Origin: Lentilactobacillus curieae
GTDB taxonomy: Bacteria; Bacillota; Bacilli; Lactobacillales; Lactobacillaceae
Direction of reading: 5' to 3'
Assembly (NCBI RefSeq): GCF_000785105.2
Contig: NZ_CP018906.1
Location: forward strand, 1,302,001-1,366,000
DNA: 64,000 bases
Shown here piece after piece: positions 1-64,000 of the stretch; the first letter of the stretch is position 1; every line of letters starts with the position of its first letter. The notes beneath the pieces are model-generated. The model saw only the letters and a list, made by a program, of their open reading frames with translations. It ran no database searches and had not been told where the DNA came from. The translations under genes and the position numbers were made by a program.

Positions 1-92
1 CGATGGTAGTTTATAAATAATTATATGTTTTATATAGTTCAAGTGAACTGTGTGGAAGGTAGTCTGGGAATAGTTCCTAGTAAACGCAAAAT
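1..92. other. Unassigned window edge
   Basis: AT-rich sequence leading into a terminator. A short in-frame run ending in TAA at 18-20 could be the tail of a gene that starts outside the window, or the stretch could be the 3' part of an RNA. Nothing can be assigned. Confidence 0.3.
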
Positions 93-121
93 CCTCGGAA
101 ATAATTTCCGAGGCTTTTTTA
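93..121. terminator. Rho-independent terminator
   Basis: A perfect 10-bp stem (CCTCGGAAAT / ATTTCCGAGG) with a one-base loop is followed by C and six T. It ends plus-strand transcription from before the window. On the minus strand it also has a short T run and may serve the permease gene at 197. Confidence 0.85.
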
Positions 122-196
122 TGAAGGTTAATTTGTTTTTAGAATAGAATTTTTTCTAAATAATTCTAATAATAAATTTTCTTGAAATTAAAACAA

Positions 197-1576
197 TTAA
201 CTTCGCTTTTTCAGCATCTTCTTCCCATAGTACACCGCATAACATGCCGCGATAAATGGAATCATGTAGAACAACGCTGGCCTTTGAGTTGGGTCAAATA
301 CAATCAGAACACAGGATAGAAAACTAAGGATGAATGCTGCCCAAGGAACAACTGGATACCATGGTGTTTTGAATTTCAACTCACTAACAGAGTGGCCCGA
401 CTTCAGCCATTGTTTTCTGAAATTGATTTGAGAATATGCAATTGCCATCCAGACAATAACTACAGCCAACCCCGAAATCGACACGAGGACTAAATAGACA
501 GTTGAAGCAGCAACAACACTTGAAATCAGGGCGAGTACACCACCAAGCATACTTAGCACCAGAGCGATCATTGGCACCCCACGGGAATTTGTTTTGGCAT
601 ATTTCATTGGGATCATCCCTTCGTGAGCGAGTGACCACAACATTCTTGTTGATGCGTATAACCCAGAGTTCGCAGCCGATAAAATGGCTGTTAGGACCAC
701 AAAGTTCATAAGGTCTCCGGCAAATGGAAGCTCAATACTATTGAACACCAAAACAAATGGGCTTTGGTTAACTCCAGCCTTTTGCCAGGGAACCAGTGCC
801 GCCATGACGGTTATGCTACCGATGAAGAAAATTATCAACCGGAGAAGGGTAGTGTGAATCGCCTTAGGAATGTTTTTCTCGGGATCTTTGGTTTCTCCAG
901 CGGTAATCCCAATTAGTTCAGTTCCAGAAAACGCAAAGTTTACAGTCAGCATAGTTGTAAAAACACCCTTTACGCCGTTTGGAAACATCCCGTCTCTAAA
1001 CAAATTATGGAAAAGTGGGGCGTGCGTGTATCCTTTGATTGGCAAAACGCCAAAGATTGCTAAGGCACCAAGAACAATGAATGCGATGATGGCGATAACT
1101 TTAATGCTTGAAAACCAAAATTCAGTTTCAGCAAAGAATCTAACTGACAAAGCGTTAGACGTAAAAATAACAATCATAAATAACAGACTCCAAATCCACG
1201 TTGGTGAGTTTGGAAACCAGGTATGCATGATCAGTCCAGCCGCAGTAAATTCTGAACCTAGGGCAACGGTCCAAGTCAGCCAATAAAGAATTGCGACAGT
1301 AAATCCTGTTCCAGGACCGATATATTTATCAGCGTACACGTGAAATGATCCGGTCTGCGGCATGGCGACTGAAAGTTCACCTAGACATAACATGACTAGG
1401 TATACGATAACAGCTCCCACTGCGTAGGCTAAAATTGTCCCAATGGGACCGGCTTCGTGAATTGTGTATCCAGAACTTAAAAAGAGTCCGGTACCAATCA
1501 CCCCACCTAAAGAAATCATTAAAAGATGGCGAGATTCCATCTTGCGCTCAAGGGCGACGTGTGGCTTTTCAGTCAA
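197..1576 (-). CDS. mmuP: APC-family amino-acid permease, probable S-methylmethionine permease
   Basis: This is a 459-residue, about 12-helix permease of the amino acid-polyamine-organocation family, with the N-terminal GGVIGTGLF substrate motif and a GITAGE segment near the middle. An upstream ATG at 1609 has no ribosome site. A GGAGGT (1588-1583) sits 7 bases before TTG at 1576, so translation should begin there with [11 protein letters not shown]. The gene is divergent from the homocysteine S-methyltransferase at 1697, the same pairing as mmuP-mmuM in E. coli, so S-methylmethionine import is the likely job. The substrate is inferred from context; family membership is clear. If the partner enzyme is dead, the permease may now serve another amino acid. 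Confidence 0.85.
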
Positions 1577-1696
1577 AAGATTACCTCCATACGATTGCTT
1601 TTTTCTCATTTTAAGATAAAATGATTAGAATCCGATAACTAACAGAATGCACTAAAAAACCAAAAGTTACAACCTAAAATTTAGTGGAGGTAAATG

Positions 1697-2647
1697 ATGA
1701 AAGACTTAATCAAAGAAAATTTAGCTGATAGACAGGCGATGGTGATCGATGGGGCAATGGCCACTGAACTAGAAAAGTATGGGGTAGACACTAACAGTAG
1801 TCTTTGGTCAGCAACTGCCTTAATCAATAACCCTGAGGCGATTAAAGCAGTCCATAAAAGCTACCTAGAAGCTGGTGGGGACGTGGCAACTACTGATACA
1901 TATCAAGCTAACGCTGAAGGCTTTAGAAAAGCGGGGTTCACCGAGCAACAAAGTGAAGGTTTGATTACCGAAGCTGTTAAATTGGCGGTGGAAGCTAAGG
2001 ATGAATTTTATCAACAACTAACTCCAGATGAAAGAAATCAACGAGTTGCCAATCCACTTGTGGCAGGCAGCGTGGGCCCTTACGGAGCCTTTTTAGCAGA
2101 TGGCAGTGAGTACACTGGCGACTATCAGTTAACTAAAAAGGAGTATCAGGATTTTCATAGGAAACGCATGGAATTAATGGCTGGAGCTGGAGTGGACGTT
2201 TTTGCATTTGAAACCCAGCCTAATTTTGAAGAGAGTAAGGCATTAGCGGATTTACTCAGGGATGAATTTCCAGAATTGACCGCCTGGCTCTCTTTTAGCA
2301 TCAAAGATTCTGAGCATTTATGCGATTGAACAACTTTGGCTGATGCGGTTAAATATTTTGAGGACAATTCTCAAATTAGTGCAATTGGCGTTAACTGTAC
2401 TTCAATGGATAAAATTGAGGCCACAGTCAAGACGGTTGCTGCTAACACTAGTAAACCAATAATTGTGTATCCAAATAATGGGGACATTTATGATCCGAAA
2501 ACCAAGACCTGGACAGCTAATCCGAATGCAGATACCTTTGCAGACCTAACGCCGAAATGGTTAGCTGCTGGGGCAAACTTAATCGGCGGTTGTTGCAGAA
2601 CGACCCCTGCGGATATGAAGCAGGTTGCAGATGGGGTGTATGGATAA
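1697..2647 (+). pseudogene. mmuM: Homocysteine S-methyltransferase interrupted by an in-frame TGA
   Basis: The full frame would encode about 316 residues that transfer a methyl group from S-methylmethionine to homocysteine. The N-terminal DGAMATELE motif, the central GSVGPYGA motif, the GVNCT cysteine and the C-terminal GGCCRTTP zinc-binding pair are all present in one frame. Codon 211 (2327-2329) is TGA, between HLCD and TTLADAV. The E. coli enzyme has SEHLSDGTPL at this place, so a Gly GGA codon has become TGA by one substitution. The truncated product lacks all three zinc cysteines and should be inactive. The second ATG (1697) is 6 bases from GGAGG and is preferred over 1694. A strong terminator follows. 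Confidence 0.9.
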
Positions 2648-2658
2648 ATGGGTTAAAG

Positions 2659-2689
2659 AAAAAAAGCCTTCGGAGTGCAGGCTTTTTTG
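2659..2689 (+). terminator. Terminator of the mmuM transcript
   Basis: The stem AAAAAGCCT / AGGCTTTTT has a 9-base loop and ends in a T run. It lies just after the mmuM stop and before the convergent DUF1836 gene. Confidence 0.75.
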
Positions 2690-2695
2690 TGTGCA

Positions 2696-3199
2696 TCATT
2701 TTTTCTTCTTCCAATCCTTTTCTAACATCTTCTTGGAATAATACCAATACAATATTGAGTGGAGACCAGCGTACTGCATTTTGGTAACTTCTGTGGCTGA
2801 TTTTAAATCAATACTGGTCAAAGATTTAGGTGAAAACGGTTCTTGTTTAGCTTGTTCGTTGAACATATTAACGAAGTTGTCATAACCTTCCTTTGGCGAA
2901 AATTCTCTAAGCACCCAGTGAAGGGCATACTTAATTTCATTTAAAGAAAAGTTGTTTTTTAAAAGGTCAACTACGATTGCTCCGGCAACGTCTTTTTGTT
3001 CATAGAACTTGCCAACAGGGGCGGGGAGAACATCTGCTTTGAAATAGTTATGCATCATTGTTTGAGTCAACGTATCGTCAATAATCGGTTCAACGTATTG
3101 ATTGGTAATTTCAAGCAGTTGTTTCATTCGCAAACTTTCCGTTGGCAACTCGTCCCAAAGTGGTAGTCTGAGTGGAACGTGGCTTACCAGTCTGCTCAC
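2696..3199 (-). CDS. DUF1836 family protein
   Basis: A 167-residue soluble protein resembling the DUF1836 family of Firmicutes (LPLWDELP near the N-terminus, then a mostly helical body and a lysine-rich tail). Its molecular function is unknown; a helix-turn-helix type regulator has been suggested for the family. It starts at GTG 3199, 12 bases downstream of the degV stop, so the two form one minus-strand operon. The ribosome site (AAGGA) lies almost against the GTG, so translation may be coupled to degV or the start may be slightly downstream. The gene ends convergent to mmuM. Confidence 0.7.
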   Translation of the reverse strand: MSRLVSHVPLRLPLWDELPTESLRMKQLLEITNQYVEPIIDDTLTQTMMHNYFKADVLPAPVGKFYEQKDVAGAIVVDLLKNNFSLNEIKYALHWVLREFSPKEGYDNFVNMFNEQAKQEPFSPKSLTSIDLKSATEVTKMQYAGLHSILYWYYSKKMLEKDWKKKK

Positions 3200-3211
3200 T
3201 TCCTTAATCTA

Positions 3212-4063
3212 CTAATCGATTTGAACGGCAATCCCAATCAACCCTGAACCGGTATGAACTCCGAGAGCAGGCGAAACATCACCATTGTATATGTTTTGTT
3301 TAGGCAACTTTTCTTGCATCATGGCAGTTACTTTTTTCATCAAGGCATCATCATTTCCTTGGACAACAGCAACGCGCGCATGAGCGGCGGTTTTTGAATG
3401 CTCAACTGCTAGATCTATAAGTTTAGAGATGGCCTTAGATTCTGAGCGCGCCTTAGCGATTGGGTAGTAGATTCCATCTTCATTACAAGAAATAATTGGT
3501 TTGATTTTTAGTGCCGAACCAACTAATCCAGCAACTCGGCCAATTCGGCCACCTAGGCGGAGAAACTTAAGGGTAGGTACGTAAAAATAAACTCGACTAT
3601 TCGCAACTGAGTGGTTTACCCGCTTAACTATATCCTCAAAACCGACACCTTCAAGAATCAAATCCTCAGCGTATGTTGCGATCAGGCCACTTCCGATTCC
3701 AATGTTTTTAGTATCAATCACGGAAATTTTAAGGTCAGAATACTGTTCTGCAGCTTGTTTAAATACTTGGTTAGTAACTGAAAGACCACCTGAAATTGTT
3801 ACGGCAACAATCTCAGTAAAACCTCTGGATTTTAGTCGCTCAATTGATTTAATGACCAATTCAATGGTTGGACTCGCGGTTTTGGGAATTACATCTTTAT
3901 CCATGAACCTATAAACCTCATTAGTATCAATGGTTTCGCGATCTAGGTACTCCTCACCATTGACTGTAACAATGAGTGGAACAATATCGACGTTTGTGTT
4001 TGCAGCGATTTCTGCGGGAATATCAAAAGCAGAATCGACTAGTAATCCAATTTTTGGTTGCAT
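3212..4063 (-). CDS. degV: DegV family fatty-acid-binding protein
   Basis: This 283-residue protein has the DegV fold signature: a start in KIGLLVDSAFDIP, the DRETI(D) loop, VTISGGLSVTNQ, and GLRxGGRIGR-type basic residues (LRLGGRIGRV). In Firmicutes, DegV/FakB proteins bind acyl chains and hand them to the FakA kinase so host fatty acids can be used for phospholipids. The longer frame starting at 4129 lacks a ribosome site, while AGGAGA lies 7 bases before ATG 4063. It heads an operon with the DUF1836 gene. Whether it works with FakA cannot be told from here. Confidence 0.88.
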   Translation of the reverse strand: MQPKIGLLVDSAFDIPAEIAANTNVDIVPLIVTVNGEEYLDRETIDTNEVYRFMDKDVIPKTASPTIELVIKSIERLKSRGFTEIVAVTISGGLSVTNQVFKQAAEQYSDLKISVIDTKNIGIGSGLIATYAEDLILEGVGFEDIVKRVNHSVANSRVYFYVPTLKFLRLGGRIGRVAGLVGSALKIKPIISCNEDGIYYPIAKARSESKAISKLIDLAVEHSKTAAHARVAVVQGNDDALMKKVTAMMQEKLPKQNIYNGDVSPALGVHTGSGLIGIAVQID

Positions 4064-4146
4064 TAGAATTCTCCTTAAACCTACTTTGTTTACTAAGTAA
4101 TATTGTAAACTACATTTGTCTTTGGTCAATAGTTAAGCACATAAAC

Positions 4147-4180
4147 AAAAACGCCACCCATTAAAAATGGGAGCGTTTAT
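4147..4180 (-). terminator. Terminator for the gene at 4183-4443
   Basis: On the minus strand the hairpin AACGCTCCCATT ... AATGGGTGGCGTT is followed by TTTTG. It sits directly after the stop codon of the short hypothetical gene. Confidence 0.7.
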
Positions 4181-4182
4181 TG

Positions 4183-4443
4183 TTAAACAGGATCAGCAGT
4201 TGCTTCCCAACCACCATCAAGGATTTGGTGGTAATGGCGACCAATTGGAATCCAAACTTTAGCTTCGAGAATTCGGTGCATCACTTCCCAGAATAGGGAG
4301 TCAGTTTTTTCTTTTTTGGAAAGGTTGATTTTTAAGGTCTTGCCTTCTTCTGTTTTTACAATCACAAATGGGTAGAAAACTTTAGTTACTTGACCCGCCG
4401 TGATATTTTTAGACATTTCTTTGTCATCTAATAGTACTGACAT
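4183..4443 (-). CDS. Short hypothetical protein
   Basis: I do not recognise this 86-residue protein. It has no signal peptide or membrane helix. It shows alternating beta-like segments (VTKVFYPFVIVKTEEGKTL) followed by a Trp-rich C-terminus (SLFWEVMHRILEAKVW...GGWEA). The ATG at 4443 has AGGTG five bases upstream; another ATG at 4461 in the same frame is possible. It lies between a HIT hydrolase and degV on the same strand, with its own terminator, so it is probably a single-gene unit or the tail of the HIT transcript. Confidence 0.6.
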   Translation of the reverse strand: MSVLLDDKEMSKNITAGQVTKVFYPFVIVKTEEGKTLKINLSKKEKTDSLFWEVMHRILEAKVWIPIGRHYHQILDGGWEATADPV

Positions 4444-4509
4444 CAAAACACCTGCTTTCATCTTTTGATTACTAACAGAATACTCGTTAATGTTTAAGCC
4501 AACCTTAAA

Positions 4510-4899
4510 TTATTTTCGTTTTAAAAATCTGGCAGCTCGAGGTAGCATGTTACGAATGCCACCCGCGGGGTGTTTAACATCACCTTTATATCTAGGAATT
4601 AGGTGAAAGTGGCAGTGCATAACGGTTTGCCCAGCATACTCACCAACGTTGATACCGATGTTGTAGCCATCAGGAGCATATTTGCTATCGATTAAAACTT
4701 TGCCTTGACGCACTAAGTCATCCATAGCTAACAATTCAGGCTTGTCCAACTGAAAATAGTCTTGCTTATGTTCCTTCAACACAACCAATAAGTGTCCCTT
4801 ACGAACGGGATGAATATCCCAGAAGGCCACTGCTAGGTCGTTCTCAAGTACGATTGGGATACCAATTCGTTGACAGAAAATACAGTTAGCCTGTTTCAT
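4510..4899 (-). CDS. HIT family nucleotide hydrolase/transferase
   Basis: The 129-residue protein has CIFCQR near the N-terminus and the histidine-triad signature HCHFHLIPR at the active site (His-x-His-x-His). HIT proteins hydrolyse or transfer nucleotidyl groups such as AMP from small substrates in the cytoplasm. ATG 4899 is preceded by GGAGT at a normal distance. The length fits the family. The exact substrate cannot be read from the sequence. Confidence 0.9.
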   Translation of the reverse strand: MKQANCIFCQRIGIPIVLENDLAVAFWDIHPVRKGHLLVVLKEHKQDYFQLDKPELLAMDDLVRQGKVLIDSKYAPDGYNIGINVGEYAGQTVMHCHFHLIPRYKGDVKHPAGGIRNMLPRAARFLKRK

Positions 4900-5104
4900 G
4901 GCACTTTACTCCAATCTTTTTCTTCTAATTATAAGATAAACTGCAAGTTACGTCTGCAGTTGCGGCCACGACCGGATTGTTTGCTTGCCAGCTATTCAGG
5001 ATTGGATGCGGTTATCACCAAACTAATAATTTGTGCGAAAGTAAATATTTTCGGGGATTTGTTGTTATAATTAGTGTAATTCTAATAAATCTAAGGAGAT
5101 ACTC

Positions 5105-7639
5105 ATGACTGAAATAACCCATTTTTATGAGACATTCCAACCAGAACATTACGATATTTATTTAGACATCAACCGAGACAAAAAACAGTTCAGTGGTAAG
5201 ACCACAATTACAGGTGATGCTAAAACAGAAAAAATTTCCATTCACCAGAAGTTTTTAAACATTGAGAAGGTTGAGGTTGACGGCAACAGCGCTAACTTTA
5301 CCAAAGATGATGATAATGATGCTTTTTACGTTGAAATTGGCCACAAGGGTGACGTTAAGGTAACTATCACATACAGTGCGAAATTAACTGATAGCATGAT
5401 GGGAATTTACCCTTCATATTACGAAGTAAATGGTGAAAAGAAGCAAATCATCGGAACTCAATTCGAAACCACATTTGCTAGACAGGCTTTCCCATCAGTT
5501 GATGAGCCGGAAGCTAAGGCTACGTTTGACCTAGCAATCAAGTACGATGAACAACCTGGTGAAACGATTCTTGCTAACATGCCTGAAGTTAAGGAAGAAG
5601 CCGGTGTTCACTACTTTGATACCACTGTCAGAATGTCAACTTACCTAATTGCGTTTGCATTTGGTGACCTTCAAAGCAAGACAACTACCACAAAGAGTGG
5701 CGTTAAGGTCGGAGCGTTTGGCACTAAGGCACATAAAGCAAACGAACTAGACTTTGCTTTAGATATTGCAAAACGGTCAATCGAATTCTATGAAGATTTC
5801 TACCAGACGCCATATCCGCTTCCACATTCATGGCAATTGGCTTTACCTGATTTCTCTGCTGGTGCAATGGAGAACTGGGGACTAGTAACTTACCGTGAGG
5901 CGTACTTGCTCCTAGACCCTGACAATACTGCTTTGGATACTAAACAAGTGGTTGCCACAGTTATCGCCCATGAGCTGGCTCACCAATGGTTCGGAGACCT
6001 CGTAACTATGAAGTGGTGGGATGATCTCTGGTTAAACGAAAGTTTTGCTAACATGATGGAATACGTTTCAATTGATGCCATTGAACCAGATTGGCACATT
6101 TGGGAATTATTCCAAACTTCAGATGCACCAATGGCATTGCAACGTGATGCTACTGACGGAGTTCAACCAGTTCACGTTCAGGTTAACAACCCAGCTGAAA
6201 TCGATGCTTTATTTGATCCAGCAATTGTTTATGCCAAGGGTGCCAGAATGCTGGTAATGGTTCGGGCTTTACTCGGTGATGACGCACTTAGAGAGGGACT
6301 AAAGAACTACTTTGCAGCCCACAAGTATGGTAACGCCCGTGGGGAAGATTTGTGGTCAGCTTTGGGGGATGCTTCGGGACTTAACGTTGGTAAAATCATG
6401 AATTCGTGGCTCGAACAACCGGGTTACCCAGTTGTTGATGCTCTAGTTCAAAATGGGGATTTGATGCTAACTCAAAACCAATTCTTCATTGGTGAAGGCA
6501 AATATGCTGGCCGTCAATGGCAAGTGCCTTTAAATAGTAATTACGCAGAAGCTCCGGAAATTTTTGGGGAGAGGACAATTAATTTAGGAAACTACGCTGA
6601 GTTGAGAAAGCAAAATGGGAAACCATTCCGTGTCAATATTGGCAACAATTCTCACTTTATTGTCAACTATGATCAAACTTTACTGGATGATATTTTGGCA
6701 ACCGCGACTGAACTTGACCCAATCGATCAGTTGCAAGTGTTACAGGATCTTCGTTTGTTAGCTGAGGGTCGGCGAATTTCATATGCAAAGATTGTGCCAT
6801 TGTTGGCTAACTTTGCGGATAGTAAATCAAATATTGTTAACGCAATTTTGTATCAAATTGCGGGTGACCTTCGGAAATTTTTAACTCCGGATTCCGCTGA
6901 AGAAGAGACTTTACGTAAATTGTATGATAAGTTGAGTGAGAGCCAAGTAGAGCGCCTTGGATGGCAACCACAGGCCGGCGAGAGTAATGATGACCAGTTA
7001 ACCAGGCCATACGTTTTAAGCGCCTCACTGTACGCTAAGAGTGCGGATTCAATTGCAGCAGCTCACAAGTTGTTTGAAGACAATCATGACCGCCTTGAAT
7101 CATTGGCTGCAGATACGCGAGTATTTGTTTTAAGAAATGAAGTTAAGAATTTCGGTAGTGATGCACTATTTGAAGAACTTCTACACACTTATGTACAAAC
7201 TTCTGACGCTAGTTTTAAAGCTGACATCCGTGCAGCGCTAACCAGCACCACTGATCAAGAACAAATCAAAAAAATCGTTGCTAAATTTGAAGATGCTGGA
7301 ACAATCAAACCACAAGACTTGCGTGGTTGGTACTTCGGTGTTCTTGCAAACAACGATGGTCAACAAGCTGCCTGGGATTGGATTAGAAATGACTGGCAAT
7401 GGCTTGAAGATACAGTCGGTGGGGATATGGAATTCTCATCATTTATCACCGTTACTTCAAGAGTGTTCCGGACTCCAGAACGGTTAGCTGAGTTTAAAGA
7501 GTTCTTTGAACCTAAACTCAACACTCCAGGATTAACTCGGGAAATTGAAATGGATATCAGAATTATTGAAACTCGAGTTAAGTTGGTCGAAGATGAAAAG
7601 ACAGCTGTGAATGCAGCAGTCAAAGATGCAGTTAAGTAA
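5105..7639 (+). CDS. pepN: Aminopeptidase N (lysyl aminopeptidase)
   Basis: This 844-residue M1-family zinc metallopeptidase removes N-terminal amino acids from peptides in the cytoplasm, feeding peptide-derived nitrogen. The exopeptidase motif GAMENWG is at about residue 253. The zinc site HELAH is at about 289-293, with the third ligand in LNESFA at about 312, matching HExxH-x18-E. The rest is the helical ERAP1-type C-terminal domain. Length matches PepN of lactic acid bacteria. It starts at ATG 5105 with AAGGAGA upstream; TATAAT at 5066-5071 is a good -10 element. It is monocistronic and followed by a very long hairpin. Confidence 0.97.
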   Translation: MTEITHFYETFQPEHYDIYLDINRDKKQFSGKTTITGDAKTEKISIHQKFLNIEKVEVDGNSANFTKDDDNDAFYVEIGHKGDVKVTITYSAKLTDSMMGIYPSYYEVNGEKKQIIGTQFETTFARQAFPSVDEPEAKATFDLAIKYDEQPGETILANMPEVKEEAGVHYFDTTVRMSTYLIAFAFGDLQSKTTTTKSGVKVGAFGTKAHKANELDFALDIAKRSIEFYEDFYQTPYPLPHSWQLALPDFSAGAMENWGLVTYREAYLLLDPDNTALDTKQVVATVIAHELAHQWFGDLVTMKWWDDLWLNESFANMMEYVSIDAIEPDWHIWELFQTSDAPMALQRDATDGVQPVHVQVNNPAEIDALFDPAIVYAKGARMLVMVRALLGDDALREGLKNYFAAHKYGNARGEDLWSALGDASGLNVGKIMNSWLEQPGYPVVDALVQNGDLMLTQNQFFIGEGKYAGRQWQVPLNSNYAEAPEIFGERTINLGNYAELRKQNGKPFRVNIGNNSHFIVNYDQTLLDDILATATELDPIDQLQVLQDLRLLAEGRRISYAKIVPLLANFADSKSNIVNAILYQIAGDLRKFLTPDSAEEETLRKLYDKLSESQVERLGWQPQAGESNDDQLTRPYVLSASLYAKSADSIAAAHKLFEDNHDRLESLAADTRVFVLRNEVKNFGSDALFEELLHTYVQTSDASFKADIRAALTSTTDQEQIKKIVAKFEDAGTIKPQDLRGWYFGVLANNDGQQAAWDWIRNDWQWLEDTVGGDMEFSSFITVTSRVFRTPERLAEFKEFFEPKLNTPGLTREIEMDIRIIETRVKLVEDEKTAVNAAVKDAVK

Positions 7640-7675
7640 GTATTATTCATCAGGCTTAAAGAGTAATAAATAACA

Positions 7676-7725
7676 AAATAAGGAGGACAATATTCTCTTA
7701 GTTGAGAATATTGCCCTCCTTATTT
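7676..7725. terminator. Long perfect hairpin after pepN
   Basis: A 50-base inverted repeat: AAATAAGGAGG, one mismatch, CAATATTCTC, a 6-base loop, then the exact complement. There are 21 base pairs with one A-C mismatch. The T run after it is short (TATTTG), so it may be a terminator, an mRNA-end stabiliser or a double-strand RNase target rather than a textbook terminator. Confidence 0.6.
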
Positions 7726-7809
7726 GCAGACTTCATTTTTTCCTTTTACCCCAAAATATGGTTTCATAGTAACCATACTTATACCTATTTACAGCAAGGG
7801 GATTTGCTT

Positions 7810-8355
7810 ATGGCGGATTACAAGAAAAAAACTCAAAAACTAACCCGAATTACTCTGTTAGCCAGTTTATTGGTGGTACTGATGATTGGACTTGGCACAC
7901 TATTTAGCCACGAAGAGGTCGATAAGGCTTCTGCAGTTGTTCCAACAACCACTAAGTCTCAAAACAGCCAGGGACCTCATCAGCTGGTGACTAAGGATGG
8001 TTATCAAATCACGGTAAACCAAGTGGAACGGTACCGTGGTTCAGCATTGGACAAGCCACAAGCTGGGCACGAATTCGTCATTTGCAACGTTACGATTAAA
8101 AATAATTCTAAAGTTGATCAGCATTACACCAATCTTGATTTTAAATTCTGTGATGGTAACGATGATTGCCAAGTAGGCAGGACGTTGATGGATAAAAATT
8201 ATGTTCATGACTCACTTCAGTTTGGAACTCTCGCACCCCAGGAAATGGTGACGGGAAATCTAGTTGGCGAAGTTAGGCGGGGAAGTGGCGACTTATCGCT
8301 ACATTTCAAGCCTGCTGATATTGGGACAAAGGTTGAGAAAATTAATCTGGGATAA
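7810..8355 (+). CDS. Membrane-anchored DUF4352-like protein
   Basis: A 181-residue protein with a basic N-terminus, one hydrophobic helix (about residues 14-32: ITLLASLLVVLMIGLGTLF) and an extracellular domain that reads like the DUF4352/telokin-like immunoglobulin fold (Y.ITVNQVE..., HEFVICNVTIKNNS, ...NLDFKF, LAPQEMVTGNLVGEV). Such proteins are surface lipoproteins or anchored proteins of unknown function in Firmicutes. The start at ATG 7810 is chosen because GGGGAT lies about 9 bases upstream; the frame is open further up but would overlap the pepN hairpin. Two cysteines (CDGNDDC) could form a disulfide. Confidence 0.7.
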   Translation: MADYKKKTQKLTRITLLASLLVVLMIGLGTLFSHEEVDKASAVVPTTTKSQNSQGPHQLVTKDGYQITVNQVERYRGSALDKPQAGHEFVICNVTIKNNSKVDQHYTNLDFKFCDGNDDCQVGRTLMDKNYVHDSLQFGTLAPQEMVTGNLVGEVRRGSGDLSLHFKPADIGTKVEKINLG

Positions 8356-8360
8356 AAGAA

Positions 8361-8403
8361 AAAAGGTCGTTATAATTTCATTGAAATTATAACGACTTTT
8401 TTT
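8361..8403 (+). terminator. Strong terminator after the DUF4352 gene
   Basis: A 19-bp stem (AAAAGGTCGTTATAATTTC and its complement) with a 3-base loop and seven T. Confidence 0.9.
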
Positions 8404-8461
8404 CGATGGACCCAGTGTCAGGCATTGATCTTCTCGTGCATTTAATTATTTCTCTGTCACT

Positions 8462-10213
8462 CTAACGTTTAACAACTTTCACACCATGTTTTGTGTAGTC
8501 AATTGTCCAGTGCTTACCACCGGCAATTGAAACGTGGTCAAACTTACCAGAGATTTTTTGTGCTTTAATTAAGTAGTGATTTGCTTTCAGTTGTTTTCCG
8601 GTAACTCGCAATTTACCGTTTAATTTTGCAGCCTTACTGATTGTGATTGTATTGCTACCAGATTCTGACAGGGTTCCAGAATTGCCTTGACTATAAGTAC
8701 CATTTACGACCAATTTTTTAGTGTTGGCTAATAAGGTTCCACCACTCAAACGAACGCTACCTGTACCTAGTGCTTGGCGATTAGCTGCTTGAAGGGTTCC
8801 GTCCTTGACCGTGGTGCCACCGGAATAACTGTTGTCCCCAGCGAGACTGAGCGACCCAGTTCCCGTTTTCACTAATGAACCAGTCCCGCCAATGTTGTTT
8901 AAGAAGGTATCCTTAGCGTTGAAGCCACCTTTAGCGGCGTCCATGTTAATCGTGGTGGTATCGTTAAACTTACCGTATCCATTGGCGGCTTCAAACAGGT
9001 TAAGACGACCCCAGCCTTCAGTATCATCGCCCATTGGGTATCCCGAAGGTAGTCCTGTAGTGGCAAGCACTTCTCGGCGTTGCTGGTCTGACAGGAATGG
9101 TAGGCGAGTCTTTAGTAGGACTTCAGCTCCCTTGGGAACCACCATTGGTTTATTGGTATCACCAATTGGGGCAAACCCGTAAGTTAAGCGATAATTGTAA
9201 TCCTTTAAGTTTTGTTGGTAATTGCTGAACTCATCTTTAACCGATTTATCTGGATCACCAGCTAAATCTTTTGACTGAGCTTCAGTAGTTGCCTTTTTGA
9301 TTAGGTCTTGGTTAGCTGGATCGTTTAAAACGCTTGCCGTGATGGCGGTTCCCAGAACACGGCCACCCATTACGGCAAGTGGGGAATGGCGGCCTGCTAA
9401 GACGCGATCATAGCCGACTTCTGAAGAACGAGTAATTAGTTGTTGGAATCGTTGAGGGACTGCGTAAGCCAACGTAATTCCAGTTTCAAAGGCTCCGGTG
9501 GTGTGTCCTGATGGAAAGTCAAAGTCAGTTTGCTTAGCGTCGGCCATCACGTTTTTCAGTGCGGGGTTAACAGATACTTGGGTACTCTTTCTATATGGTC
9601 GAACGAATTGGAAGTACGCTTTGGGCGTACCAGTGCTTGACCAGCTAGAATTTTCAGCAGTATCGACCAGTTTAACAAGGTCTCCTAGTTTAGAAGTCTC
9701 ACTTGCCCAAGTCATTGAGCTGTAAGGGGAATTGCCCGGAAGTGGGCTGTCAGGGTAACTATTAAAATCAGTTTGGGCTGCTGCATTTTTAATAAACGCT
9801 GTTTGGAAAGGTCCCAGTCCCGAAATTAGATTGTATCTGAGATCACGACGATCTGTCAGGTAAGAGCGGACAGTCTCGGATTGGGTTCGGTTGTTGGTAA
9901 TCTCAATTGATTTGTCCAAATTTTCCTTTAATAGAGCTGGATTAAGTTCGGTGCCACCGTTCGCAGCAGACCAATACTTTGAGAAGGTGTTGTTAAAGAT
10001 TGCGATTGCCGGGTTGGTGTCGGGCTGATTATTTTGCTTTTGATTATCTTGATAGTGATCAACATAACTACCATAACTAGCGCTGACTGGTTGGGTATTT
10101 TCTGAGTTACTTGCAGCCTTACTACTAGTTTCTAGATTAATTGCTGCCAATGCGCTTAGTGATAGTGCAGACGCAAATAATAGTGCTTTATGAGTAAACG
10201 AATGATTGATCAT
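8462..10213 (-). CDS. Secreted PAP2-type acid phosphatase with beta-strand repeats
   Basis: A 583-residue protein with a signal peptide (cleavage probable after SSKA-A near residue 33). The PAP2/acid phosphatase domain carries KAYFQFVRP (the K-x6-RP motif, about 196-204) and PSGH (about 234-237). The third motif reads R-VLAGR-H-SPL-A, where the family has R-x5-H-x3-D: the Asp is replaced by Ala (codon 9374-9376). After residue about 430 the chain changes to Gly/Thr/Ser-rich repeats of autotransporter-associated beta-strand type (GTGSLxLxGxNxYSGGTTVxxGTLxA). There is no LPxTG sorting signal. It may dephosphorylate external substrates, or bind them if the Ala has killed catalysis. A short membrane peptide lies just upstream. 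Confidence 0.85.
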   Translation of the reverse strand: MINHSFTHKALLFASALSLSALAAINLETSSKAASNSENTQPVSASYGSYVDHYQDNQKQNNQPDTNPAIAIFNNTFSKYWSAANGGTELNPALLKENLDKSIEITNNRTQSETVRSYLTDRRDLRYNLISGLGPFQTAFIKNAAAQTDFNSYPDSPLPGNSPYSSMTWASETSKLGDLVKLVDTAENSSWSSTGTPKAYFQFVRPYRKSTQVSVNPALKNVMADAKQTDFDFPSGHTTGAFETGITLAYAVPQRFQQLITRSSEVGYDRVLAGRHSPLAVMGGRVLGTAITASVLNDPANQDLIKKATTEAQSKDLAGDPDKSVKDEFSNYQQNLKDYNYRLTYGFAPIGDTNKPMVVPKGAEVLLKTRLPFLSDQQRREVLATTGLPSGYPMGDDTEGWGRLNLFEAANGYGKFNDTTTINMDAAKGGFNAKDTFLNNIGGTGSLVKTGTGSLSLAGDNSYSGGTTVKDGTLQAANRQALGTGSVRLSGGTLLANTKKLVVNGTYSQGNSGTLSESGSNTITISKAAKLNGKLRVTGKQLKANHYLIKAQKISGKFDHVSIAGGKHWTIDYTKHGVKVVKR

Positions 10214-10330
10214 GAATCTCTCACCCCAAATATATATTTAGCTGGACGTTGCTAATTCCTTGCTATGGGATAAAGATACCAAGCCAATGTAAATATGCAG
10301 TGGTACTTACGTAAAAATAATGTAAAGGTG

Positions 10331-10456
10331 TTATTTTTCGCTACGGTTACTTGCCTGAACAATTCCAGAAGCTAGCATAACCGCACCGCCGATGGCGATG
10401 AATGCGCCACTGACGATGTTTAGTACTGAAGATGCAGTATTTGTTTTTTTAGACAT
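10331..10456 (-). CDS. 41-residue small membrane peptide
   Basis: A short frame: MSKKTNTASS, a hydrophobic segment (VLNIVSGAFIAIGGAVML), and a short polar tail ending SNRSEK. AAAGGAG lies 8 bases before the ATG at 10456. A lysine-rich start and a single glycine-zipper-like helix suggest a membrane-inserted peptide. It lies between asnS and the secreted phosphatase, on the same strand as both. I know of no family; function unknown. The ribosome site and codon pattern make it a credible gene. Confidence 0.65.
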   Translation of the reverse strand: MSKKTNTASSVLNIVSGAFIAIGGAVMLASGIVQASNRSEK

Positions 10457-10496
10457 ATTGAATCTCCTTTAGGGTTGATTTTGGGTTAAGTATACA

Positions 10497-10543
10497 TAAA
10501 AAAAGAACCTTTCAGCAATCTAGTATAACCGCTGAGAGGTTCT
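10497..10543 (-). terminator. Terminator of the asnA-asnS operon
   Basis: On the minus strand AGAACCTCTCAGC pairs with GCTGAAAGGTTCT (one mismatch) around a 14-base loop and is followed by seven T. Confidence 0.88.
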
Positions 10544-10549
10544 AAATGT

Positions 10550-11845
10550 TTATGGATTCAATCTGTTTAGCATTCTTGGGAACGGAATTACTTCGCGCAA
10601 GTGGTCTTGAAGGGTGATCCAAGTTAAGAATCGTTCAAGTCCCATTCCGAAACCTGAGTGAGGAACGGCACCGTATCTAAGCAGATCTAAGTACCATTCA
10701 TAATTGCTCAAGTCTTGACCAGTTTCCTTCAAGCGACCCAAAATGTAATCGTAGTCGGATGAACGTTCTGACCCACCAATAATTTCACCATAACCTTCAG
10801 GTGCAAGTAGATCCGCACATACTACTAGATCATCTCTAGTAGGGTGTGGTTGCATGTAGAATGCTTTGATGTCCTTAGGATAGTTCATAACGAAGACTGG
10901 CTTGTCAAAGTGGTTTGCCAAGAAAGTTTCTTCAGGTGAACCGAAGTCGATTCCCCATTTAACGTCGAAGCCGTTTTCTTGGAGCAGCTTGATAGCGTCA
11001 TCATAGGAAATGCGGGGGTAAGGTAGTTGAGTGTATTTCTTTAGTACCTCAACATCACGATCTAATATCTTTAATTCTGATTGACAGTTGTCGATAACTG
11101 CTTGAACGAGGTAAGCTACCATGCGTTCTTGGAGTTCCAAACTTTCATCTTGGTGATACCAAGCCATTTCTGGTTCAAGTTGCCAAAATTCAGTAAGGTG
11201 ACGACGAGTCTTTGACTTTTCAGCTCTAAATGTTGGGCCTAAGGTATAAATTTTACCAAGAGCCATGGCACCAGCTTCACCGTAAAGCTGACCAGTTTGT
11301 GAGAGGTAGGCATTTTTGCCAAAGTAGTCAGTTTCGAATAGTTCAGTGGTTCCTTCAGGAGCTGATCCTGTAAGGATTGGGGCGTCAAATTTGGTAAATC
11401 CTTCTTTATAGAAGAATTCGTTAGCAGCGTGGAGAACTTCGTTTCTGATTTTCATAATCGCGTTTGGTCTTGTTGAACGCAACCAAAGGTGACGATGGTC
11501 TAACAGAAAGTCGATTCCGTGTTCCTTAGGTGTGATTGGGTAGTCTTCACTTTCGCCAACGACTTCAAAGTCAGTGATTTGAATTTCGTAACCAAAGTGT
11601 GAACGACTATCTTCATGGATTTCACCAATAACGTATAAACTTGTTTCTTGGCGAAGTTCCTTGGCTTCGGTGAACTTTTCTTCACCGATACCGTTTTTTA
11701 AAACAACTCCCTGGAAAAATCCAGAGCCATCACGAAGTTGTAGAAAGGCAATCTTTCCACTGCTTCGTTTATTAGTTACCCAAACACCAATCTTAACCGT
11801 TTCATTGACGTGTTTCGGTGAGTCAATGATTCTAATGGTTTCCAA
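10550..11845 (-). CDS. asnS: Asparaginyl-tRNA synthetase
   Basis: This 431-residue class II synthetase charges tRNA-Asn with asparagine. The N-terminal OB-fold anticodon-binding domain (about residues 1-110: [30 protein letters not shown]) is followed by the class II core, with motif 2 ([21 protein letters not shown]) and motif 3 ([10 protein letters not shown]) visible. It starts 11 bases after the asnA stop, so asnA and asnS form one operon under the T-box upstream. Pairing the enzyme that makes asparagine with the one that charges it lets uncharged tRNA-Asn control both. Confidence 0.97.
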
Positions 11846-11856
11846 AAAAATTCCTC

Positions 11857-12864
11857 CTATAAAATGTGGATGCCAGCAGCTTCACATTTTTCAATCATTT
11901 CATCTGGCCAAATACTTGCTTGGACTTCACCAACGTGAGCCTTACCAAGTAATAACATACATAGACGGGATTGACCGATTCCTCCACCAATTGTATAGGG
12001 AAGTTCTTCATTCATCAATGTTTTATGGTATGGCAATGAAAGTCGATCTTCTGCACCAGCCATTTTAAGTTGTTTGGCCATTGATTCTGGACTTACACGA
12101 ATACCCATACTTGAAACTTCAAGTGAGCGTTGAAGAGGTTCATACCAGAACAAGATGTCACCGTTTAAATCCCAGTCATCGTAGTCAGGGGCGCGGCCAT
12201 CATGCTTCTTGCCATTCTTCATTGGGCCACCAATCTTCATTAGGAAGACACAGCCAAGCTCTTTACAAATGGCATCTTCACGAGCTTGACGATCTAGATC
12301 AGGATAGCGGTCTTCAAGTTCTTGGGTGGTTACGAAGTGAATTTCGTCTGGTAAGTGGTAAACAGCTTCTGGGTACTTGTACCAAACTTCGTGTTCCATA
12401 TGCTTGATAACTTTAAAGATTTGGCGAACGGTAGCTTTTAGTGTTTCTTCGTTACGTTCTTCCTTCTTGATAACTTTTTCCCAGTCCCATTGGTCAACGT
12501 AGATTGAGTGAATGTTGTCTAAGTCTTCGTCCTTACGGATGGCGTTCATGTTAGTGTATAAACCAGTGTGCATGTCGAAGTTAAATCGCTTCAGTGCCCA
12601 ACGTTTCCACTTAGCAAGTGAGTGAACAACTTCAATGGTTTCACCAGGAAGTTCTTTCATAGTAAATGAAACTGGAGTTTCCACACCGTTCAGGTTATCG
12701 TTCAATCCAGTTGAGTGCTTAACGAACATTGGAGCAGATAAACGAGAAAGGTTCATTTCCTTACCAAATTCGTCTTGGAAAGTTTCTCTGATGTAACGGA
12801 TAGCTTCTTGAGTTGTCTTAACTGGTAATTTAGGATCGTAATCCTTTGGAATAATTAATTGCAT
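11857..12864 (-). CDS. asnA: Aspartate--ammonia ligase (asparagine synthetase A)
   Basis: A 335-residue ammonia-dependent asparagine synthetase, related to class II synthetases, that makes asparagine from aspartate, ammonia and ATP. Recognisable parts are [18 protein letters not shown] at the N-terminus, SVDQWDWE-type [12 protein letters not shown] in the middle and [16 protein letters not shown] at the C-terminus (the motif 3-like ATP site). ATG 12864 follows AAGGAGCAACAACTT. A longer open frame up to 13056 runs through the T-box leader and is not real. It is cotranscribed with asnS. Confidence 0.96.
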
Positions 12865-12901
12865 AAGTTGTTGCTCCTTCAAATTTTTTATTTTTTTGGG
12901 A

Positions 12902-13178
12902 ACAAAAAAAGCCTTTCGTCCCCATGTCAAGGGACGAAAGACTTTCGCGGTACCACCCAAGTTGCCTACAGAAAAAATAGGCCACCTCAATAAGAGCACT
13001 AACATGCTCCACCGAGGGTAACGTTCCGGTTTTACGTCTGCTCCTACTTGAGTCATTGCTGACTGGTTCAGACAGAAACTAGAAAGTGTTTTTCAGATAT
13101 TTCAAGATCTTATCGGTTTTCCACTATCCCCGACTCACTGCAAGTTTGAAATAACTTACTCGTCTTTCTTTGCGTTTT
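12902..13178 (-). promoter_or_regulatory. T-box leader sensing tRNA-Asn
   Basis: The minus strand carries the T-box core GGGTGGTACCGCG (complement of 12946-12958) followed by a terminator hairpin (AGTCTTTCGTCCC ... GGGACGAAAGGCT and T run, 12904-12942). Stem I can be closed by AGAAAG (complement 13164-13169) with CTTTCT (complement 13081-13086). The three bases just before the A that precedes this 3' strand are AAC (complement 13088-13090), an asparagine codon, as expected for the specifier. Uncharged tRNA-Asn would stabilise the antiterminator and switch on asnA-asnS. Confidence 0.92.
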
Positions 13179-13420
13179 TTAATGTTTCGAATTGACAAGT
13201 TAAAATTTAGCACAGTAATTTTTGGTTGTAAAGCATTAAAATTCAAAAAGTTTTTGCTGATGAATTAAATTTGAGTGTTTTTTTGAATCGTTTTTGGAAG
13301 ATAAACCCCTGTTACAAAAGGATTTTGTAGGGTGTGTAAAAAAGTTGAAAATTCGGCATTTTTTTATTTGTGTAAGTGCTAAACTGAATGTTAATCACAT
13401 AAAAGATTGGAGAACTTCTA

Positions 13421-14494
13421 ATGACATTAGTCAGAATTAAGCACTTGCAGTCGCAATTACATAGTTTAAAAATTGATTGCTTAATCGTAACTGATCAATA
13501 CAATGTTCAATACCTATCTGATTATGACGAGTTAGAGGGTGATGGCTGCCTGGTCGTCTCAGAATAGCAGGCAACGTTGATCACTGATGCTCGGTATGAA
13601 GAAGACTTGAAACAACAGTTAAATTCCGCCATTAGTCTAAGAATCACCAGAGATTACTATGGCGAAGCCAAGAGTGTAATTTCTGAATTAGGACTTAAAT
13701 ACGTTGGCTTTGAAGACACCGTTAGTTATCAAACATATGCTACTCTTAAAGAACTGTTTGGTAATGGTTTGCGTCCGTTGTCAGGAACCATTCAAAAATT
13801 AAGGGAAGTCAAAGATGAACAAGAAATTGCCATTCTTAAAAAATCTACTGAGTTAGCGGCTAACGGGTTTAAAGCCCTGTTAGAGTTTGTCCAGGTTGGT
13901 CAAACTGAACGGGAAGTTTCCAATTGGTTAAACAATTGGATGCTTGTCCATGGGGCTACCAAACCTAGTTTTGACACAATCGTTGCGAGTGGCTATCGGT
14001 CAGCACTTCCACATGGTTCCGCGACGGAAAAACGGATTGCAGACGGGGATATGGTTACTGTGGACTTTGGTTACTTCTATGAAGGTTATACTTCGGATGT
14101 TACCAGAACATTTGCGGTCGGAGATCCTGGTGAGAAGATGCGTGAAGTTTATGCAGTTGTCAAGCAGGCACAAGCAAACATGTTTACTGCAATCAAGTCA
14201 GGTGCTAACGGGCAAGAAGTTGATAAGGCTGGCCGAGATTATATAACCGAAAAAGGATTTGGCGATTATTACAACCATGGTAGTGGTCATGGAATCGGCT
14301 TAGAGATTCATGAAGGCCCTAATTTAGGTGCCCGATATGTTGATGAAATTTTGACTCCGGGCAATATTGTTACTGCAGAGCCTGGGGTGTACCTGCCTGA
14401 AATTGGTGGCGTGAGAATTGAAGATGATCTATTAGTAACGGAGAGTGGTAACGAAATTTTAACTGACGCTCCGAGAGATTTGATTATTTTATAG
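13421..14494 (+). pseudogene. pepQ: Xaa-Pro dipeptidase (prolidase, M24) with an early TAG
   Basis: Read through, the frame is about 357 residues and splits X-Pro dipeptides. ATG 13421 has GGAGA upstream. Codon 49 (13565-13567) is TAG, in the N-terminal domain between LVVSE and QATLITDARY. Downstream the M24 metal ligands are all intact: VDFGYFYEGYTSDVTRT (two Asp), [12 protein letters not shown] (His), and [19 protein letters not shown] (two Glu). A TTG at 13577 in frame could restart translation, but no convincing ribosome site precedes it and the product would lack most of the first beta sheet. Probably a recent pseudogene; the intact 3' part argues the stop is young. Confidence 0.85.
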
Positions 14495-14566
14495 CTTAAA
14501 AGTCTCGTGGAGATTGGTTTCGAGCAAGTTGCTTAAATTAAAAACAAAAAAGTTTTATGAGAAACG

Positions 14567-14595
14567 TTGACATTTAATTAAAAGTTTTCTATACT
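14567..14595 (+). promoter_or_regulatory. Strong sigma-A promoter ahead of the small gene and liv operon
   Basis: TTGACA (14567-14572), a 17-base spacer, then TATACT (14590-14595). This is the best promoter seen before the liv genes; no comparable promoter lies between the terminator at 14830 and livJ. Confidence 0.85.
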
Positions 14596-14638
14596 TCGAG
14601 TCATCCATTAAAAATCTATTGAACAGGAGGTTATCGAC

Positions 14639-14844
14639 ATGCAAAAGATTAATATTCAAACTTCAATTATTAGCCGGCTGACGGTAATCTCAACAGTTCA
14701 AGATTTAGCCTTATTATTAAAGATGAAGGACCCGACTTTGATTATGGAATCTTAGGATTCCATAACAATCAACCAGTTGAGCCCTTATTTTGCATCTTTA
14801 ATGATGAGGGCTTGCTGGAGAATATCCAAAACCTCATTCGTTAA
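14639..14844 (+). pseudogene. Small protein gene broken by a 1-base frameshift
   Basis: AGGAGG lies 8 bases before ATG 14639. The first frame reads MQKINIQTSIIS and on to a TAG at 14753 (38 residues, rich in Ile, Leu and Val). From 14674 another frame reads PADGNLNSSRFSLII, KDEGPDFDYGILGF and on to LLENIQNLIR and TAA at 14842-14844, with the composition and codon use of a real protein. One base missing near 14672-14674 would join the two into a 68-residue protein. I do not recognise it. The last codons form the left arm of the terminator. An alternative, that the first frame is a leader peptide for liv, is discussed in the findings. Confidence 0.6.
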
Positions 14845-14860
14845 AGAATGAGGTTTTTTT
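14830..14860 (+). terminator. Terminator between the small gene and livJ
   Basis: AACCTCATTC pairs perfectly with GAATGAGGTT around GTTAAA, followed by five more T. Its 5' arm could also pair with ATGAGG at about 14804-14809, giving a weak alternative fold. Confidence 0.85.
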
Positions 14861-14936
14861 CTTGCCCAAAATCGTGAGGAGGGGAAAACCGGGCTACTAA
14901 AATTAATACTTAAACAACAGAAAGTGGGAGATTTTT

Positions 14937-16130
14937 ATGAAGAGCACATATAAGAAGATTGCGTATATAATTTCAATGGCATTTATCGCGGTGATTTTTG
15001 CAGGATGTAGTACGGCAAAAACAAGTAGCAAGGGTAATCCGCAAACAGGTAACACAATTAAAATTGGTGAAAACATGGAGCTTTCAGGGGCTGCCGGTGG
15101 TTATGGTAACCAGATGAAACAAGGAATTAAGATGGCCGTTGATGAAATTAACAAACAAGGTGGAATCGATGTTAACGGTAAGAAGAAAAAGATCGATTTG
15201 AAGGTTAAAGATAACAAGACTTCAACCACCACATCTGCATCAGTTGCAGCTCAATTTGTTAATAATGACAAGGTAAACGCAATTGTCGGTACTGCAACAA
15301 CAAACGCTGGAACGGCCCAGATTCCTAACATCACTAAGGCAGCAGTTCCCGCAATTAGTCCTTCAGCAACTGATCCAAACTTTACGTTGCAAAAGAATGG
15401 CCAGGTTCAACCATATGTATTTAGAGCATGTTACCAAAATAACTTCCAGGGGGGCACCGGAGCTAAGTTCATCTCAGACACTTTGAAGGCTAAACGGGTT
15501 GCGGTTCTTTATGATAACTCAACAGATTATGGAACTGGACTTGCTAAAGCATTCAAGAAGTCATTTAAGGGAACCATTGTTGATAGCCAAGCATATACAG
15601 AAGGCGATAAAGATTTCAATGCAATTTTGACATCATTCAAGCACAAGAAGATGGATGCAATTTACGTTCCTGGTTACTACACCGAAGTTGGTTTGATCGT
15701 TAAACAAGCTCGTCAAGCAGGAATGAACGTTCCAATCGTTGGTACTGATGGAATGGCTGATCCTAAGTTGGCACAGATTGCTGGTAACAAGAATGCTCAT
15801 AACGTTTTCTACACCACGCCATTTTCAACTAAGGCGTCTACAAGCAACCCAGTTGCTAAGAAATTCATGGCAGCTTACGAAAAGAAGTACCACGCAGAAG
15901 CACCAACATTCTCAGCTCTTGCCTACGATTCAATCTACATGATCAAGCAAGCAATCGAAAACGAGAAGTCAGCAGACTCAACTAAGATTGCCGAGGGATT
16001 GAGCAAAATTAAGAACTTCAAGTGTGTTACTGGTAGTATCACCGTTAACAAACATCACGATCCAGAAAAGCCAATTGCCATTGAACAATTGACTAACGGC
16101 AAGGTTTCGAAGACTTACCAAGTTAAATAA
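14937..16130 (+). CDS. livJ: Branched-chain amino-acid ABC transporter, substrate-binding lipoprotein
   Basis: A 397-residue lipoprotein: basic start, hydrophobic helix, and lipobox FAGC at about residues 21-24, so the mature protein is anchored by lipid outside the membrane. The body is the type I periplasmic-binding fold of the LivJ/Leu-Ile-Val family (IKIGENMELSGAAGGYG, NAIVGTATTNAG, VPAISPSATDP, TFSALAYDSIYMIKQA). The ATG has GTGGGAG upstream. It is intact and first in livJHMGF. Because livM and livG are broken it probably has no working transporter to feed unless it pairs with another system. Confidence 0.93.
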   Translation: MKSTYKKIAYIISMAFIAVIFAGCSTAKTSSKGNPQTGNTIKIGENMELSGAAGGYGNQMKQGIKMAVDEINKQGGIDVNGKKKKIDLKVKDNKTSTTTSASVAAQFVNNDKVNAIVGTATTNAGTAQIPNITKAAVPAISPSATDPNFTLQKNGQVQPYVFRACYQNNFQGGTGAKFISDTLKAKRVAVLYDNSTDYGTGLAKAFKKSFKGTIVDSQAYTEGDKDFNAILTSFKHKKMDAIYVPGYYTEVGLIVKQARQAGMNVPIVGTDGMADPKLAQIAGNKNAHNVFYTTPFSTKASTSNPVAKKFMAAYEKKYHAEAPTFSALAYDSIYMIKQAIENEKSADSTKIAEGLSKIKNFKCVTGSITVNKHHDPEKPIAIEQLTNGKVSKTYQVK

Positions 16131-16168
16131 GTAAGCCATCATGATGAGATTTAAAGGAGGAGAGAACA

Positions 16169-17047
16169 GTGCAGACATTTTTTCAACAAGTAATTAACGG
16201 ACTGTCACTCGGCAGCATTTATGCACTACTAGCCCTCGGTTATACGATGGTTTATGGCATTATCAAACTGATCAACTTTGCCCACGGTGATATTTATATG
16301 TTAGGAGCCTTTTGGGGCTACTACGTGATCAATGCTTGGCACTTCAGCTTTATTGAGGCGTTGCTAAGCTCGATGGTAGTTGGTGCTGTAAGTGGGGTTG
16401 TGATTGAGTACTTTGCATACCGACCACTACGCCATGCACCAAGAATCACCGCCCTAATCACGGCGATTGGGGTATCGTTCCTCCTTGAAAATGGGATGTC
16501 ATACCTATTTTCTTCAAACACTAGGGACTTTCCCCAAATTATTTCACAGCACAACTATGATATCGGGGGTGTCTTGATTTCAAACATCCAAATTTTGATT
16601 CTGGTCACTGCCTGCATCCTAATGATTTTGTTGCAGTTGATTATCAAGAAAACCAAGATGGGTAAAGCAATGCGAGCTGTGTCAGTCGATGCGGATGCAG
16701 CTGAAATGGTGGGAATCAACATTAACCGGACAATTTCATTCACCTTTGCACTAGGTTCAGCACTGGCTGGTGCTGCTGGTGTACTGATTGGCTTGTATTA
16801 CAACTCAACCGACCCATTGATGGGAATGACACCAGGAATCAAAGCGTTTGTCGCCGCTGTTCTTGGTGGAATCGGTTCAGTCCCAGGGGCATCAGTTGGT
16901 GGTTTCTTGATTGGAATTTTGGAAACTTTGTTCCAGTCGATTGGGCTGTCAGCGTATAAAGATGCCGTTGTTTACGGTGTATTGATCATTATTTTGTTGG
17001 TACTCCCAGCCGGGATTTTTGGTAAGAACGTCAAGGAAAAAGTGTAG
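16169..17047 (+). CDS. livH: Branched-chain amino-acid ABC transporter permease LivH
   Basis: A 292-residue inner-membrane permease of the LivH family. Family marks are QQVINGLSLGSIYALLALGYTMVYGIIKLINFAHGD at the N-terminus and the cytoplasmic AAEMVGININ coupling segment that contacts the ATPases. The start is GTG 16169, 8 bases after AAAGGAGGAGAG. The gene is intact. It would form the channel with LivM, whose gene is broken immediately downstream. Confidence 0.94.
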   Translation: MQTFFQQVINGLSLGSIYALLALGYTMVYGIIKLINFAHGDIYMLGAFWGYYVINAWHFSFIEALLSSMVVGAVSGVVIEYFAYRPLRHAPRITALITAIGVSFLLENGMSYLFSSNTRDFPQIISQHNYDIGGVLISNIQILILVTACILMILLQLIIKKTKMGKAMRAVSVDADAAEMVGININRTISFTFALGSALAGAAGVLIGLYYNSTDPLMGMTPGIKAFVAAVLGGIGSVPGASVGGFLIGILETLFQSIGLSAYKDAVVYGVLIIILLVLPAGIFGKNVKEKV

Positions 17048-17056
17048 GTGAACTCG

Positions 17057-18018
17057 ATGAAAGCAAATTGGAAAACAAATGTGGCGTGGTTGGCAATTAT
17101 GGTTGCTGGCTTCTACTTAATGAACACTTTGATTTTAATTGGGGTCATCAACGCGTTTATTGAAAACATGTTGGTCACGATTGGAATTAACATTATTTTA
17201 GCAACTGGGTTGAACCTAATTATTGGCTTTGCAGGACAGTTTTCACTTGGTCATGCTGGTTTCATGGCCATTGGAGCGTACTCAACTGCCATCATTACAA
17301 GCAGTAATGAGAGCCCTGTGGGATTTTACATCTCGCTTGTGGTTGGAATCGGATTAACGATTATTGCTGCATTGATTGTGGGAATTCCAACTCTACGACT
17401 TCGTGGTGATTATCTAGCAATTGCGACGATGGGCGCCGCTGAAATCATCAGAATTATCATTAATAACCTCAAAATTACTGGTGGGGCATCCGGAATTTTT
17501 AACATCCCAGCGCTAGCATCTTGGCCAACCGTATACATTATGGTTTGTGTCACCACCATTATTATTTTGAACTTTATTAGAAGTCGTGGGGCCGAGCGGT
17601 TATGTCGGTTAGAGAAGATGAAATTGCGGCTGAAGCAATGGGAATTAATATTTTTAAGTGGAAGTTGGCAGCGTTTGTTCTGGGAGCTGCCACTGCAGCA
17701 ATTGCAGGCTCACTTCATGCTTCGTATCTACAAACGATTGGTCCAAACGACTTTAACATCATGGCTTCAATTTCAATTCTGATCATTGTGGTTCTTGGTG
17801 GAGTTGGTAGTATCACTGGATCATTTTTAGCAGCAACAGTGCTTGGTGTGATTGACACCATTCTCCAAAACTTTGGCACGCTATGAATGGTAATCTACTC
17901 AATCGCTTTGATTGCTTTGATGGTATTTAAACCATCCGGACTACTTGGTACTTGGGAACTTTCCCTCACCAAGGTATTTCACCGCAATAAGAAGCGGGCA
18001 GAGGAGGCGTCAGAATGA
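17057..18018 (+). pseudogene. livM: Branched-chain amino-acid permease LivM, frameshift plus TGA
   Basis: The ancestral protein was about 320 residues. GQFSLGHAGFMAIGAY and LRGDYLAIATMGAAEIIR mark the family. After NFIRSRG the frame is lost at a GGGG run (17588-17591); one extra G restores GRAVMSVREDEIAAEAMGIN. A second lesion follows: TGA at 17884-17886 where the family has Arg (L-R-MVIYSIALI; CGA to TGA). Past it the frame stays open through KPSGLLGTWE to TGA 18016-18018, overlapping the livG start by ATGA. ATG 17057 is preferred because AGGTG is 6 bases upstream. Two independent hits make a single sequencing error unlikely. Confidence 0.92.
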
Positions 18019-18794
18019 GTAATTTGCTGAGAGTTGATAATATCATCAAAAACTTTGGTGGATTAACGGCTGTTTCTAACGTCTCGATGTATTTAAATAA
18101 CGATGAGTTGGTTGCATTGATTGGGCCAAATGGAGCAGGAAAAACCACCTTGTTTAACCTATTAACTGGGGTAATTCCACCATCATCTGGTTCCATCGTT
18201 CTGACGGGGCGTGACGGTACTTATACTTTGAATAATTTGCCCGCCCACAAGGTTGCCAAGATGGGACTGTCGCGAACATTTCAAAATATTCGGCTCTTTA
18301 AGGAACTGTCAGTTTTGGAAAACGTAATGATTGCAATGACCAGCCGGTACAAGGAAGGGTTCGTGAGTTCGATTTTCAGAACACCAAAGTTTTATAAGAC
18401 AGAAGTTGAGATGAAGAACGAAGCCATTGAGTTATTGAAAATATTTGAGCTCGATGATCAGCAAGAAACTAAGGCCAAGAACCTACCGTATGGGATTCAG
18501 CGCCGGCTGGAAATTGTGCGAGCGTTGGCAACCAAGCCCCAAATTTTATTTTTGGATGAACCAGCTGCGGGGATGAACCCCGAGTAAACTGCTGACCTGA
18601 CAAGACTAATTCTTCAAGTCCAGAAAACCTTTCACATTACGGTTTTGTTGATTGAACATGATATGTCGCTGGTAATGAATGTGGCGCAACGAATTTACGT
18701 TTTAAATCATGGAGCACTACTGGCTTCTGGAACTCCAGAAGAAATTAAACATAATCAAGATGTCATTACGGCATATCTGGGAGAGGAGGCGTAG
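18015..18794 (+). pseudogene. livG: Branched-chain amino-acid ABC transporter ATPase LivG with TAA
   Basis: The full frame is about 259 residues. Walker A (GPNGAGKTT), the signature (LPYGIQRR) and Walker B (ILFLDEPAAGMNP) lie before the stop. Codon 191 (18585-18587) is TAA directly after MNPE; GAA or CAA to TAA would explain it, since the frame continues [19 protein letters not shown], and on to TAG at 18792. The truncated protein lacks the switch histidine (in IEHDM) and the D-loop follow-on, so it should not hydrolyse ATP. It sits between livM and intact livF. Confidence 0.93.
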
Positions 18795-18796
18795 CG

Positions 18797-19501
18797 ATGC
18801 TAAAAGTTGAGAATCTGAGTGTCAATTACGGAGTGATCAACGCAGTTAAGGATGTTTCCTTTGAAATCAATGAAGGGGAAATTGTTTCTCTAATTGGCGC
18901 TAACGGTGCTGGTAAGACAACTATCCTAAAAATAATTTCTGGACTTCTAAAGGCCAGGTCTGGATCAATTACATACCTTGGAAATAATATCCAAAAACAG
19001 AGTGCCCCCAAAATTGTTGCTGAAGGCATCTCCCAAGTACCAGAAGGGCGGCATATCTTCTCTGGGTTGTCGGTGATGGAAAACCTACAGATGGGTGCTT
19101 TCTTGACGAAAGGAAAGCAACGAATCCAGGATAATTACCGTGAGGTGTTTGACCGGTTTCCAATTCTAAAAGAACGTCAGGGACAAGATGCTGCTACCTT
19201 ATCTGGAGGCGAGCAACAAATGCTTGCGATGGGGCGTGCATTAATGGCCAATCCGAAATTAATTTTGCTGGATGAGCCTTCAATGGGCTTGGCACCAATT
19301 TTTATTAACGAGATTTTTGAAATTATTAAGGCAATCAATAAGGCGGGAACCACAGTGCTGTTAATTGAGCAAAACGCAAAAAAGGCTCTGTCGATTTCCG
19401 ACCGGGCGTATGTTGTGGCGACTGGTGAAATTAAGCTAGCGGGAACAGGCCAAGAATTATTGGCAAATAGAGATGTTCAAAAAGTATACCTGGGAGGTTG
19501 A
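18797..19501 (+). CDS. livF: Branched-chain amino-acid ABC transporter ATPase LivF
   Basis: A 234-residue ATPase with Walker A (GANGAGKTT), VPEGRHIFSGLSVMENL (typical of LivF), signature LSGGEQQ, Walker B (ILLDEPSMGLAP) and the switch histidine position replaced by Gln (LIEQNA), which is normal for LivF. It is complete. It follows livG by 2 bases with GGAGG ahead, and the CBS-ACT gene begins 4 bases after its stop. With LivG truncated it could only act as a homodimer or with another ATPase. Confidence 0.95.
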   Translation: MLKVENLSVNYGVINAVKDVSFEINEGEIVSLIGANGAGKTTILKIISGLLKARSGSITYLGNNIQKQSAPKIVAEGISQVPEGRHIFSGLSVMENLQMGAFLTKGKQRIQDNYREVFDRFPILKERQGQDAATLSGGEQQMLAMGRALMANPKLILLDEPSMGLAPIFINEIFEIIKAINKAGTTVLLIEQNAKKALSISDRAYVVATGEIKLAGTGQELLANRDVQKVYLGG

Positions 19502-19505
19502 TCAG

Positions 19506-20159
19506 ATGAGCGTAGCGGATTTTATGACTAGGGGCGTTAAAACAGTGTCACCTGACACCAAGATCAACGTCGCTGTTAGTACAATGAAGGAAAGCGGAAT
19601 TCACAGATTGCCAGTAGTGGATAATGGCCAGGTAGTTGGAATTATCACGCAACGAGATATCGAGCGGACTACGCCATCAAAGGCAACTAGTCTATCAATT
19701 TATGAAATGAATTACCTACTAAACCAGATGACTGTGGCAGATGCGATGACTAAGGATGTCAAAACAGTAAATCAAAATGAGTCTTTAGAGGATGCCATCT
19801 ATGTGATGCGGCAGCACCAAATCGGCGTTTTACCAGTAATGGATAATGGTGAATTAGTTGGGATTATCACCAATAATGATATCTTAGATGCGTTTTTGGA
19901 TGTTACTGACTACAAAGAGGATGGTACTGTTGTTCAGGTCTTTGTTGAGAAGGATCGGCCGGGGGTCATCTTTGAAATTGGTGAGATCACGGCCAATAGT
20001 GGTGTCAACATTCAAACCTTAATGGTTACTCATCAAGGAACAACTAAGGTAGTAGAAATTCATGTAGATAAGGCAGATGTTTCGGTTGCAGATAAACTGG
20101 TACAGGCGGGTTTTAAAGCACAAGAGGCAGACCATTATAAAGAAAGAGTCAAAAATTAG
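19506..20159 (+). CDS. CBS-CBS-ACT domain protein (AcuB-like)
   Basis: A 217-residue soluble protein with two CBS domains (about residues 1-60, VADFMTRGVKTVSPD; and 77-135, VADAMTKDVKTVNQNE...) and a C-terminal ACT domain (about 145-217, VQVFVEKDRPGVIFEIGEITANSGVNI). CBS pairs bind adenosine nucleotides and ACT domains bind amino acids, so it is a plausible sensor joining energy state and amino-acid level. GGGAGG lies 8 bases before ATG 19506. It is the last gene of the liv operon. It resembles AcuB, but a role in acetoin use is not supported here; a regulatory role for the transporter is inference. Confidence 0.85.
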   Translation: MSVADFMTRGVKTVSPDTKINVAVSTMKESGIHRLPVVDNGQVVGIITQRDIERTTPSKATSLSIYEMNYLLNQMTVADAMTKDVKTVNQNESLEDAIYVMRQHQIGVLPVMDNGELVGIITNNDILDAFLDVTDYKEDGTVVQVFVEKDRPGVIFEIGEITANSGVNIQTLMVTHQGTTKVVEIHVDKADVSVADKLVQAGFKAQEADHYKERVKN

Positions 20160-20180
20160 GCCAGTTTAATATGATTGCAC

Positions 20181-20209
20181 TTTAGAATAATTCTAATTTA
20201 AGGTATACT
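20181..20209 (+). promoter_or_regulatory. PerR/Fur-like box within the dyp promoter
   Basis: TTAGAATAATTCTAA (20182-20196) is a perfect 7-1-7 palindrome matching the PerR/Fur box pattern (TTATAATNATTATAA) with two symmetric changes. It overlaps a -35 element (TTTAGA, 20181-20186) that is 17 bases from TATACT (20204-20209). Binding there would block the promoter of the Dyp peroxidase. Confidence 0.75.
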
Positions 20210-20245
20210 TTTATTGTTAAATACTTTATTTTAGGGGATGATTTA

Positions 20246-21190
20246 ATGACTGTAGATATTAAACGTGGGCAGGATGTATACAAAGATGCCGGCGAAAATG
20301 TCATTTTTGCAACGTTAAATTTAAAGCGCGAGGATTTAGATGGCGATAGAGAAGTGATTCAAGACTTCACTGATATGTCGAAATCAATTATCAACAGTAT
20401 GAGGATCAGGGATCCAAAGGAGCATTTAGCAGTTGCTTGGGGATTCTCATCAAATGCGTGGGATTACTTATTCCCAAAGGCACCAAAACCCGCAGAATTG
20501 GAAACTTTCCAAGAAATTAAGGGACCAAAGTACACTGCGGTTTCTACTCCAGGAGATATTTTCTTGCACGTTCGAGCAAACAGTGAAGCGATTACGTACG
20601 AAATTATGGATCAGTTCATGAAAATTTTGCGGCCAATCGTAACTGTTGAAGACGAAACTCACGGCTTTAGATACATTGAAGGTCGAGCAATTATTGGCTT
20701 TATTGATGGAACCGAAAATCCAGCTGGGGTTGAGTCGATGGACTATACCTTGATTGATGATGACCAAGACCCTGAGTTTGCGAATGGTTCTTACGCTTTT
20801 GCCCAAAAGTACATCCATAATATGGATGCTTGGGATGATCTGAAAACGGAGGATCAAGAAAAGGCGATTGGTAGGCACAAGTTTAACGACCGTGAATTAG
20901 ACGATGACGAAAAATTGCCTAATGCCCATAACGTTGCTTCAAAAGATGAAGAGGGTGGAGTTGAACATAAAATTGTGCGGATGAACGTACCTTTTGCTGA
21001 TCCGGCAAAGAATAATAAGGGAACCTACTTTATTGGTTACTCCAAAACGTTTTCAATTACGAAGCGGATGCTAACAAATATGTTTACGCAAAGCGATCGG
21101 CTGTTAGATTTTTCGACACCCGTAACGGGTAACCTCTTCTTCATTCCGTCTGTTGATACGATGGATAAGATTGCCGAGGGTGAATACTGA
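20246..21190 (+). CDS. Dye-decolorizing (Dyp-type) heme peroxidase
   Basis: A 314-residue Dyp-type peroxidase that uses hydrogen peroxide to oxidise substrates through heme. The GxxDG motif with the catalytic Asp is GFIDGTENP at about residues 150-158. The proximal-heme region (NAHNVASKDEEGG) and the C-terminal GTYFIGYSKTF / LTNMFTQSDRLLDF segment are typical. No signal peptide, so it is cytoplasmic. GGGGATGATTTA precedes ATG 20246. It is a single-gene unit with its own terminator and a PerR-like operator, which fits induction by peroxide. Confidence 0.93.
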   Translation: MTVDIKRGQDVYKDAGENVIFATLNLKREDLDGDREVIQDFTDMSKSIINSMRIRDPKEHLAVAWGFSSNAWDYLFPKAPKPAELETFQEIKGPKYTAVSTPGDIFLHVRANSEAITYEIMDQFMKILRPIVTVEDETHGFRYIEGRAIIGFIDGTENPAGVESMDYTLIDDDQDPEFANGSYAFAQKYIHNMDAWDDLKTEDQEKAIGRHKFNDRELDDDEKLPNAHNVASKDEEGGVEHKIVRMNVPFADPAKNNKGTYFIGYSKTFSITKRMLTNMFTQSDRLLDFSTPVTGNLFFIPSVDTMDKIAEGEY

Positions 21191-21195
21191 GATGT

Positions 21196-21234
21196 AAAAG
21201 TGTTATGAGGTTTTTAACCTCATAACGCTTTTTT
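21196..21234 (+). terminator. Terminator of the Dyp peroxidase gene
   Basis: A stem of about 17 bp (AAAAGTGTTATGAGGTT and complement with one mismatch), a 3-base loop, then T6. Confidence 0.9.
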
Positions 21235-21356
21235 GATGTCACTAAGATGGTCGTACCATGTTGGGTAAAAGTACGAAACCAAATGTTTGCCGATTAGTCT
21301 CGTTTTTGAAATAATAACCACATAAGGACTATCTTTTAATGTTTGGGGGAGATTAA

Positions 21357-22085
21357 ATGAAGTTCAGTAAGTTATTAGTTGCGTTGGGAATGCTTGTTGG
21401 CGTTGGACTCGCAGGAGTTGGTTCTGCTCACGCTCAAGTCGCTAGTAAGCGAGTTACAGTTCAGTTTAAAAGTACAACTGGAAAAAACCTTCAGGCGAGC
21501 CGCACATTTTATTTGCCGAACGATGGGGTCAGTACTGTTAGTGGCAGTGATCAGCTAATCAAGGGGTACATCCCGTATGATGGTGGCAAAACTTATACAT
21601 ATAAGAATTGTCCACGAACACTAACGATTCGTTACAGTAAGTTGAGTACTGTTGCCACAAAGGTTGGTAAATACTATATGCAACAGATCAATGCTTACCG
21701 AGTCACTCAAGGATTGGCTAAGCTCAGGGGCAACAGTGATTTGAAGAGGAAGGCGACAGTTCGCGCCAATGAACTATGGATTCAAACGAGTCATACCAGA
21801 CCTAATGGTGAATCGTATAACACTAAAAACAGTGGTTATGCTGAGGTAATGGCAGTATTTCCAAGCTGTTTTCATTCAGTTGTTGGTTCTGGTGCCTACG
21901 TTGAATACCGAAAGTCTGGGACGCTTGATTACAAAGAAACTGCGGCAACGGCCAGCAATGAGTTGCTGACAATCGATGCTCAACACCGCGATACTGAATT
22001 GAACACGTGGTCCAAGTATAGTGAAGTTGCGTTCAGTTTTAAGCCGGATGGTTCGGGAATGATGGCACAGTTATTTAAACTTTAA
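21357..22085 (+). CDS. Secreted CAP/SCP-like protein
   Basis: A 242-residue exported protein. It has a signal peptide (LLVALGMLVGVGLAGVGSAHAQ, cleavage probable after AHA at residue 29), an N-terminal region of about 70 residues of unknown fold, then a CAP (PF00188-type) domain: INAYRVTQGL, LKRKATVRANEL, SHTRPNGESY and a Glu in YAEVM. No cell-wall anchor is visible, so it is secreted. CAP domains in lactobacilli are of uncertain function. GGGGGAG lies upstream of ATG 21357. Confidence 0.82.
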   Translation: MKFSKLLVALGMLVGVGLAGVGSAHAQVASKRVTVQFKSTTGKNLQASRTFYLPNDGVSTVSGSDQLIKGYIPYDGGKTYTYKNCPRTLTIRYSKLSTVATKVGKYYMQQINAYRVTQGLAKLRGNSDLKRKATVRANELWIQTSHTRPNGESYNTKNSGYAEVMAVFPSCFHSVVGSGAYVEYRKSGTLDYKETAATASNELLTIDAQHRDTELNTWSKYSEVAFSFKPDGSGMMAQLFKL

Positions 22086-22423
22086 TATGTAGGGTTCAAC
22101 GACACCGATAATAGCCATGAGTATCGGTGCCGTTCTTTGTTTATAAACGGGAATTTGGTGTTTTATATGTAAGCGTGACCACTTTTTCAACGGTTGTCAC
22201 CGCTGTTATAACGGTGTTAAGCTAGTTTCTGGAGATTCAGGATAACGAATTTAATGAAAACGAATGTAATTGCGGTTCGACTGCCTTGTGGGGAGATGTT
22301 GACGTGCAGAATAGACATAGTTTATGTGACCGCCGATTTTACTGGTGGAAACGATTTTTAAATCAAGATTAACTGGATGTTCCTTCCCGAAAAATTATAG
22401 ATTAGGAGGGATTATTCACGATT
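22086..22423. other. 338-base region without a clear gene
   Basis: A hairpin CACCGATA / TATCGGTG (about 22100-22129) followed by a weak T-rich run may end the CAP transcript. Beyond it are short inverted GGTG/CACC repeats around 22190-22215 and a possible 30-odd codon frame from 22254 with no ribosome site. No gene, tRNA or riboswitch is recognised. Confidence 0.4.
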
Positions 22424-23605
22424 ATGAGTAATTCAAGAAAAGGGATTAACTTTACATTTATGATTTTCATGTTGTCGGCCAACTTAAGGCTGGCAATCAC
22501 AGGAATTCCGCCACTGGTTAGTACGATTCAGTCTTCACTTGGACTAACGAATGGCCAGATGGGGATATTAACCACGATTCCGCTTCTGTGTTTTGCATTT
22601 CTATCAATTTTAGTTTCCAGGTTGATCAACCGGATTGGAACTAGTGCAACCCTACAAATTGCGCTGCTATTACTGGTAATTTCTAATACGCTAAGGGTAT
22701 ATACGACCTGGAGCTTGTTTGCAGGGACGATTTTAGTTGGGGTAGCGATTGCGATGCTTAATGTTTTGATGCCAACGCTAATTATTGAGTGGCACCCAGA
22801 ACAATCAGCAAAGCTCAACGGAATCTATACCTCATCATTAAGCTTGTTGTCAGCAGTTGCGGGTGCAATTGCGGTACCAATTGCAAAGTCGGTTGGTTGG
22901 CAATTTACGATTCAAATCTTCTCAATTCCAGCAGTCTTGGCATTTATTTGCTGGTTATTTGTAGGTAAGAAGCCAGAGTGGCACCCAACAAATAACAAAG
23001 ATGTTGCTAAGGAAGACCGGCCAAAGCATTGGCAAAAGCCAGAAATTTGGATGCTGGCAATGTTTATGGGGATGCAGTCATTTATCTTTTATACTCTAGT
23101 TGCCTGGGTTCCAAGTGTGTTAACTTCTCACGGAATATCTGCTTCAGTGGCAGGACTCCTCTTTGGTGTTTTTCAGCTGGCAGGGGTACCGTTTGCGTAC
23201 TTTGTACCGCGAGCAACTCAAAGTAAGACGGGATTAATTACCCTGATGACATTGCTATTCATCGGCTATTTATCAGGTATGGGGATTCTCACTTTCGGTG
23301 GGAGTAACGTCATTCTTCAAGTAATTGCCTGTGCCTTGATTGGAATCACTACTTCTGCTTCATTCTCACTTTCATTGACAATGATCTCAGTCATTTCAGA
23401 TACGCCCCAAGACGCCGGGACAATTGGGGGAATGGTTCAAGCTGCTGGCTATTTACTGGCTAGTATCGGCCCCACACTTATTGGTGTTTTGGAAGGAACT
23501 TTTGGTGGTTGGACACCAGCAATGCTGATTTTAATGTCATTGTCGGTAATTACCATCGCAATCGGATTTGTAATGATTCGAGCCGTTGGTAGAAGGGTTT
23601 CTTAA
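22424..23605 (+). CDS. MFS transporter, CynX/NimT type
   Basis: A 393-residue, 12-helix major facilitator protein resembling the CynX/NimT (cyanate transporter, YycB) family: NLRLAITGIPPLVSTIQSSLGLTNGQMGILTTIPLLCFA at the N-terminus, a central hydrophilic loop (about 190-205) and a second six-helix half. Substrates of most members are unknown. ATG 22424 lies an unusually long 14 bases after AGGAGG; no other start codon lies closer. It ends with a good terminator. Confidence 0.85.
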   Translation: MSNSRKGINFTFMIFMLSANLRLAITGIPPLVSTIQSSLGLTNGQMGILTTIPLLCFAFLSILVSRLINRIGTSATLQIALLLLVISNTLRVYTTWSLFAGTILVGVAIAMLNVLMPTLIIEWHPEQSAKLNGIYTSSLSLLSAVAGAIAVPIAKSVGWQFTIQIFSIPAVLAFICWLFVGKKPEWHPTNNKDVAKEDRPKHWQKPEIWMLAMFMGMQSFIFYTLVAWVPSVLTSHGISASVAGLLFGVFQLAGVPFAYFVPRATQSKTGLITLMTLLFIGYLSGMGILTFGGSNVILQVIACALIGITTSASFSLSLTMISVISDTPQDAGTIGGMVQAAGYLLASIGPTLIGVLEGTFGGWTPAMLILMSLSVITIAIGFVMIRAVGRRVS

Positions 23606-23648
23606 TTTTAAAATTAATGTAATTGAAAAATTTAAGTGATATATAATT

Positions 23649-23695
23649 AATCCAGTCGTGAAGTTTAGTTGAAAACTTTGTGACTGGATTTTTTT
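23649..23695 (+). terminator. Terminator after the CynX-like gene
   Basis: AATCCAGTC pairs with GACTGGATT, with an inner AAGTTT / AAACTT helix, followed by five more T. Confidence 0.85.
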
Positions 23696-23718
23696 ACAAC
23701 ATAGAATGTGGGGGCATT

Positions 23719-24792
23719 ATGAAAAAAGTAATTAAATGGCTATTAACAATTATCGTAATTTTGGTCACAATCATTGCAGGTTACGTTGCTTATGTATTTC
23801 TTACATATCATCGCTTACCTGACAATCAGGAGCTTACTGTAGAAAATCGGAGTAGCCGCGAGCTGAAACCCGGAAAAACTTATAAGGCGATGACCTTTAA
23901 CGTGGGTTATGGTGCATACCCACATAACTACACGTTTTTTATGGATGGCGGATATTATTCGCGGGCGTTTAGTAAAAAAAGCGTTGAGCAGGGGATGGGG
24001 GCATTTGTGAATGCCGTTAAGTCTGAAAATCCTGACTTGATGTTATTCCAAGAAGTTGACCCTGACGGAGATCGTTCTCAGCATGTTAATGAAGTTAAGT
24101 GGCTGACCAAAAACCTGCCAGCATATTCTCATGTCTACGCTCAAAACTATGATTCGGCTTACTTATTTTATCCGCTTACCCACCCAATCGGGAAAGCTAA
24201 GTCAGGAATCGTGACACTGACAAAAACTAAAATCAATAATAGTACCCGCTATAAACTGCCAATTGATACTAATTTCAGTAAATTTGTTGATTTAGACCGA
24301 GCAATTTCTGTCACCCGAATCCCGGTCAAAAATGGTAAGCAACTGGCTTTGATTAACGTTCACTTATCCGCATTTACCAAGAATAAGAAAGTGATGAATG
24401 CCCAGCTGAATAAGGTGTTTAATCGAATGAAACTGGAACAACGACGTGGAAATTACGTAATTGTTGGTGGTGATTACAATCACGATATGCTGCAAAATAG
24501 TCCCCAAGTTTTCCACACAACTTCAAAGCGGTTGAGTTGGACGCATCCGTTTCCAGTAAAGAAAATTCCTTCTGAATTTACCTTAGTTACTAAAGGATTA
24601 CGAAAGGCTGGAATTCCTTCAGTTAGGAATAATAATCAACCATACAGAGCTGGCAAAACGTACGTATCGTTTGCAGACGGTTTTATGGTTTCGAAAAATG
24701 TTATTCCACAGCTTATTCACGTGAAAAACTTGCACTTTGCTCATTCAGATCACAATCCAGTTGTGATGACGTTTAAGCTGGCTGACATGTGA
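23719..24792 (+). CDS. Membrane-anchored endonuclease/exonuclease/phosphatase family protein
   Basis: A 357-residue protein with an N-terminal membrane helix (about residues 6-30) and an extracellular EEP-superfamily domain. Family residues: TFNVGYG (Asn), LFQEVDPDGD (metal-binding Glu), NVHLSAF (His), VGGDYNHD (Asp, Asn) and AHSDHNPVVM (catalytic Asp-His). EEP enzymes cleave phosphodiesters or phosphomonoesters in nucleic acids, lipids or inositol phosphates. GGGGG lies 4-5 bases before ATG 23719, better than a start at 23680 inside the preceding terminator. The substrate is unknown; the surface location suggests phosphate or nucleic-acid scavenging. Confidence 0.85.
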   Translation: MKKVIKWLLTIIVILVTIIAGYVAYVFLTYHRLPDNQELTVENRSSRELKPGKTYKAMTFNVGYGAYPHNYTFFMDGGYYSRAFSKKSVEQGMGAFVNAVKSENPDLMLFQEVDPDGDRSQHVNEVKWLTKNLPAYSHVYAQNYDSAYLFYPLTHPIGKAKSGIVTLTKTKINNSTRYKLPIDTNFSKFVDLDRAISVTRIPVKNGKQLALINVHLSAFTKNKKVMNAQLNKVFNRMKLEQRRGNYVIVGGDYNHDMLQNSPQVFHTTSKRLSWTHPFPVKKIPSEFTLVTKGLRKAGIPSVRNNNQPYRAGKTYVSFADGFMVSKNVIPQLIHVKNLHFAHSDHNPVVMTFKLADM

Positions 24793-24858
24793 ATTTAGTG
24801 ACTTTCTGGCTCAGATATGGCAACATTACAGTAACTACTCACCGAAAGGAGAATTCTT

Positions 24859-25434
24859 ATGAGTCTTGAATTAAAGCCAATTAACCGCCGCTCAGCGGAT
24901 TTTCCCAAGGTAAAGCAGCTATTTAGCCAAGCCTTTCCGAAGGATGAACAGGTTCCAATGTGGTACTTGTTGTTCAAGGCAAGACGACAAAACGTTGACT
25001 TCTTTGGACTTTACGACAATCAACGCTGGGTTGGCCTTACCTATACAATCACCCATCAAAAAGTTACTTACGTCTTTTTCCTAGCGATTGATCCAAATAA
25101 TCGCTCCCAAGGATACGGTAGTCAGGCCTTAGCAGCAGTTAAGGCGAGGTATCCTGGTAACAAGATTGGCCTAGTTATTGAAGAAGTAAAAAAAGCCGCT
25201 GCCAACTATGAGCAACGACTTAGACGTAAGCAGTTTTACCAGAAGAACGGGTTTGCGGAGACTGATTTCACGTTGACTGAGGGAAAAACTGACTATGAAT
25301 TTATGAGTACGAATGGTGTCATTTCACCATTTGAATACATGGGTTTGATGCGTGACTATGGTGGCACGGTTTTGCAGTGGTACATTAAGACTAAAATTCA
25401 CGTTAGACCAAAAAACCAAGTGCAGCCAGACTAA
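24859..25434 (+). CDS. GNAT family N-acetyltransferase
   Basis: A 191-residue acetyl-CoA-dependent acetyltransferase. The acetyl-CoA loop region reads FFLAIDPNNRSQGYGSQAL at about residues 73-91 (the R/Q-x-x-G-x-G/A motif). AAAGGAG lies upstream of ATG 24859. The 3' end overlaps the convergent crcB gene by 32 bases. The acceptor substrate is unknown. Confidence 0.85.
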   Translation: MSLELKPINRRSADFPKVKQLFSQAFPKDEQVPMWYLLFKARRQNVDFFGLYDNQRWVGLTYTITHQKVTYVFFLAIDPNNRSQGYGSQALAAVKARYPGNKIGLVIEEVKKAAANYEQRLRRKQFYQKNGFAETDFTLTEGKTDYEFMSTNGVISPFEYMGLMRDYGGTVLQWYIKTKIHVRPKNQVQPD

Positions 25435-25753
25435 TACCACCTACAAGGGTTAGACCTAGATACCAAGCAAAGGTTAAGTAAGCTTTTTCTTGTAGCAAGC
25501 TTAAACACTCATTTGCCATGGTAGAAAAGGTGGTGAAGCCACCACAGAGGCCGATGCCGAGGAATACCAGCCAATTAGGTTGACTAATAAGTCTGGCGGT
25601 TAAGATTCCTAGAAGCAGGGCTCCCAACCAGTTGATTACAAGTGTTGCAGTTGGAAAGCCTGTCATTTTATGGTTATTGACGAGTTTGGTGAAGTCATAC
25701 CTGGCAACAGCCCCAATTGCGGCCCCAATCCCAATTAATAAATATTGAATCAT
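25403..25753 (-). CDS. crcB: Fluoride channel CrcB/Fluc (second of a pair)
   Basis: A 116-residue, four-helix membrane protein that lets fluoride leave the cell. Marks are GAVARYDF near the N-terminus and GGFTTFSTMANE in the third helix (Phe and Thr line the fluoride path). Its ATG overlaps the stop of the upstream crcB gene (ATGA). Two tandem short crcB genes usually encode a heterodimeric channel in Gram-positive bacteria. Its 3' end overlaps the GNAT gene on the other strand. Confidence 0.93.
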   Translation of the reverse strand: MIQYLLIGIGAAIGAVARYDFTKLVNNHKMTGFPTATLVINWLGALLLGILTARLISQPNWLVFLGIGLCGGFTTFSTMANECLSLLQEKAYLTFAWYLGLTLVGGISLAALGFLV

Positions 25754-26142
25754 CTATGATTACCTCCCGCTTTTAGGGTGGTAATTTTTTTGCCTAATAT
25801 ACTACCAAGGTATGCTAGAAAAATTCCCCCTATGATGCTAACCAATAAGTACATTCCGGCGGTGACAACTTCGTGAGATTGAAGTAACTTGATAATTTCC
25901 ACAGTGAAAGTTGAAAAGGTAGTGAATGCACCAATCATTCCTGTTCCTAGGGCCAATGTCAATTGAGCTGGAAATCTTTCAGATACCGCTAGGGTGTTAT
26001 TGATTAGTGCCAGTACAAAACAACCAATTAAGTTGATTATCACGGTTGCGAGGGGGAAAGTGGTGGTGGGGATGATGGCATCAACTCCAAAACGAGCCAT
26101 ACCCCCTAAGATCGCAAAAATGGCAATTAATAATTCGTCCAT
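25750..26142 (-). CDS. crcB: Fluoride channel CrcB/Fluc (first of a pair)
   Basis: A 130-residue partner of the following gene, with GGMARFGVDAI, NLIGCFVLALI and GAFTTFSTFTVE. AGGAGG is 5 bases before ATG 26142. No fluoride riboswitch is evident upstream; the leader is only a short AT-rich stretch. Confidence 0.93.
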   Translation of the reverse strand: MDELLIAIFAILGGMARFGVDAIIPTTTFPLATVIINLIGCFVLALINNTLAVSERFPAQLTLALGTGMIGAFTTFSTFTVEIIKLLQSHEVVTAGMYLLVSIIGGIFLAYLGSILGKKITTLKAGGNHR

Positions 26143-26215
26143 GGCAACCTCCTTATATTAACCATTAAATGGTACTCCTAGGATTAACAAAACTCACGAT
26201 TTTTTTAAAATTAAG

Positions 26216-26243
26216 TTGACTTATCAAAATGACAGTGTAAAAT
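26216..26243 (+). promoter_or_regulatory. Promoter of the Met T-box operon
   Basis: TTGACT (26216-26221), a 16-base spacer, then TAAAAT (26238-26243), about 25 bases before the T-box leader. Confidence 0.65.
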
Positions 26244-26267
26244 AATGATAAATTTATTAAAAGATTA

Positions 26268-26531
26268 TTAGACGCAGAAGAGAAGAGTAACGCTAGCGCA
26301 AGTACAACAGAGAGCTTTGTTCGGTGAGAGAAGCTACTTGCAACGGTGTGAAGATGAGCTCGGAGTCAGGTCAGCGGTCGTTAGGCTAGTTGATCCGGTA
26401 GCAACCGATACATTGCGGAGTATTCTATTTGAGTACTTGTCGAGGTTGCTGCTGTGAAGTAGTAACGAATCCAGGGTGGCATCACGAAGCTTTCGTCCCT
26501 AAGTTAAATACTTAGTGGCGGAAGCTTTTTT
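26268..26531 (+). promoter_or_regulatory. T-box leader sensing tRNA-Met
   Basis: The T-box core AGGGTGGCATCACG (26473-26486) precedes a terminator (AAGCTTTCG ... CTAAGT / ACTTAG ... CGGAAGCTT, T run to 26531). In stem I, GCAAGT pairs with ACTTGC around the AGAGAGCT...AAGCT apical hairpin. The specifier position reads ATG (26354-26356) followed by A, a methionine codon. Met starvation would raise metA-metY expression. Confidence 0.9.
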
Positions 26532-26564
26532 ATTTTAGTTTAAACAGAAACGGAGTTGATAGGA

Positions 26565-27455
26565 ATGACAGCGAACGCAATCAATGGTTTATTACGAGCA
26601 GATGGAAAGTGGCAAGCAAATGATTTAGATAATCCCCAACAAATTTTGGTGTTGAATTTGATGCCAACCAAACGAACAACGGAGCGGCAGTTCCTATCAA
26701 CGTTTGATTATCTTGATCATGATGTGGAAATCACGTTCTTATACCCCAAGACCCACAGCTTTAAAACGGTGTCTGGTGAGAAAATCAGCCGATGTTATTG
26801 TTGCCTCAGTGACATCGCTGATAAGCACTATGATGGCCTAATTATCACGGGTGCACCGGTGGAAAAGCTCCGATTTGGTCAGGTTGATTACTTCAACGAG
26901 TTAAAAGAAATTATTGCGTGGGCGCACAGTCACGTAACGGAAATTTTATGTGAATGTTGGGCAGCCCAGGCTGTTTTGAACATTGAAAATGGGGTATCTA
27001 AGAAATTACTTGATAAGAAGCTGTTTGGAATTTACTGTGCGGACGAAGTAGTAAAGAGTTGCCTAACTGCCGGTCTTAGCGCTGGAGCTGGCCTCACAAT
27101 GCCACAGTCGCGGCATACAGAAATCACCGGATTTGAAGACATTGTTGATTTGAAAGTATTGGCAAGTTCCAAGGTAGCAGGTCCGTGTATTTTAAGAAAT
27201 GATGACTTGAACGAAACTTTCGTAACGGGTCATCCGGAATATTCATTGGAAACCTTGTTGATTGAATATCATCGAGACTTAAATAAGCACTTGCCAATTA
27301 AACGACCAGAGAACTACTTTGTTGGGATAGATGAGGAAGAAATCAATTATTCATGGCGACAAACAAGCCTTCAGTTATACAACAACTGGTTAAACTTAAT
27401 TACTCAAACACAGAAAGTGGGAATTAATAATGAGCGAAGAAAAGTATCAATTTGA
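26565..27455 (+). CDS. metA: Homoserine O-acyltransferase (MetA)
   Basis: A 296-residue enzyme that acylates homoserine, the first committed step of methionine synthesis. The acyl-enzyme cysteine is in ECWAAQA (about residue 140), and the catalytic His-Glu pair is in VTGHPEYS (about 225). Whether it uses acetyl-CoA or succinyl-CoA cannot be read by eye; the neighbouring O-acetylhomoserine sulfhydrylase makes acetyl likely. GGAG is 9 bases before ATG 26565, so the TTG at 26556 is rejected. Its last 26 bases overlap metY. Confidence 0.94.
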
Positions 27456-28707
27456 AACGTTACAAGTTCACGCAGGCCAAACCGTAGATGAAACTGGCTC
27501 TCGGGCAGTCCCAATTTACCAAACAACTTCATATGTATTCGACAGTCCAGAACAAGCGGCTGGCAGGTTTGGATTAACAGATCCAGGTAACATCTACACT
27601 CGGCTTACTAATCCGACTACAGATGTTGTTGATAAACGGGTGGCTGCTTTAGAAAATGGAACTGCAGGTGTGACCCTGGCGACCGGATCTGCCGCAATTG
27701 CGTCAGCCATTATCAACATTGCTGGTAAGGGCGATGAAATCGTTGCTGCTAGTACTTTGTACGGAGGGACGTTTGACCTCTTCAACGTAACCTTCCCAAA
27801 TTTGGGAATTACGACCCACTTTGTTGACCCAGACAATCCTGAAAACTTTGAGGCCCCAATCAATGAACATACCAAAGCTCTTTATGTGGAAAGTATTGGT
27901 AATCCTGGAATCAATCTAGTCGATTTTGAAAAGATTGCTGAGATTGCCCATAGGCACGGCATTATTTTGATTGTTGATAATACTTTTGGAACACCATACC
28001 TAGTAAAACCATTGGATCACGGCGCTGATGTAGTGATTCATTCAGCCACAAAATTTATTGGTGGTCATGGAACAACGATGGGTGGGGTAATCGTTGAAAA
28101 TGGTAAGTTCGATTGGAAAGCAAGCGGTCGCTATCCAGGCTTCACTGAGCCTAACGCTCAGTATGATGGCTTGGTGTTTGCGGATTTGGGGGATGCCGCA
28201 TTTACGACCAAGGTGCGTGCAGAGTCGCTTAGAGATTTAGGTGCAACAATTAGCCCATTTAATTCGTTTTTACTTCTTCAGGGGCTGGAATCGCTGTCCC
28301 TGAGGGTTGAACGCCACGTAGAAAATACTAAAAAGATCGTGGAATTTTTAGACAATCATCCTAAGGTTGCTTGGATTAACTATCCGTCATTACAAACAAG
28401 TAAATACCATGATTTAGCAACCAAGTACTTTCCAAAGGGTGTTGGTTCAATCTTTACCCTTGGATTAACTGGTGGGGAGCAGGCAGGCAAACAATTGATC
28501 GAGAATTTAGATTTATTTTCGCTGTTGGCCAATGTCGCGGATGCTAAGTCATTAATCATTCATCCGGCATCAACTACCCATGCCCAGCTGAATAAGGAAG
28601 AACTAAAACAGGCAGGAGTAACTCCTGACCTAATCAGAATCTCTGTTGGAATTGAGAATGCGGATGATTTGATTGCTGATTTGAGTCAGGCACTGGATAA
28701 GATTTAG
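27430..28707 (+). CDS. metY: O-acetylhomoserine sulfhydrylase
   Basis: A 425-residue PLP enzyme of the Cys/Met metabolism family, making homocysteine directly from O-acetylhomoserine and sulfide. Its length (425 rather than about 380) and the N-terminal [16 protein letters not shown] support the sulfhydrylase over cystathionine gamma-synthase. The PLP lysine is in [16 protein letters not shown] (about residue 205). GTGGGA precedes ATG 27430. It is translationally coupled with metA and under the Met T-box. Confidence 0.94.
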
Positions 28708-28716
28708 ATGTCGTTT

Positions 28717-28752
28717 AAAAAAGGTAGCTACGTTATCGTAGCTACCTTTTTT
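28717..28752. terminator. Bidirectional terminator between metY and the UPF0145 gene
   Basis: AAAAAAGGTAGCTACG and its exact complement flank TTAT, giving T6 on either strand. It can serve both convergent genes. Confidence 0.93.
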
Positions 28753-28767
28753 GTTTTCTTATTACGT

Positions 28768-29091
28768 TTATTTAAACTTAACTGCTGTCCCATACGCAGC
28801 CACAGACTGCATATCCGTACTAATTGATCCTGAGTCAAAACGCATCATGACAACTGCGTCTGCTCCCATTGACTTAGCATTTTCTTTTAGGCGGTCAACT
28901 GCGGTATCTCGAGCTTCTTCAAGCATCTTGGTGTAATCTTTGATTTCCCCGCCGACAATGTTCTTTAAACCAGCGCCGATATTTCTTACAACGTTTTTTG
29001 ATTGAGTTGTTAACCCAAATACCTCGCCAATTACTTCGTATTCCTTACCTGGAATATTTTCAGTGGTGGTGACAATAAAGTTTTCAGCCAT
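28768..29091 (-). CDS. UPF0145 / YbjQ-like heavy-metal-binding-domain protein
   Basis: A 107-residue protein matching the YbjQ/UPF0145 family: [72 protein letters not shown]. The family forms pentamers of unknown function. GGGAGA lies about 7 bases before ATG 29091; the longer frame from 29127 has no ribosome site. Confidence 0.9.
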
Positions 29092-29125
29092 ATCGATTCT
29101 CCCTTTGTTAAAGTAGACATCATAC

Positions 29126-29160
29126 ACAAAAACCCACCAACCTAAGAGATTGATGGGTTT
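29126..29160 (-). terminator. Terminator of the NADH oxidase gene
   Basis: On the minus strand AAACCCATCAA pairs with TTGGTGGGTTT (one G-T pair) and five T follow. It lies about 110 bases after the nox stop. Confidence 0.65.
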
Positions 29161-29266
29161 GCATCCAAAGATTCTCTCTGTGGTTGAAAAAGATCTTCAT
29201 CACGATGCATTTTAATTATAACGTGTTCAAATATAGTTTACAAAATATATTTTTTAACTTAAAAGA

Positions 29267-30604
29267 TTATTTAGCTGCCTTTTCTTGCGCTGCTTGAGCC
29301 AAGATATTTAGGTAATTGAATGGACGGTCAAATTGTGGTTGGAAAAGCATATCAACCATTGTTAAATCGTCAATTGTGTTTTCGTTTTGGATACATACTG
29401 ATAAAGTGTTAGCTGATTGAGAAACATCGTAAGTACTTAATAGGGAACCACCAAGAATCTTACGACTATCCTTATCAAACACAAGCGACATCAGCACTTC
29501 TTCAGTCGTTGGCATAAATTCGGGACGGTAGTTATCCTTAACAATAACTCTCTCAGCATTGATTCCAGCTTGGTTAGCAGCAGACAATGTCAAACCAGTT
29601 GAGACCATGATTTTATCGTATAACTTCAAACCAGATGATGACTGAGTTCCCATGTATTTGACAGTTGGAGTTTCAATGTTTTTACCAACTAGGATTCCTT
29701 GACGAACTGCGTTAGTTGCCAATGGGATGTATGCCATGCCGTGCGTTGGGTTGTAGTGAACTGCAACGCTATCGCCAGCGGCATAGATGTCAGGATTTGA
29801 TGTTTGCATGTAATCGTTAGTAATCAAAGCTCCGTTGTCGGTCATGTCCAATTGCCCCTTAAACAGGTCAGTGTTTGGTCTGAAACCAACACAAAGAACA
29901 ACTAGATCGGCTTCGTAGGTGTTTTTATCAGTTTTAACTGTGGCAACGTCATCACCAGAAATTTCTTGAACCAATTCGCCTAGTCCGAGGGTAACGCCAT
30001 TATCGCGGAAGTCCTTTTCAATGACATCTGTGAACTCGCTGTCAAAGTATTTAGGCATTACACGGTCAGCACCGTCTAGTAGGGTAACTTCGTGGCCACT
30101 CTTGCTGTAAGCTTCGGCAAGTTCGGCACCAATGTAACCAGCACCAATGACGATGATGCGCTTAGCGTCCTTTGCCTTTTCAAATAGCGTCTTTGCATGA
30201 CCGTAGTTTTTGCAAAGGTAAACATTTTTGTTGTCTACGCCAGGAATTGGTGGGATTACTGGCCATGAGCCGTTGGTAGCAATCAGTTTGTCGTATGTGT
30301 CTGTAAATTCAGAGTTATCTTCAAGGTTCTTAACGGTGATTTCTTTCTTGTCAGGGTCAACACTCTCAACTGAATGCTTCATCTTAACGTTGGCACCTAA
30401 CTTGGCAAGTTCGTCTGGACTTGAGTAGAATAATCCTTGCGGATCCTTAACTTCTCCGCCAAGGTAAAGAGCAATCCCACAAGAGAGAAAAGAAATGTTG
30501 TCATTTCTTTCGTATACGGTTACCTCTGCATCTGGATGTTCAGCTAAAACAGTTTTGATGGCAAATGTACCTGCGTGGGTACAACCAATTACAGCAATTT
30601 TCAT
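29267..30604 (-). CDS. nox: NADH oxidase (probably water-forming)
   Basis: A 445-residue flavoprotein that oxidises NADH with oxygen. It has the N-terminal FAD-binding region (IAVIGCTHAGTFA), the single redox cysteine in SFLSCGIALYLGG (about residue 42), the NAD-binding motif VIGAGYIGAELAEAY (about 150) and the second FAD segment YAAGDSVAV (about 270). The one-cysteine centre is that of the four-electron, water-forming class. AGGAGAATTC precedes ATG 30604. It regenerates NAD and removes oxygen. It is monocistronic. Confidence 0.95.
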   Translation of the reverse strand: MKIAVIGCTHAGTFAIKTVLAEHPDAEVTVYERNDNISFLSCGIALYLGGEVKDPQGLFYSSPDELAKLGANVKMKHSVESVDPDKKEITVKNLEDNSEFTDTYDKLIATNGSWPVIPPIPGVDNKNVYLCKNYGHAKTLFEKAKDAKRIIVIGAGYIGAELAEAYSKSGHEVTLLDGADRVMPKYFDSEFTDVIEKDFRDNGVTLGLGELVQEISGDDVATVKTDKNTYEADLVVLCVGFRPNTDLFKGQLDMTDNGALITNDYMQTSNPDIYAAGDSVAVHYNPTHGMAYIPLATNAVRQGILVGKNIETPTVKYMGTQSSSGLKLYDKIMVSTGLTLSAANQAGINAERVIVKDNYRPEFMPTTEEVLMSLVFDKDSRKILGGSLLSTYDVSQSANTLSVCIQNENTIDDLTMVDMLFQPQFDRPFNYLNILAQAAQEKAAK

Positions 30605-30808
30605 ATGAATTCTCCTAACAAATAATAATTACTTTATTCACAAGCGAGCTTGCATAACCATTATATGATGGAATGTAAGCGTGTCAAAGCCTTTGTATCC
30701 GTTATTTTTGCTTGTGAAATTATCGACTATTATAAAACTCAATAGCCATCAGTTTTCTAACGTCTACAAAAAAATTGTGCACAATCATAAAAAGTGGGTG
30801 AAAGACCA

Positions 30809-31279
30809 ATGATTTTTAAAAGGTGGTCGAAAGACCGGTCATCTTTATTAAAATATTTGCGAATTGCTGATCCAGATGAGAGAGCAGTTCAAGAGTATTT
30901 AAATATGGGTGATGTGTTTGTACTAGTGGCAAATGACGATATTAATGATATAATTGCGGTCGCTTTGATGATATATGAAGCTCGTGGTAGGGTTGAGTTG
31001 AAAAATTTGGTTGTCAGACCTAAATACCAAAGACAAGGATATGGCGGTACGCTCATTGATATGTTGATTGATTATTATAAAAAGAAAAATCTGGATGAGA
31101 TTGTTGTCGGTACTGCCAACTCAAGTTTTGGCAACCTTGAATTTTATCATCAAAAGGGATTTACAACGTTTGGGGTTAAAGAAGGATTTTTTGACCTGTA
31201 TCCTGAACCGATTTTTGAGAATGGTATTCAGGCACACGATATGATTATGTTAATAAGGAAGATTGACGATGAAAATTGA
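30809..31279 (+). CDS. GNAT family N-acetyltransferase
   Basis: A 156-residue acetyltransferase with VELKNLVVRPKYQRQGYGGTLIDMLIDYY (acetyl-CoA site RQGYGG, about residues 76-81) and LEFYHQKGF near the C-terminus. GGGTGAAAG lies just before ATG 30809. Its 3' end overlaps the pseudouridine synthase start by 11 bases, so the two are cotranscribed. The acceptor is unknown; the pairing might hint at a ribosomal or tRNA substrate, but that is only a guess. Confidence 0.85.
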   Translation: MIFKRWSKDRSSLLKYLRIADPDERAVQEYLNMGDVFVLVANDDINDIIAVALMIYEARGRVELKNLVVRPKYQRQGYGGTLIDMLIDYYKKKNLDEIVVGTANSSFGNLEFYHQKGFTTFGVKEGFFDLYPEPIFENGIQAHDMIMLIRKIDDEN

Positions 31280-32144
31280 CTTTACATATGAACAAGAAGA
31301 ACCAATCAAACTAAAGCGGTTTTTAAATCAAGTGGGAATTAGTCACAGGATGTACCGCTCGCTGAGAGATGATGGGGGAGAATTTTATGTACAGGGTAAG
31401 TTAGTACGAGATGCAACCATTAATCTTGGCGATCAGGTGACGGTGATGTTTCCACCGGAGAAAAGTGACCCCAATGTACCATTTAGTGATGGACCACTTA
31501 CCGTTATGTATGAAGATAAAAATTGGCTAGTGGTTAATAAACCGGCGGGGTTGACTGTTGTACCGGGACCTGCAAATCGTGATGATACCTTAGTTAACCG
31601 AGTTAAAGGTTACTGGCAACAAAATGGTGAAGAAAATTTGGTACCACACATCATTACTCGTCTTGACCGATTTACGAGTGGTGTTGTGTTGATAGCAAAA
31701 CATCGATTAGCTAATAGCCTTGCAAATGAACTTATGAGTGCTAAACGAATCGATAAGCAGTATTTAGCGGTGGTCTCTGGAACGGGCCTCCTTGAACATG
31801 GTGAAATTGATAAACCCTTAGCGAAGGACCCAAATGGATTTGGCCAAATAGTGTCTGAGGATGGTAAGCGGGCACTAACTGAGTATTGGAAAATAAATGA
31901 GGGTGAAGCTTACACGGCTGTGAAAGTAGTCCTCCATACAGGTAGAACACACCAAATTCGGGTGCACTTCACCTCTTTGGGGCACCCCCTGTTAGGCGAT
32001 GAGCTATACTTAGGGCCTTTAAACCTAGGAATTGAGCGCCAGGCGCTGCATGCAGAAAGATTGTCATTCAATGATCCGTTTACTCATGAAGAGTTTGCGT
32101 TTACTGCAGAAATTCCAGCTGACATGAAGCAATATTTTGATTAG
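31269..32144 (+). CDS. RluA-family pseudouridine synthase
   Basis: A 291-residue pseudouridine synthase with an N-terminal S4-like region and the catalytic motif HIITRLDRFTSGVVLIAKH (Asp in RLDR at about residue 130), plus GRTHQIRVHF near 220. It converts specific uridines of rRNA or tRNA to pseudouridine; the exact site cannot be told. ATG 31269 is preferred over TTG 31263 because AAGGA is then correctly spaced. It overlaps the preceding GNAT gene. Confidence 0.9.
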   Translation: MKIDFTYEQEEPIKLKRFLNQVGISHRMYRSLRDDGGEFYVQGKLVRDATINLGDQVTVMFPPEKSDPNVPFSDGPLTVMYEDKNWLVVNKPAGLTVVPGPANRDDTLVNRVKGYWQQNGEENLVPHIITRLDRFTSGVVLIAKHRLANSLANELMSAKRIDKQYLAVVSGTGLLEHGEIDKPLAKDPNGFGQIVSEDGKRALTEYWKINEGEAYTAVKVVLHTGRTHQIRVHFTSLGHPLLGDELYLGPLNLGIERQALHAERLSFNDPFTHEEFAFTAEIPADMKQYFD

Positions 32145-32156
32145 AATCGTTCTAAT
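32142..32156. promoter_or_regulatory. Possible second PerR/Fur-like palindrome
   Basis: TTAGAATCGTTCTAA is a perfect palindrome apart from its centre, almost identical to the box at 20182. It starts at the stop codon of the pseudouridine synthase gene and lies about 100 bases upstream of the promoter of the next gene, which is far for a repressor. It could equally be a small hairpin. Confidence 0.35.
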
Positions 32157-32245
32157 TAATCAATGGGCCAAAACCATACCAGTTCTATAATTTGCAATTT
32201 ATAATCCTCATAGATTACAATCCAATGATAAGTTAATCATTTGAG

Positions 32246-32274
32246 TTGAGATTAACTGTTACATCGGTTATGAT
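32246..32274 (+). promoter_or_regulatory. Promoter of the 58-residue protein gene
   Basis: TTGAGA (32246-32251), a 17-base spacer, then TATGAT (32269-32274). The ATG at 32306 is 31 bases further on. Confidence 0.75.
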
Positions 32275-32305
32275 AACGGTATCAAATATGAGGAGGAGAC
32301 TAGAT

Positions 32306-32482
32306 ATGTCTACCAATGGGGAATCGGAACAGACGATTCAAAAAATTATTGCTGAAATGGAAACTAACTTGAGTGTGTTAACTTGGATGAATGTTTCACA
32401 ACGTGACGAGGCAACTGAAAAGCACATTCAGGCTCTGAAGGCTGCGTTATTAGACGCTAAGCAAGATTTAGTAAGAGCATAA
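32306..32482 (+). CDS. Small helical protein of unknown function
   Basis: A 58-residue, Glu/Gln/Lys-rich protein predicted to be mostly helical (ESEQTIQKIIAEMETN ... RDEATEKHIQALKAALLDAKQDL), possibly a coiled coil. No family is recognised. AGGAGG lies 8 bases before ATG 32306. It has its own promoter and terminator, so it is a true single-gene unit. Charged short proteins of this kind are common in lactobacilli. Confidence 0.8.
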   Translation: MSTNGESEQTIQKIIAEMETNLSVLTWMNVSQRDEATEKHIQALKAALLDAKQDLVRA

Positions 32483-32537
32483 ACGTTAGTTGAATTGTTG
32501 GAAGATACCTAGTTTTTAAAAATATAACTTAAAACCT

Positions 32538-32573
32538 AAGCCTTACTGATATAATGTCAGTGAGGCTTTTTTT
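32538..32573 (+). terminator. Terminator of the 58-residue gene
   Basis: AAGCCTTACTGA pairs with TCAGTGAGGCTT (one G-T pair) around a 7-base loop, then T5. Confidence 0.9.
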
Positions 32574-32597
32574 ACTGAAATTTGGGGAGGAATCACG

Positions 32598-33323
32598 ATG
32601 GAACAAGAACAATTTGTAACGTGCATTGTTGATAATCAGTCCCATCCAATTACAGATGGACGGCTGCTGAGAGAACTGGACCCAGCTGTGCGCAATTTAG
32701 TGAAGGGGGAATTTCCTGACGCTAAAGTCACCGACTTTATTTGTGATCATCATCTATTGAAATACCAATTGTTACGGGTAGATGGGTTGATCAATTCAGA
32801 TGTAAAGCAGACAAACAAAATTAATCGCCGGCTGACTAAAGCAATGCAAAGCGACGATTACGACATTATTGATGTTAACGATACCCTTAATAAGAGCCTA
32901 ACGTTTGGCCAAAGAGTTTCAGACTCAGTGGCTAGGTTCGGTGGAAGTTGGGGATTTATTCTGATTTTTGTTTTTGTTCTGATTGCGTGGATGTTAGTTA
33001 ACGGCCTTAGTCTTTTTGGAATCCATTTTGATTCGTATCCATTTATCTTGCTTAATTTAGCGTTGAGCTGTATTGCAGCCATTCAAGCTCCCATCATTAT
33101 GATGAGTCAAAACCGAGCTGCAGATCGTGACCGGATGAATTCGGAAAATGATTACCACGTTAATTTGAAATCAGAGCATGAGTTACGAATCTTGCATGCC
33201 AAGTTAGATAACTTAACTCAGAACCAAATTCCCCACACTTTGGAAATTCAAAAGTTAGAAATTGAGATTTTAGGCCAAATTAGAAGCGAACTAGATTCTC
33301 TCCAAAGAAATCAGAATTCATAA
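32598..33323 (+). CDS. DUF1003 membrane protein
   Basis: A 241-residue protein. The N-terminal cytoplasmic part (about 1-105) is followed by two membrane helices (about 115-135 and 148-165) and the DUF1003 signature AAIQAPIIMMSQNRAADRDRMNSENDYHVN, then a coiled-coil tail. The family is widespread and of unknown function. GGGGAGG precedes ATG 32598. A GNAT gene follows with its own ribosome site. Confidence 0.88.
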   Translation: MEQEQFVTCIVDNQSHPITDGRLLRELDPAVRNLVKGEFPDAKVTDFICDHHLLKYQLLRVDGLINSDVKQTNKINRRLTKAMQSDDYDIIDVNDTLNKSLTFGQRVSDSVARFGGSWGFILIFVFVLIAWMLVNGLSLFGIHFDSYPFILLNLALSCIAAIQAPIIMMSQNRAADRDRMNSENDYHVNLKSEHELRILHAKLDNLTQNQIPHTLEIQKLEIEILGQIRSELDSLQRNQNS

Positions 33324-33413
33324 AGATTGAGTTTAGGTTTTGACAAAATTCATCTTTATCGGTATTCTTTTGTCTATAACTATGACATTAGATTTAAATC
33401 TAGGAGGATTTTT

Positions 33414-34004
33414 TTGATAACCATTAGAGAAGCACAGCAGGATGATGCTGGTCAGATAGCGCCGTTAATTGATATTATTTACGACGAGATGGAATTGAGT
33501 GAACTTGATGATGTGTCCGAACCCGGATTAGAGAAGGTCATCACGAAGGCTTATCAAACAGATGCATATCTGGGTGATAAAGCAACTACCGTGGTGGCCG
33601 AGGCCGATGGCCAAGTTGTTGGAGTAGCATTTGGTTACCCCAGCGAAAACGAAGACGCAATCAATCAAGTTCTGTATGACCTATCAAAACGCAGTGCTGA
33701 ATTTGACCAACCACTAGTATCTGATTCCGAAACCAATTCGGATGAGTGGTACCTTGATTCAATTGCAGTTGACCCAAATTACCAGGGGATGGGAATTGGT
33801 TCAAAACTTTTGAATGCTGTACCTAACATGGCAGAAAATGACGGTAAGGCAGTGGTTGGGTTAAACGTTGATTTTGAAAATCCCAACGCTAAAAAGTTAT
33901 ATGCGAGAAAAGGGTTTAAGGATGTTGGTGTCCAAACGATTGGAGATCATCTTTACTACCACATGCAACGTGAAGTTGCGGTACCTAACCTCTCGTTCGC
34001 ATAA
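33414..34004 (+). CDS. GNAT family N-acetyltransferase
   Basis: A 196-residue acetyltransferase with WYLDSIAVDPNYQGMGIGSKLLNAVPNMA (acetyl-CoA motif QGMGIG, about residue 125) and NPNAKKLYARKGF. The start is TTG 33414: AGGAGG lies 6 bases upstream, and the residues before it (from 33327) have no ribosome site of their own. The terminator follows the stop. Confidence 0.87.
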   Translation: MITIREAQQDDAGQIAPLIDIIYDEMELSELDDVSEPGLEKVITKAYQTDAYLGDKATTVVAEADGQVVGVAFGYPSENEDAINQVLYDLSKRSAEFDQPLVSDSETNSDEWYLDSIAVDPNYQGMGIGSKLLNAVPNMAENDGKAVVGLNVDFENPNAKKLYARKGFKDVGVQTIGDHLYYHMQREVAVPNLSFA

Positions 34005-34020
34005 TGAATAAATAAATTCG

Positions 34021-34060
34021 GGAGTGAAGAGAAAATGTTATTGAATCTTCACTCCTTTTT
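34021..34060 (+). terminator. Terminator after the GNAT gene
   Basis: GGAGTGAAGA pairs perfectly with TCTTCACTCC around a 15-base loop, followed by T5. Confidence 0.85.
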
Positions 34061-34081
34061 AATTTGAAAGGATGAATTCCA

Positions 34082-34477
34082 GTGGAAGACAACATTACAA
34101 TGGGTGATGCATCGTTTGGCAAGATGATGTTTGTGCTCGACAAAAAAATTAATAAGAAAAATCATCGCGATTATCGGTACGAAAACGAAGAATTAATTGA
34201 GATTGCTGACGGCATTTGGGCAATGCCGGCTTACATGAAGGAAGATGACGATTTTAGTATCTTCTTTATCATTACTGAAATTGATGATGGGAGCACCGTT
34301 ATTGCTTTTTCAACGGGAACTCAAAGTTCTGAAGGATTTTCTCTTAGTGAGCCAATGATAACCGGTGAAGGACTAAACTTACTTAATGAACACAATGAAA
34401 CCAGAACCAAGAGCGTTCTGCACTTTTTGAACCAAATTTCAAAGGCAGCAGAAGGAAATTGGCGAATTGTAGAATAG
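34082..34477 (+). CDS. Hypothetical cytoplasmic protein
   Basis: A 131-residue acidic protein with no membrane helix or signal. It has a beta-rich middle (IADGIWAMPAYMKEDDDFSIFFIITEIDDGSTVIAFS). I do not recognise it. The start is GTG 34082, 9 bases after AAAGGA. It is followed after about 60 bases by a short HTH-like gene, probably in the same transcript. Confidence 0.7.
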   Translation: MEDNITMGDASFGKMMFVLDKKINKKNHRDYRYENEELIEIADGIWAMPAYMKEDDDFSIFFIITEIDDGSTVIAFSTGTQSSEGFSLSEPMITGEGLNLLNEHNETRTKSVLHFLNQISKAAEGNWRIVE

Positions 34478-34540
34478 GCATTGCAATTCACTCCAGATTT
34501 GATATTATATTTTGGTATTTTAAATTTTGGAGAAGAGAAA

Positions 34541-34762
34541 ATGGAATTATCAATTAGTGAATTTGCACACCGATACGGCGTTGAAATGACCGCCGTAGAA
34601 ACATATGCGACCAATGGTTTGATTGGCCACATGACTGCCGAAAGCCAATCTGTCGTTTTAGACGATAATGATCGGTTTTGGGTAAACACCATTGATAGCT
34701 TTTTGGAAACTGGCACCCCCATTCAAGAATTAAAGACTGTCTTGAATCGTTGCCATCCATAG
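34541..34762 (+). CDS. Short MerR-like helix-turn-helix protein
   Basis: A 73-residue protein: LSISEFAHRYGVEMTAVETYATNGLIG resembles the first helix-turn-helix of MerR-type regulators, followed by DDNDRFWVNTIDSFLETGTPIQELKTVL, the usual helix after the wing. It lacks an effector domain, so it may act as a small DNA-binding protein. GGAGAAGAG precedes ATG 34541. It lies 330 bases upstream of a metal exporter gene; a regulatory link is possible but not shown. Confidence 0.65.
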   Translation: MELSISEFAHRYGVEMTAVETYATNGLIGHMTAESQSVVLDDNDRFWVNTIDSFLETGTPIQELKTVLNRCHP

Positions 34763-34899
34763 GGCATTTCGATTGTTAAATTAGTAACAGAATGCTAATC
34801 TAACAGTAGGGGGAACCTTACACCACTATTGTTAACTTAATTGGATTGTCGTTTGTAAACTAATGTTAGATTGTAACTTTAGATAACATGATAATGTTT

Positions 34900-35007
34900 T
34901 AGCGTGCGAGCAAAGCACTTTGAGTACTCAGCTTAAGCTGAGTCAGGATTCGATTATGAACGGAGTGTAATTTGATTAAAAAACAAGGTGTGGGGTTCCC
35001 TCCAAGG
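34900..35007 (+). ncRNA. Possible structured RNA or leader upstream of the CDF exporter
   Basis: The 333 bases between 34763 and 35095 hold no gene. They contain GTGC...GCAC (about 34903-34917), a perfect 18-base palindrome ACTCAGCTTAAGCTGAGT (about 34925-34942), then a GGTGTGGGGTTCCCTCC stretch, and end in a strong terminator at 35008-35040. This is the pattern of a riboswitch or small RNA. I could not match it to the manganese, NiCo, T-box or SRP consensus. It is either the leader of the exporter gene or a free small RNA. Confidence 0.45.
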
Positions 35008-35040
35008 AAGGCTAGGACTTTTTGGTCCTCGCCTTTTTTG
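35008..35040 (+). terminator. Terminator ahead of the CDF exporter
   Basis: AAGGC-T-AGGAC pairs with GTCCT-C-GCCTT, followed by T4-T6. It lies between the structured region and the exporter start at 35096. Confidence 0.85.
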
Positions 35041-35095
35041 TATGGAATTGTATGCACATCAATGAGATAATAATTGGTAGATTGGAGTGATTTAT

Positions 35096-36004
35096 ATGGC
35101 TGAACATAGTCACAATCACGAAGAACTATCTAGGGGGAGATTTTTTTCGGTTACTTTGCTTAATGTGTTAATCACGGTAGCCGAATTTATTGGTGGAGTT
35201 TTCTCCGGAAGTTTGTCGTTGATATCAGATGCGTTTCATAACCTAGGCGATAGTCTGTCCATTGTAATTAGTTATGTTGCCAGCAGAATTAGCCTGAAAA
35301 ACCAGGATGAAAATAATACTTATGGTTACAAACGGGCGCAGATCATTACTGCATTTTTAAATTCGATTGCACTGGTAATTATCTGTCTGGTTTTGATTGT
35401 CGAGGCGGTTAGAAGATTTTCACATCCAGAGCCAATTGATGGGCCAGTGATGTTGACCGTTGCAATTATTGGTTTAGTTGCCAATGCAGCATCGGCGTTG
35501 ATGCTGAATGCGGGAGCTAAGAATAATTTGAATATGCGGGCAACGTACCTACATATTATGAGCGATGCCCTTTCTTCGGTTGCCATCATTATTGGTGGGG
35601 TACTGATTGAACTTTTCCACTGGAACTGGGTTGATCCGTTAGTTACGATTTTAGTAGCTGGGTACATCGCATACGAAACCTGGCCAATTATTCGTCAGAC
35701 CAACCGAATTTTGATGGAAGGGGCACCAAAGATTGATTATGAGGGGATTAAAACAGATCTACTCGAAATCGATGGTGTCTACAATGTTCATCACGTTCAT
35801 GCGTGGTTGATTGATGAGCACAACATTGTTTTCTCTGCTCACGTTAATCTACACGATATGAAGATTAGCGAGGCTCAGCCAATATACCGGGAGATTGACC
35901 ACGTCTTGAAGACCAAATATGGTGTTTGTCACACTACAATTCAAGCAGAAGCTGATCGTGGTAAAGATGAAGATATCATTTATGATCAGGGTGAAGACAT
36001 TTAG
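35096..36004 (+). CDS. czcD: Cation diffusion facilitator, probable Zn/Cd exporter
   Basis: A 302-residue CDF antiporter. An N-terminal HSHNHEE metal-binding run precedes six membrane helices with the transport-site residues DAFHN (helix 2) and HIMSD (helix 5; the HxxxD half of the site), then a C-terminal cytoplasmic domain (HHVHAWLIDEHNIVFSAHVNLHD). The HxxxD site fits zinc or cadmium rather than manganese. GGAGTGAT precedes ATG 35096; the GTG at 35087 is rejected. The terminator just upstream suggests regulated readthrough. Confidence 0.88.
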   Translation: MAEHSHNHEELSRGRFFSVTLLNVLITVAEFIGGVFSGSLSLISDAFHNLGDSLSIVISYVASRISLKNQDENNTYGYKRAQIITAFLNSIALVIICLVLIVEAVRRFSHPEPIDGPVMLTVAIIGLVANAASALMLNAGAKNNLNMRATYLHIMSDALSSVAIIIGGVLIELFHWNWVDPLVTILVAGYIAYETWPIIRQTNRILMEGAPKIDYEGIKTDLLEIDGVYNVHHVHAWLIDEHNIVFSAHVNLHDMKISEAQPIYREIDHVLKTKYGVCHTTIQAEADRGKDEDIIYDQGEDI

Positions 36005-36030
36005 GATTTTAATTATCGAGGAATATGCAA

Positions 36031-36786
36031 TTGGCAAAATTTGATGAGTTTGAACAACGGGTAATTGATACCTGTGTCTTGGCGGGAACAATCATGATTG
36101 AAAGTGGTTCTGAAATGAACCGAGTCAATGACACAATAAATCGGATCGCTAAGAACGCGGGCCTTCCTGATGTTTCAGCATACGTAACTCTGACAGGAAT
36201 TATTATGTCTGGAAGCAACGGTGCGGGTGCCAAAGTTGGCCAGATTGAAAAGCGGGAATTTGACATGGAAAAGGTTGCTAAAGTCAATGAGCTATCCCGG
36301 GAATTTGCTCACGATAAAATTGATATTGATGAGTTTCATGACCAGCTTGTTCATATTGATGATATTGTTAACAAATTTCCAATTTGGCTGCAAATGATTG
36401 GTGCAGCTTTGGTTTCTGGACCATTGGTGGTGGTTTTTAGAAATGATCCAGCAGATTTTTGGATTACTTGTGTTGTGGGGATGCTTGGCTGGGTAATTTA
36501 TTACTTTCTAAGTATCTACATTCGAATCCGGTTTTTGAGTGAATTCACTGCGGCAGTGGTAATTGCTGCAGCAGCTATTTTGTCCGTAAAGTTCAACTTG
36601 GGTGTTAAGGCTGATGACATAATTGTTGGGGCAATGATGCCGTTAGTTCCCGGGATTCCACTAACCAATGCGGTTCGAGATGCATTATCTGGAAACTTAA
36701 TCAGCGGTCCTGCACGAGGCATCGAGGCATTAATTAGTGCCTGTGCGCTTGGCTTCGGCGTGGCAATTGGTCTGCATTTTTTCTAA
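36031..36786 (+). CDS. Threonine/serine exporter ThrE, N-terminal half (YjjP/DUF1212)
   Basis: A 251-residue protein with an N-terminal cytoplasmic domain (DTCVLAGTIMIESGSEMNRVNDTINRIA) and about five membrane helices ending MPLVPGIPLTNAVRDALSGNLISGPARGIEAL, the DUF1212 signature. With the next gene it forms a split ThrE-type exporter of threonine and serine or related compounds. GAGG (36018-36021) is only 3 bases from ATG 36025 but 9 from TTG 36031, so TTG is preferred; the difference is two residues. Confidence 0.85.
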   Translation: MAKFDEFEQRVIDTCVLAGTIMIESGSEMNRVNDTINRIAKNAGLPDVSAYVTLTGIIMSGSNGAGAKVGQIEKREFDMEKVAKVNELSREFAHDKIDIDEFHDQLVHIDDIVNKFPIWLQMIGAALVSGPLVVVFRNDPADFWITCVVGMLGWVIYYFLSIYIRIRFLSEFTAAVVIAAAAILSVKFNLGVKADDIIVGAMMPLVPGIPLTNAVRDALSGNLISGPARGIEALISACALGFGVAIGLHFF

Positions 36787-36797
36787 GGGGTAGTTAA

Positions 36798-37262
36798 ATG
36801 AGTAGTTTGATCATAAATATTATCTGTGTTTATCTTGCCTCAGTGGGGTTTGGCTTAATTGTCAATTTGCCACACAAAGCATTAAATGCTGCTGGTTTAG
36901 ACGGAGTGCTTGGTTGGCTGGTTTACTATGTCTTGATGCAGACTACCGGCGAAATTGGTTCGGCGAACTTTTTTGGCGGTTTAGTAATTGGATTATGTTC
37001 GATAGTTCTGGCTAGAATGAAAAAGATGCCAGCAATTTTATTTGACGTTCCTGGATTAGTTCCATTAGTTCCTGGAGGACAAGCCTATAATGCAATTAAA
37101 AACTTTGCGATGGGCAACTATACTGAAGCATTTAATTATTTGGCTCAGGTGGTTTGGATTGCAGGGGCAATTGCCTTGGGATTTATAGTTGCTGAGCTTT
37201 GTTTGAAGATTGATGTTAAGATTCGCAGGGTGACTAGAGCCAAGCGGATTTCAAAAAGATAA
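36798..37262 (+). CDS. Threonine/serine exporter ThrE, C-terminal half (YjjB/DUF3815)
   Basis: A 154-residue, four-helix membrane protein with the DUF3815 signature (DVPGLVPLVPGGQAYNAI). It lies 11 bases after the first half, with AAGGGG upstream, and is followed by a terminator. The two halves are fused in ThrE of Corynebacterium and split in many Firmicutes. Its C-terminus is strongly basic. Confidence 0.87.
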   Translation: MSSLIINIICVYLASVGFGLIVNLPHKALNAAGLDGVLGWLVYYVLMQTTGEIGSANFFGGLVIGLCSIVLARMKKMPAILFDVPGLVPLVPGGQAYNAIKNFAMGNYTEAFNYLAQVVWIAGAIALGFIVAELCLKIDVKIRRVTRAKRISKR

Positions 37263-37267
37263 CGGAT

Positions 37268-37299
37268 AAAAAGCGTGAGGCAAAAGCCTCACGCTTTTT
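37268..37299 (+). terminator. Terminator of the split ThrE operon
   Basis: AAAAAGCGTGAGG and its exact complement flank CAAAA. The last five bases form the T run. Confidence 0.92.
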
Positions 37300-37312
37300 A
37301 TGTATTTGTGGG

Positions 37313-37341
37313 TTGACGGAAGTTTAAAACCTGTGTATGAT
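37313..37341 (+). promoter_or_regulatory. Promoter of the padR operon
   Basis: TTGACG (37313-37318), 17-base spacer, TATGAT (37336-37341). An AT-rich TATA-TGACG-TATA repeat at about 37360-37372 lies between the start point and the ATG and is a candidate PadR operator. Confidence 0.75.
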
Positions 37342-37389
37342 GTGTTTAAAATCATATTATATGACGTATAGTATTGTAGAGGTGATAAT

Positions 37390-37710
37390 ATGGCAATCCA
37401 AATAACGTCCGAATTATTAGATGGCAGCGTCTTGTCCTTGTTAAGTCAAGATGATTACTATGGTTATTCATTGACGCAGAAGGTTCAAGAGTACCTACCG
37501 GTGTCTGAGTCAACAATGTACCCGGTACTAAGAAGACTGACCAAAAATAATTACTTAGAAACTTATGATGAGCCTTACCAAGGACGTAATCGTCGTTACT
37601 ATCGAATTACTGATGACGGTAAAGCGAAGTTTGCTGAAATTAAGGATGAATGGCAAATCTTTAAAGAACAGGTCGATCAATTATTAGGAGGAAGTGATCA
37701 ACATGAATAA
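37390..37710 (+). CDS. PadR family transcriptional regulator
   Basis: A 106-residue winged-helix repressor: LDGSVLSLLSQDDYYGYSLTQKVQEYLPVSESTMYPVLRRLTKNNYLETY...GRNRRYYRITDDGKAKFAE is the PadR DNA-binding domain, with one C-terminal dimerisation helix. GAGGTGAT precedes ATG 37390. It heads a three-gene operon with DUF1700 and DUF4097 genes. PadR proteins usually repress their own operon and respond to envelope or antimicrobial signals. Confidence 0.92.
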   Translation: MAIQITSELLDGSVLSLLSQDDYYGYSLTQKVQEYLPVSESTMYPVLRRLTKNNYLETYDEPYQGRNRRYYRITDDGKAKFAEIKDEWQIFKEQVDQLLGGSDQHE

Positions 37711-38326
37711 ATTCATTGATGAATTGGCGGAACATCTAGGTCAGTTGTCGGTTGAAGAACGTCAGGATGCAGTTGAATTTTACAGTGAGTATTTACAGGA
37801 TGGAAACTTTACTGAGTATGATGATGCGGTAAAGGAGTTAGGAACTCCCAAACAATTAGCTAGAAAAATTTTAGCGGATTACTCAATCAAGGAAAGTGAT
37901 GCGGCAAAAGATTCGAACGGTCGGAAGAAAAAACCAAAGTCTGATGCAAAAACAATTTGGTTAATTATCTTGGCGCTGCTCTCCACACCGGTTACTATCC
38001 CACTCGCAATCGGCTTAGTAGCTGCTGGATTTGGAGTTATTATTGGAATTTTGGGAATTATCTTTGCTTTTGTGATGATTTTAGGTAGTTTAATTATTCT
38101 TGCAGGAATAGCAATTTTTGCCGGAGTCACGGTTTTGTCGGCGGAAGTTTGGACCGGAATTTATTACTTAGGAATGGGATTAGCAATTTTAGGCTTGTTT
38201 GTAGTCGCAGTTCCAATTGGAAAGTGGTTAATTGACTTGCTAGTACATTGGACTTCAGTGCTTTCAAAGTGGGTCTATGAAAAAGTTGTTCCTAAAAACC
38301 GCGCAGAGAAACGGGGGAATCACTAA
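37703..38326 (+). CDS. DUF1700 family membrane protein
   Basis: A 207-residue protein. A soluble helical part (FIDELAEHLGQLSVEERQDAVEFYSEYLQDG, LGTPKQLARKIL) is followed by four membrane helices (about 90-175). The N-terminal part is the DUF1700/HAAS-like bending motif found in envelope-sensing operons. AGGAGG (within the end of padR) is correctly spaced for ATG 37703, which overlaps padR by 8 bases. Its stop overlaps the next start (TAATG). Confidence 0.88.
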   Translation: MNKFIDELAEHLGQLSVEERQDAVEFYSEYLQDGNFTEYDDAVKELGTPKQLARKILADYSIKESDAAKDSNGRKKKPKSDAKTIWLIILALLSTPVTIPLAIGLVAAGFGVIIGILGIIFAFVMILGSLIILAGIAIFAGVTVLSAEVWTGIYYLGMGLAILGLFVVAVPIGKWLIDLLVHWTSVLSKWVYEKVVPKNRAEKRGNH

Positions 38327-39258
38327 TGAAAAAAACTTTAATTATTGGAGCCACTATGGTGATTGTCGGAACTTTCTTGTTTGGAATGGGATACGCCAAG
38401 GGTGGTAATAAAAACATCTATTGGAAAGATGGCGGGTTTCGGGTCGATAATTCAAAAGTTGTGACTAAGAGATATGCTGATATAGATTCGATTAAGATTC
38501 AGTCTGAAGACCCAATTACGATTCAGCGAGGTAACGTTGATCAGGTACAAGTCAAATACCGTACAAGTACTGAATTGAGCCACGATTCTGCCAACAAGAC
38601 TTTATCAATTAAAGATAATGTCAATCAAAAATACTCGGTGGGCTTTGATTTTAATCACGGGGTTAGTGAGCATGACAATCGGGTGCTGATCACTATTCCT
38701 AATAAACAAAAGTTAAAAGAAATATCTGGGGTAACTTCTGAGTCAGTTAACGTAGATAATTTAAGGGTTGGCAAGGTATCACTTAGCGGTGGCGCTGATT
38801 TTACTTTGAATAAAGTCACGACTGATAAACCGCTTAAATTTAATGCAGGTGATAACTTAACTTTGAGAAATGTAACTGCACCAATGGTTCGTGCCGACCT
38901 ATCTGATGGAGATATCTATGTGGACAACGGAAAATTTGATAAAGACATCAGCAAGGTGACTACGAGTGATGGGGATGTAGATGTCCACCACTCATCATTT
39001 AAAGAACTCGACGTATCTAGTGACGATGGTGATTTAACTATCAACCATTCGAGGTTTGCTAAAAAGTTGACCACGAAGACACTTGATGGTGATACACTGA
39101 TCACTGGAATTGATAAGAACAAGACAGATGTGCATGCTGAAACAAGTGACGGTAATCTTTCCGTCTTTGGAAACTCAAAGCGAAATCATCGGGTAGATCA
39201 TGCAAAAGCAACGATTGATGTTTCATCAGAAGATGGTGATGTAACGGTAAAAGAGTAG
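38326..39258 (+). CDS. DUF4097 beta-solenoid surface protein
   Basis: A 310-residue protein with one N-terminal membrane helix (about 3-24) and an extracellular repeat domain. From residue about 170 a motif of the form (T/S)-x-DGD-x-x-V recurs roughly every 20-23 residues (TSDGDVDV, SDDGDLTI, TLDGDTLI, TSDGNLSV, SEDGDVTV), as in right-handed beta-solenoids of DUF4097. In other Firmicutes such proteins, next to PadR and DUF1700, belong to cell-envelope stress modules. It is the last gene of the operon. Confidence 0.87.
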   Translation: MKKTLIIGATMVIVGTFLFGMGYAKGGNKNIYWKDGGFRVDNSKVVTKRYADIDSIKIQSEDPITIQRGNVDQVQVKYRTSTELSHDSANKTLSIKDNVNQKYSVGFDFNHGVSEHDNRVLITIPNKQKLKEISGVTSESVNVDNLRVGKVSLSGGADFTLNKVTTDKPLKFNAGDNLTLRNVTAPMVRADLSDGDIYVDNGKFDKDISKVTTSDGDVDVHHSSFKELDVSSDDGDLTINHSRFAKKLTTKTLDGDTLITGIDKNKTDVHAETSDGNLSVFGNSKRNHRVDHAKATIDVSSEDGDVTVKE

Positions 39259-39334
39259 CGGGAACAAAACTAATCTAAGAAAGATAGAACAAAATTTATA
39301 CTAATTTGATAGTAGGGCATAAATTATTGGATTT

Positions 39335-39377
39335 AATAAGAACTAGGGTGTGGTCTGCACCTTAGTTCTTATTTTTA
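39335..39377 (+). terminator. Terminator after the PadR module
   Basis: AATAAGAACTAGGGTG pairs with CACCTTAGTTCTTATT (one G-T mismatch) around TGGTCTG, followed by T. Confidence 0.9.
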
Positions 39378-39508
39378 TAGATTCCGGAAAAATTTTGTCG
39401 GCATCAGACCAATTAATTAAAAGAATGATAAATCGATTTTGAAAACGGGGAGGTTGCACTAACTGTGATATACTCAAAGTTAGTACATAAGAGAGGATTG
39501 TTTTTGAA

Positions 39509-40195
39509 ATGTATGATTCAAATTACATGTTTATCGAGCCGGATCGCAATCGGTTTGCTAAATTAATTGTCAGTTTTTTGCTCACAACTTTCCTGGCGGT
39601 TTCTGTATCATTCAACTTTGATTACCTGCAATTTCTAGATTCGCTAATTACCTCAGCGATTCAAGGAAAGGCAGTTAGTCAATTCGCCGAGAAGTTCTAC
39701 ACAATGATTTCTTTCTTAGCAAGTCCTAAGTTGGATATCTTCTGGATATTGGTGATTGCCTTCTTTCTTTGGGGATTTAAATATAAGATTCCAGCGTTAT
39801 TTGCAATTTTTACCCTTGGAGTCGGCGATATCATCGGTTTCATCATTAAAAATGTAGTTAAGCGTGACCGACCACCATTGCATATGGCTGCAGACGATGG
39901 CTATAGTTTTCCAAGTGGTCATGTTTTGGGAATCTTCATTGTTTTAGCAATTATCTGGATTTTCGTGGTACCGATTATTAGTCGAGCATCGGTTCGGGTG
40001 ATTATTAGATGCCTTATCGTAATTGCTTTGATTTTGGTAATGTTCTCACGGGTATATCTCAATGCACATTTCCCAACTGATACAATTGGGGCAGGCTTTG
40101 TTGCCTATACTTGGTTGCAATTAGCCGAAATCTTGTACGCCGGATATGCGCCAAGGCTTAAGCAAATTAGTTTTATTTCAAATTCAAAGATTTAA
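39509..40195 (+). CDS. PAP2 family membrane phosphatase
   Basis: A 228-residue, six-helix membrane protein with the full phosphatidic-acid phosphatase signature: KNVVKRDRPP (K-x6-RP), SFPSGH, and SRVYLNAHFPTD (SR-x5-H-x3-D). The active site faces outside; typical substrates are undecaprenyl pyrophosphate or phosphatidate and its glycerol analogues. The ribosome site GAGAGG is rather far (about 12 bases) from ATG 39509, with no better start in frame. A short terminator follows. Confidence 0.9.
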   Translation: MYDSNYMFIEPDRNRFAKLIVSFLLTTFLAVSVSFNFDYLQFLDSLITSAIQGKAVSQFAEKFYTMISFLASPKLDIFWILVIAFFLWGFKYKIPALFAIFTLGVGDIIGFIIKNVVKRDRPPLHMAADDGYSFPSGHVLGIFIVLAIIWIFVVPIISRASVRVIIRCLIVIALILVMFSRVYLNAHFPTDTIGAGFVAYTWLQLAEILYAGYAPRLKQISFISNSKI

Positions 40196-40199
40196 TAGT

Positions 40200-40222
40200 G
40201 AGGCGGTGACGCCTCTTTTTTT
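40200..40222 (+). terminator. Terminator after the PAP2 gene
   Basis: GAGGCG-GTGA-CGCCTC followed by seven T. Confidence 0.85.
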
Positions 40223-40239
40223 ATCGGGTGGTGAGTTAA

Positions 40240-40749
40240 TTGATCGATAAATTTACGGTGGGAACAACCTTAGTCAGGCCAATGGAAGTAAGGGATTTTG
40301 AGCGAATCAATGAGTTGAGAAGCGATTCTCAGATAGCAAAAGGCACTGGCTTGAATTTGGTAAGTAGTGAATACTCAGTTCCTACGTTTACCAGGGAATT
40401 GCAACTGTCTGATACCTACGCGATTGTTGTTGATGAACAGGTTCAAGGAGCGATAATATTGAATGAAGTCGTGGGTGAGTTTGGTGATGTTGATAAAAGC
40501 CGCAAGGAGTTGAGTTATTATTTGAACCCAGTATTGTGGTCTCGTGGCATTATGACCCAGACCTTGGGTGAATTGTTTAAAAGAATTGGTGAAACACAAA
40601 CTGAAACCGTTCAGGCTGAAGTGTTTTCAGAAAATGTTAAGTCAACTGCACTTCTTCATAGACTGGGGTTCACAAAATTAGCCACCTTGGTTGATCCATT
40701 TGCTCTGAAAGAAAAGGTGATTTATGAGCTATCATTACAGAAAAAGTAA
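40240..40749 (+). CDS. GNAT family N-acetyltransferase (RimJ/RimL-like)
   Basis: A 169-residue acetyltransferase of the RimJ/RimL-like branch: LVRPMEVRDFERINELRSD at the N-terminus, YYLNPVLWSRGIMTQTLGELFK in place of the usual acetyl-CoA loop (SRGIMT), and NVKSTALLHRLGF near the end. The start is TTG 40240 behind GGTGGTGAG. Its acceptor is unknown. Confidence 0.82.
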   Translation: MIDKFTVGTTLVRPMEVRDFERINELRSDSQIAKGTGLNLVSSEYSVPTFTRELQLSDTYAIVVDEQVQGAIILNEVVGEFGDVDKSRKELSYYLNPVLWSRGIMTQTLGELFKRIGETQTETVQAEVFSENVKSTALLHRLGFTKLATLVDPFALKEKVIYELSLQKK

Positions 40750-40807
40750 CATGATTTGTCAAAGAGCATTTTCTGGAGTAAACTAGCAGTTATAAAATTT
40801 TAATAAA

Positions 40808-40996
40808 TAATATTCGAAGTAGAGGCGCGTTTATTAAGAGTATTTTTCAGGAACTTGAACAGAAGTGATGACTGGAATTGAAAGGGATAATCGCCGAAAT
40901 TGCTAATTGCGTTTCCAATTAGTGGTTGGGTCTTAACTTAATAAGTTAAGGACTGTCGTGGTGTTTGCTACGGAGTGCTATCAAGATATTGAAACC
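40808..40996 (+). promoter_or_regulatory. Lysine riboswitch (L box)
   Basis: Core segments of the L-box are visible in order: GTAGAGGCGCG, TTAAGAGTATT, CAGAAGTGATGACTGGAA, TGAAAGGGATAATCGCCGAA, GGTTGGGTCTTA, and GACTGTCGTGGTGTTTGCTACGGAGTGCTATC. The P1 helix forms between 40808-40820 and the 3' end near 40985-40996. The 3' segment AAGATATTGAA can alternatively pair with TTCAATATTCTT inside the terminator, making an antiterminator. Lysine binding keeps P1 and lets the terminator form, so the permease is off when lysine is plentiful. Confidence 0.95.
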
Positions 40997-40998
40997 TA

Positions 40999-41037
40999 AA
41001 GATCTTCTTCAATATTCTTGTGGAAGGTCTTTTTTGT
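40999..41037 (+). terminator. Riboswitch-controlled terminator
   Basis: AAGATCTTC pairs with GAAGGTCTT and is followed by T4. It shares bases with the antiterminator. Confidence 0.85.
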
Positions 41038-41081
41038 GCTTTTAACTCTATGATGCTTTGAAGGATTGGGAGAGAGTTTTT

Positions 41082-42557
41082 ATGAGTGATAATTCTAATG
41101 ATCAGGTTAAACGGGGATTGAAGTCCCGCCATGTTTCAATGATTGCCTTAGGAGGGTGTATTGGAACGGGGTTGTTTGTTGCCAGTGGTTCTGCAATTAG
41201 TACCGCAGGGCCCGGTGGTGCTTTGGTTGCATATGGTCTGATGGGAATGATGGTTTACTTCTTGATGACTAGTCTGGGTGAAATGGCAACCAATATGCCG
41301 ATTTCAGGATCATTTGCTGCTTACTCAGCTAAGTACGTTGACCCAGCCCTAGGATTTGCGATGGGATGGAATTATTGGTTTAATTGGGCAATAACTGTTG
41401 CTGTTGATGTAAGTACCGTTGCGTTGGTTATGAAGTTTTGGTTGCCAAATATTCCATCATGGATTTGGAGTGCGTTAGCGTTAGCCTTGATCTTCTTGAT
41501 TAATGCAATGTCAGTTAAGACGTTCGGTGAAACTGAATTCTGGATGTCATTGATCAAGGTTGTAACCATTATCATCTTCTTGGTGGTTGGTTTGCTTACC
41601 ATCTTTGGAATTATGGGAGGCCACTTCATTGGCCTACGTAATTTCACAGTTAAGGATGCACCGTTTGTTGGTGGAATCTCACCGATCATTTCCGTGTTCG
41701 TGGTTGCCGGGTTCTCGTTCCAAGGAACCGAGCTTGTCGGGATTACTGCTGGTGAGTCGCAAGACCCTTCACACAGTGTGCCAAAGGCAATTAATGAAGT
41801 TTTCTGGAGAATTATTTTATTCTATATCCTGGCCATTGCTGTAATCGCAGCAATCTTGCCATATACTAGTCATTCGTTGCTTGGATCTGACGCTTCTGAT
41901 ATTGCAATTAGTCCATTTACTTTGGTTTTCCAACGGGCTGGTCTTGCAGCAGCAGCCAGTGTGATGAACGCAGTTATTTTGACATCAGTTATCTCATCAG
42001 CTAATTCAGGGATGTACGCATCTACTAGAATGCTCTACTCACTTTCAAATAGTGGGTATGCACCAAAGGTATTAGGAAAGACGGGTTCAAACGGAATTCC
42101 ATACAACGCTTTGTTGGTTACGACGTTTGTTTCATTGTTAACTTTCGTTTCAAGTATTGCTGGTCCACAAATTTACATGTGGTTAGTTGCTGCATCTGGT
42201 TTGACTGGATTTATTGCTTGGTTCGGAATCGCAATTTCTCATTACCGTTTCAGACGGGCATTCGTCAAGCAAGGCCATGATTTAAGTGAGTTGAAGTATC
42301 ATGCTAAGTGGTTCCCATTTGGCCCTGTACTTTGTCTGATTTTGTGTTTGTTGGTTATCATCGGTCAAAACCCTGATGCCTTTGCATCCTTTGATTGGAA
42401 GCAAATCTTAGTTACTTATATGAGTGTTCCTTTGGTTGTTGTGCTTTATGTAGTTTATAAGATTAAGAATCATACTAAGGTTATTCCATTGGATAAGGTT
42501 GACGTCAGCCCTTCACACGAAGAGGAAGATTTATCAAAATTAAACGATAAGAATTAG
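41082..42557 (+). CDS. lysP: Lysine-specific permease (APC family)
   Basis: A 491-residue, 12-helix permease with LGGCIGTGLFVASGSAI, GEMATNMPISGSFAAYS, and FQGTELVGITAGES, close to LysP of enteric bacteria and lactic acid bacteria. Lysine specificity follows from the lysine riboswitch in its leader and from the family resemblance. The C-terminus is charged and acidic. GGGAGAGAG lies before ATG 41082; the start at 41058 is rejected. It is monocistronic with a strong terminator. Confidence 0.92.
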   Translation: MSDNSNDQVKRGLKSRHVSMIALGGCIGTGLFVASGSAISTAGPGGALVAYGLMGMMVYFLMTSLGEMATNMPISGSFAAYSAKYVDPALGFAMGWNYWFNWAITVAVDVSTVALVMKFWLPNIPSWIWSALALALIFLINAMSVKTFGETEFWMSLIKVVTIIIFLVVGLLTIFGIMGGHFIGLRNFTVKDAPFVGGISPIISVFVVAGFSFQGTELVGITAGESQDPSHSVPKAINEVFWRIILFYILAIAVIAAILPYTSHSLLGSDASDIAISPFTLVFQRAGLAAAASVMNAVILTSVISSANSGMYASTRMLYSLSNSGYAPKVLGKTGSNGIPYNALLVTTFVSLLTFVSSIAGPQIYMWLVAASGLTGFIAWFGIAISHYRFRRAFVKQGHDLSELKYHAKWFPFGPVLCLILCLLVIIGQNPDAFASFDWKQILVTYMSVPLVVVLYVVYKIKNHTKVIPLDKVDVSPSHEEEDLSKLNDKN

Positions 42558-42570
42558 TGAAATCAAAAAT

Positions 42571-42603
42571 CGGTCTATTCCATAATGGAATAGACCTTTT
42601 TCT
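42571..42603 (+). terminator. Terminator of lysP
   Basis: GGTCTATTCCAT and its exact complement flank a single A, followed by a T-rich tail. Confidence 0.9.
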
Positions 42604-42690
42604 TTTTATAGGCGTTACCATTGACGTTCTTGAATGGTTTGGGTAAAATTGCTGTTAATTGGTATATTTAACAAACAGGGGTGATTTTTA

Positions 42691-43734
42691 ATGACAAAGT
42701 ACATGTCAAAAGGAAAATACGCAAGAATGAATAAGCTGGTTAATGACCACGGGGTAATTGATGCTCTGGCTTTGGACCAACGCGGTTCATTAGTTAAGGC
42801 AACAAAAAAAGCTGCTGAGGATGCTGGCAAGCTTTGGTCAATGGATATGGTTTATGATTTTAAGGAAACCGTTTCTGAAGTTTTAAGTCCATTAAGCTCT
42901 GCAATTTTGCTGGACGAACAAATGGGATTCAAAGGAATTGAAGCAAAGTCTGAGGACACTGGATTAATTATGTCGTACGAAAAGACTGGTTACGATGCAG
43001 ACACACCAGGAAGATTACCTTCATTGATTTCGGAACAATCAGCACAGATTATGATTGATAACGGTGCGGATGCTTTAAAAGTTTTGATTTACTACAATCC
43101 AAATGATCCTGATGAGATCAATGATCAAAAGAGGGCATTTGCAGAACGTTATGGTACAGAGGCGATGGCTGCCGAAGTTCCAACCTTCTTTGAAATCGTT
43201 ACTTATGATGATCGCCTTGCATCCGATTCACTTGAATTCGCTAAGTTAAAGCCAGAGCTAGTTTTGAAGTCAATGAAGGAATTTACTCAGGACAAATACC
43301 ACATTGACGTTTTGAAGATGGAAGTACCATTCAATCCTAAGTTCATCAAGGAATGGAATGCTGATCTTGATGAGGCTGCTTATTCTGAAGCAGAAGCTCA
43401 GGGATACTTGAAACAACTAGGTGAAGAGGCAACACGACCATTCATCTTCTTAAGTGCGGGTGTGCCTATGGATACCTTCCAAAGAGAATTGAAGCTGGCA
43501 GGGGATGCTAAGGTGCCATTTACTGGTGTTCTAAGTGGTCGGGCAACCTGGATTGACGGAATCAATATTTTTGTTAAGGATGGCCGTGACGCGCTTGTTG
43601 ACTGGTTGAAGAACCGTGGTACTAAGAACGTGACTGGTTTGACAGAAATTCTTAACCAAACTGCTATTGCTTGGTATGATGTTTACGGCGGTAAGGATAA
43701 CATCGAGGTAGTGGATGTCTCGAATTTGAAATAG
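42691..43734 (+). CDS. lacD: Tagatose 1,6-diphosphate aldolase
   Basis: A 347-residue class I aldolase of the LacD family (IDALALDQRGSLVKA, ILLDEQMGFKGIE, ADALKVLIYYNPNDP, DVLKMEVPFNP with the Schiff-base Lys, and VLSGRATW). It splits tagatose 1,6-bisphosphate into glyceraldehyde 3-phosphate and dihydroxyacetone phosphate. It stands alone here, without lacABC, so its route may be tagatose, galactitol or sulfoquinovose-type sugars rather than lactose. GGGGTGA precedes ATG 42691. It is about 20 residues longer than typical LacD. Confidence 0.9.
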   Translation: MTKYMSKGKYARMNKLVNDHGVIDALALDQRGSLVKATKKAAEDAGKLWSMDMVYDFKETVSEVLSPLSSAILLDEQMGFKGIEAKSEDTGLIMSYEKTGYDADTPGRLPSLISEQSAQIMIDNGADALKVLIYYNPNDPDEINDQKRAFAERYGTEAMAAEVPTFFEIVTYDDRLASDSLEFAKLKPELVLKSMKEFTQDKYHIDVLKMEVPFNPKFIKEWNADLDEAAYSEAEAQGYLKQLGEEATRPFIFLSAGVPMDTFQRELKLAGDAKVPFTGVLSGRATWIDGINIFVKDGRDALVDWLKNRGTKNVTGLTEILNQTAIAWYDVYGGKDNIEVVDVSNLK

Positions 43735-43747
43735 TTAATACAAGATA

Positions 43748-43776
43748 TTGATAACCTTATTTGAAACTAGTACAAT
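43748..43776 (+). promoter_or_regulatory. Promoter of the deoxynucleoside kinase gene
   Basis: TTGATA (43748-43753), 17-base spacer, TACAAT (43771-43776). Confidence 0.75.
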
Positions 43777-43817
43777 ATATTGTGTTAATTAATATTTCGA
43801 ATAAGGGGAATTTATAC

Positions 43818-44456
43818 ATGCTTGTACTAGCCGGAACCATTGGCGCGGGAAAAACTTCTTTAACCCAAATGTTATCAAAACACTTGGAAACCCCAGCCTA
43901 TTATGAATCTGTTGATAATAACAAGATCTTGCCACTGTTTTATGAAAATCCAAAAAAGTATGCTTTTTTACTGCAAATCGATTTTTTAAATCGACGGATG
44001 GAAGATATTAAACGTGCTTGGAAAGATGGTCAAAGCGTTATGGACCGTTCTATCTTTGAAGACTCACTGTTATTCCATTTGAACGCTGACTTGGGTCGCT
44101 CTACTGATACCGAGGTTCAAATCTACGATTCATTATTGCAAAACATGATGCAAGAAATGCCTAATTCAAAGCATTCAAAGAACCCTGATTTGTTAATCCA
44201 CATTAATATTTCTTTCGATACAATGCTTGATCGAATCAAAAAGCGTGGCCGTCCATACGAACAAATTGAGACGGATCCTAGTTTGTTCCAATACTATAAG
44301 GACCTTAATTCTAGGTACTCAAATTGGTATGAACAATATGATAAATCACCAAAGATTCAGATTGACGGTGACCACTATGATTTTGTGGAAAGCGAAAGCG
44401 ACCGAAAGCAAGTTATTAATATAATCGATGATAAACTTAACGATTTGGCAATCTAG
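43818..44456 (+). CDS. Deoxynucleoside kinase (dAK/dGK type)
   Basis: A 212-residue kinase with P-loop LAGTIGAGKTSLTQML at about residues 4-19, the DRS motif in VMDRSIFED (about 78) and the lid region RIKKRGRPYEQIE. It phosphorylates deoxyadenosine, deoxyguanosine or deoxycytidine for nucleotide salvage; lactobacilli depend on such kinases. AAGGGGAA lies upstream of ATG 43818; the earlier start at 43761 overlaps the promoter and is rejected. Confidence 0.92.
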   Translation: MLVLAGTIGAGKTSLTQMLSKHLETPAYYESVDNNKILPLFYENPKKYAFLLQIDFLNRRMEDIKRAWKDGQSVMDRSIFEDSLLFHLNADLGRSTDTEVQIYDSLLQNMMQEMPNSKHSKNPDLLIHINISFDTMLDRIKKRGRPYEQIETDPSLFQYYKDLNSRYSNWYEQYDKSPKIQIDGDHYDFVESESDRKQVINIIDDKLNDLAI

Positions 44457-44459
44457 TGA

Positions 44460-44488
44460 TTGCAGTCTGACTTAGGATTGGTTATACT
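44460..44488 (+). promoter_or_regulatory. Promoter of serS
   Basis: TTGCAG (44460-44465), 17-base spacer, TATACT (44483-44488), about 15 bases ahead of the T-box leader. Confidence 0.75.
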
Positions 44489-44502
44489 TTAGTCAGTCAA
44501 AA

Positions 44503-44710
44503 ACGTTTCGTACCTTTAAGTAGATTTCAGAGAGGCAATGGTTGGTGTGAATTGCTATCGAAACTTCCAGTACGAGTGAACGGGCAGGTAATGCTGCACG
44601 GTTGTATGCCGTTACCATACTTTGAGTGTTTGGTCGCAAAATGTGGCTGAAAACTTGGGTGGTACCGCGAAAAAGGATCCTTCGTCCCAACGACGAGGGG
44701 TCCTTTTTAT
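44503..44710 (+). promoter_or_regulatory. T-box leader sensing tRNA-Ser
   Basis: T-box core TTGGGTGGTACCGCG (44655-44669) precedes a terminator (AAGGATCC ... CGTC / GACG ... GGTCCTTTTT, about 44673-44709). Stem I is closed by CGTAC (44509-44513) with GTACG (44580-44584). The codon just before the A preceding this strand is TCC (44576-44578), a serine codon, so it is the likely specifier. The apical hairpin GGCAAT...ATTGCT is in place. Confidence 0.93.
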
Positions 44711-44730
44711 ATATTTCGGAGGGATAAATA

Positions 44731-46020
44731 ATGCTAGATATTAAATTGATCAGAAAAGATCCACAATTTTACAAGGATAAGTTAGCAACTAGAAACGTTA
44801 AGCCCGAAACAATTGACGAATTATTGTCATTTGATACTAAACGCCGGGGATTAATTGTTCAATCAGAATCATTAAAAGCTAAGAGAAATGAAGTTTCAGA
44901 ACAAATTTCACAGCTTAAACGTAACAAAGAAGATGCTTCAAGTGCCATCAACGATATGAAAGAAGTCGGTGGCCAAATCAAGGAGCTAGATGAACAATTA
45001 CGTGAGATTGAGAATGACCAAAATAATTTGGCCGCCCACTTACCCAACGTTCCAGCCGATGATGTTCCCGTTGGATTAACTGAAGAAGGCGCTGTTGAGC
45101 TTAGAAAAGTTGGCGATTTACCGAACTACGACTTTAAGCCAAAAGAGCATTTTGAAATTGGTGAAGATCTTGGGATTTTAGACTTTGAACGGGCAGCTAA
45201 GGTATCAGGTAGCCGGTTTGTTTACTATGTCGGGGATGGTGCTTTACTAGAACGTGCCGTTTACAACTTCTTTCTTGATGAAAACGCCAAGGCTGGGTTT
45301 AAAGAAATGATTACCCCATACATGGTCAGCGATGATGCGATGTTTGGTACTGGCCAATTTCCTAAGTTTAAAGAAACTAAGGCTGGCTACGAGACGATGG
45401 ACGGTGATCGTGAATACACGCTAATCCCTACTGCCGAAGTTCCTTTGGTTAACTATCATCGTGAAGAAGTTCTCCCAGCAGAAGATTTACCAATGTCAGT
45501 AACCGCACTATCTCCTGCATTTAGATCTGAAGCCGGAAGTGCCGGAAAAGATACTCGTGGATTAATTCGTTTACATCAATTTAATAAGGTGGAAATGGTT
45601 AAGTTTACCAAACCTGAGCAATCATGGGATGCCTTGGAAGACTTGACTCACCAAGCAGAAAGCTTACTTCAAAAACTTGGTTTGGCATACCACGTGATTA
45701 CGTTAACCACTGGGGACATGAGTTTTACAGCTGCTAAGACTAATGATCTTGAAGTTTGGTTCCCAGCCCAAAATCGTTATCGCGAAATCTCGAGTTGTTC
45801 TAATACAACTGACTTCCAAGCAAGAAGAGCACACATTCAGTATCGGGATGAGGATGGTAAACTTCAATTCGTCCATACACTTAATGGTTCAGGATTGGCA
45901 GTTGGTAGAGCTGTCGCTGCAATTTTGGAGAATTATCAAAATGCAGATGGTACAGTTACGATCCCAGATGTGTTGGTTCCTTACATGCACGGAATGACTA
46001 AAATTGAAAAACAAAAGTAA
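44731..46020 (+). CDS. serS: Seryl-tRNA synthetase
   Basis: A 429-residue class II synthetase. The N-terminal antiparallel coiled-coil arm (about 30-105) holds the long arm of tRNA-Ser. The core shows motif 2 ([27 protein letters not shown]) and motif 3 ([19 protein letters not shown]). It charges tRNA-Ser. The gene follows its T-box leader closely and has its own terminator. Confidence 0.97.
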
Positions 46021-46032
46021 CTAAATAGATTT

Positions 46033-46074
46033 AAGGCCGGTAGTGAGAGTCATTCTCGCTATCGGCCTTTTGTT
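46033..46074 (+). terminator. Terminator of serS
   Basis: AAGGCCGGTAGTGAGA pairs with TCTCGCTATCGGCCTT (one mismatch), followed by T. Confidence 0.88.
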
Positions 46075-46153
46075 TAAAGTGTTGATTTGACGCGGGTTTG
46101 ATTGGCCTTCATTCGATCTGCCCGAAAAAAATCAGATAATCTCAAAAAAAGGC

Positions 46154-46182
46154 TTTTCATGAACGGCTAGATACGATATAAT
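46154..46182 (+). promoter_or_regulatory. Upstream promoter of the tRNA cluster
   Basis: TTTTCA, 17-base spacer, TATAAT (46177-46182). Confidence 0.55.
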
Positions 46183-46236
46183 AATTCTTGTCGAAAAATT
46201 GGCATTGCAATTAGAAAACAAACGTAAAATTGCTTC

Positions 46237-46265
46237 TTGACGCGGTCTGGTGGCGATGATACAAT
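46237..46265 (+). promoter_or_regulatory. Main promoter of the tRNA cluster
   Basis: TTGACG (46237-46242), 17-base spacer, TACAAT (46260-46265). It lies 50 bases before the first tRNA. Confidence 0.85.
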
Positions 46266-46315
46266 GTAATAGTTGCATTGAGGATGTCTCTATCATCCAT
46301 TTCTAAATGTACCAT

Positions 46316-46388
46316 GGAGGATTAGCTCAGCTGGGAGAGCATCTGCCTTACAAGCAGGAGGTCACAGGTTCGATCCCTGTATCCTCCA
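46316..46388 (+). tRNA. tRNA-Val(TAC)
   Basis: 73-base cloverleaf; the anticodon loop CTTACAA gives anticodon TAC. The acceptor stem GGAGGAT pairs with ATCCTCC. The CCA end is not encoded. Confidence 0.96.
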
Positions 46389-46391
46389 TAT

Positions 46392-46464
46392 GAGCCGTTA
46401 GCTCAGTTGGTAGAGCATCTGACTTTTAATCAGAGGGTCGGCAGTTCGAGACTGCCACGGCTCA
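46392..46464 (+). tRNA. tRNA-Lys(TTT)
   Basis: 73-base cloverleaf; acceptor GAGCCGT / ACGGCTC, anticodon loop CTTTTAA, anticodon TTT, T arm GGCAG-TTCGAGA-CTGCC. Confidence 0.96.
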
Positions 46465-46485
46465 TCGCCAGTTTTTCGAAGTTTT

Positions 46486-46567
46486 GCGGGCGTGGCGGAA
46501 CTGGCAGACGCGCTAGATTTAGGTTCTAGTGTCTATTGACGTGGGGGTTCGAATCCCTTCGCCCGCA
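46486..46567 (+). tRNA. tRNA-Leu(TAG)
   Basis: 82-base tRNA with a long variable arm (TGTCTATTGACGT). The anticodon stem CTAGA / TCTAG holds loop TTTAGGT, anticodon TAG. Confidence 0.95.
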
Positions 46568-46580
46568 GTTGTTCCAATAT

Positions 46581-46654
46581 GCCGACTTAGCTCAGTTGGT
46601 TAGAGCGCTTCACTAGTAATGAAGAGGTCGGGCGTTCGAATCGTCTAGTCGGCA
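46581..46654 (+). tRNA. tRNA-Thr(AGT)
   Basis: 74-base cloverleaf; anticodon stem CTTCA / TGAAG, loop CTAGTAA, anticodon AGT. Confidence 0.93.
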
Positions 46655-46659
46655 CTTTT

Positions 46660-46731
46660 GCGGAAGTAGTTCAGTGGTAGAACATCACCTTGCCATGGTG
46701 GGGGTCGCGGGTTCGAATCCCGTCTTCCGCT
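46660..46731 (+). tRNA. tRNA-Gly(GCC)
   Basis: 72-base cloverleaf; acceptor GCGGAAG / CTTCCGC, loop TTGCCAT, anticodon GCC. Confidence 0.95.
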
Positions 46732-46786
46732 TCCATCTTCGGATGGGAGTAGCAAGTGTTACTCGTTACAACTTAATATTTATTTT

Positions 46787-46860
46787 GCACCCATAGCGCA
46801 ACTGGATAGAGTGTCTGACTACGAATCAGAAGGTTGTAGGTTCGACTCCTACTGGGTGCA
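46787..46860 (+). tRNA. tRNA-Arg(ACG)
   Basis: 74-base cloverleaf; anticodon stem TCTGA / TCAGA, loop CTACGAA, anticodon ACG (read as ICG after deamination). Confidence 0.95.
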
Positions 46861-46888
46861 TTTTTTATGCCGTTTTATCGGTATATTT

Positions 46889-46962
46889 CGGGAAGTAGCT
46901 CAGCTTGGTAGAGCACCTGGTTTGGGACCAGGGGGTCGCAGGTTCGAATCCTGTCTTCCCGA
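46889..46962 (+). tRNA. tRNA-Pro(TGG)
   Basis: 74-base cloverleaf; acceptor CGGGAAG / CTTCCCG, anticodon stem CCTGG / CCAGG, loop TTTGGGA, anticodon TGG. Nearly the same body as the tRNA-Pro at 47116. Confidence 0.95.
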
Positions 46963-47115
46963 TAGTCAATTACATAGCGTCACCAAGATCGTTGGACATG
47001 AATTAGTTAATTCATGTCCTTTTCTTATCCACGATTGTTTAGCCTTGTCTGACCTTGTTTTAGTTATTAACATTTGTGCTATATTATATAGATAGTAATT
47101 AAATATGCACATTAT

Positions 47116-47189
47116 CGGGAAGTAGCTCAGCTTGGTAGAGCACTACGTTCGGGACGTAGGGGTCGCAAGTTCAAATCTTGTTTTCCCGA
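47116..47189 (+). tRNA. tRNA-Pro(CGG)
   Basis: 74-base cloverleaf; anticodon stem CTACG / CGTAG, loop TTCGGGA, anticodon CGG. The body matches the tRNA-Pro(TGG) 150 bases upstream except the anticodon arm and a compensated change in the T arm (GCAAG-TTCAAAT-CTTGT). It is separated from the main cluster by about 150 bases. Confidence 0.92.
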
Positions 47190-47213
47190 TTTTTTTGTAT
47201 CAAGAGATATTAA

Positions 47214-47241
47214 TTGCAATTTAATGGTGGATTCGTATAAT
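47214..47241 (+). promoter_or_regulatory. Promoter of ctsR-clpC
   Basis: TTGCAA (47214-47219), 16-base spacer, TATAAT (47236-47241). Confidence 0.8.
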
Positions 47242-47244
47242 AAT

Positions 47245-47261
47245 AGTCAGGATTAGTCAAG
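47245..47261 (+). promoter_or_regulatory. CtsR operator
   Basis: Two direct heptads AGTCAGG and AGTCAAG separated by ATT, matching the CtsR box (RGTCADN-NAN-RGTCADN). They lie directly after the -10 element of the ctsR promoter, so CtsR should repress its own operon. Confidence 0.87.
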
Positions 47262-47275
47262 GATTGGGTGATTAT

Positions 47276-47743
47276 ATGGCTGACGAAAATATTTCAGATT
47301 TAATTGAAAAGTATTTAAAGAAAATTCTAGCGGAAAACGAAACTGTTAAGATTCGTCGTTCAGAAATTGCCGGTTTATTTGACGTGGTTCCTTCCCAGAT
47401 AAACTATGTGATCAACACACGTTTTACCATTCAAAATGGGTATATTGTGGAAAGTAAGCGTGGTGGCGGAGGATACATTCGGATTGAAAAAGTGCATCTG
47501 CTAGACGATATTGATATATTAGATTCATTGATTGCGGCAATTGGTAACGAAATTTCGAAAAGAGATAGTGAAACAATCGTCTCAACGTTATATAATAATG
47601 AATTAATTAATCGAAGAGAGGCAAGCATTATACTATCTGCGATTGATAAGAGTGCAATTGATTTGAACAATAATGAATTAACGGCTATACTTCGGGCTAA
47701 CATTATGATTTCTATTTTGAACCGGTTGAAGTATGACCGCTAG
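47276..47743 (+). CDS. ctsR: Transcriptional repressor CtsR
   Basis: A 155-residue repressor of class III heat-shock genes. The winged-helix part (about 1-70) holds RRSEIAGLFDVVPSQINYVINTRFTIQNGYIVESKRGGGGYIRI; the RGGGGYIRI wing senses heat and binds DNA. The C-terminal part forms the dimer. ATG 47276 follows GGGTGAT. clpC starts 15 bases after its stop; mcsA and mcsB are absent between them, which is normal in lactobacilli. Confidence 0.96.
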   Translation: MADENISDLIEKYLKKILAENETVKIRRSEIAGLFDVVPSQINYVINTRFTIQNGYIVESKRGGGGYIRIEKVHLLDDIDILDSLIAAIGNEISKRDSETIVSTLYNNELINRREASIILSAIDKSAIDLNNNELTAILRANIMISILNRLKYDR

Positions 47744-47758
47744 GAAGCGAGGGTATAT

Positions 47759-50245
47759 ATGGATAATTTATTCACACCAAGCGCAAAGAACGTTCTTTCT
47801 ATAGCTCAACGGCAGGCTAAGCGTTTTAAACACCAAGCAATTGGTACTGAACACTTGTTGCTCGGGCTACTTATCGAAACAAACGGGATTGCTTACAAGG
47901 CACTTTCACAGTTTTCGGTAACTTCTGAAGATATTATTGAAGAAGTTGAACGATTTGCCGGATATGGTACTTTAAAAGACTTAGATTCGAATGATTATTT
48001 ACCATACTCTCCAAAGGCAAAAGAGGTGTTGGCTCAGGCTGGCGATTTTGCTAAGAAGAATGGTGTTCCTAAAGTTGGAACTGAGCATATTTTACTAGCA
48101 CTGTTAACTGACGATGAAGCACTCTCTTCACGGATTTTAATTAATCTTGGACTCGACTTAGCTCAAATCAGAAAGGTTACCCTGCGGAAGATGGGGGTTA
48201 GTGGTGGCTCAATGGCAACTAACAACGGACCAAAACGTAGAGGTCAAAACCAACAAAAACAAAGTGATTCTGCAACACCTACAATTGATTCACTTGCGCG
48301 TGATTTAACTGAATTAGCGCGTGAGGACAAACTCGATCCAACTATTGGCCGTGATTTAGAAGTTAAGCGGGTTATTCAGATTTTGGCTCGTAGAACTAAA
48401 AATAATCCTGTATTGATTGGTGAGCCAGGCGTTGGTAAGACAGCAATCGCTGAAGGACTAGCCCAGAAGATTGTCGGCGGTGAAGTCCCATCAGATATGG
48501 AAAGCAAGCGACTAATGATGCTTGATATGGGTTCTTTAGTTGCCGGAACAAAGTATCGTGGTGAATTTGAGGATCGTTTGAAGAAAGTTATCGAAGAAAT
48601 TTACCAAGACGGTAACATCATTCTCTTCATTGATGAATTGCACACTTTGATTGGTGCTGGGGGTGCTGAAGGTGCAATCGATGCATCTAACATTTTAAAA
48701 CCAGCATTAGCTCGTGGCGAGTTACAATTGATTGGTGCAACTACTTTGGATGAATATCAAAAGTACATTGAATCTGATTCAGCTCTTGAACGTAGATTTG
48801 CCAAAGTTAGTGTTGCTGAACCAACTACTGACGAAACTTTGGAAATTCTAAAAGGGTTAAGACCTAAGTACGAAGCTCACCACCAAGTAGAAATTACCGA
48901 TGAAGCTCTTGAAGCTGCTGTTTCACTTTCAAGTCGCTACATTTCAGATAGATTCTTGCCAGATAAGGCAATCGATTTGATGGATGAAGCAGCCGCCAAG
49001 GTTAGAATTGATAAGCTAGAAAATGGCAAGACTCAAACGGATCATCAAAAAGTTTCAGAATTATATGGTGAACTTAACGAGGCGTTACTTGCACAAGATT
49101 ATGAAGCTGCCGCAAAGCTACGTAAGCAAGTTAATGCATTAGAAGCTAAATTAGCAAAAACTGCTGACTCAGATGACAAGCCTAACTATAAAGTTAAGGA
49201 AACTGAGGATGATGTTGCTGAGGTTGTTTCTGAGTGGACTGGTGTTCCAGTTACCCAGATGACCAAGACTGAAGCTGACAAATTAGTGAACTTGGAAGAT
49301 GTCCTCCATAAGCGGGTCATTGGCCAGGAAGAGGCGATTTCAGCAGTTTCAAGGTCAATTAGACGTGCTAGAAGTGGTCTGAAGGATCCTAATCGTCCAA
49401 TTGGTTCATTTATGTTCCTAGGACCTACCGGAGTTGGTAAAACGGAATTGGCTAAGGCGGTTGCAGAAGCAGTCTTTGGCTCAGAAGACGATATTATCCG
49501 AGTGGATATGAGTGAGTTCATGGAAAAATACTCGACTAGTCGTTTGATTGGTTCAGCTCCTGGTTACGTTGGTTATGATGAGGGTGGTCAATTAACTGAA
49601 AAGGTTCGTCAAAAGCCATATTCAGTTGTTTTATTCGATGAGGTCGAAAAGGCTCACCCAGATGTATTTAATCTTTTACTTCAAGTATTGGATGATGGTT
49701 TCCTAAGTGACTCTAAGGGTCGTAAGATTGACTTTAGAAACACAGTAATCATCATGACTTCTAACTTGGGAGCAACTACTCTTCGTGATAAGAAGACTGT
49801 TGGTTTCGGTGCTGAAGAGGCTAGTGAAGATTACAACGCTATGAAATCAACGATTCAAGAAGCACTTAAGCAGAGATTCCGTCCTGAATTCCTTAACAGA
49901 ATTGACGAGACAGTCATCTTCCATTCATTAACTAAGAATGAATTGAGTCAAATCGTTAACTTGATGACTAAACCAGTTGTTAATAGGATTCACGAACAGG
50001 GAATCGACATTAAAGTAACCAAGACAGCAATTAACATTATTGCCAAGAACGGTTATGATCCTGAGTACGGTGCTCGTCCAATTAGAAGGGCAATCCAAAC
50101 TCAACTTGAAGATAATCTAAGCGCTAAGTTGCTTGCAAAGGAAATTGTCCCTGGAGATTCAGTTACCGTTGGTGGCAGAAATAATCAGATTACAATTTCG
50201 GTCAAGAAACCTGAACCTAAGGGCTTAGTTAAAAATAAAAAGTAA
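47759..50245 (+). CDS. clpC: ATP-dependent Clp protease ATP-binding subunit ClpC
   Basis: An 828-residue Hsp100 unfoldase that feeds damaged proteins to ClpP. Order: N-terminal double Clp repeat (1-145), AAA-1 with Walker [10 protein letters not shown] (about 222), a UVR-containing middle domain ([31 protein letters not shown]), AAA-2 with GPTGVGKTE (about 558), and a C-terminal small domain. It is complete. It is the second gene of the CtsR operon. Confidence 0.97.
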
Positions 50246-50271
50246 ACAGTTTTTCGATGTAAGGCAAACTA

Positions 50272-50300
50272 TTGACATTTAATATGTAAGTTGGTATATT
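50272..50300 (+). promoter_or_regulatory. Promoter of rpoB-rpoC
   Basis: Consensus TTGACA (50272-50277), a 17-base spacer and TATATT (50295-50300). It is independent of clpC. Confidence 0.9.
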
Positions 50301-50318
50301 AACAGTTGTATTTGTTGT

Positions 50319-50468
50319 GAATCGAAATGGTCAGCGCGATCTATTGTCCGGGTTGACCTGCATAAAAACCAAAAGCAAGTTTGAGCTTGTTTTTGGATTT
50401 TTTTTGCTCAAAATCCGGCAAATTTGCTAAAAAAGGCAAATTGTAATCAAACTGTAACATTTCGATTC
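50319..50468 (+). ncRNA. Structured rpoB leader, Lacto-rpoB-like
   Basis: GAATCGAAATG (50319-50329) is the exact complement of CATTTCGATTC (50458-50468), so an 11-bp helix closes a 150-base element. Inside are GGTCA / TGACC (about 50329-50358) and CCAAAA-G-CAAG / CTTG-T-TTTTGG (about 50369-50395) hairpins, then an A/T-rich GCAAATTTGC palindrome. The Lacto-rpoB RNA motif is known in lactic acid bacteria from rpoB 5' UTRs; position and size fit, but I could not check the consensus. Confidence 0.75.
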
Positions 50469-50494
50469 GGGAATTTTTGTGAGAGGTGAAAAAC

Positions 50495-53400
50495 TTGGCA
50501 GGACATTTAGTTAAATATGGAAAACACCGCACCCGTCGAAGTTATGCACGTATCAAAGAAGTGCTAGATTTACCTAATCTGATTGAAATCCAAAGCGATT
50601 CATATAATTGGTTCTTGGATGACGGATTACGGGAAACATTCGATGGCATTATGCCAATTGACGATTTCCAAGGAAAATTATCATTGGAATTTGTTGATTA
50701 TCAACTTTTAGAGCCAAAGTATACTGTTGACGAGGCTCGTGAACACGAAGCCAACTATTCAGCACCATTGCACATCACTTTGAAATTGACTAACCACGAA
50801 ACTGGCGAAATCAAGACTCAAGATGTGTTCTTTGGTGACTTCCCATTGATGACTAATCAAGGTACTTTTATCATCAATGGTGCAGAACGAGTTATTGTTT
50901 CTCAATTAGTTCGTTCTCCTGGTGTTTACTACCATGAAGATAACGATAAAAATGGTAAGGTTTCATTTGGTACAACCATCATCCCTAACCGTGGTGCATG
51001 GCTAGAATTTGAAACTGATGCAAAGAACATTTCATATGTACGTATTGATAGAACTCGTAAGATTCCGTTGACTGAGTTGGTTCGTTCATTAGGTTTTGGT
51101 GATGATTCAGAAATCACTGAAATCTTTGGTGAAAACGACAGTTTGGAACTTACTCTTGAAAAGGACGTTCATAAAGATACTGACGATTCACGTGTTGAAG
51201 AGTCATTGAAAGATATCTACGAGCGTTTGCGGCCTGGTGAACCTAAGACTGCTGATTCTTCAAGAAGTTTATTGACTGCGCGTTTCTTTGATCCAAAGCG
51301 TTACGATATGGCTCCAGTTGGTCGTTACAAGACTAACAAGAAGCTCAGTTTAAAGACTCGTCTTTTGGGACTTACTCTTGCTGAAACTTTAGCTGATCCT
51401 GATACTGGTGAAGTTATTGCTCAAAAGGGTACTTTAGTGACCAAGGATGTAATGAAAGATTTGAGCCCATACTTGGATAACAAGGACTTCAAGGCATACA
51501 CATTCAACCCTTCAGAAGAAGCCGTTGTTACTGAGCCAATGACTGTGCAAATTATCAAGGTTCAATCAGAAAACGATCCTGAGAGAGTTGTTCCAGTTAT
51601 TGGTAACGACAACATTAGTCTCGACTTCAAGCACATTACTCCAGCTGACATCATCGCATCAATGAACTACTTCTTTAACTTACAAGAAGGTATTGGTTCA
51701 ACTGATGATATCGATCACTTGGGTAACCGTCGTATCCGTTCAGTTGGTGAGTTACTACAAAACCAATTTAGAATCGGACTTTCACGGATGGAACGTGTTG
51801 TACGTGAAAGAATGTCTATTCAAGACAGTGCAACTGTTACACCACAACAATTGATTAACATTCGTCCTGTTGTAGCATCAATCAAGGAATTCTTCGGTTC
51901 TTCTCAACTCTCACAATTCATGGACCAAACTAATCCATTGGGTGAATTGACACACAAACGTCGTCTATCAGCCCTTGGACCTGGTGGTTTGACTCGTGAC
52001 CGTGCCGGATATGAAGTTCGTGACGTTCACTATACCCACTATGGCCGTATGTGTCCTATTGAAACTCCTGAAGGTCCTAACATTGGATTGATCAACAGTT
52101 TGTCAAGTTATGCCCGAGTTAACAGATATGGGTTCATTGAAACTCCATACCGTCGTGTTGACTGGACTTCTCACAAAGTTACTGATCGAATCGATTATTT
52201 GACTGCTGACGAAGAAGATAACTTCGTTATTGCACAGGCCAACTCACCATTGAATGACGACGGTTCATTTGTAAATGACGTTGTTATGGCTCGTGCTAAG
52301 TCAAATAACATCGAAACTGGAATCGAAAACGTCGATTACATGGACGTTTCTCCTAAGCAAGTAGTTGCCGTTGCGACTGCATGTATTCCTTTCTTGGAAA
52401 ATGATGACTCAAACCGTGCCTTAATGGGTGCTAACATGCAGCGTCAAGCCGTTCCTTTGGTTGACCCTCATGCTCCACTTATTGGTACTGGTATTGAATA
52501 TAAAGCAGCTCATGATTCTGGTGTTGCTTTGATTTGTAAGTATGACGGTACCGTTGAATACGTTGATTCACGTGAAGTTCGTGTTCGTCGCGAAGATGGT
52601 ACTCTTGATACCTACAAGCTAATGAAATTCCACCGTTCAAACGGTGGTAAGAACTACAACCAACGTCCAATCGTTAAGACAGGGGACAAAGTTGATGCTG
52701 ACGAAATCTTAGCTGATGGTCCATCAATGGAAAACGGAGAGCTTGCTCTTGGTCAAAACCCAGTTGTTGCCTTCATGACTTGGCAAGGATATAACTTTGA
52801 AGATGCCATCGCTATCAACGAGCGATTGGTTAAGGATGATGTTTACACATCAATCCATATCGAAGAGTACGAATCAGAAACTCGGGACACTAAACTTGGA
52901 CCTGAGGAAATGACTCGTGAGCTTCCTAACGTTGGTGAGGACGCACTTAAGAACCTTGATGAAAACGGTACTGTAATGATTGGTGCTGAAGTTCATGATG
53001 GTGATATCTTGGTTGGTAAAGTTACTCCTAAGGGTGTTACTGAATTATCAGCCGAAGAGCGTTTGCTGCATGCCATCTTTGGTGAAAAATCACGTGAAGT
53101 TCGTGATACATCACTTAGAGTTCCTCATGGTGGTGGCGGTATCGTCCAAGACGTTAAGGTCTTCACTCGTGAGAATGGTGACGAACTATCTCCAGGTGTT
53201 AACAAGATGATCCGGGTTTATATTGCTCAAAAACGTAAGCTCCAAGTTGGTGACAAGATGGCCGGTCGTCATGGTAACAAGGGTACAGTTTCAGTGGTTA
53301 TTCCTGAAGAAGATATGCCTTACTTGCCAGACGGAACACCAATCGACATTATGCTTAGTCCCATGGGTGTGCCATCTCGTATGAACATCGGACAAGTTTT

Positions 53401-54094
53401 GGAAATCCATTTAGGTATGGCTGCTAGAAAACTTGGTATCCACATGGCTACACCTGTTTTCGATGGTGCTCAAGATAGTGATATTTGGGATGCTGTTAAG
53501 GAAGCTGGTATGGCTGATGATGGTAAGACTGTTGTTTACGATGGTCGTACCGGTGAACCATTTGACAAACGAATTGCCGTTGGGGTTATGCATTACATGA
53601 AGCTTGCCCACATGGTTGACGATAAGATTCATGCTCGTTCAATTGGACCTTACTCATTAGTTACGCAACAACCACTTGGTGGTAAAGCACAATTTGGTGG
53701 CCAGCGTTTCGGTGAAATGGAAGTTTGGGCACTTGAAGCTTATGGTGCAGCTTATACATTGCAAGAAATCTTAACTTACAAGTCTGATGATGTTACCGGA
53801 CGGGTTAAGACTTATGAAGCAATTGTTAAGGGTGAACCAATTCCTAAGCCAGGTGTTCCAGAATCATTCCGAGTTCTTGTTAAAGAACTTCAATCTCTTG
53901 GTCTTGATATGAAAGTGCTCGATAACAGCAAGAAGGAAATCGAACTTCGTGATTTAGACGATGACGATGATGTCTTGAATGTTGATGCTATCAGCAAGAT
54001 GGCAGAACAAAAAGCACAGCAGGAAAGTCAAGCTGCAGAAAACCAAGAATCTCAACAAGCAGAATCAACTCAAACGAACAACAACGAACAGTAA
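50495..54094 (+). CDS. rpoB: RNA polymerase subunit beta
   Basis: A 1199-residue beta subunit. The rifampicin pocket ([30 protein letters not shown]) is wild type at the usual resistance residues. Later [12 protein letters not shown] and the C-terminal clamp region [22 protein letters not shown] are intact. The tail is Gln/Glu-rich. TTG 50495 is chosen: AGAGGTG is 6 bases upstream, and the GTG at 50486 lies inside that ribosome site. Start [12 protein letters not shown] matches lactobacilli. It is cotranscribed with rpoC. Confidence 0.97.
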
Positions 54095-54109
54095 TGGGAG
54101 GTTGAACTA

Positions 54110-57100
54110 GTGGTCGATGTTAACAAATTCGAAAGTATGCAAATTGGACTAGCATCTCCTGATAAGATCCGTAGTTGGTCTTATGGTGAAGTTAAGAAGC
54201 CAGAAACAATCAACTACCGGACATTGAAGCCTGAAAAAGATGGGCTTTTTGATGAAAGAATCTTTGGACCTACCAAAGATTGGGAGTGCGCGTGTGGTAA
54301 ATACAAGCGAATCCGTTACAAGGGTATCGTCTGTGACCGATGTGGTGTTGAAGTTACTCGTTCAAAAGTCCGTCGTGAACGAATGGGTCATATTGAATTA
54401 GCAGCTCCAGTAACTCACATCTGGTACTTCAAAGGAATCCCTAGTCGGATGGGTCTTGTCCTTGACATGAGCCCACGTGCCCTTGAAGAAATTATCTACT
54501 TTGCATCATATGTTGTAACTGATCCAGGTAACACACCAATGGAGAAGAAACAACTCTTGTCAGAACGTGAATACCGTGAAAAGAAACAAGAATACGGTCC
54601 ACGTTTCGAAGCCCAAGTTGGTGCGGAAGCAATTAAGACATTGTTAAAAGATGTCGATGTTGAAAAAGAAGTTGCTGAACTTAAGGAAGAACTTAAAGAT
54701 GCAACTGGTCAAAAGAGAACTCGTGCCGTAAGACGTTTGGATATCTTGGAAGCATTCGTTAATTCCGGAAATGAACTTTCATGGATGGTAATGGATACAA
54801 TTCCAGTTATTCCACCTGACTTACGTCCAATGGTTCAACTAGAAGGTGGCCGTTTCGCCACTTCTGATTTGAACGATTTATACCGTCGAGTTATTAACCG
54901 TAATAACCGTCTTAAGAGATTGCTTGACCTTAATGCCCCTGGTATTATTGTTCAAAACGAAAAGCGGATGCTTCAAGAAGCCGTTGATGCTTTGATCGAT
55001 AATGGTCGTCGTGGCCGTCCAGTAGCCGGTCCAGGTAACCGTCCTCTTAAATCTCTTTCACACATGCTTAAGGGTAAGCAAGGACGTTTCCGTCAAAACT
55101 TACTTGGTAAGCGTGTTGATTACTCTGGTCGTTCAGTTATCGATGTTGGTCCTAACTTAAAGATGAACCAAATGGGTCTTCCTGTTCCAATGGCTATGGA
55201 ATTATTCAAGCCATTCATCATGAAGGAACTAGTTGGTCGTAAATTAGCCTCAAACATCAAGAATGCCAAGAGAAAGATTGAACGCCAAGACGACGATGTA
55301 TTTAGTGTATTGGACGACGTGATCAAGGAACATCCAGTTCTATTGAACCGTGCCCCTACACTTCACCGTTTGGGTATTCAAGCTTTTGAACCAGTATTGG
55401 TATCTGGTAAGGCAATGCGTCTTCACCCACTTGTGTGTGAAGCTTATAATGCCGATTTTGATGGTGACCAAATGGCCATCCATGTTCCTTTATCAGATGA
55501 GGCTCAAGCAGAATCAAGACTGTTGATGCTTGCTGCTGGTCACATCCTTGCACCTAAGGATGGAAAACCAGTTGTTGCTCCTTCACAAGATATGGTTATT
55601 GGTAACTACTACCTAACTATGGAAGAAGTTAACAAGATTGGTGAGGGAATGATTTTCAATTCACCAGATGAGACTGATCTTGCGTTTAGAAATGGTCTTG
55701 TTCACTGGCATACTCGTGTTGGTATCAAAGTGGATGCATATCCTAAGAAGAACTTTACTGATGAACAAAAGGGTAAGATCTTAGTTACATCAGTTGGTAA
55801 GATTTTGTTCAACCAAATCTTGCCTGCAGGATTCCCATACCTGAATGAACCAACAGAAACTAACTTGAACGGTTACCTAGATGACAAGTTCTTCTTGGAA
55901 CCTGGTGAGGATATTAATGAGCATCTTAAAGATGCAGAAGTTATTCCTCCATTCAAGAAAGGTTTCTTGAGTGATATCATTGCTGAAGTTTACAAGCAAT
56001 ACAAGGTAACCGAAACTTCACTTCTACTAGATAGAATGAAGGATCTTGGTTACGATGACTCAACTAAATCAGGCTTGACCGTTGGTATCTCTGATGTTAC
56101 CGAACTACCTGATAAACAAGAAATTATTGACAATGCCCACAAGAAGGTGGGAATGGTTACTAAGCAATTCCGTCGTGGATTGATTACAGATCACGAACGT
56201 TATGAACGAGTAATTGGTATCTGGAACGATGCTAAGGACGACATTCAAGGCCGACTCATGGAGAGTTTTGATCCTCAAAACCCTATCTTCATGATGAGTG
56301 ATTCTGGAGCCCGTGGAAATGTTTCTAACTTTACCCAGCTTGCTGGTATGCGTGGTTTGATGGCTGCTCCTAACGGTGAAATCATGGAATTGCCTATTAC
56401 TTCGAACTTCCGTGAGGGACTTTCTGTTTTGGAAATGTTCATTTCTACCCATGGTGCTCGTAAAGGTATGACTGATACTGCCCTTAAGACTGCCAACTCA
56501 GGTTACTTGACTCGTCGTCTTGTTGATGTGGCTCAAGATGTTATTGTTCGTGAGAAGGACTGTGGTACTGACCGTGGTTTGACTATTAGTGCAATTACTG
56601 AAGGTAACGAAATGATTGAACCATTGTACGACCGAATTGTTGGTCGTTACGCATTGAAGTCAGTTAAAAACCCTAAGACTGGTGAAGTTATTACACCAGC
56701 TGGAGTTATGATTGATGAAGATATGGGACAAGCTATCGTTGATGCTGGTATTGAAGAAGTTACTATCCGTTCAGCATTTACTTGCAACACCATTCATGGT
56801 GTCTGTGAAAAATGTTATGGTCGTAACATGGCTACTGGGGACGAGGTTGAAGTTGGTGAAGCTGTTGGTACTGTCGCAGCTCAATCAATCGGTGAACCTG
56901 GTACTCAATTGACTATGCGTAACTTCCATACCGGTGGTGTTGCTGGTAACGCCGATATTACCCAAGGACTTCCTCGTGTTCAAGAAATTTTTGAAGCTCG
57001 GAACCCTAAAGGTAAAGCTGAGATTTCTGAGGTTACTGGTACTGTTGAGTCAATCGAAGAAAACCCTGCTGAAAGAACTAAAGAAGTAACTATCAAGGGT

Positions 57101-57760
57101 GAAGCAGATACAAGAACTTACACTGTTCCAATCACTGCCAGAATGAGAGTTGTCGAAGGTGATTACATTCACCGTGGTGCTGCTCTTAACGAAGGTTCTG
57201 TCGATCCTAAGGAACTATTGAAAGTTCGTGATGTGCTTTCAACTGAGAATTACTTACTTCATGAAGTTCAAAAAGTTTATCGGATGCAAGGTGTGGAAGT
57301 TTCAGATAAGCACGTGGAAATCATGATTCGTCAAATGCTTCGTAAGGTTAGAATCATGGATCCAGGTGACACTGATGTTCTTCCAGGAACCCTTGTGGAT
57401 ATTAACGACTTTAAGGAAAGTAACGCAGATGCCGTTGTATCTGGTGCTGTTCCTGCTACTGGTCGTCCTGTCTTACTTGGAATTACTAAGGCCGCCCTTG
57501 AAACAAACAGTTTCTTGTCAGCCGCATCATTCCAGGAAACTACTCGAGTTCTTACTGATGCCGCAATTCGTGGTAAGAATGACCCACTTGTTGGACTTAA
57601 AGAAAATGTTATTATCGGTAAGTTAATCCCAGCCGGAACTGGAATGGGTGACTACCGTGGTATCAAACCAGAAGAAACTGGCGATTCATCAACTGAGGGA
57701 GTTTACTCAATCAGCGAACTTGAAGAAAAGATGAAAGCCGAAGAAGAACAAGGCAAGTAA
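54110..57760 (+). CDS. rpoC: RNA polymerase subunit beta'
   Basis: A 1216-residue catalytic subunit. The N-terminal zinc ribbon (CACGKYK...CDRCGVEV) is at about 60-80, the catalytic Mg loop [13 protein letters not shown] at about 450, and the second zinc site (CGTDRGL...[14 protein letters not shown]) near 815-905. GTG 54110 follows GGAGG at 9 bases. It ends before a terminator shared with comC on the other strand. Confidence 0.97.
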
Positions 57761-57771
57761 TCTGCTAGTTT

Positions 57772-58509
57772 CTACCAACTAAAGCACCGAGAGATGATCT
57801 CGATGCTTTTTTTGTACATAAAATTTTGTTCAGAAAAAATGTTAAGAGCTGTGGTAGTTATAATAAACGCGATGGATAAAAATGGAATAAATGGTAGCTT
57901 ATAACGATAGTTTTTCAAACAACACAAAAACAGCAACGCCAGGATACACGCGATGAAGATAATTATTAGAGTGGTTAAATTACCGACAATGAGGAAAAAT
58001 GCGAGAACTATTTCAATATCAGCATTACCGATAAAACGTTCTCTGTAGTTAATCCGAGTAATAATGAGTGATAAGGTCCAGATAAATCCGATGAAAACAA
58101 AAGGGTTTGGGCTGATGAAACTTGCCGTAATCATAAATCCCAATGTCTCCCATTGATACAACTGTTGATCTGATAGGTCTTCTAAAGTTAGCAAGGTCAG
58201 CCAGGTGAAAATTATTGCTGCACTGATAGGAGAGACTGCGTGTGTTGCTAAAATAAATAGGGTGCCTAATGAAATCTCAGCTATGAATCCAATCTTAGGA
58301 ATTTTAGCCGAGCAATTACTACACTTTCCACGTAGGGTTATGTAACTTAGTACTGGAATAAGTTCCCAAGTGTGTAATACTGTTTGACAGTTGTCACAAT
58401 GAGACTGAGGGAATATAATTGATTCGTTCCTCTTGAGTCTGGTTACGACCACACATAGAAACGACGCGAGGGAGCTTCCGAGAATAAAAGCAAACAGTGA
58501 CATAATCAT
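57772..58509 (-). CDS. comC: Type IV prepilin peptidase ComC
   Basis: A 245-residue, eight-helix aspartic protease that cleaves and methylates pseudopilins. Visible: GSSLASFLCVVVTRL, the cytoplasmic zinc motif CDNCQ...CSNCSAKI, the first catalytic Asp in LTLEDLSDQQLYQW, and the second in GNADIEIVLAF (the GxxD motif). GGAGG lies 11 bases before ATG 58509. It is encoded on the opposite strand between rpoC and rpsL, so it is not part of the str operon. A complete comC suggests that the com pilus machinery may exist elsewhere in the genome. Confidence 0.9.
   Translation of the reverse strand: MIMSLFAFILGSSLASFLCVVVTRLKRNESIIFPQSHCDNCQTVLHTWELIPVLSYITLRGKCSNCSAKIPKIGFIAEISLGTLFILATHAVSPISAAIIFTWLTLLTLEDLSDQQLYQWETLGFMITASFISPNPFVFIGFIWTLSLIITRINYRERFIGNADIEIVLAFFLIVGNLTTLIIIFIACILALLFLCCLKNYRYKLPFIPFLSIAFIITTTALNIFSEQNFMYKKSIEIISRCFSW
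57781..57813. terminator. Terminator of rpoBC, overlapping the comC 3' end
   Basis: AAGCA-C-CGAGA pairs with TCTCG-A-TGCTT around GATGA, followed by T6. On the minus strand it lies within the last codons of comC. Confidence 0.85.
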
Positions 58510-58663
58510 AATAATTGATACCTCCTATCAGTTAAGTACGATAAAAAGATATGATTATTCGATATTGACACAAACTGTTCTCCATGATAAATTAGACAAG
58601 GTGCTTTTTGTAACAGGTTTCTGAATCGATCAGACATGCTGACTGTTCTGACAAAAAGTGTTG

Positions 58664-58701
58664 GGCGGTACACATTCTTTTTTACCAAAAAAAGAACCGC
58701 C
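58664..58701. repeat. Hairpin upstream of rpsL
   Basis: GGCGG and TTCTTTTTT on the left, AAAAAAGAA and CCGCC on the right, with a 6-base bulge (TACACA) and a 3- to 4-base loop. It lies 55 bases before rpsL and within the shared region with comC. It may be part of a 5' leader of the str operon. No strong promoter could be placed with certainty. Confidence 0.55.
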
Positions 58702-58753
58702 TGGATGTGTGGACTTATATTATATTGATATTTGCGAAAGGAGTACTTTTTAG

Positions 58754-59167
58754 ATGCCTACAATTAACCAATTGGTTCGTAAAGGACGTAAATCTAGAAG
58801 TTCTAAATCAAATGCACCAGCTTTAAACTATGCTTACAACTCATACAAGAAGAAGCAAGTTAACGTACCTGCTCCTCAAAAACGTGGGGTTGCTACTCGT
58901 GTCGGTACTATGACACCAAAGAAGCCTAACTCTGCTTTGCGGAAGTATGCTCGTGTTCGTTTGTCAAACTTGATCGAAGTTACTGCTTACATTCCAGGTA
59001 TTGGACACAACTTACAAGAACATAGTGTTGTTCTTATTCGTGGTGGCCGTGTAAAGGATTTACCTGGTGTTCGTTATCACGTTATTCGTGGTGCCCTTGA
59101 TACTGCCGGTGTTCAAGATCGTCGTCAAAGTCGTTCTAAATACGGTACAAAGAAGCCTAAAGAATAA
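58754..59167 (+). CDS. rpsL: 30S ribosomal protein S12
   Basis: A 137-residue S12. [15 protein letters not shown] and [29 protein letters not shown] are intact, with wild-type Lys at the two streptomycin positions (43 and 88). GAAAGGAG lies before ATG 58754. First gene of the str operon. Confidence 0.97.
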
Positions 59168-59220
59168 TATCTATTCGATTAATTCAATTTAGTTCTATCT
59201 ATTAATAGGAGGATAACGAA

Positions 59221-59691
59221 ATGCCTAGAAAAGGAAATGTTCAAAAGAGAGAAGTACTACCAGATCCAATGTACAACTCTAAATTGGTTACTCGCTTGAT
59301 TAACCGTATGATGCTTGACGGTAAGCGAGGAACTTCAGCAAAAATTTTATATGCTGCATTCGATTTAATTAAAGAAGAAACTGGTAATGAACCAGTTGAA
59401 GTGTTTGAAGAAGCTATGAAGAACGTAATGCCTGTACTTGAAGTTAAGGCTCGTCGTGTTGGTGGATCAAACTACCAAGTTCCAATCGAAGTTCGCCCAG
59501 ATCGTCGTACTACTTTGGGTCTTCGTTGGATTGTTAGCTACGCACGTTTACGTGGTGAACATACTATGACTGAACGTCTTGCACGTGAAATCATGGATGC
59601 TGCTAACAATACTGGTGCAGCTGTTAAGAAGCGTGAAGACACTCACAAGATGGCTGAAGCCAACCGTGCCTTCGCTCATTACCGTTGGTAA
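59221..59691 (+). CDS. rpsG: 30S ribosomal protein S7
   Basis: A 156-residue S7 that nucleates the 30S head. [31 protein letters not shown] and the C-terminal [10 protein letters not shown] match. AGGAGG precedes ATG 59221. Second gene of the str operon. Confidence 0.97.
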
Positions 59692-59718
59692 TCACATACA
59701 ATTATTACAATTTTGGAT

Positions 59719-59739
59719 AACGGTCAAACGACCGTTTTT
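59719..59739 (+). terminator. Weak hairpin between rpsG and fusA
   Basis: AACGGTC-AAAC-GACCGTT with three further T. It would reduce but not stop transcription into fusA. Confidence 0.55.
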
Positions 59740-59777
59740 CCTGTAAAATCAGCACGTTTTTTGAAAGGAGTCACACA

Positions 59778-61880
59778 ATGGCTAACAAACGAGAATTTCC
59801 GCTAGAAAAAACTCGTAACATCGGTATCATGGCGCATATCGATGCTGGTAAAACAACTACTACTGAACGTATCTTGTACTATACCGGTAAGATTCACAAA
59901 ATTGGTGAAACCCATGATGGTGCTTCACAAATGGACTGGATGGACCAAGAACAAGAACGTGGTATTACTATCACTTCAGCTGCTACAACAGCTGCTTGGA
60001 AAAACCACCGTATTAACATTATTGATACCCCAGGACACGTGGACTTCACTATTGAAGTTGAACGTTCACTCCGTGTTCTTGATGGTGCCGTAGCTGTTCT
60101 TGATGCACAAGCCGGTGTTGAACCTCAAACAGAAACTGTTTGGCGTCAAGCATCTGACTATGATGTTCCAAGAATCGTATTTGCAAACAAGATGGATAAG
60201 TTGGGTGCAGACTTCGACTTCTCTGTTCAATCACTACGTGACCGTTTGCAAGCTAATGCATTGGCTATTCAAATGCCAATTGGTGCCGAAGACGACTTCG
60301 AAGGTGTTATTGACCTTGTTGAAATGAAGGCTGATATCTACGACGAAGACGAATTGGGTTCAGAATGGGATACTGTTGATATTCCTGATGAATATAAAGA
60401 AGAAGCTGAAAAGCGTCGTGGACAAATGCTTGAACAATTAGCTGATATTGATGATGACATCATGGAAAAATACCTTGATGGACAAGAAATCTCAGTTGAT
60501 GAAATCAAAGCTGCAATCCGTAAAGGTACTTTGAGCTTGGAACTATTCCCAGTACTTGCTGGTTCAGCTTTCAAGAACAAAGGTGTTCAAATGATGCTTG
60601 ACGCTGTTGTTGATTACTTACCATCACCACTTGATGTTAAGCCATACAGTGCCACTGATCCTTCAACTGACGAACAAGTTGATTTAGTTGCTGGTGACGA
60701 CAAGCCATTTGCTGCTTTAGCATTTAAGGTTGCTACCGACCCATTTGTTGGTCGTTTGACATTTATTCGTGTATATCAAGGTACTCTTGAATCAGGTTCA
60801 TATGTTCTTAACGCTACTAAGGATAAACGTGAACGTGTTGGTCGTTTGCTACAAATGCATTCTAACCAACGTCAAGAAATTCCAGAAGTATTCTCAGGTG
60901 ATATCGCTGCTGCTATCGGTTTGAAGAACACCACTACTGGTGATTCTTTGACTGATCCAGATCATCCACTTCACTTGGAATCAATGGAATTCCCTGACCC
61001 AGTTATCCAGGTTGCTGTTGAACCTAAGTCAAAAGCTGATCAAGATAAGATGGATGTTGCTCTTCAAAAGCTTGCTGAAGAAGATCCTTCATTCCATGCT
61101 GAAACTAACCCAGAAACTGGTGAAACTATTATCGCCGGAATGGGTGAGTTGCATTTGGACATTATCGTTGATCGTATGAGACGTGAATTTAACGTTGAAG
61201 CCACTATTGGTGCTCCACAAGTTTCATACCGTGAAGCCTTCACTAAGTCCGTTCAAGCTCAAGGTAAGTTTGTTCGTCAATCTGGTGGTAAAGGTCAATA
61301 TGGTGATGTTTGGATTGAATTCACACCTAACGAAGAAGGTAAAGGATTCGAATTCGAAGATGCTATCGTTGGTGGTGTTGTTCCTCGTGAATACATCCCT
61401 TCAGTAGAACAAGGTTTGAAGGAAGCATTGAATAACGGTGTTCTTGCCGGTTATCCATTGGTTGACTTGAAAGCCAAGCTTTACGATGGTAGTTATCATG
61501 ATGTCGATTCTAGTGAAGCCGCATTTAAGGTTGCCGCTTCAATCGCATTGAGAGAAGCTGCTAAGAAGGCTGCTCCAGTTATTCTTGAACCAATCATGAA
61601 GGTTGAAGTTCGTGTGCCAGAAGAGTACATGGGTGATATCATGGGTCAAATCACTGCCCGTCGTGGTCGTGTTGAAGGTATGGAAGCAGTTGCTGGCTCT
61701 GAAGAAATTCACGCCTTCGTTCCACTTTCAGAAATGTTCGGTTACGCAACTACTTTACGTTCTGCATCACAAGGTCGTGGTACTTTCACTATGACATTTG
61801 ATCACTACGAAGCAGTTCCAAAGAGCATTCAAGAAGATATTATCAAGAAGAATGGCGGAAACGCTTCTTCAGAAGACTAA
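59778..61880 (+). CDS. fusA: Elongation factor G
   Basis: A 700-residue translocation GTPase. G1 AHIDAGKTT (about 17-25), G3 DTPGHVDF (about 82), G4 NKMD (about 136), followed by domains II-V through the C-terminal [21 protein letters not shown] precedes ATG 59778. tuf does not follow, so EF-Tu lies elsewhere. A terminator closes the operon. Confidence 0.98.
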
Positions 61881-61887
61881 TATTTTT

Positions 61888-61914
61888 AAAAGACGAGCTA
61901 TGCTCGTCTTTTTT
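61888..61914 (+). terminator. Terminator of the str operon
   Basis: AAAAGACGAGC-TAT-GCTCGTCTTTT followed by T. Confidence 0.92.
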
Positions 61915-61968
61915 GTTTGGTAAAGAATGACAGAAATATTACAAATGCAAATTTATCTAGGATAAGCC

Positions 61969-61997
61969 TTGTCATGTGACGGGTTTTCTTGTACACT
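61969..61997 (+). promoter_or_regulatory. Promoter of the S10 operon
   Basis: TTGTCA (61969-61974), 17-base spacer, TACACT (61992-61997). Confidence 0.75.
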
Positions 61998-62004
61998 ATT
62001 CAGG

Positions 62005-62145
62005 TAATTGTTTTTACGGGTAAGTATGCTCAAAAAATGATACAAGATAGCTTTGATGTGAAAGGTTGCGACACACCCGGATGCTTTGCCATGGGTTTGG
62101 CGGTAATTTTCACGGAGTTAGTCATATTTTTAAAATAGACGAAGG
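62005..62145 (+). ncRNA. 5' leader of the S10 operon
   Basis: About 150 bases between the promoter and rpsJ include the stretch AAGGTTGCGACACACCCGG followed by TTTGCC...TTTGGCGG and TCACGGAGTTAGTC. Such a leader is usually kept before rpsJ in lactobacilli and enterococci; it may fold for autogenous control by a ribosomal protein. An open frame through it has no ribosome site. Confidence 0.5.
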
Positions 62146-62155
62146 AGGGAACACA

Positions 62156-62464
62156 ATGGCAAAACAAAAGATTCGTATTCGCTTAAAGGCATATGAGCAT
62201 CGTATTTTAGATCAATCAGCAGAAAAAATCGTTGCTACGGCAGAAAGAACTGGAGCTACTATTTCAGGTCCAATTCCACTACCTACTGAACGCACAATTT
62301 ATACTGTTTTGAGTTCACCACATAAGTTTAAGGATGCTCGTGAACAGTTTGAAATTTTGACACATAAGCGTTTAATCGATATTACTAATCCAACACCAAA
62401 GACAGTTGACTCATTAATGAAGCTCGACTTGCCAAGCGGTGTGGACATTGAAATTAAGCTATAA
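62156..62464 (+). CDS. rpsJ: 30S ribosomal protein S10
   Basis: A 102-residue S10 ([26 protein letters not shown] ... VDIEIKL). AAGGAGGG precedes ATG 62156; an in-frame extension to 62066 lies in the leader and is rejected. First gene of the S10 operon. Confidence 0.97.
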
Positions 62465-62492
62465 AAAATACAATTAAATTGGAGGTGTACTC

Positions 62493-63125
62493 ATGACCAC
62501 AAAAGGAATCTTAGGAAAGAAAGTTGGAATGACCCAAGTATTCACAGATAATGGTGAATTAGTTCCCGTTACAGTTGTTGAAGTAAGTCCAAACGTTGTT
62601 ATGCAAGTTAAAACTGCAGAAACTGACGGTTACGACGCAATTCAATTGGGTTATGCAGACAAACGCGCTGTGCTTGCAAACAAGCCAGAAGAAGGTCATG
62701 CAAAGAAAGCAAAAACTACTCCTAAGCGCTTCATTAAAGAAATCAAAGATGTTGAGCTAGGAGATTACGAATTATCAGGTGAAGTTAAGGCTGACATCTT
62801 TGAACCAGGAGACATCGTTGATGTAACTGGTATTACTAAGGGTCATGGATACCAAGGTAACATTCATAAAGATGGTCAACGTCGTGGACCAGAAACTCAT
62901 GGTTCTCGTTATCACCGTCGTCCAGGTTCATTGGGACCAATCATTAACCGTGTTGCAGCAGGTATGAAACTACCAGGTAGAATGGGTAACAAGACAGTTA
63001 CAATTCAAAACCTTGAAATCGTTCGTACTGATGTTGAAAACAATGTGATTTTGGTTAAGGGTAACGTTCCTGGAGCTAACAAATCATACATTACAATCAA
63101 AACCGCAGCTCGCGGTACAAAATAA
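62493..63125 (+). CDS. rplC: 50S ribosomal protein L3
   Basis: A 210-residue L3 with the central loop [19 protein letters not shown] that reaches the peptidyl-transferase centre. GGAGGTGT precedes ATG 62493. Confidence 0.97.
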
Positions 63126-63145
63126 TAGAAGGGAGGCAACCATAA

Positions 63146-63769
63146 ATGACTGATGTAGCATTATATAAACAAGATGGAAGTAAAAGCGGTAACGTATCAT
63201 TAAACGACTCAATCTTTGGTATTGAACCAAACGAAAACGTTGTTTTTGACACAATCTTAATGCAACGTGCTTCAATGCGCCAAGGAACACACGCTGTTAA
63301 GAACCGTTCAGCTGTTCGCGGTGGTGGTAAGAAACCATGGCGTCAAAAGGGTACTGGTAGAGCTCGTCAAGGATCAATTCGTTCACCACAATGGCGTGGC
63401 GGTGGAATTGTCTTCGGACCTGCTCCACGTTCATACGCATACCATTTACCACGTAAAGTTACTCGTTTAGCATTGAAGTCTGTTCTATCTACTAAGGTAG
63501 CAGATGACAAGTTCTTAGTTGTTGATGCACTTGCATATGACGCACCAAAGACTAAAGACTTCTCAGCAATGTTAGACAAGTTGGAAGTTTCAACTAAGAC
63601 ATTGGTAGTTTTGGAAGACGACAACGAAAAAGCAATGTTATCTGCACGTAACCTTGAAAACGTTAAGGTTGTCCTTGCAAAAGGAATTAACGTACTCGAT
63701 GTTGCCAACAGTGACAAAGTCGTTATTACAAAAGCTGCCCTTTCTCAAGTAGAGGAGGTGCTCGCATAA
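63146..63769 (+). CDS. rplD: 50S ribosomal protein L4
   Basis: A 207-residue L4. The loop [29 protein letters not shown] is wild type at the usual macrolide-resistance positions. Stop and rplW start overlap (TAATG). Confidence 0.97.
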
Positions 63770-64000
63770 TGGAATCACGCGATATCATTTTACGCCCAGT
63801 TATTACTGAAGAATCAACCAGCAAGATGGACGATAAGAGCTACACTTTCGACGTAGATCTACGAGCAACTAAAACCCAAGTGAAAAAAGCTATCGAAGAC
63901 ATTTTTGATGTTAAAGTAACACGAGTAAACATCATGAACGTTAAGGGTAAGCAAAAACGCCAAGGTAGATATGTTGGCTTTACTAAGAAACGTCGTAAGG
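63769..64000 (+). CDS. rplW: 50S ribosomal protein L23 (partial)
   Basis: The first 77 residues of L23 ([16 protein letters not shown], then [24 protein letters not shown]). It runs off the window end. It overlaps rplD by one base, with AGGAGGTG upstream. Confidence 0.93.

Follow-up and report, generated by a model that had tools for sequence, protein, structure and literature searches.

What lies between the gene of a MerR-like protein and that of a CDF exporter at this Lentilactobacillus curieae locus: a leader through which the exporter is controlled, or an RNA with a gene of its own? The initial annotation of the 64,000-nucleotide stretch of DNA analysed here (hereafter the window, to which positions refer unless the locus of a relative is named) had placed there a structured RNA region, and had considered both a metal-sensing riboswitch and a free small RNA such as 6S or Lacto-usp RNA. 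The region is indeed strongly folded: positions 34763-35042 reach -101.7 kcal/mol, against a mean of -63.3 (sd 4.9) for shuffled sequences (z = -7.8, with 0 of 200 shuffles equal). The reverse strand, too, is more strongly folded than its shuffles (z = -5.6, 0 of 200 equal), which is expected for the complement of a rod, and we assigned the RNA to the plus strand because of the orientation of its promoter and terminator.

The region, bounded by the stop codon of the MerR-like protein (34762) and the start codon of the exporter (35096), looks like a full small-RNA gene, equipped with a promoter and a terminator of its own (Table 1). The 18-base palindrome and the strong terminator reported ahead of the exporter are both present, the latter ending 56 nt before the exporter's start codon, and no plus-strand ORF of at least 40 aa starts within 34763-35086. 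From the position of the -10 element, the transcript would start around 34808. The 21 Lentilactobacillus loci that were aligned also show a -35 resembling TTGTTA together with an extended -10, for the most part TGATATTCT, and -10 elements similar to that of the window are found in Secundilactobacillus and Levilactobacillus loci too; the window's promoter was absent from the output of a generic promoter scan. The first of the annotated hairpins (34772-34807) falls within this promoter, ahead of the point where the transcript likely begins, and so probably does not belong to the RNA. Judged by sequence alone, a promoter and terminator of its own, the mark of a small-RNA gene, are kept in relatives; the ends, transcription and abundance of the RNA are inferred.

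Table 1. Features of the RNA gene and of the two genes that flank it (window positions).
Feature	Position	Strand	Remarks
MerR-like HTH protein, 73 aa	34541-34762	+	Outside the RNA, upstream; Pfam MerR_1, E 6e-5
Promoter	34773-34801	+	-35 TTGTTA (34773-34778), 17-nt spacer, extended -10 TGCTAATCT (34793-34801); read from sequence
Structured non-coding RNA, about 232 nt, very probably stand-alone	34808-35039	+	5' end inferred from the -10 element, 3' end from the terminator
P1 closing stem, 5' arm	34809-34833	+	Pairs with 34982-35002
P2 (34837-34848) and P3 (34849-34858), 5' strands	34837-34858	+	
Hairpin P4	34860-34882	+	Drawn differently in the species' own fold and in the consensus
Hairpin P5, GUGC/GCAC	34904-34918	+	GCGC/GCGC or GCGU/ACGC in other genera
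Hairpin P6	34920-34953	+	Bears the 18-base palindrome (34926-34943)
P3 (34954-34963) and P2 (34968-34979), 3' strands	34954-34979	+	
P1 closing stem, 3' arm	34982-35002	+	
Intrinsic terminator, strong	35004-35039	+	
CDF exporter	35096-36004	+	Outside the RNA, downstream; Pfam Cation_efflux; above the NCBIfam cut-off for the CDF superfamily, under that for ZitB-like

In the predicted fold, the closing stem P1 (16 + 5 bp) is followed by P2 and P3 and then by a junction of the hairpins P4, P5 and P6; a further 5-bp hairpin (34885-34898) is extra in the window's fold and missing from the consensus. The palindrome, ACTCAGCTTAAGCTGAGT, is the sole perfect 18-mer palindrome of the window and forms the tip of the conserved hairpin P6. 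Relatives keep the pairing and lose the palindromic loop, which makes a DNA operator at this place unlikely. For Levilactobacillus and Lactiplantibacillus loci (such as L134 and L189, respectively), RNAalifold prefers to pair the 5' strand of P5 with a stretch further upstream, so that the head may have two states there.

Does the RNA belong to a known family? None of the 4227 families of Rfam 15 matched the region at gathering level, nor did an E-value search yield a gathering-level match in the region, in 18 Lentilactobacillus loci or in nine Secundilactobacillus and Lactiplantibacillus loci. The manganese and NiCo riboswitch models were not among the region's matches at E <= 10, in agreement with the annotation, to which neither motif had been evident. 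The 6S model (RF00013) had no match at E <= 10 in 34600-35200, and the best that it reaches anywhere in the genome is 12.7 bits (E 3), away from the RNA. Weak matches at the terminator hairpin to ar35 (19.5 bits in the window and 23.9 in L011, gathering score 45), and others to Leu_leader (23.1 bits in L010 and 22.7 in L012, gathering score 50), lie far below gathering and were taken as chance matches of a hairpin followed by a T-run; across the nine Secundilactobacillus and Lactiplantibacillus loci no Rfam family recurs on the RNA. Elsewhere in the window, a lysine riboswitch (40812-40988), a T-box leader (12927-13181) and, borderline, an S10-Clostridia leader (62045-62142) score over gathering, and eight tRNA genes are clustered at 46315-47190.

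We then asked how widely the RNA occurs. BLAST with the region gave matches in 22 of 60 genomes: 21 from Lentilactobacillus, the window's own included, and a short one in G054, over the terminator. The alignment of the 21 Lentilactobacillus loci (A2), in which the RNA core has a mean column identity of 76%, served to build the core model R1; the MerR-like protein upstream, where found, is 21-35% identical to the window's, the two nearest relatives excepted. R1 is matched in 24 of 24 Lentilactobacillus genomes (E 9.6e-13 or better), with one strong copy apiece. Two second matches in the genus (L050 and L051; E 0.016 and 0.046) span 61-65 nt, against the 149 positions of the model; they lie outside ORFs of 60 aa, and were neither counted nor aligned. 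Across the family, R1 matched 28 of 301 genomes, or 25 once three matches inside ORFs were discarded (L062, L063 in g35 and L064 in g54), and added Secundilactobacillus. R2, which covers the P5-P6 part and was built from 34 sequences, matched 46 of 397 genomes and added Lactiplantibacillus. We rejected its matches in G269 (overlapping ORFs), G368 (coding), G301 (the place of L063, in an ORF) and G152 (intergenic, with no GCGC-type P5).

R3, built from 58 sequences and used at E <= 0.01, matched 78 of 330 genomes of the family, of which 76 were kept: 18 from Lentilactobacillus, 17 from Levilactobacillus, 15 from Secundilactobacillus, 16 from Lactiplantibacillus, and five each from the group g41 and Pediococcus. 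The remaining two (L240 and L241, g33) are in ORFs and were dropped as coding. Inspection covered all ten weak matches, those of g41 and Pediococcus, and part of the 66 that are strong (E 3.7e-9 or better). At three accepted places (L101, L105 and L234) the RNA overlaps an ORF called mechanically on the other strand. In Lactiplantibacillus, R3 was matched in 21 of 21 genomes. Searches of more than 40 genomes used stricter filters and scored few candidates, so that their counts are lower bounds. Counting convincing matches, each carrier has one copy, both in Lentilactobacillus and in five or more other groups of Lactobacillaceae; phage and plasmid records gave no match to the RNA at the DNA level. 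In the order, R2 matched four of 246 genomes outside Lentilactobacillus, one of them real (G083, a Lactiplantibacillus), two coding (G052 and G437) and one an intergenic 52-nt match with no hairpins (G050). R3 gave 11 such matches among 178, of which all but G519, G505 and G478 were inspected. G052 and G050, already met with R2, are among them; the other six (L244-L249) each lie in an ORF, and the four of these that were aligned have a broken P6 or none. An R3 E-value near 0.002 is therefore no proof by itself.

A further sample consisted of 80 named loci with an MntR-type gene, 59 of which match R3 (E 3.1e-12 or better), always upstream of the gene and on its strand. Fifteen of these 59 were outside the R3 training set, though with close relatives inside it. 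At that place and sensitivity, the other 21 gave no match: three loci of Levilactobacillus (L145, L153 and L160), one of Secundilactobacillus near a contig end (L119), one of Lactobacillus sp. (L169), two of Apilactobacillus, one of Philodulcilactobacillus, six of Ligilactobacillus, three of Limosilactobacillus, three of Liquorilactobacillus, and one of a Pediococcus whose copy of the RNA is elsewhere (L235).

Conservation of the hairpins among these relatives goes beyond shared sequence, with P5 and P6 covarying across genera. In a MAFFT alignment of 34 sequences (29 distinct), 96.3% of their cells are paired, against 85.2% after shuffling, and 61 cells are double-changed, against 19.2 (0 of 500 shuffles as high), while 326 of 500 shuffles reach as many pair types. 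An alignment of 64 distinct sequences from six genera, which was fitted by the covariance model and is thus biased towards structure, agrees with it: 96.8% of P5/P6 cells are paired (72.7% shuffled), 215 are double-changed (66.9 shuffled), and the covariation score is 0.746 (0.259 shuffled), with 0 of 500 shuffles as high in each case. In its count of pairs that show double changes, this alignment does not exceed the shuffles (118 of 500 as high), and neither does another that was fitted by the model and shares its bias (306 of 500). When the partners are slid by one to three columns in the 64 sequences, pairing falls to 23-41%. P5 is paired in 100% of cells, with changes on both sides in two of its four pairs; P6 is paired in 95.2% of cells in the 64 sequences, with changes on both sides in all eight modelled pairs. 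Pediococcus and g41 were outside the R3 training set, yet both hairpins form there, and P5 of Pediococcus includes a pair type unique in the alignment.

The closing stem was assessed by letting each 5' arm of P1 pair with its own 3' arm or with those of other loci. Own partners give the stronger duplex on average in Lentilactobacillus (-28.7 against -18.4 kcal/mol for swapped partners, 21 loci), Levilactobacillus (-20.1 against -15.5; 19 of 26 loci with a match), Secundilactobacillus (-27.6 against -21.2; 12 of 13) and Lactiplantibacillus or like it (-29.1 against -25.5; 7 of 8), a simple rule having set the limits of the arms outside Lentilactobacillus. Locus by locus, an arm's own partner ranks first in just 11 of 21, 6 of 19, 4 of 12 and 3 of 7 cases, respectively, with close relatives among the partners. 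The closing stem is loose in sequence and keeps its pairing, on average, in four genera. Outside the helices, an A and a G right after P6 and a C and a G a few bases further are invariant in all 64 distinct sequences, and the G and the A before P6 are each present in 62. The GA before P6 pairs with a UC after P6 in the window's own fold, and so need not be a binding site.

The genes around the RNA vary. In five of the 21 Lentilactobacillus loci (L007, L010, L011, L012 and L014) the exporter starts more than 1.1 kb past the end of the upstream gene; in L012 a Flavodoxin_2/azoreductase-like gene separates it from the RNA, and L007 has an ORF whose start resembles that gene. A Secundilactobacillus locus (L107) has an acetyltransferase gene in between. 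At all four Lactiplantibacillus loci inspected, no exporter match lies within 6.5-7 kb, and the RNA is preceded by a MerR-type ORF and followed by a convergent ORF and then by a DtxR/MntR-type ORF (neighbour domains were checked in L099 only). Downstream of the RNA are RNase Y in Pediococcus (L235) and a GH2 beta-galactosidase-type gene in g41 (L231). Upstream, Lentilactobacillus shares an acetyltransferase gene and that of a 131-aa protein with Pediococcus and with one locus of Secundilactobacillus (L102); both are missing at the Lactiplantibacillus and g41 loci inspected. The 131-aa protein (34082-34477 in the window), which is thus conserved beside the RNA in three genera, has no Pfam or NCBIfam match. 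Near the same locus in Lactiplantibacillus there is also a cspA-thermoregulator-like leader (L098 1448-1862, L099 1515-1901, L100 1736-2105 and L101 5068-5452), which scores over gathering in one of the four loci. As for the exporter, in some relatives it is preceded by a palindrome of its own (CCTAAACATTTTGTTTAGG in L010, with one mismatch in L013) and followed by a DtxR/MntR-type gene, of the iron/manganese-repressor type, with a FeoA domain (L009 2816-3205 and L019 2577-3068; domains scanned in L107 and L099). This palindrome and the gene that follows suggest that the exporter is under protein control in some relatives. In the window, ThrE genes and not a DtxR/MntR-type gene come after the exporter.

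These observations bear on what the RNA is. A metal-sensing riboswitch or attenuator in the exporter's leader, the reading that the annotation had found natural, would account for the place of the RNA, which in the window immediately precedes the exporter, and for its terminator, which could serve as expression platform. We consider it highly improbable: a leader keeps a constant position before one gene or pathway, whereas five other downstream neighbours were found here, with genes intervening in L012 and L107, distant exporters in five Lentilactobacillus loci, no exporter match within 6.5-7 kb at the four Lactiplantibacillus loci inspected, and, in Pediococcus and g41, RNase Y or a GH2 beta-galactosidase in its stead. 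The exporter of some relatives has moreover the palindrome and repressor-type gene just described, and the region matches no metal riboswitch of Rfam. Because the downstream gene varies both between and within genera, the RNA is not the exporter's leader, and it very probably represents a free-standing RNA family. The annotation's other proposal, a free small RNA, is thereby supported, though not its identity with 6S or Lacto-usp RNA. The Lacto-usp model (RF01710) reached its cut-off in none of 41 genomes, 24 of them from the genus, with one weak match in G016 (E 0.87). A variant of 6S RNA, or a stand-in for it that binds RNA polymerase, would fit the paired ends and roughly the size of the RNA. 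In lactic acid bacteria 6S is preceded by rarA and in most cases followed by uspA (PMC8414754), whereas the RNA is flanked by the MerR-like and exporter genes; and where 6S is a rod with a large 5' central bulge and an apical stem, the RNA has a predicted hairpin junction above P1-P3. RF00013 does not match the RNA. It is matched in 139 of 397 genomes of the family at E <= 0.1 (55 over cut-off), and 57 of the 58 accepted R3 carriers outside Lentilactobacillus hold such a match elsewhere (E 3.6e-5 or better, often below cut-off; in G293, for example, 6S is at 2164206 and the RNA at 2400478), G153 being the lone exception. No Lentilactobacillus is among the 139, at least 20 of the genus having been searched, and in the present genome rarA, a 101-aa ORF and a uspA-like ORF are consecutive, with no room for 6S and no 6S match at that place (L199 600-1100). 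This lack of 6S matches in Lentilactobacillus is the only reason to keep the stand-in as a bold reading, which on the whole we find very unlikely. To a short peptide gene or a dual-function RNA we give practically no weight: stop-free stretches of 24-55 codons occur in the 21 loci, but the region has no plus-strand ORF of 40 aa, relatives differ by single-base length changes, and the helices covary as RNA.

How might such an RNA act? Sequence comparison yields an RNA with its own promoter-like and terminator elements, a covarying closing stem and a P4-P6 head around a junction. It would be transcribed separately, its closing stem would protect and present the hairpin head, and the head would have a trans-acting role in which it most likely binds a protein or an RNP. 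We lean towards this reading as a whole, i.e., a stand-alone RNA of a family missing from Rfam that acts in trans, most likely through a protein or RNP. We lean to protein binding because the helices drift while a few letters beside P6 stay; taken by itself as the mode of action it is a tentative proposal, since the invariant letters are few and two of them may pair. Its main rival is base pairing with mRNAs: the RNA would be a trans-acting antisense sRNA whose unpaired bases alter translation or decay, with the stem and terminator providing stability. Its size, promoter-like element, terminator and intergenic place are typical of ordinary sRNAs, and Lentilactobacillus conserves two stretches, UUUGAG and AGUUCC, that are unpaired in the consensus. 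Both stretches are short, however, and other genera do not keep them as such; the fold, moreover, is elaborate, and we regard antisense action as rather unlikely. A more ambitious version of the preferred protein- or RNP-binding reading, in which the RNA is a new, junction-headed class of housekeeping RNP RNA of Lactobacillaceae, kept throughout the sampled genomes of two genera, that serves a core machine (of transcription, decay or translation) and perhaps replaces 6S in Lentilactobacillus, is unlikely.

We call this a new RNA family, of the stand-alone structured non-coding kind, although an earlier description may exist. Among the matches listed in searches of the open-access literature on small and structured RNAs of lactic acid bacteria or of their order, no title or start of abstract describes it, and the string "lactobacill" is absent from the main text of three structured-RNA surveys (PMC11109978, PMC8632094 and PMC6429828). 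The RNA is present throughout the genomes searched in two genera (24 of 24 and 21 of 21) and in at least four further groups, Levilactobacillus and Pediococcus among them, yet matches no tested family. With such a distribution, it probably does something that the cell needs. The carrier genera include Lactiplantibacillus plantarum and Levilactobacillus brevis, which are food-grade organisms and tractable in the laboratory. The analysis also removes a false lead, in that the exporter here is not under a conserved riboswitch.

How does the RNA compare with known systems? Manganese (yybP-ykoY) and NiCo riboswitches occur before metal exporters, whereas the present RNA is not tied to the exporter and matches neither model. 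With 6S it shares being stand-alone, in one copy, with paired ends, and widespread in lactic acid bacteria; it differs in its locus, in the lack of a covariance-model match and in having a hairpin junction where 6S has a bulged rod. Lacto-usp RNA is listed for Lactobacillales (PMC2864571). Its family model has 90 positions, and differs from the present RNA also in having no match over cut-off in the 41 genomes. Orphan ornate RNAs of bacteria, raiA among them, have an elaborate conserved fold, are non-coding and have a function that is not evident from their neighbours; most are larger. GOLLD, ROOL and OLE are orphan ornate RNAs that came from comparative genomics (PMC12286853). The present RNA has no Rfam match to any of them, and resembles them in its elaborate, conserved and non-coding fold.
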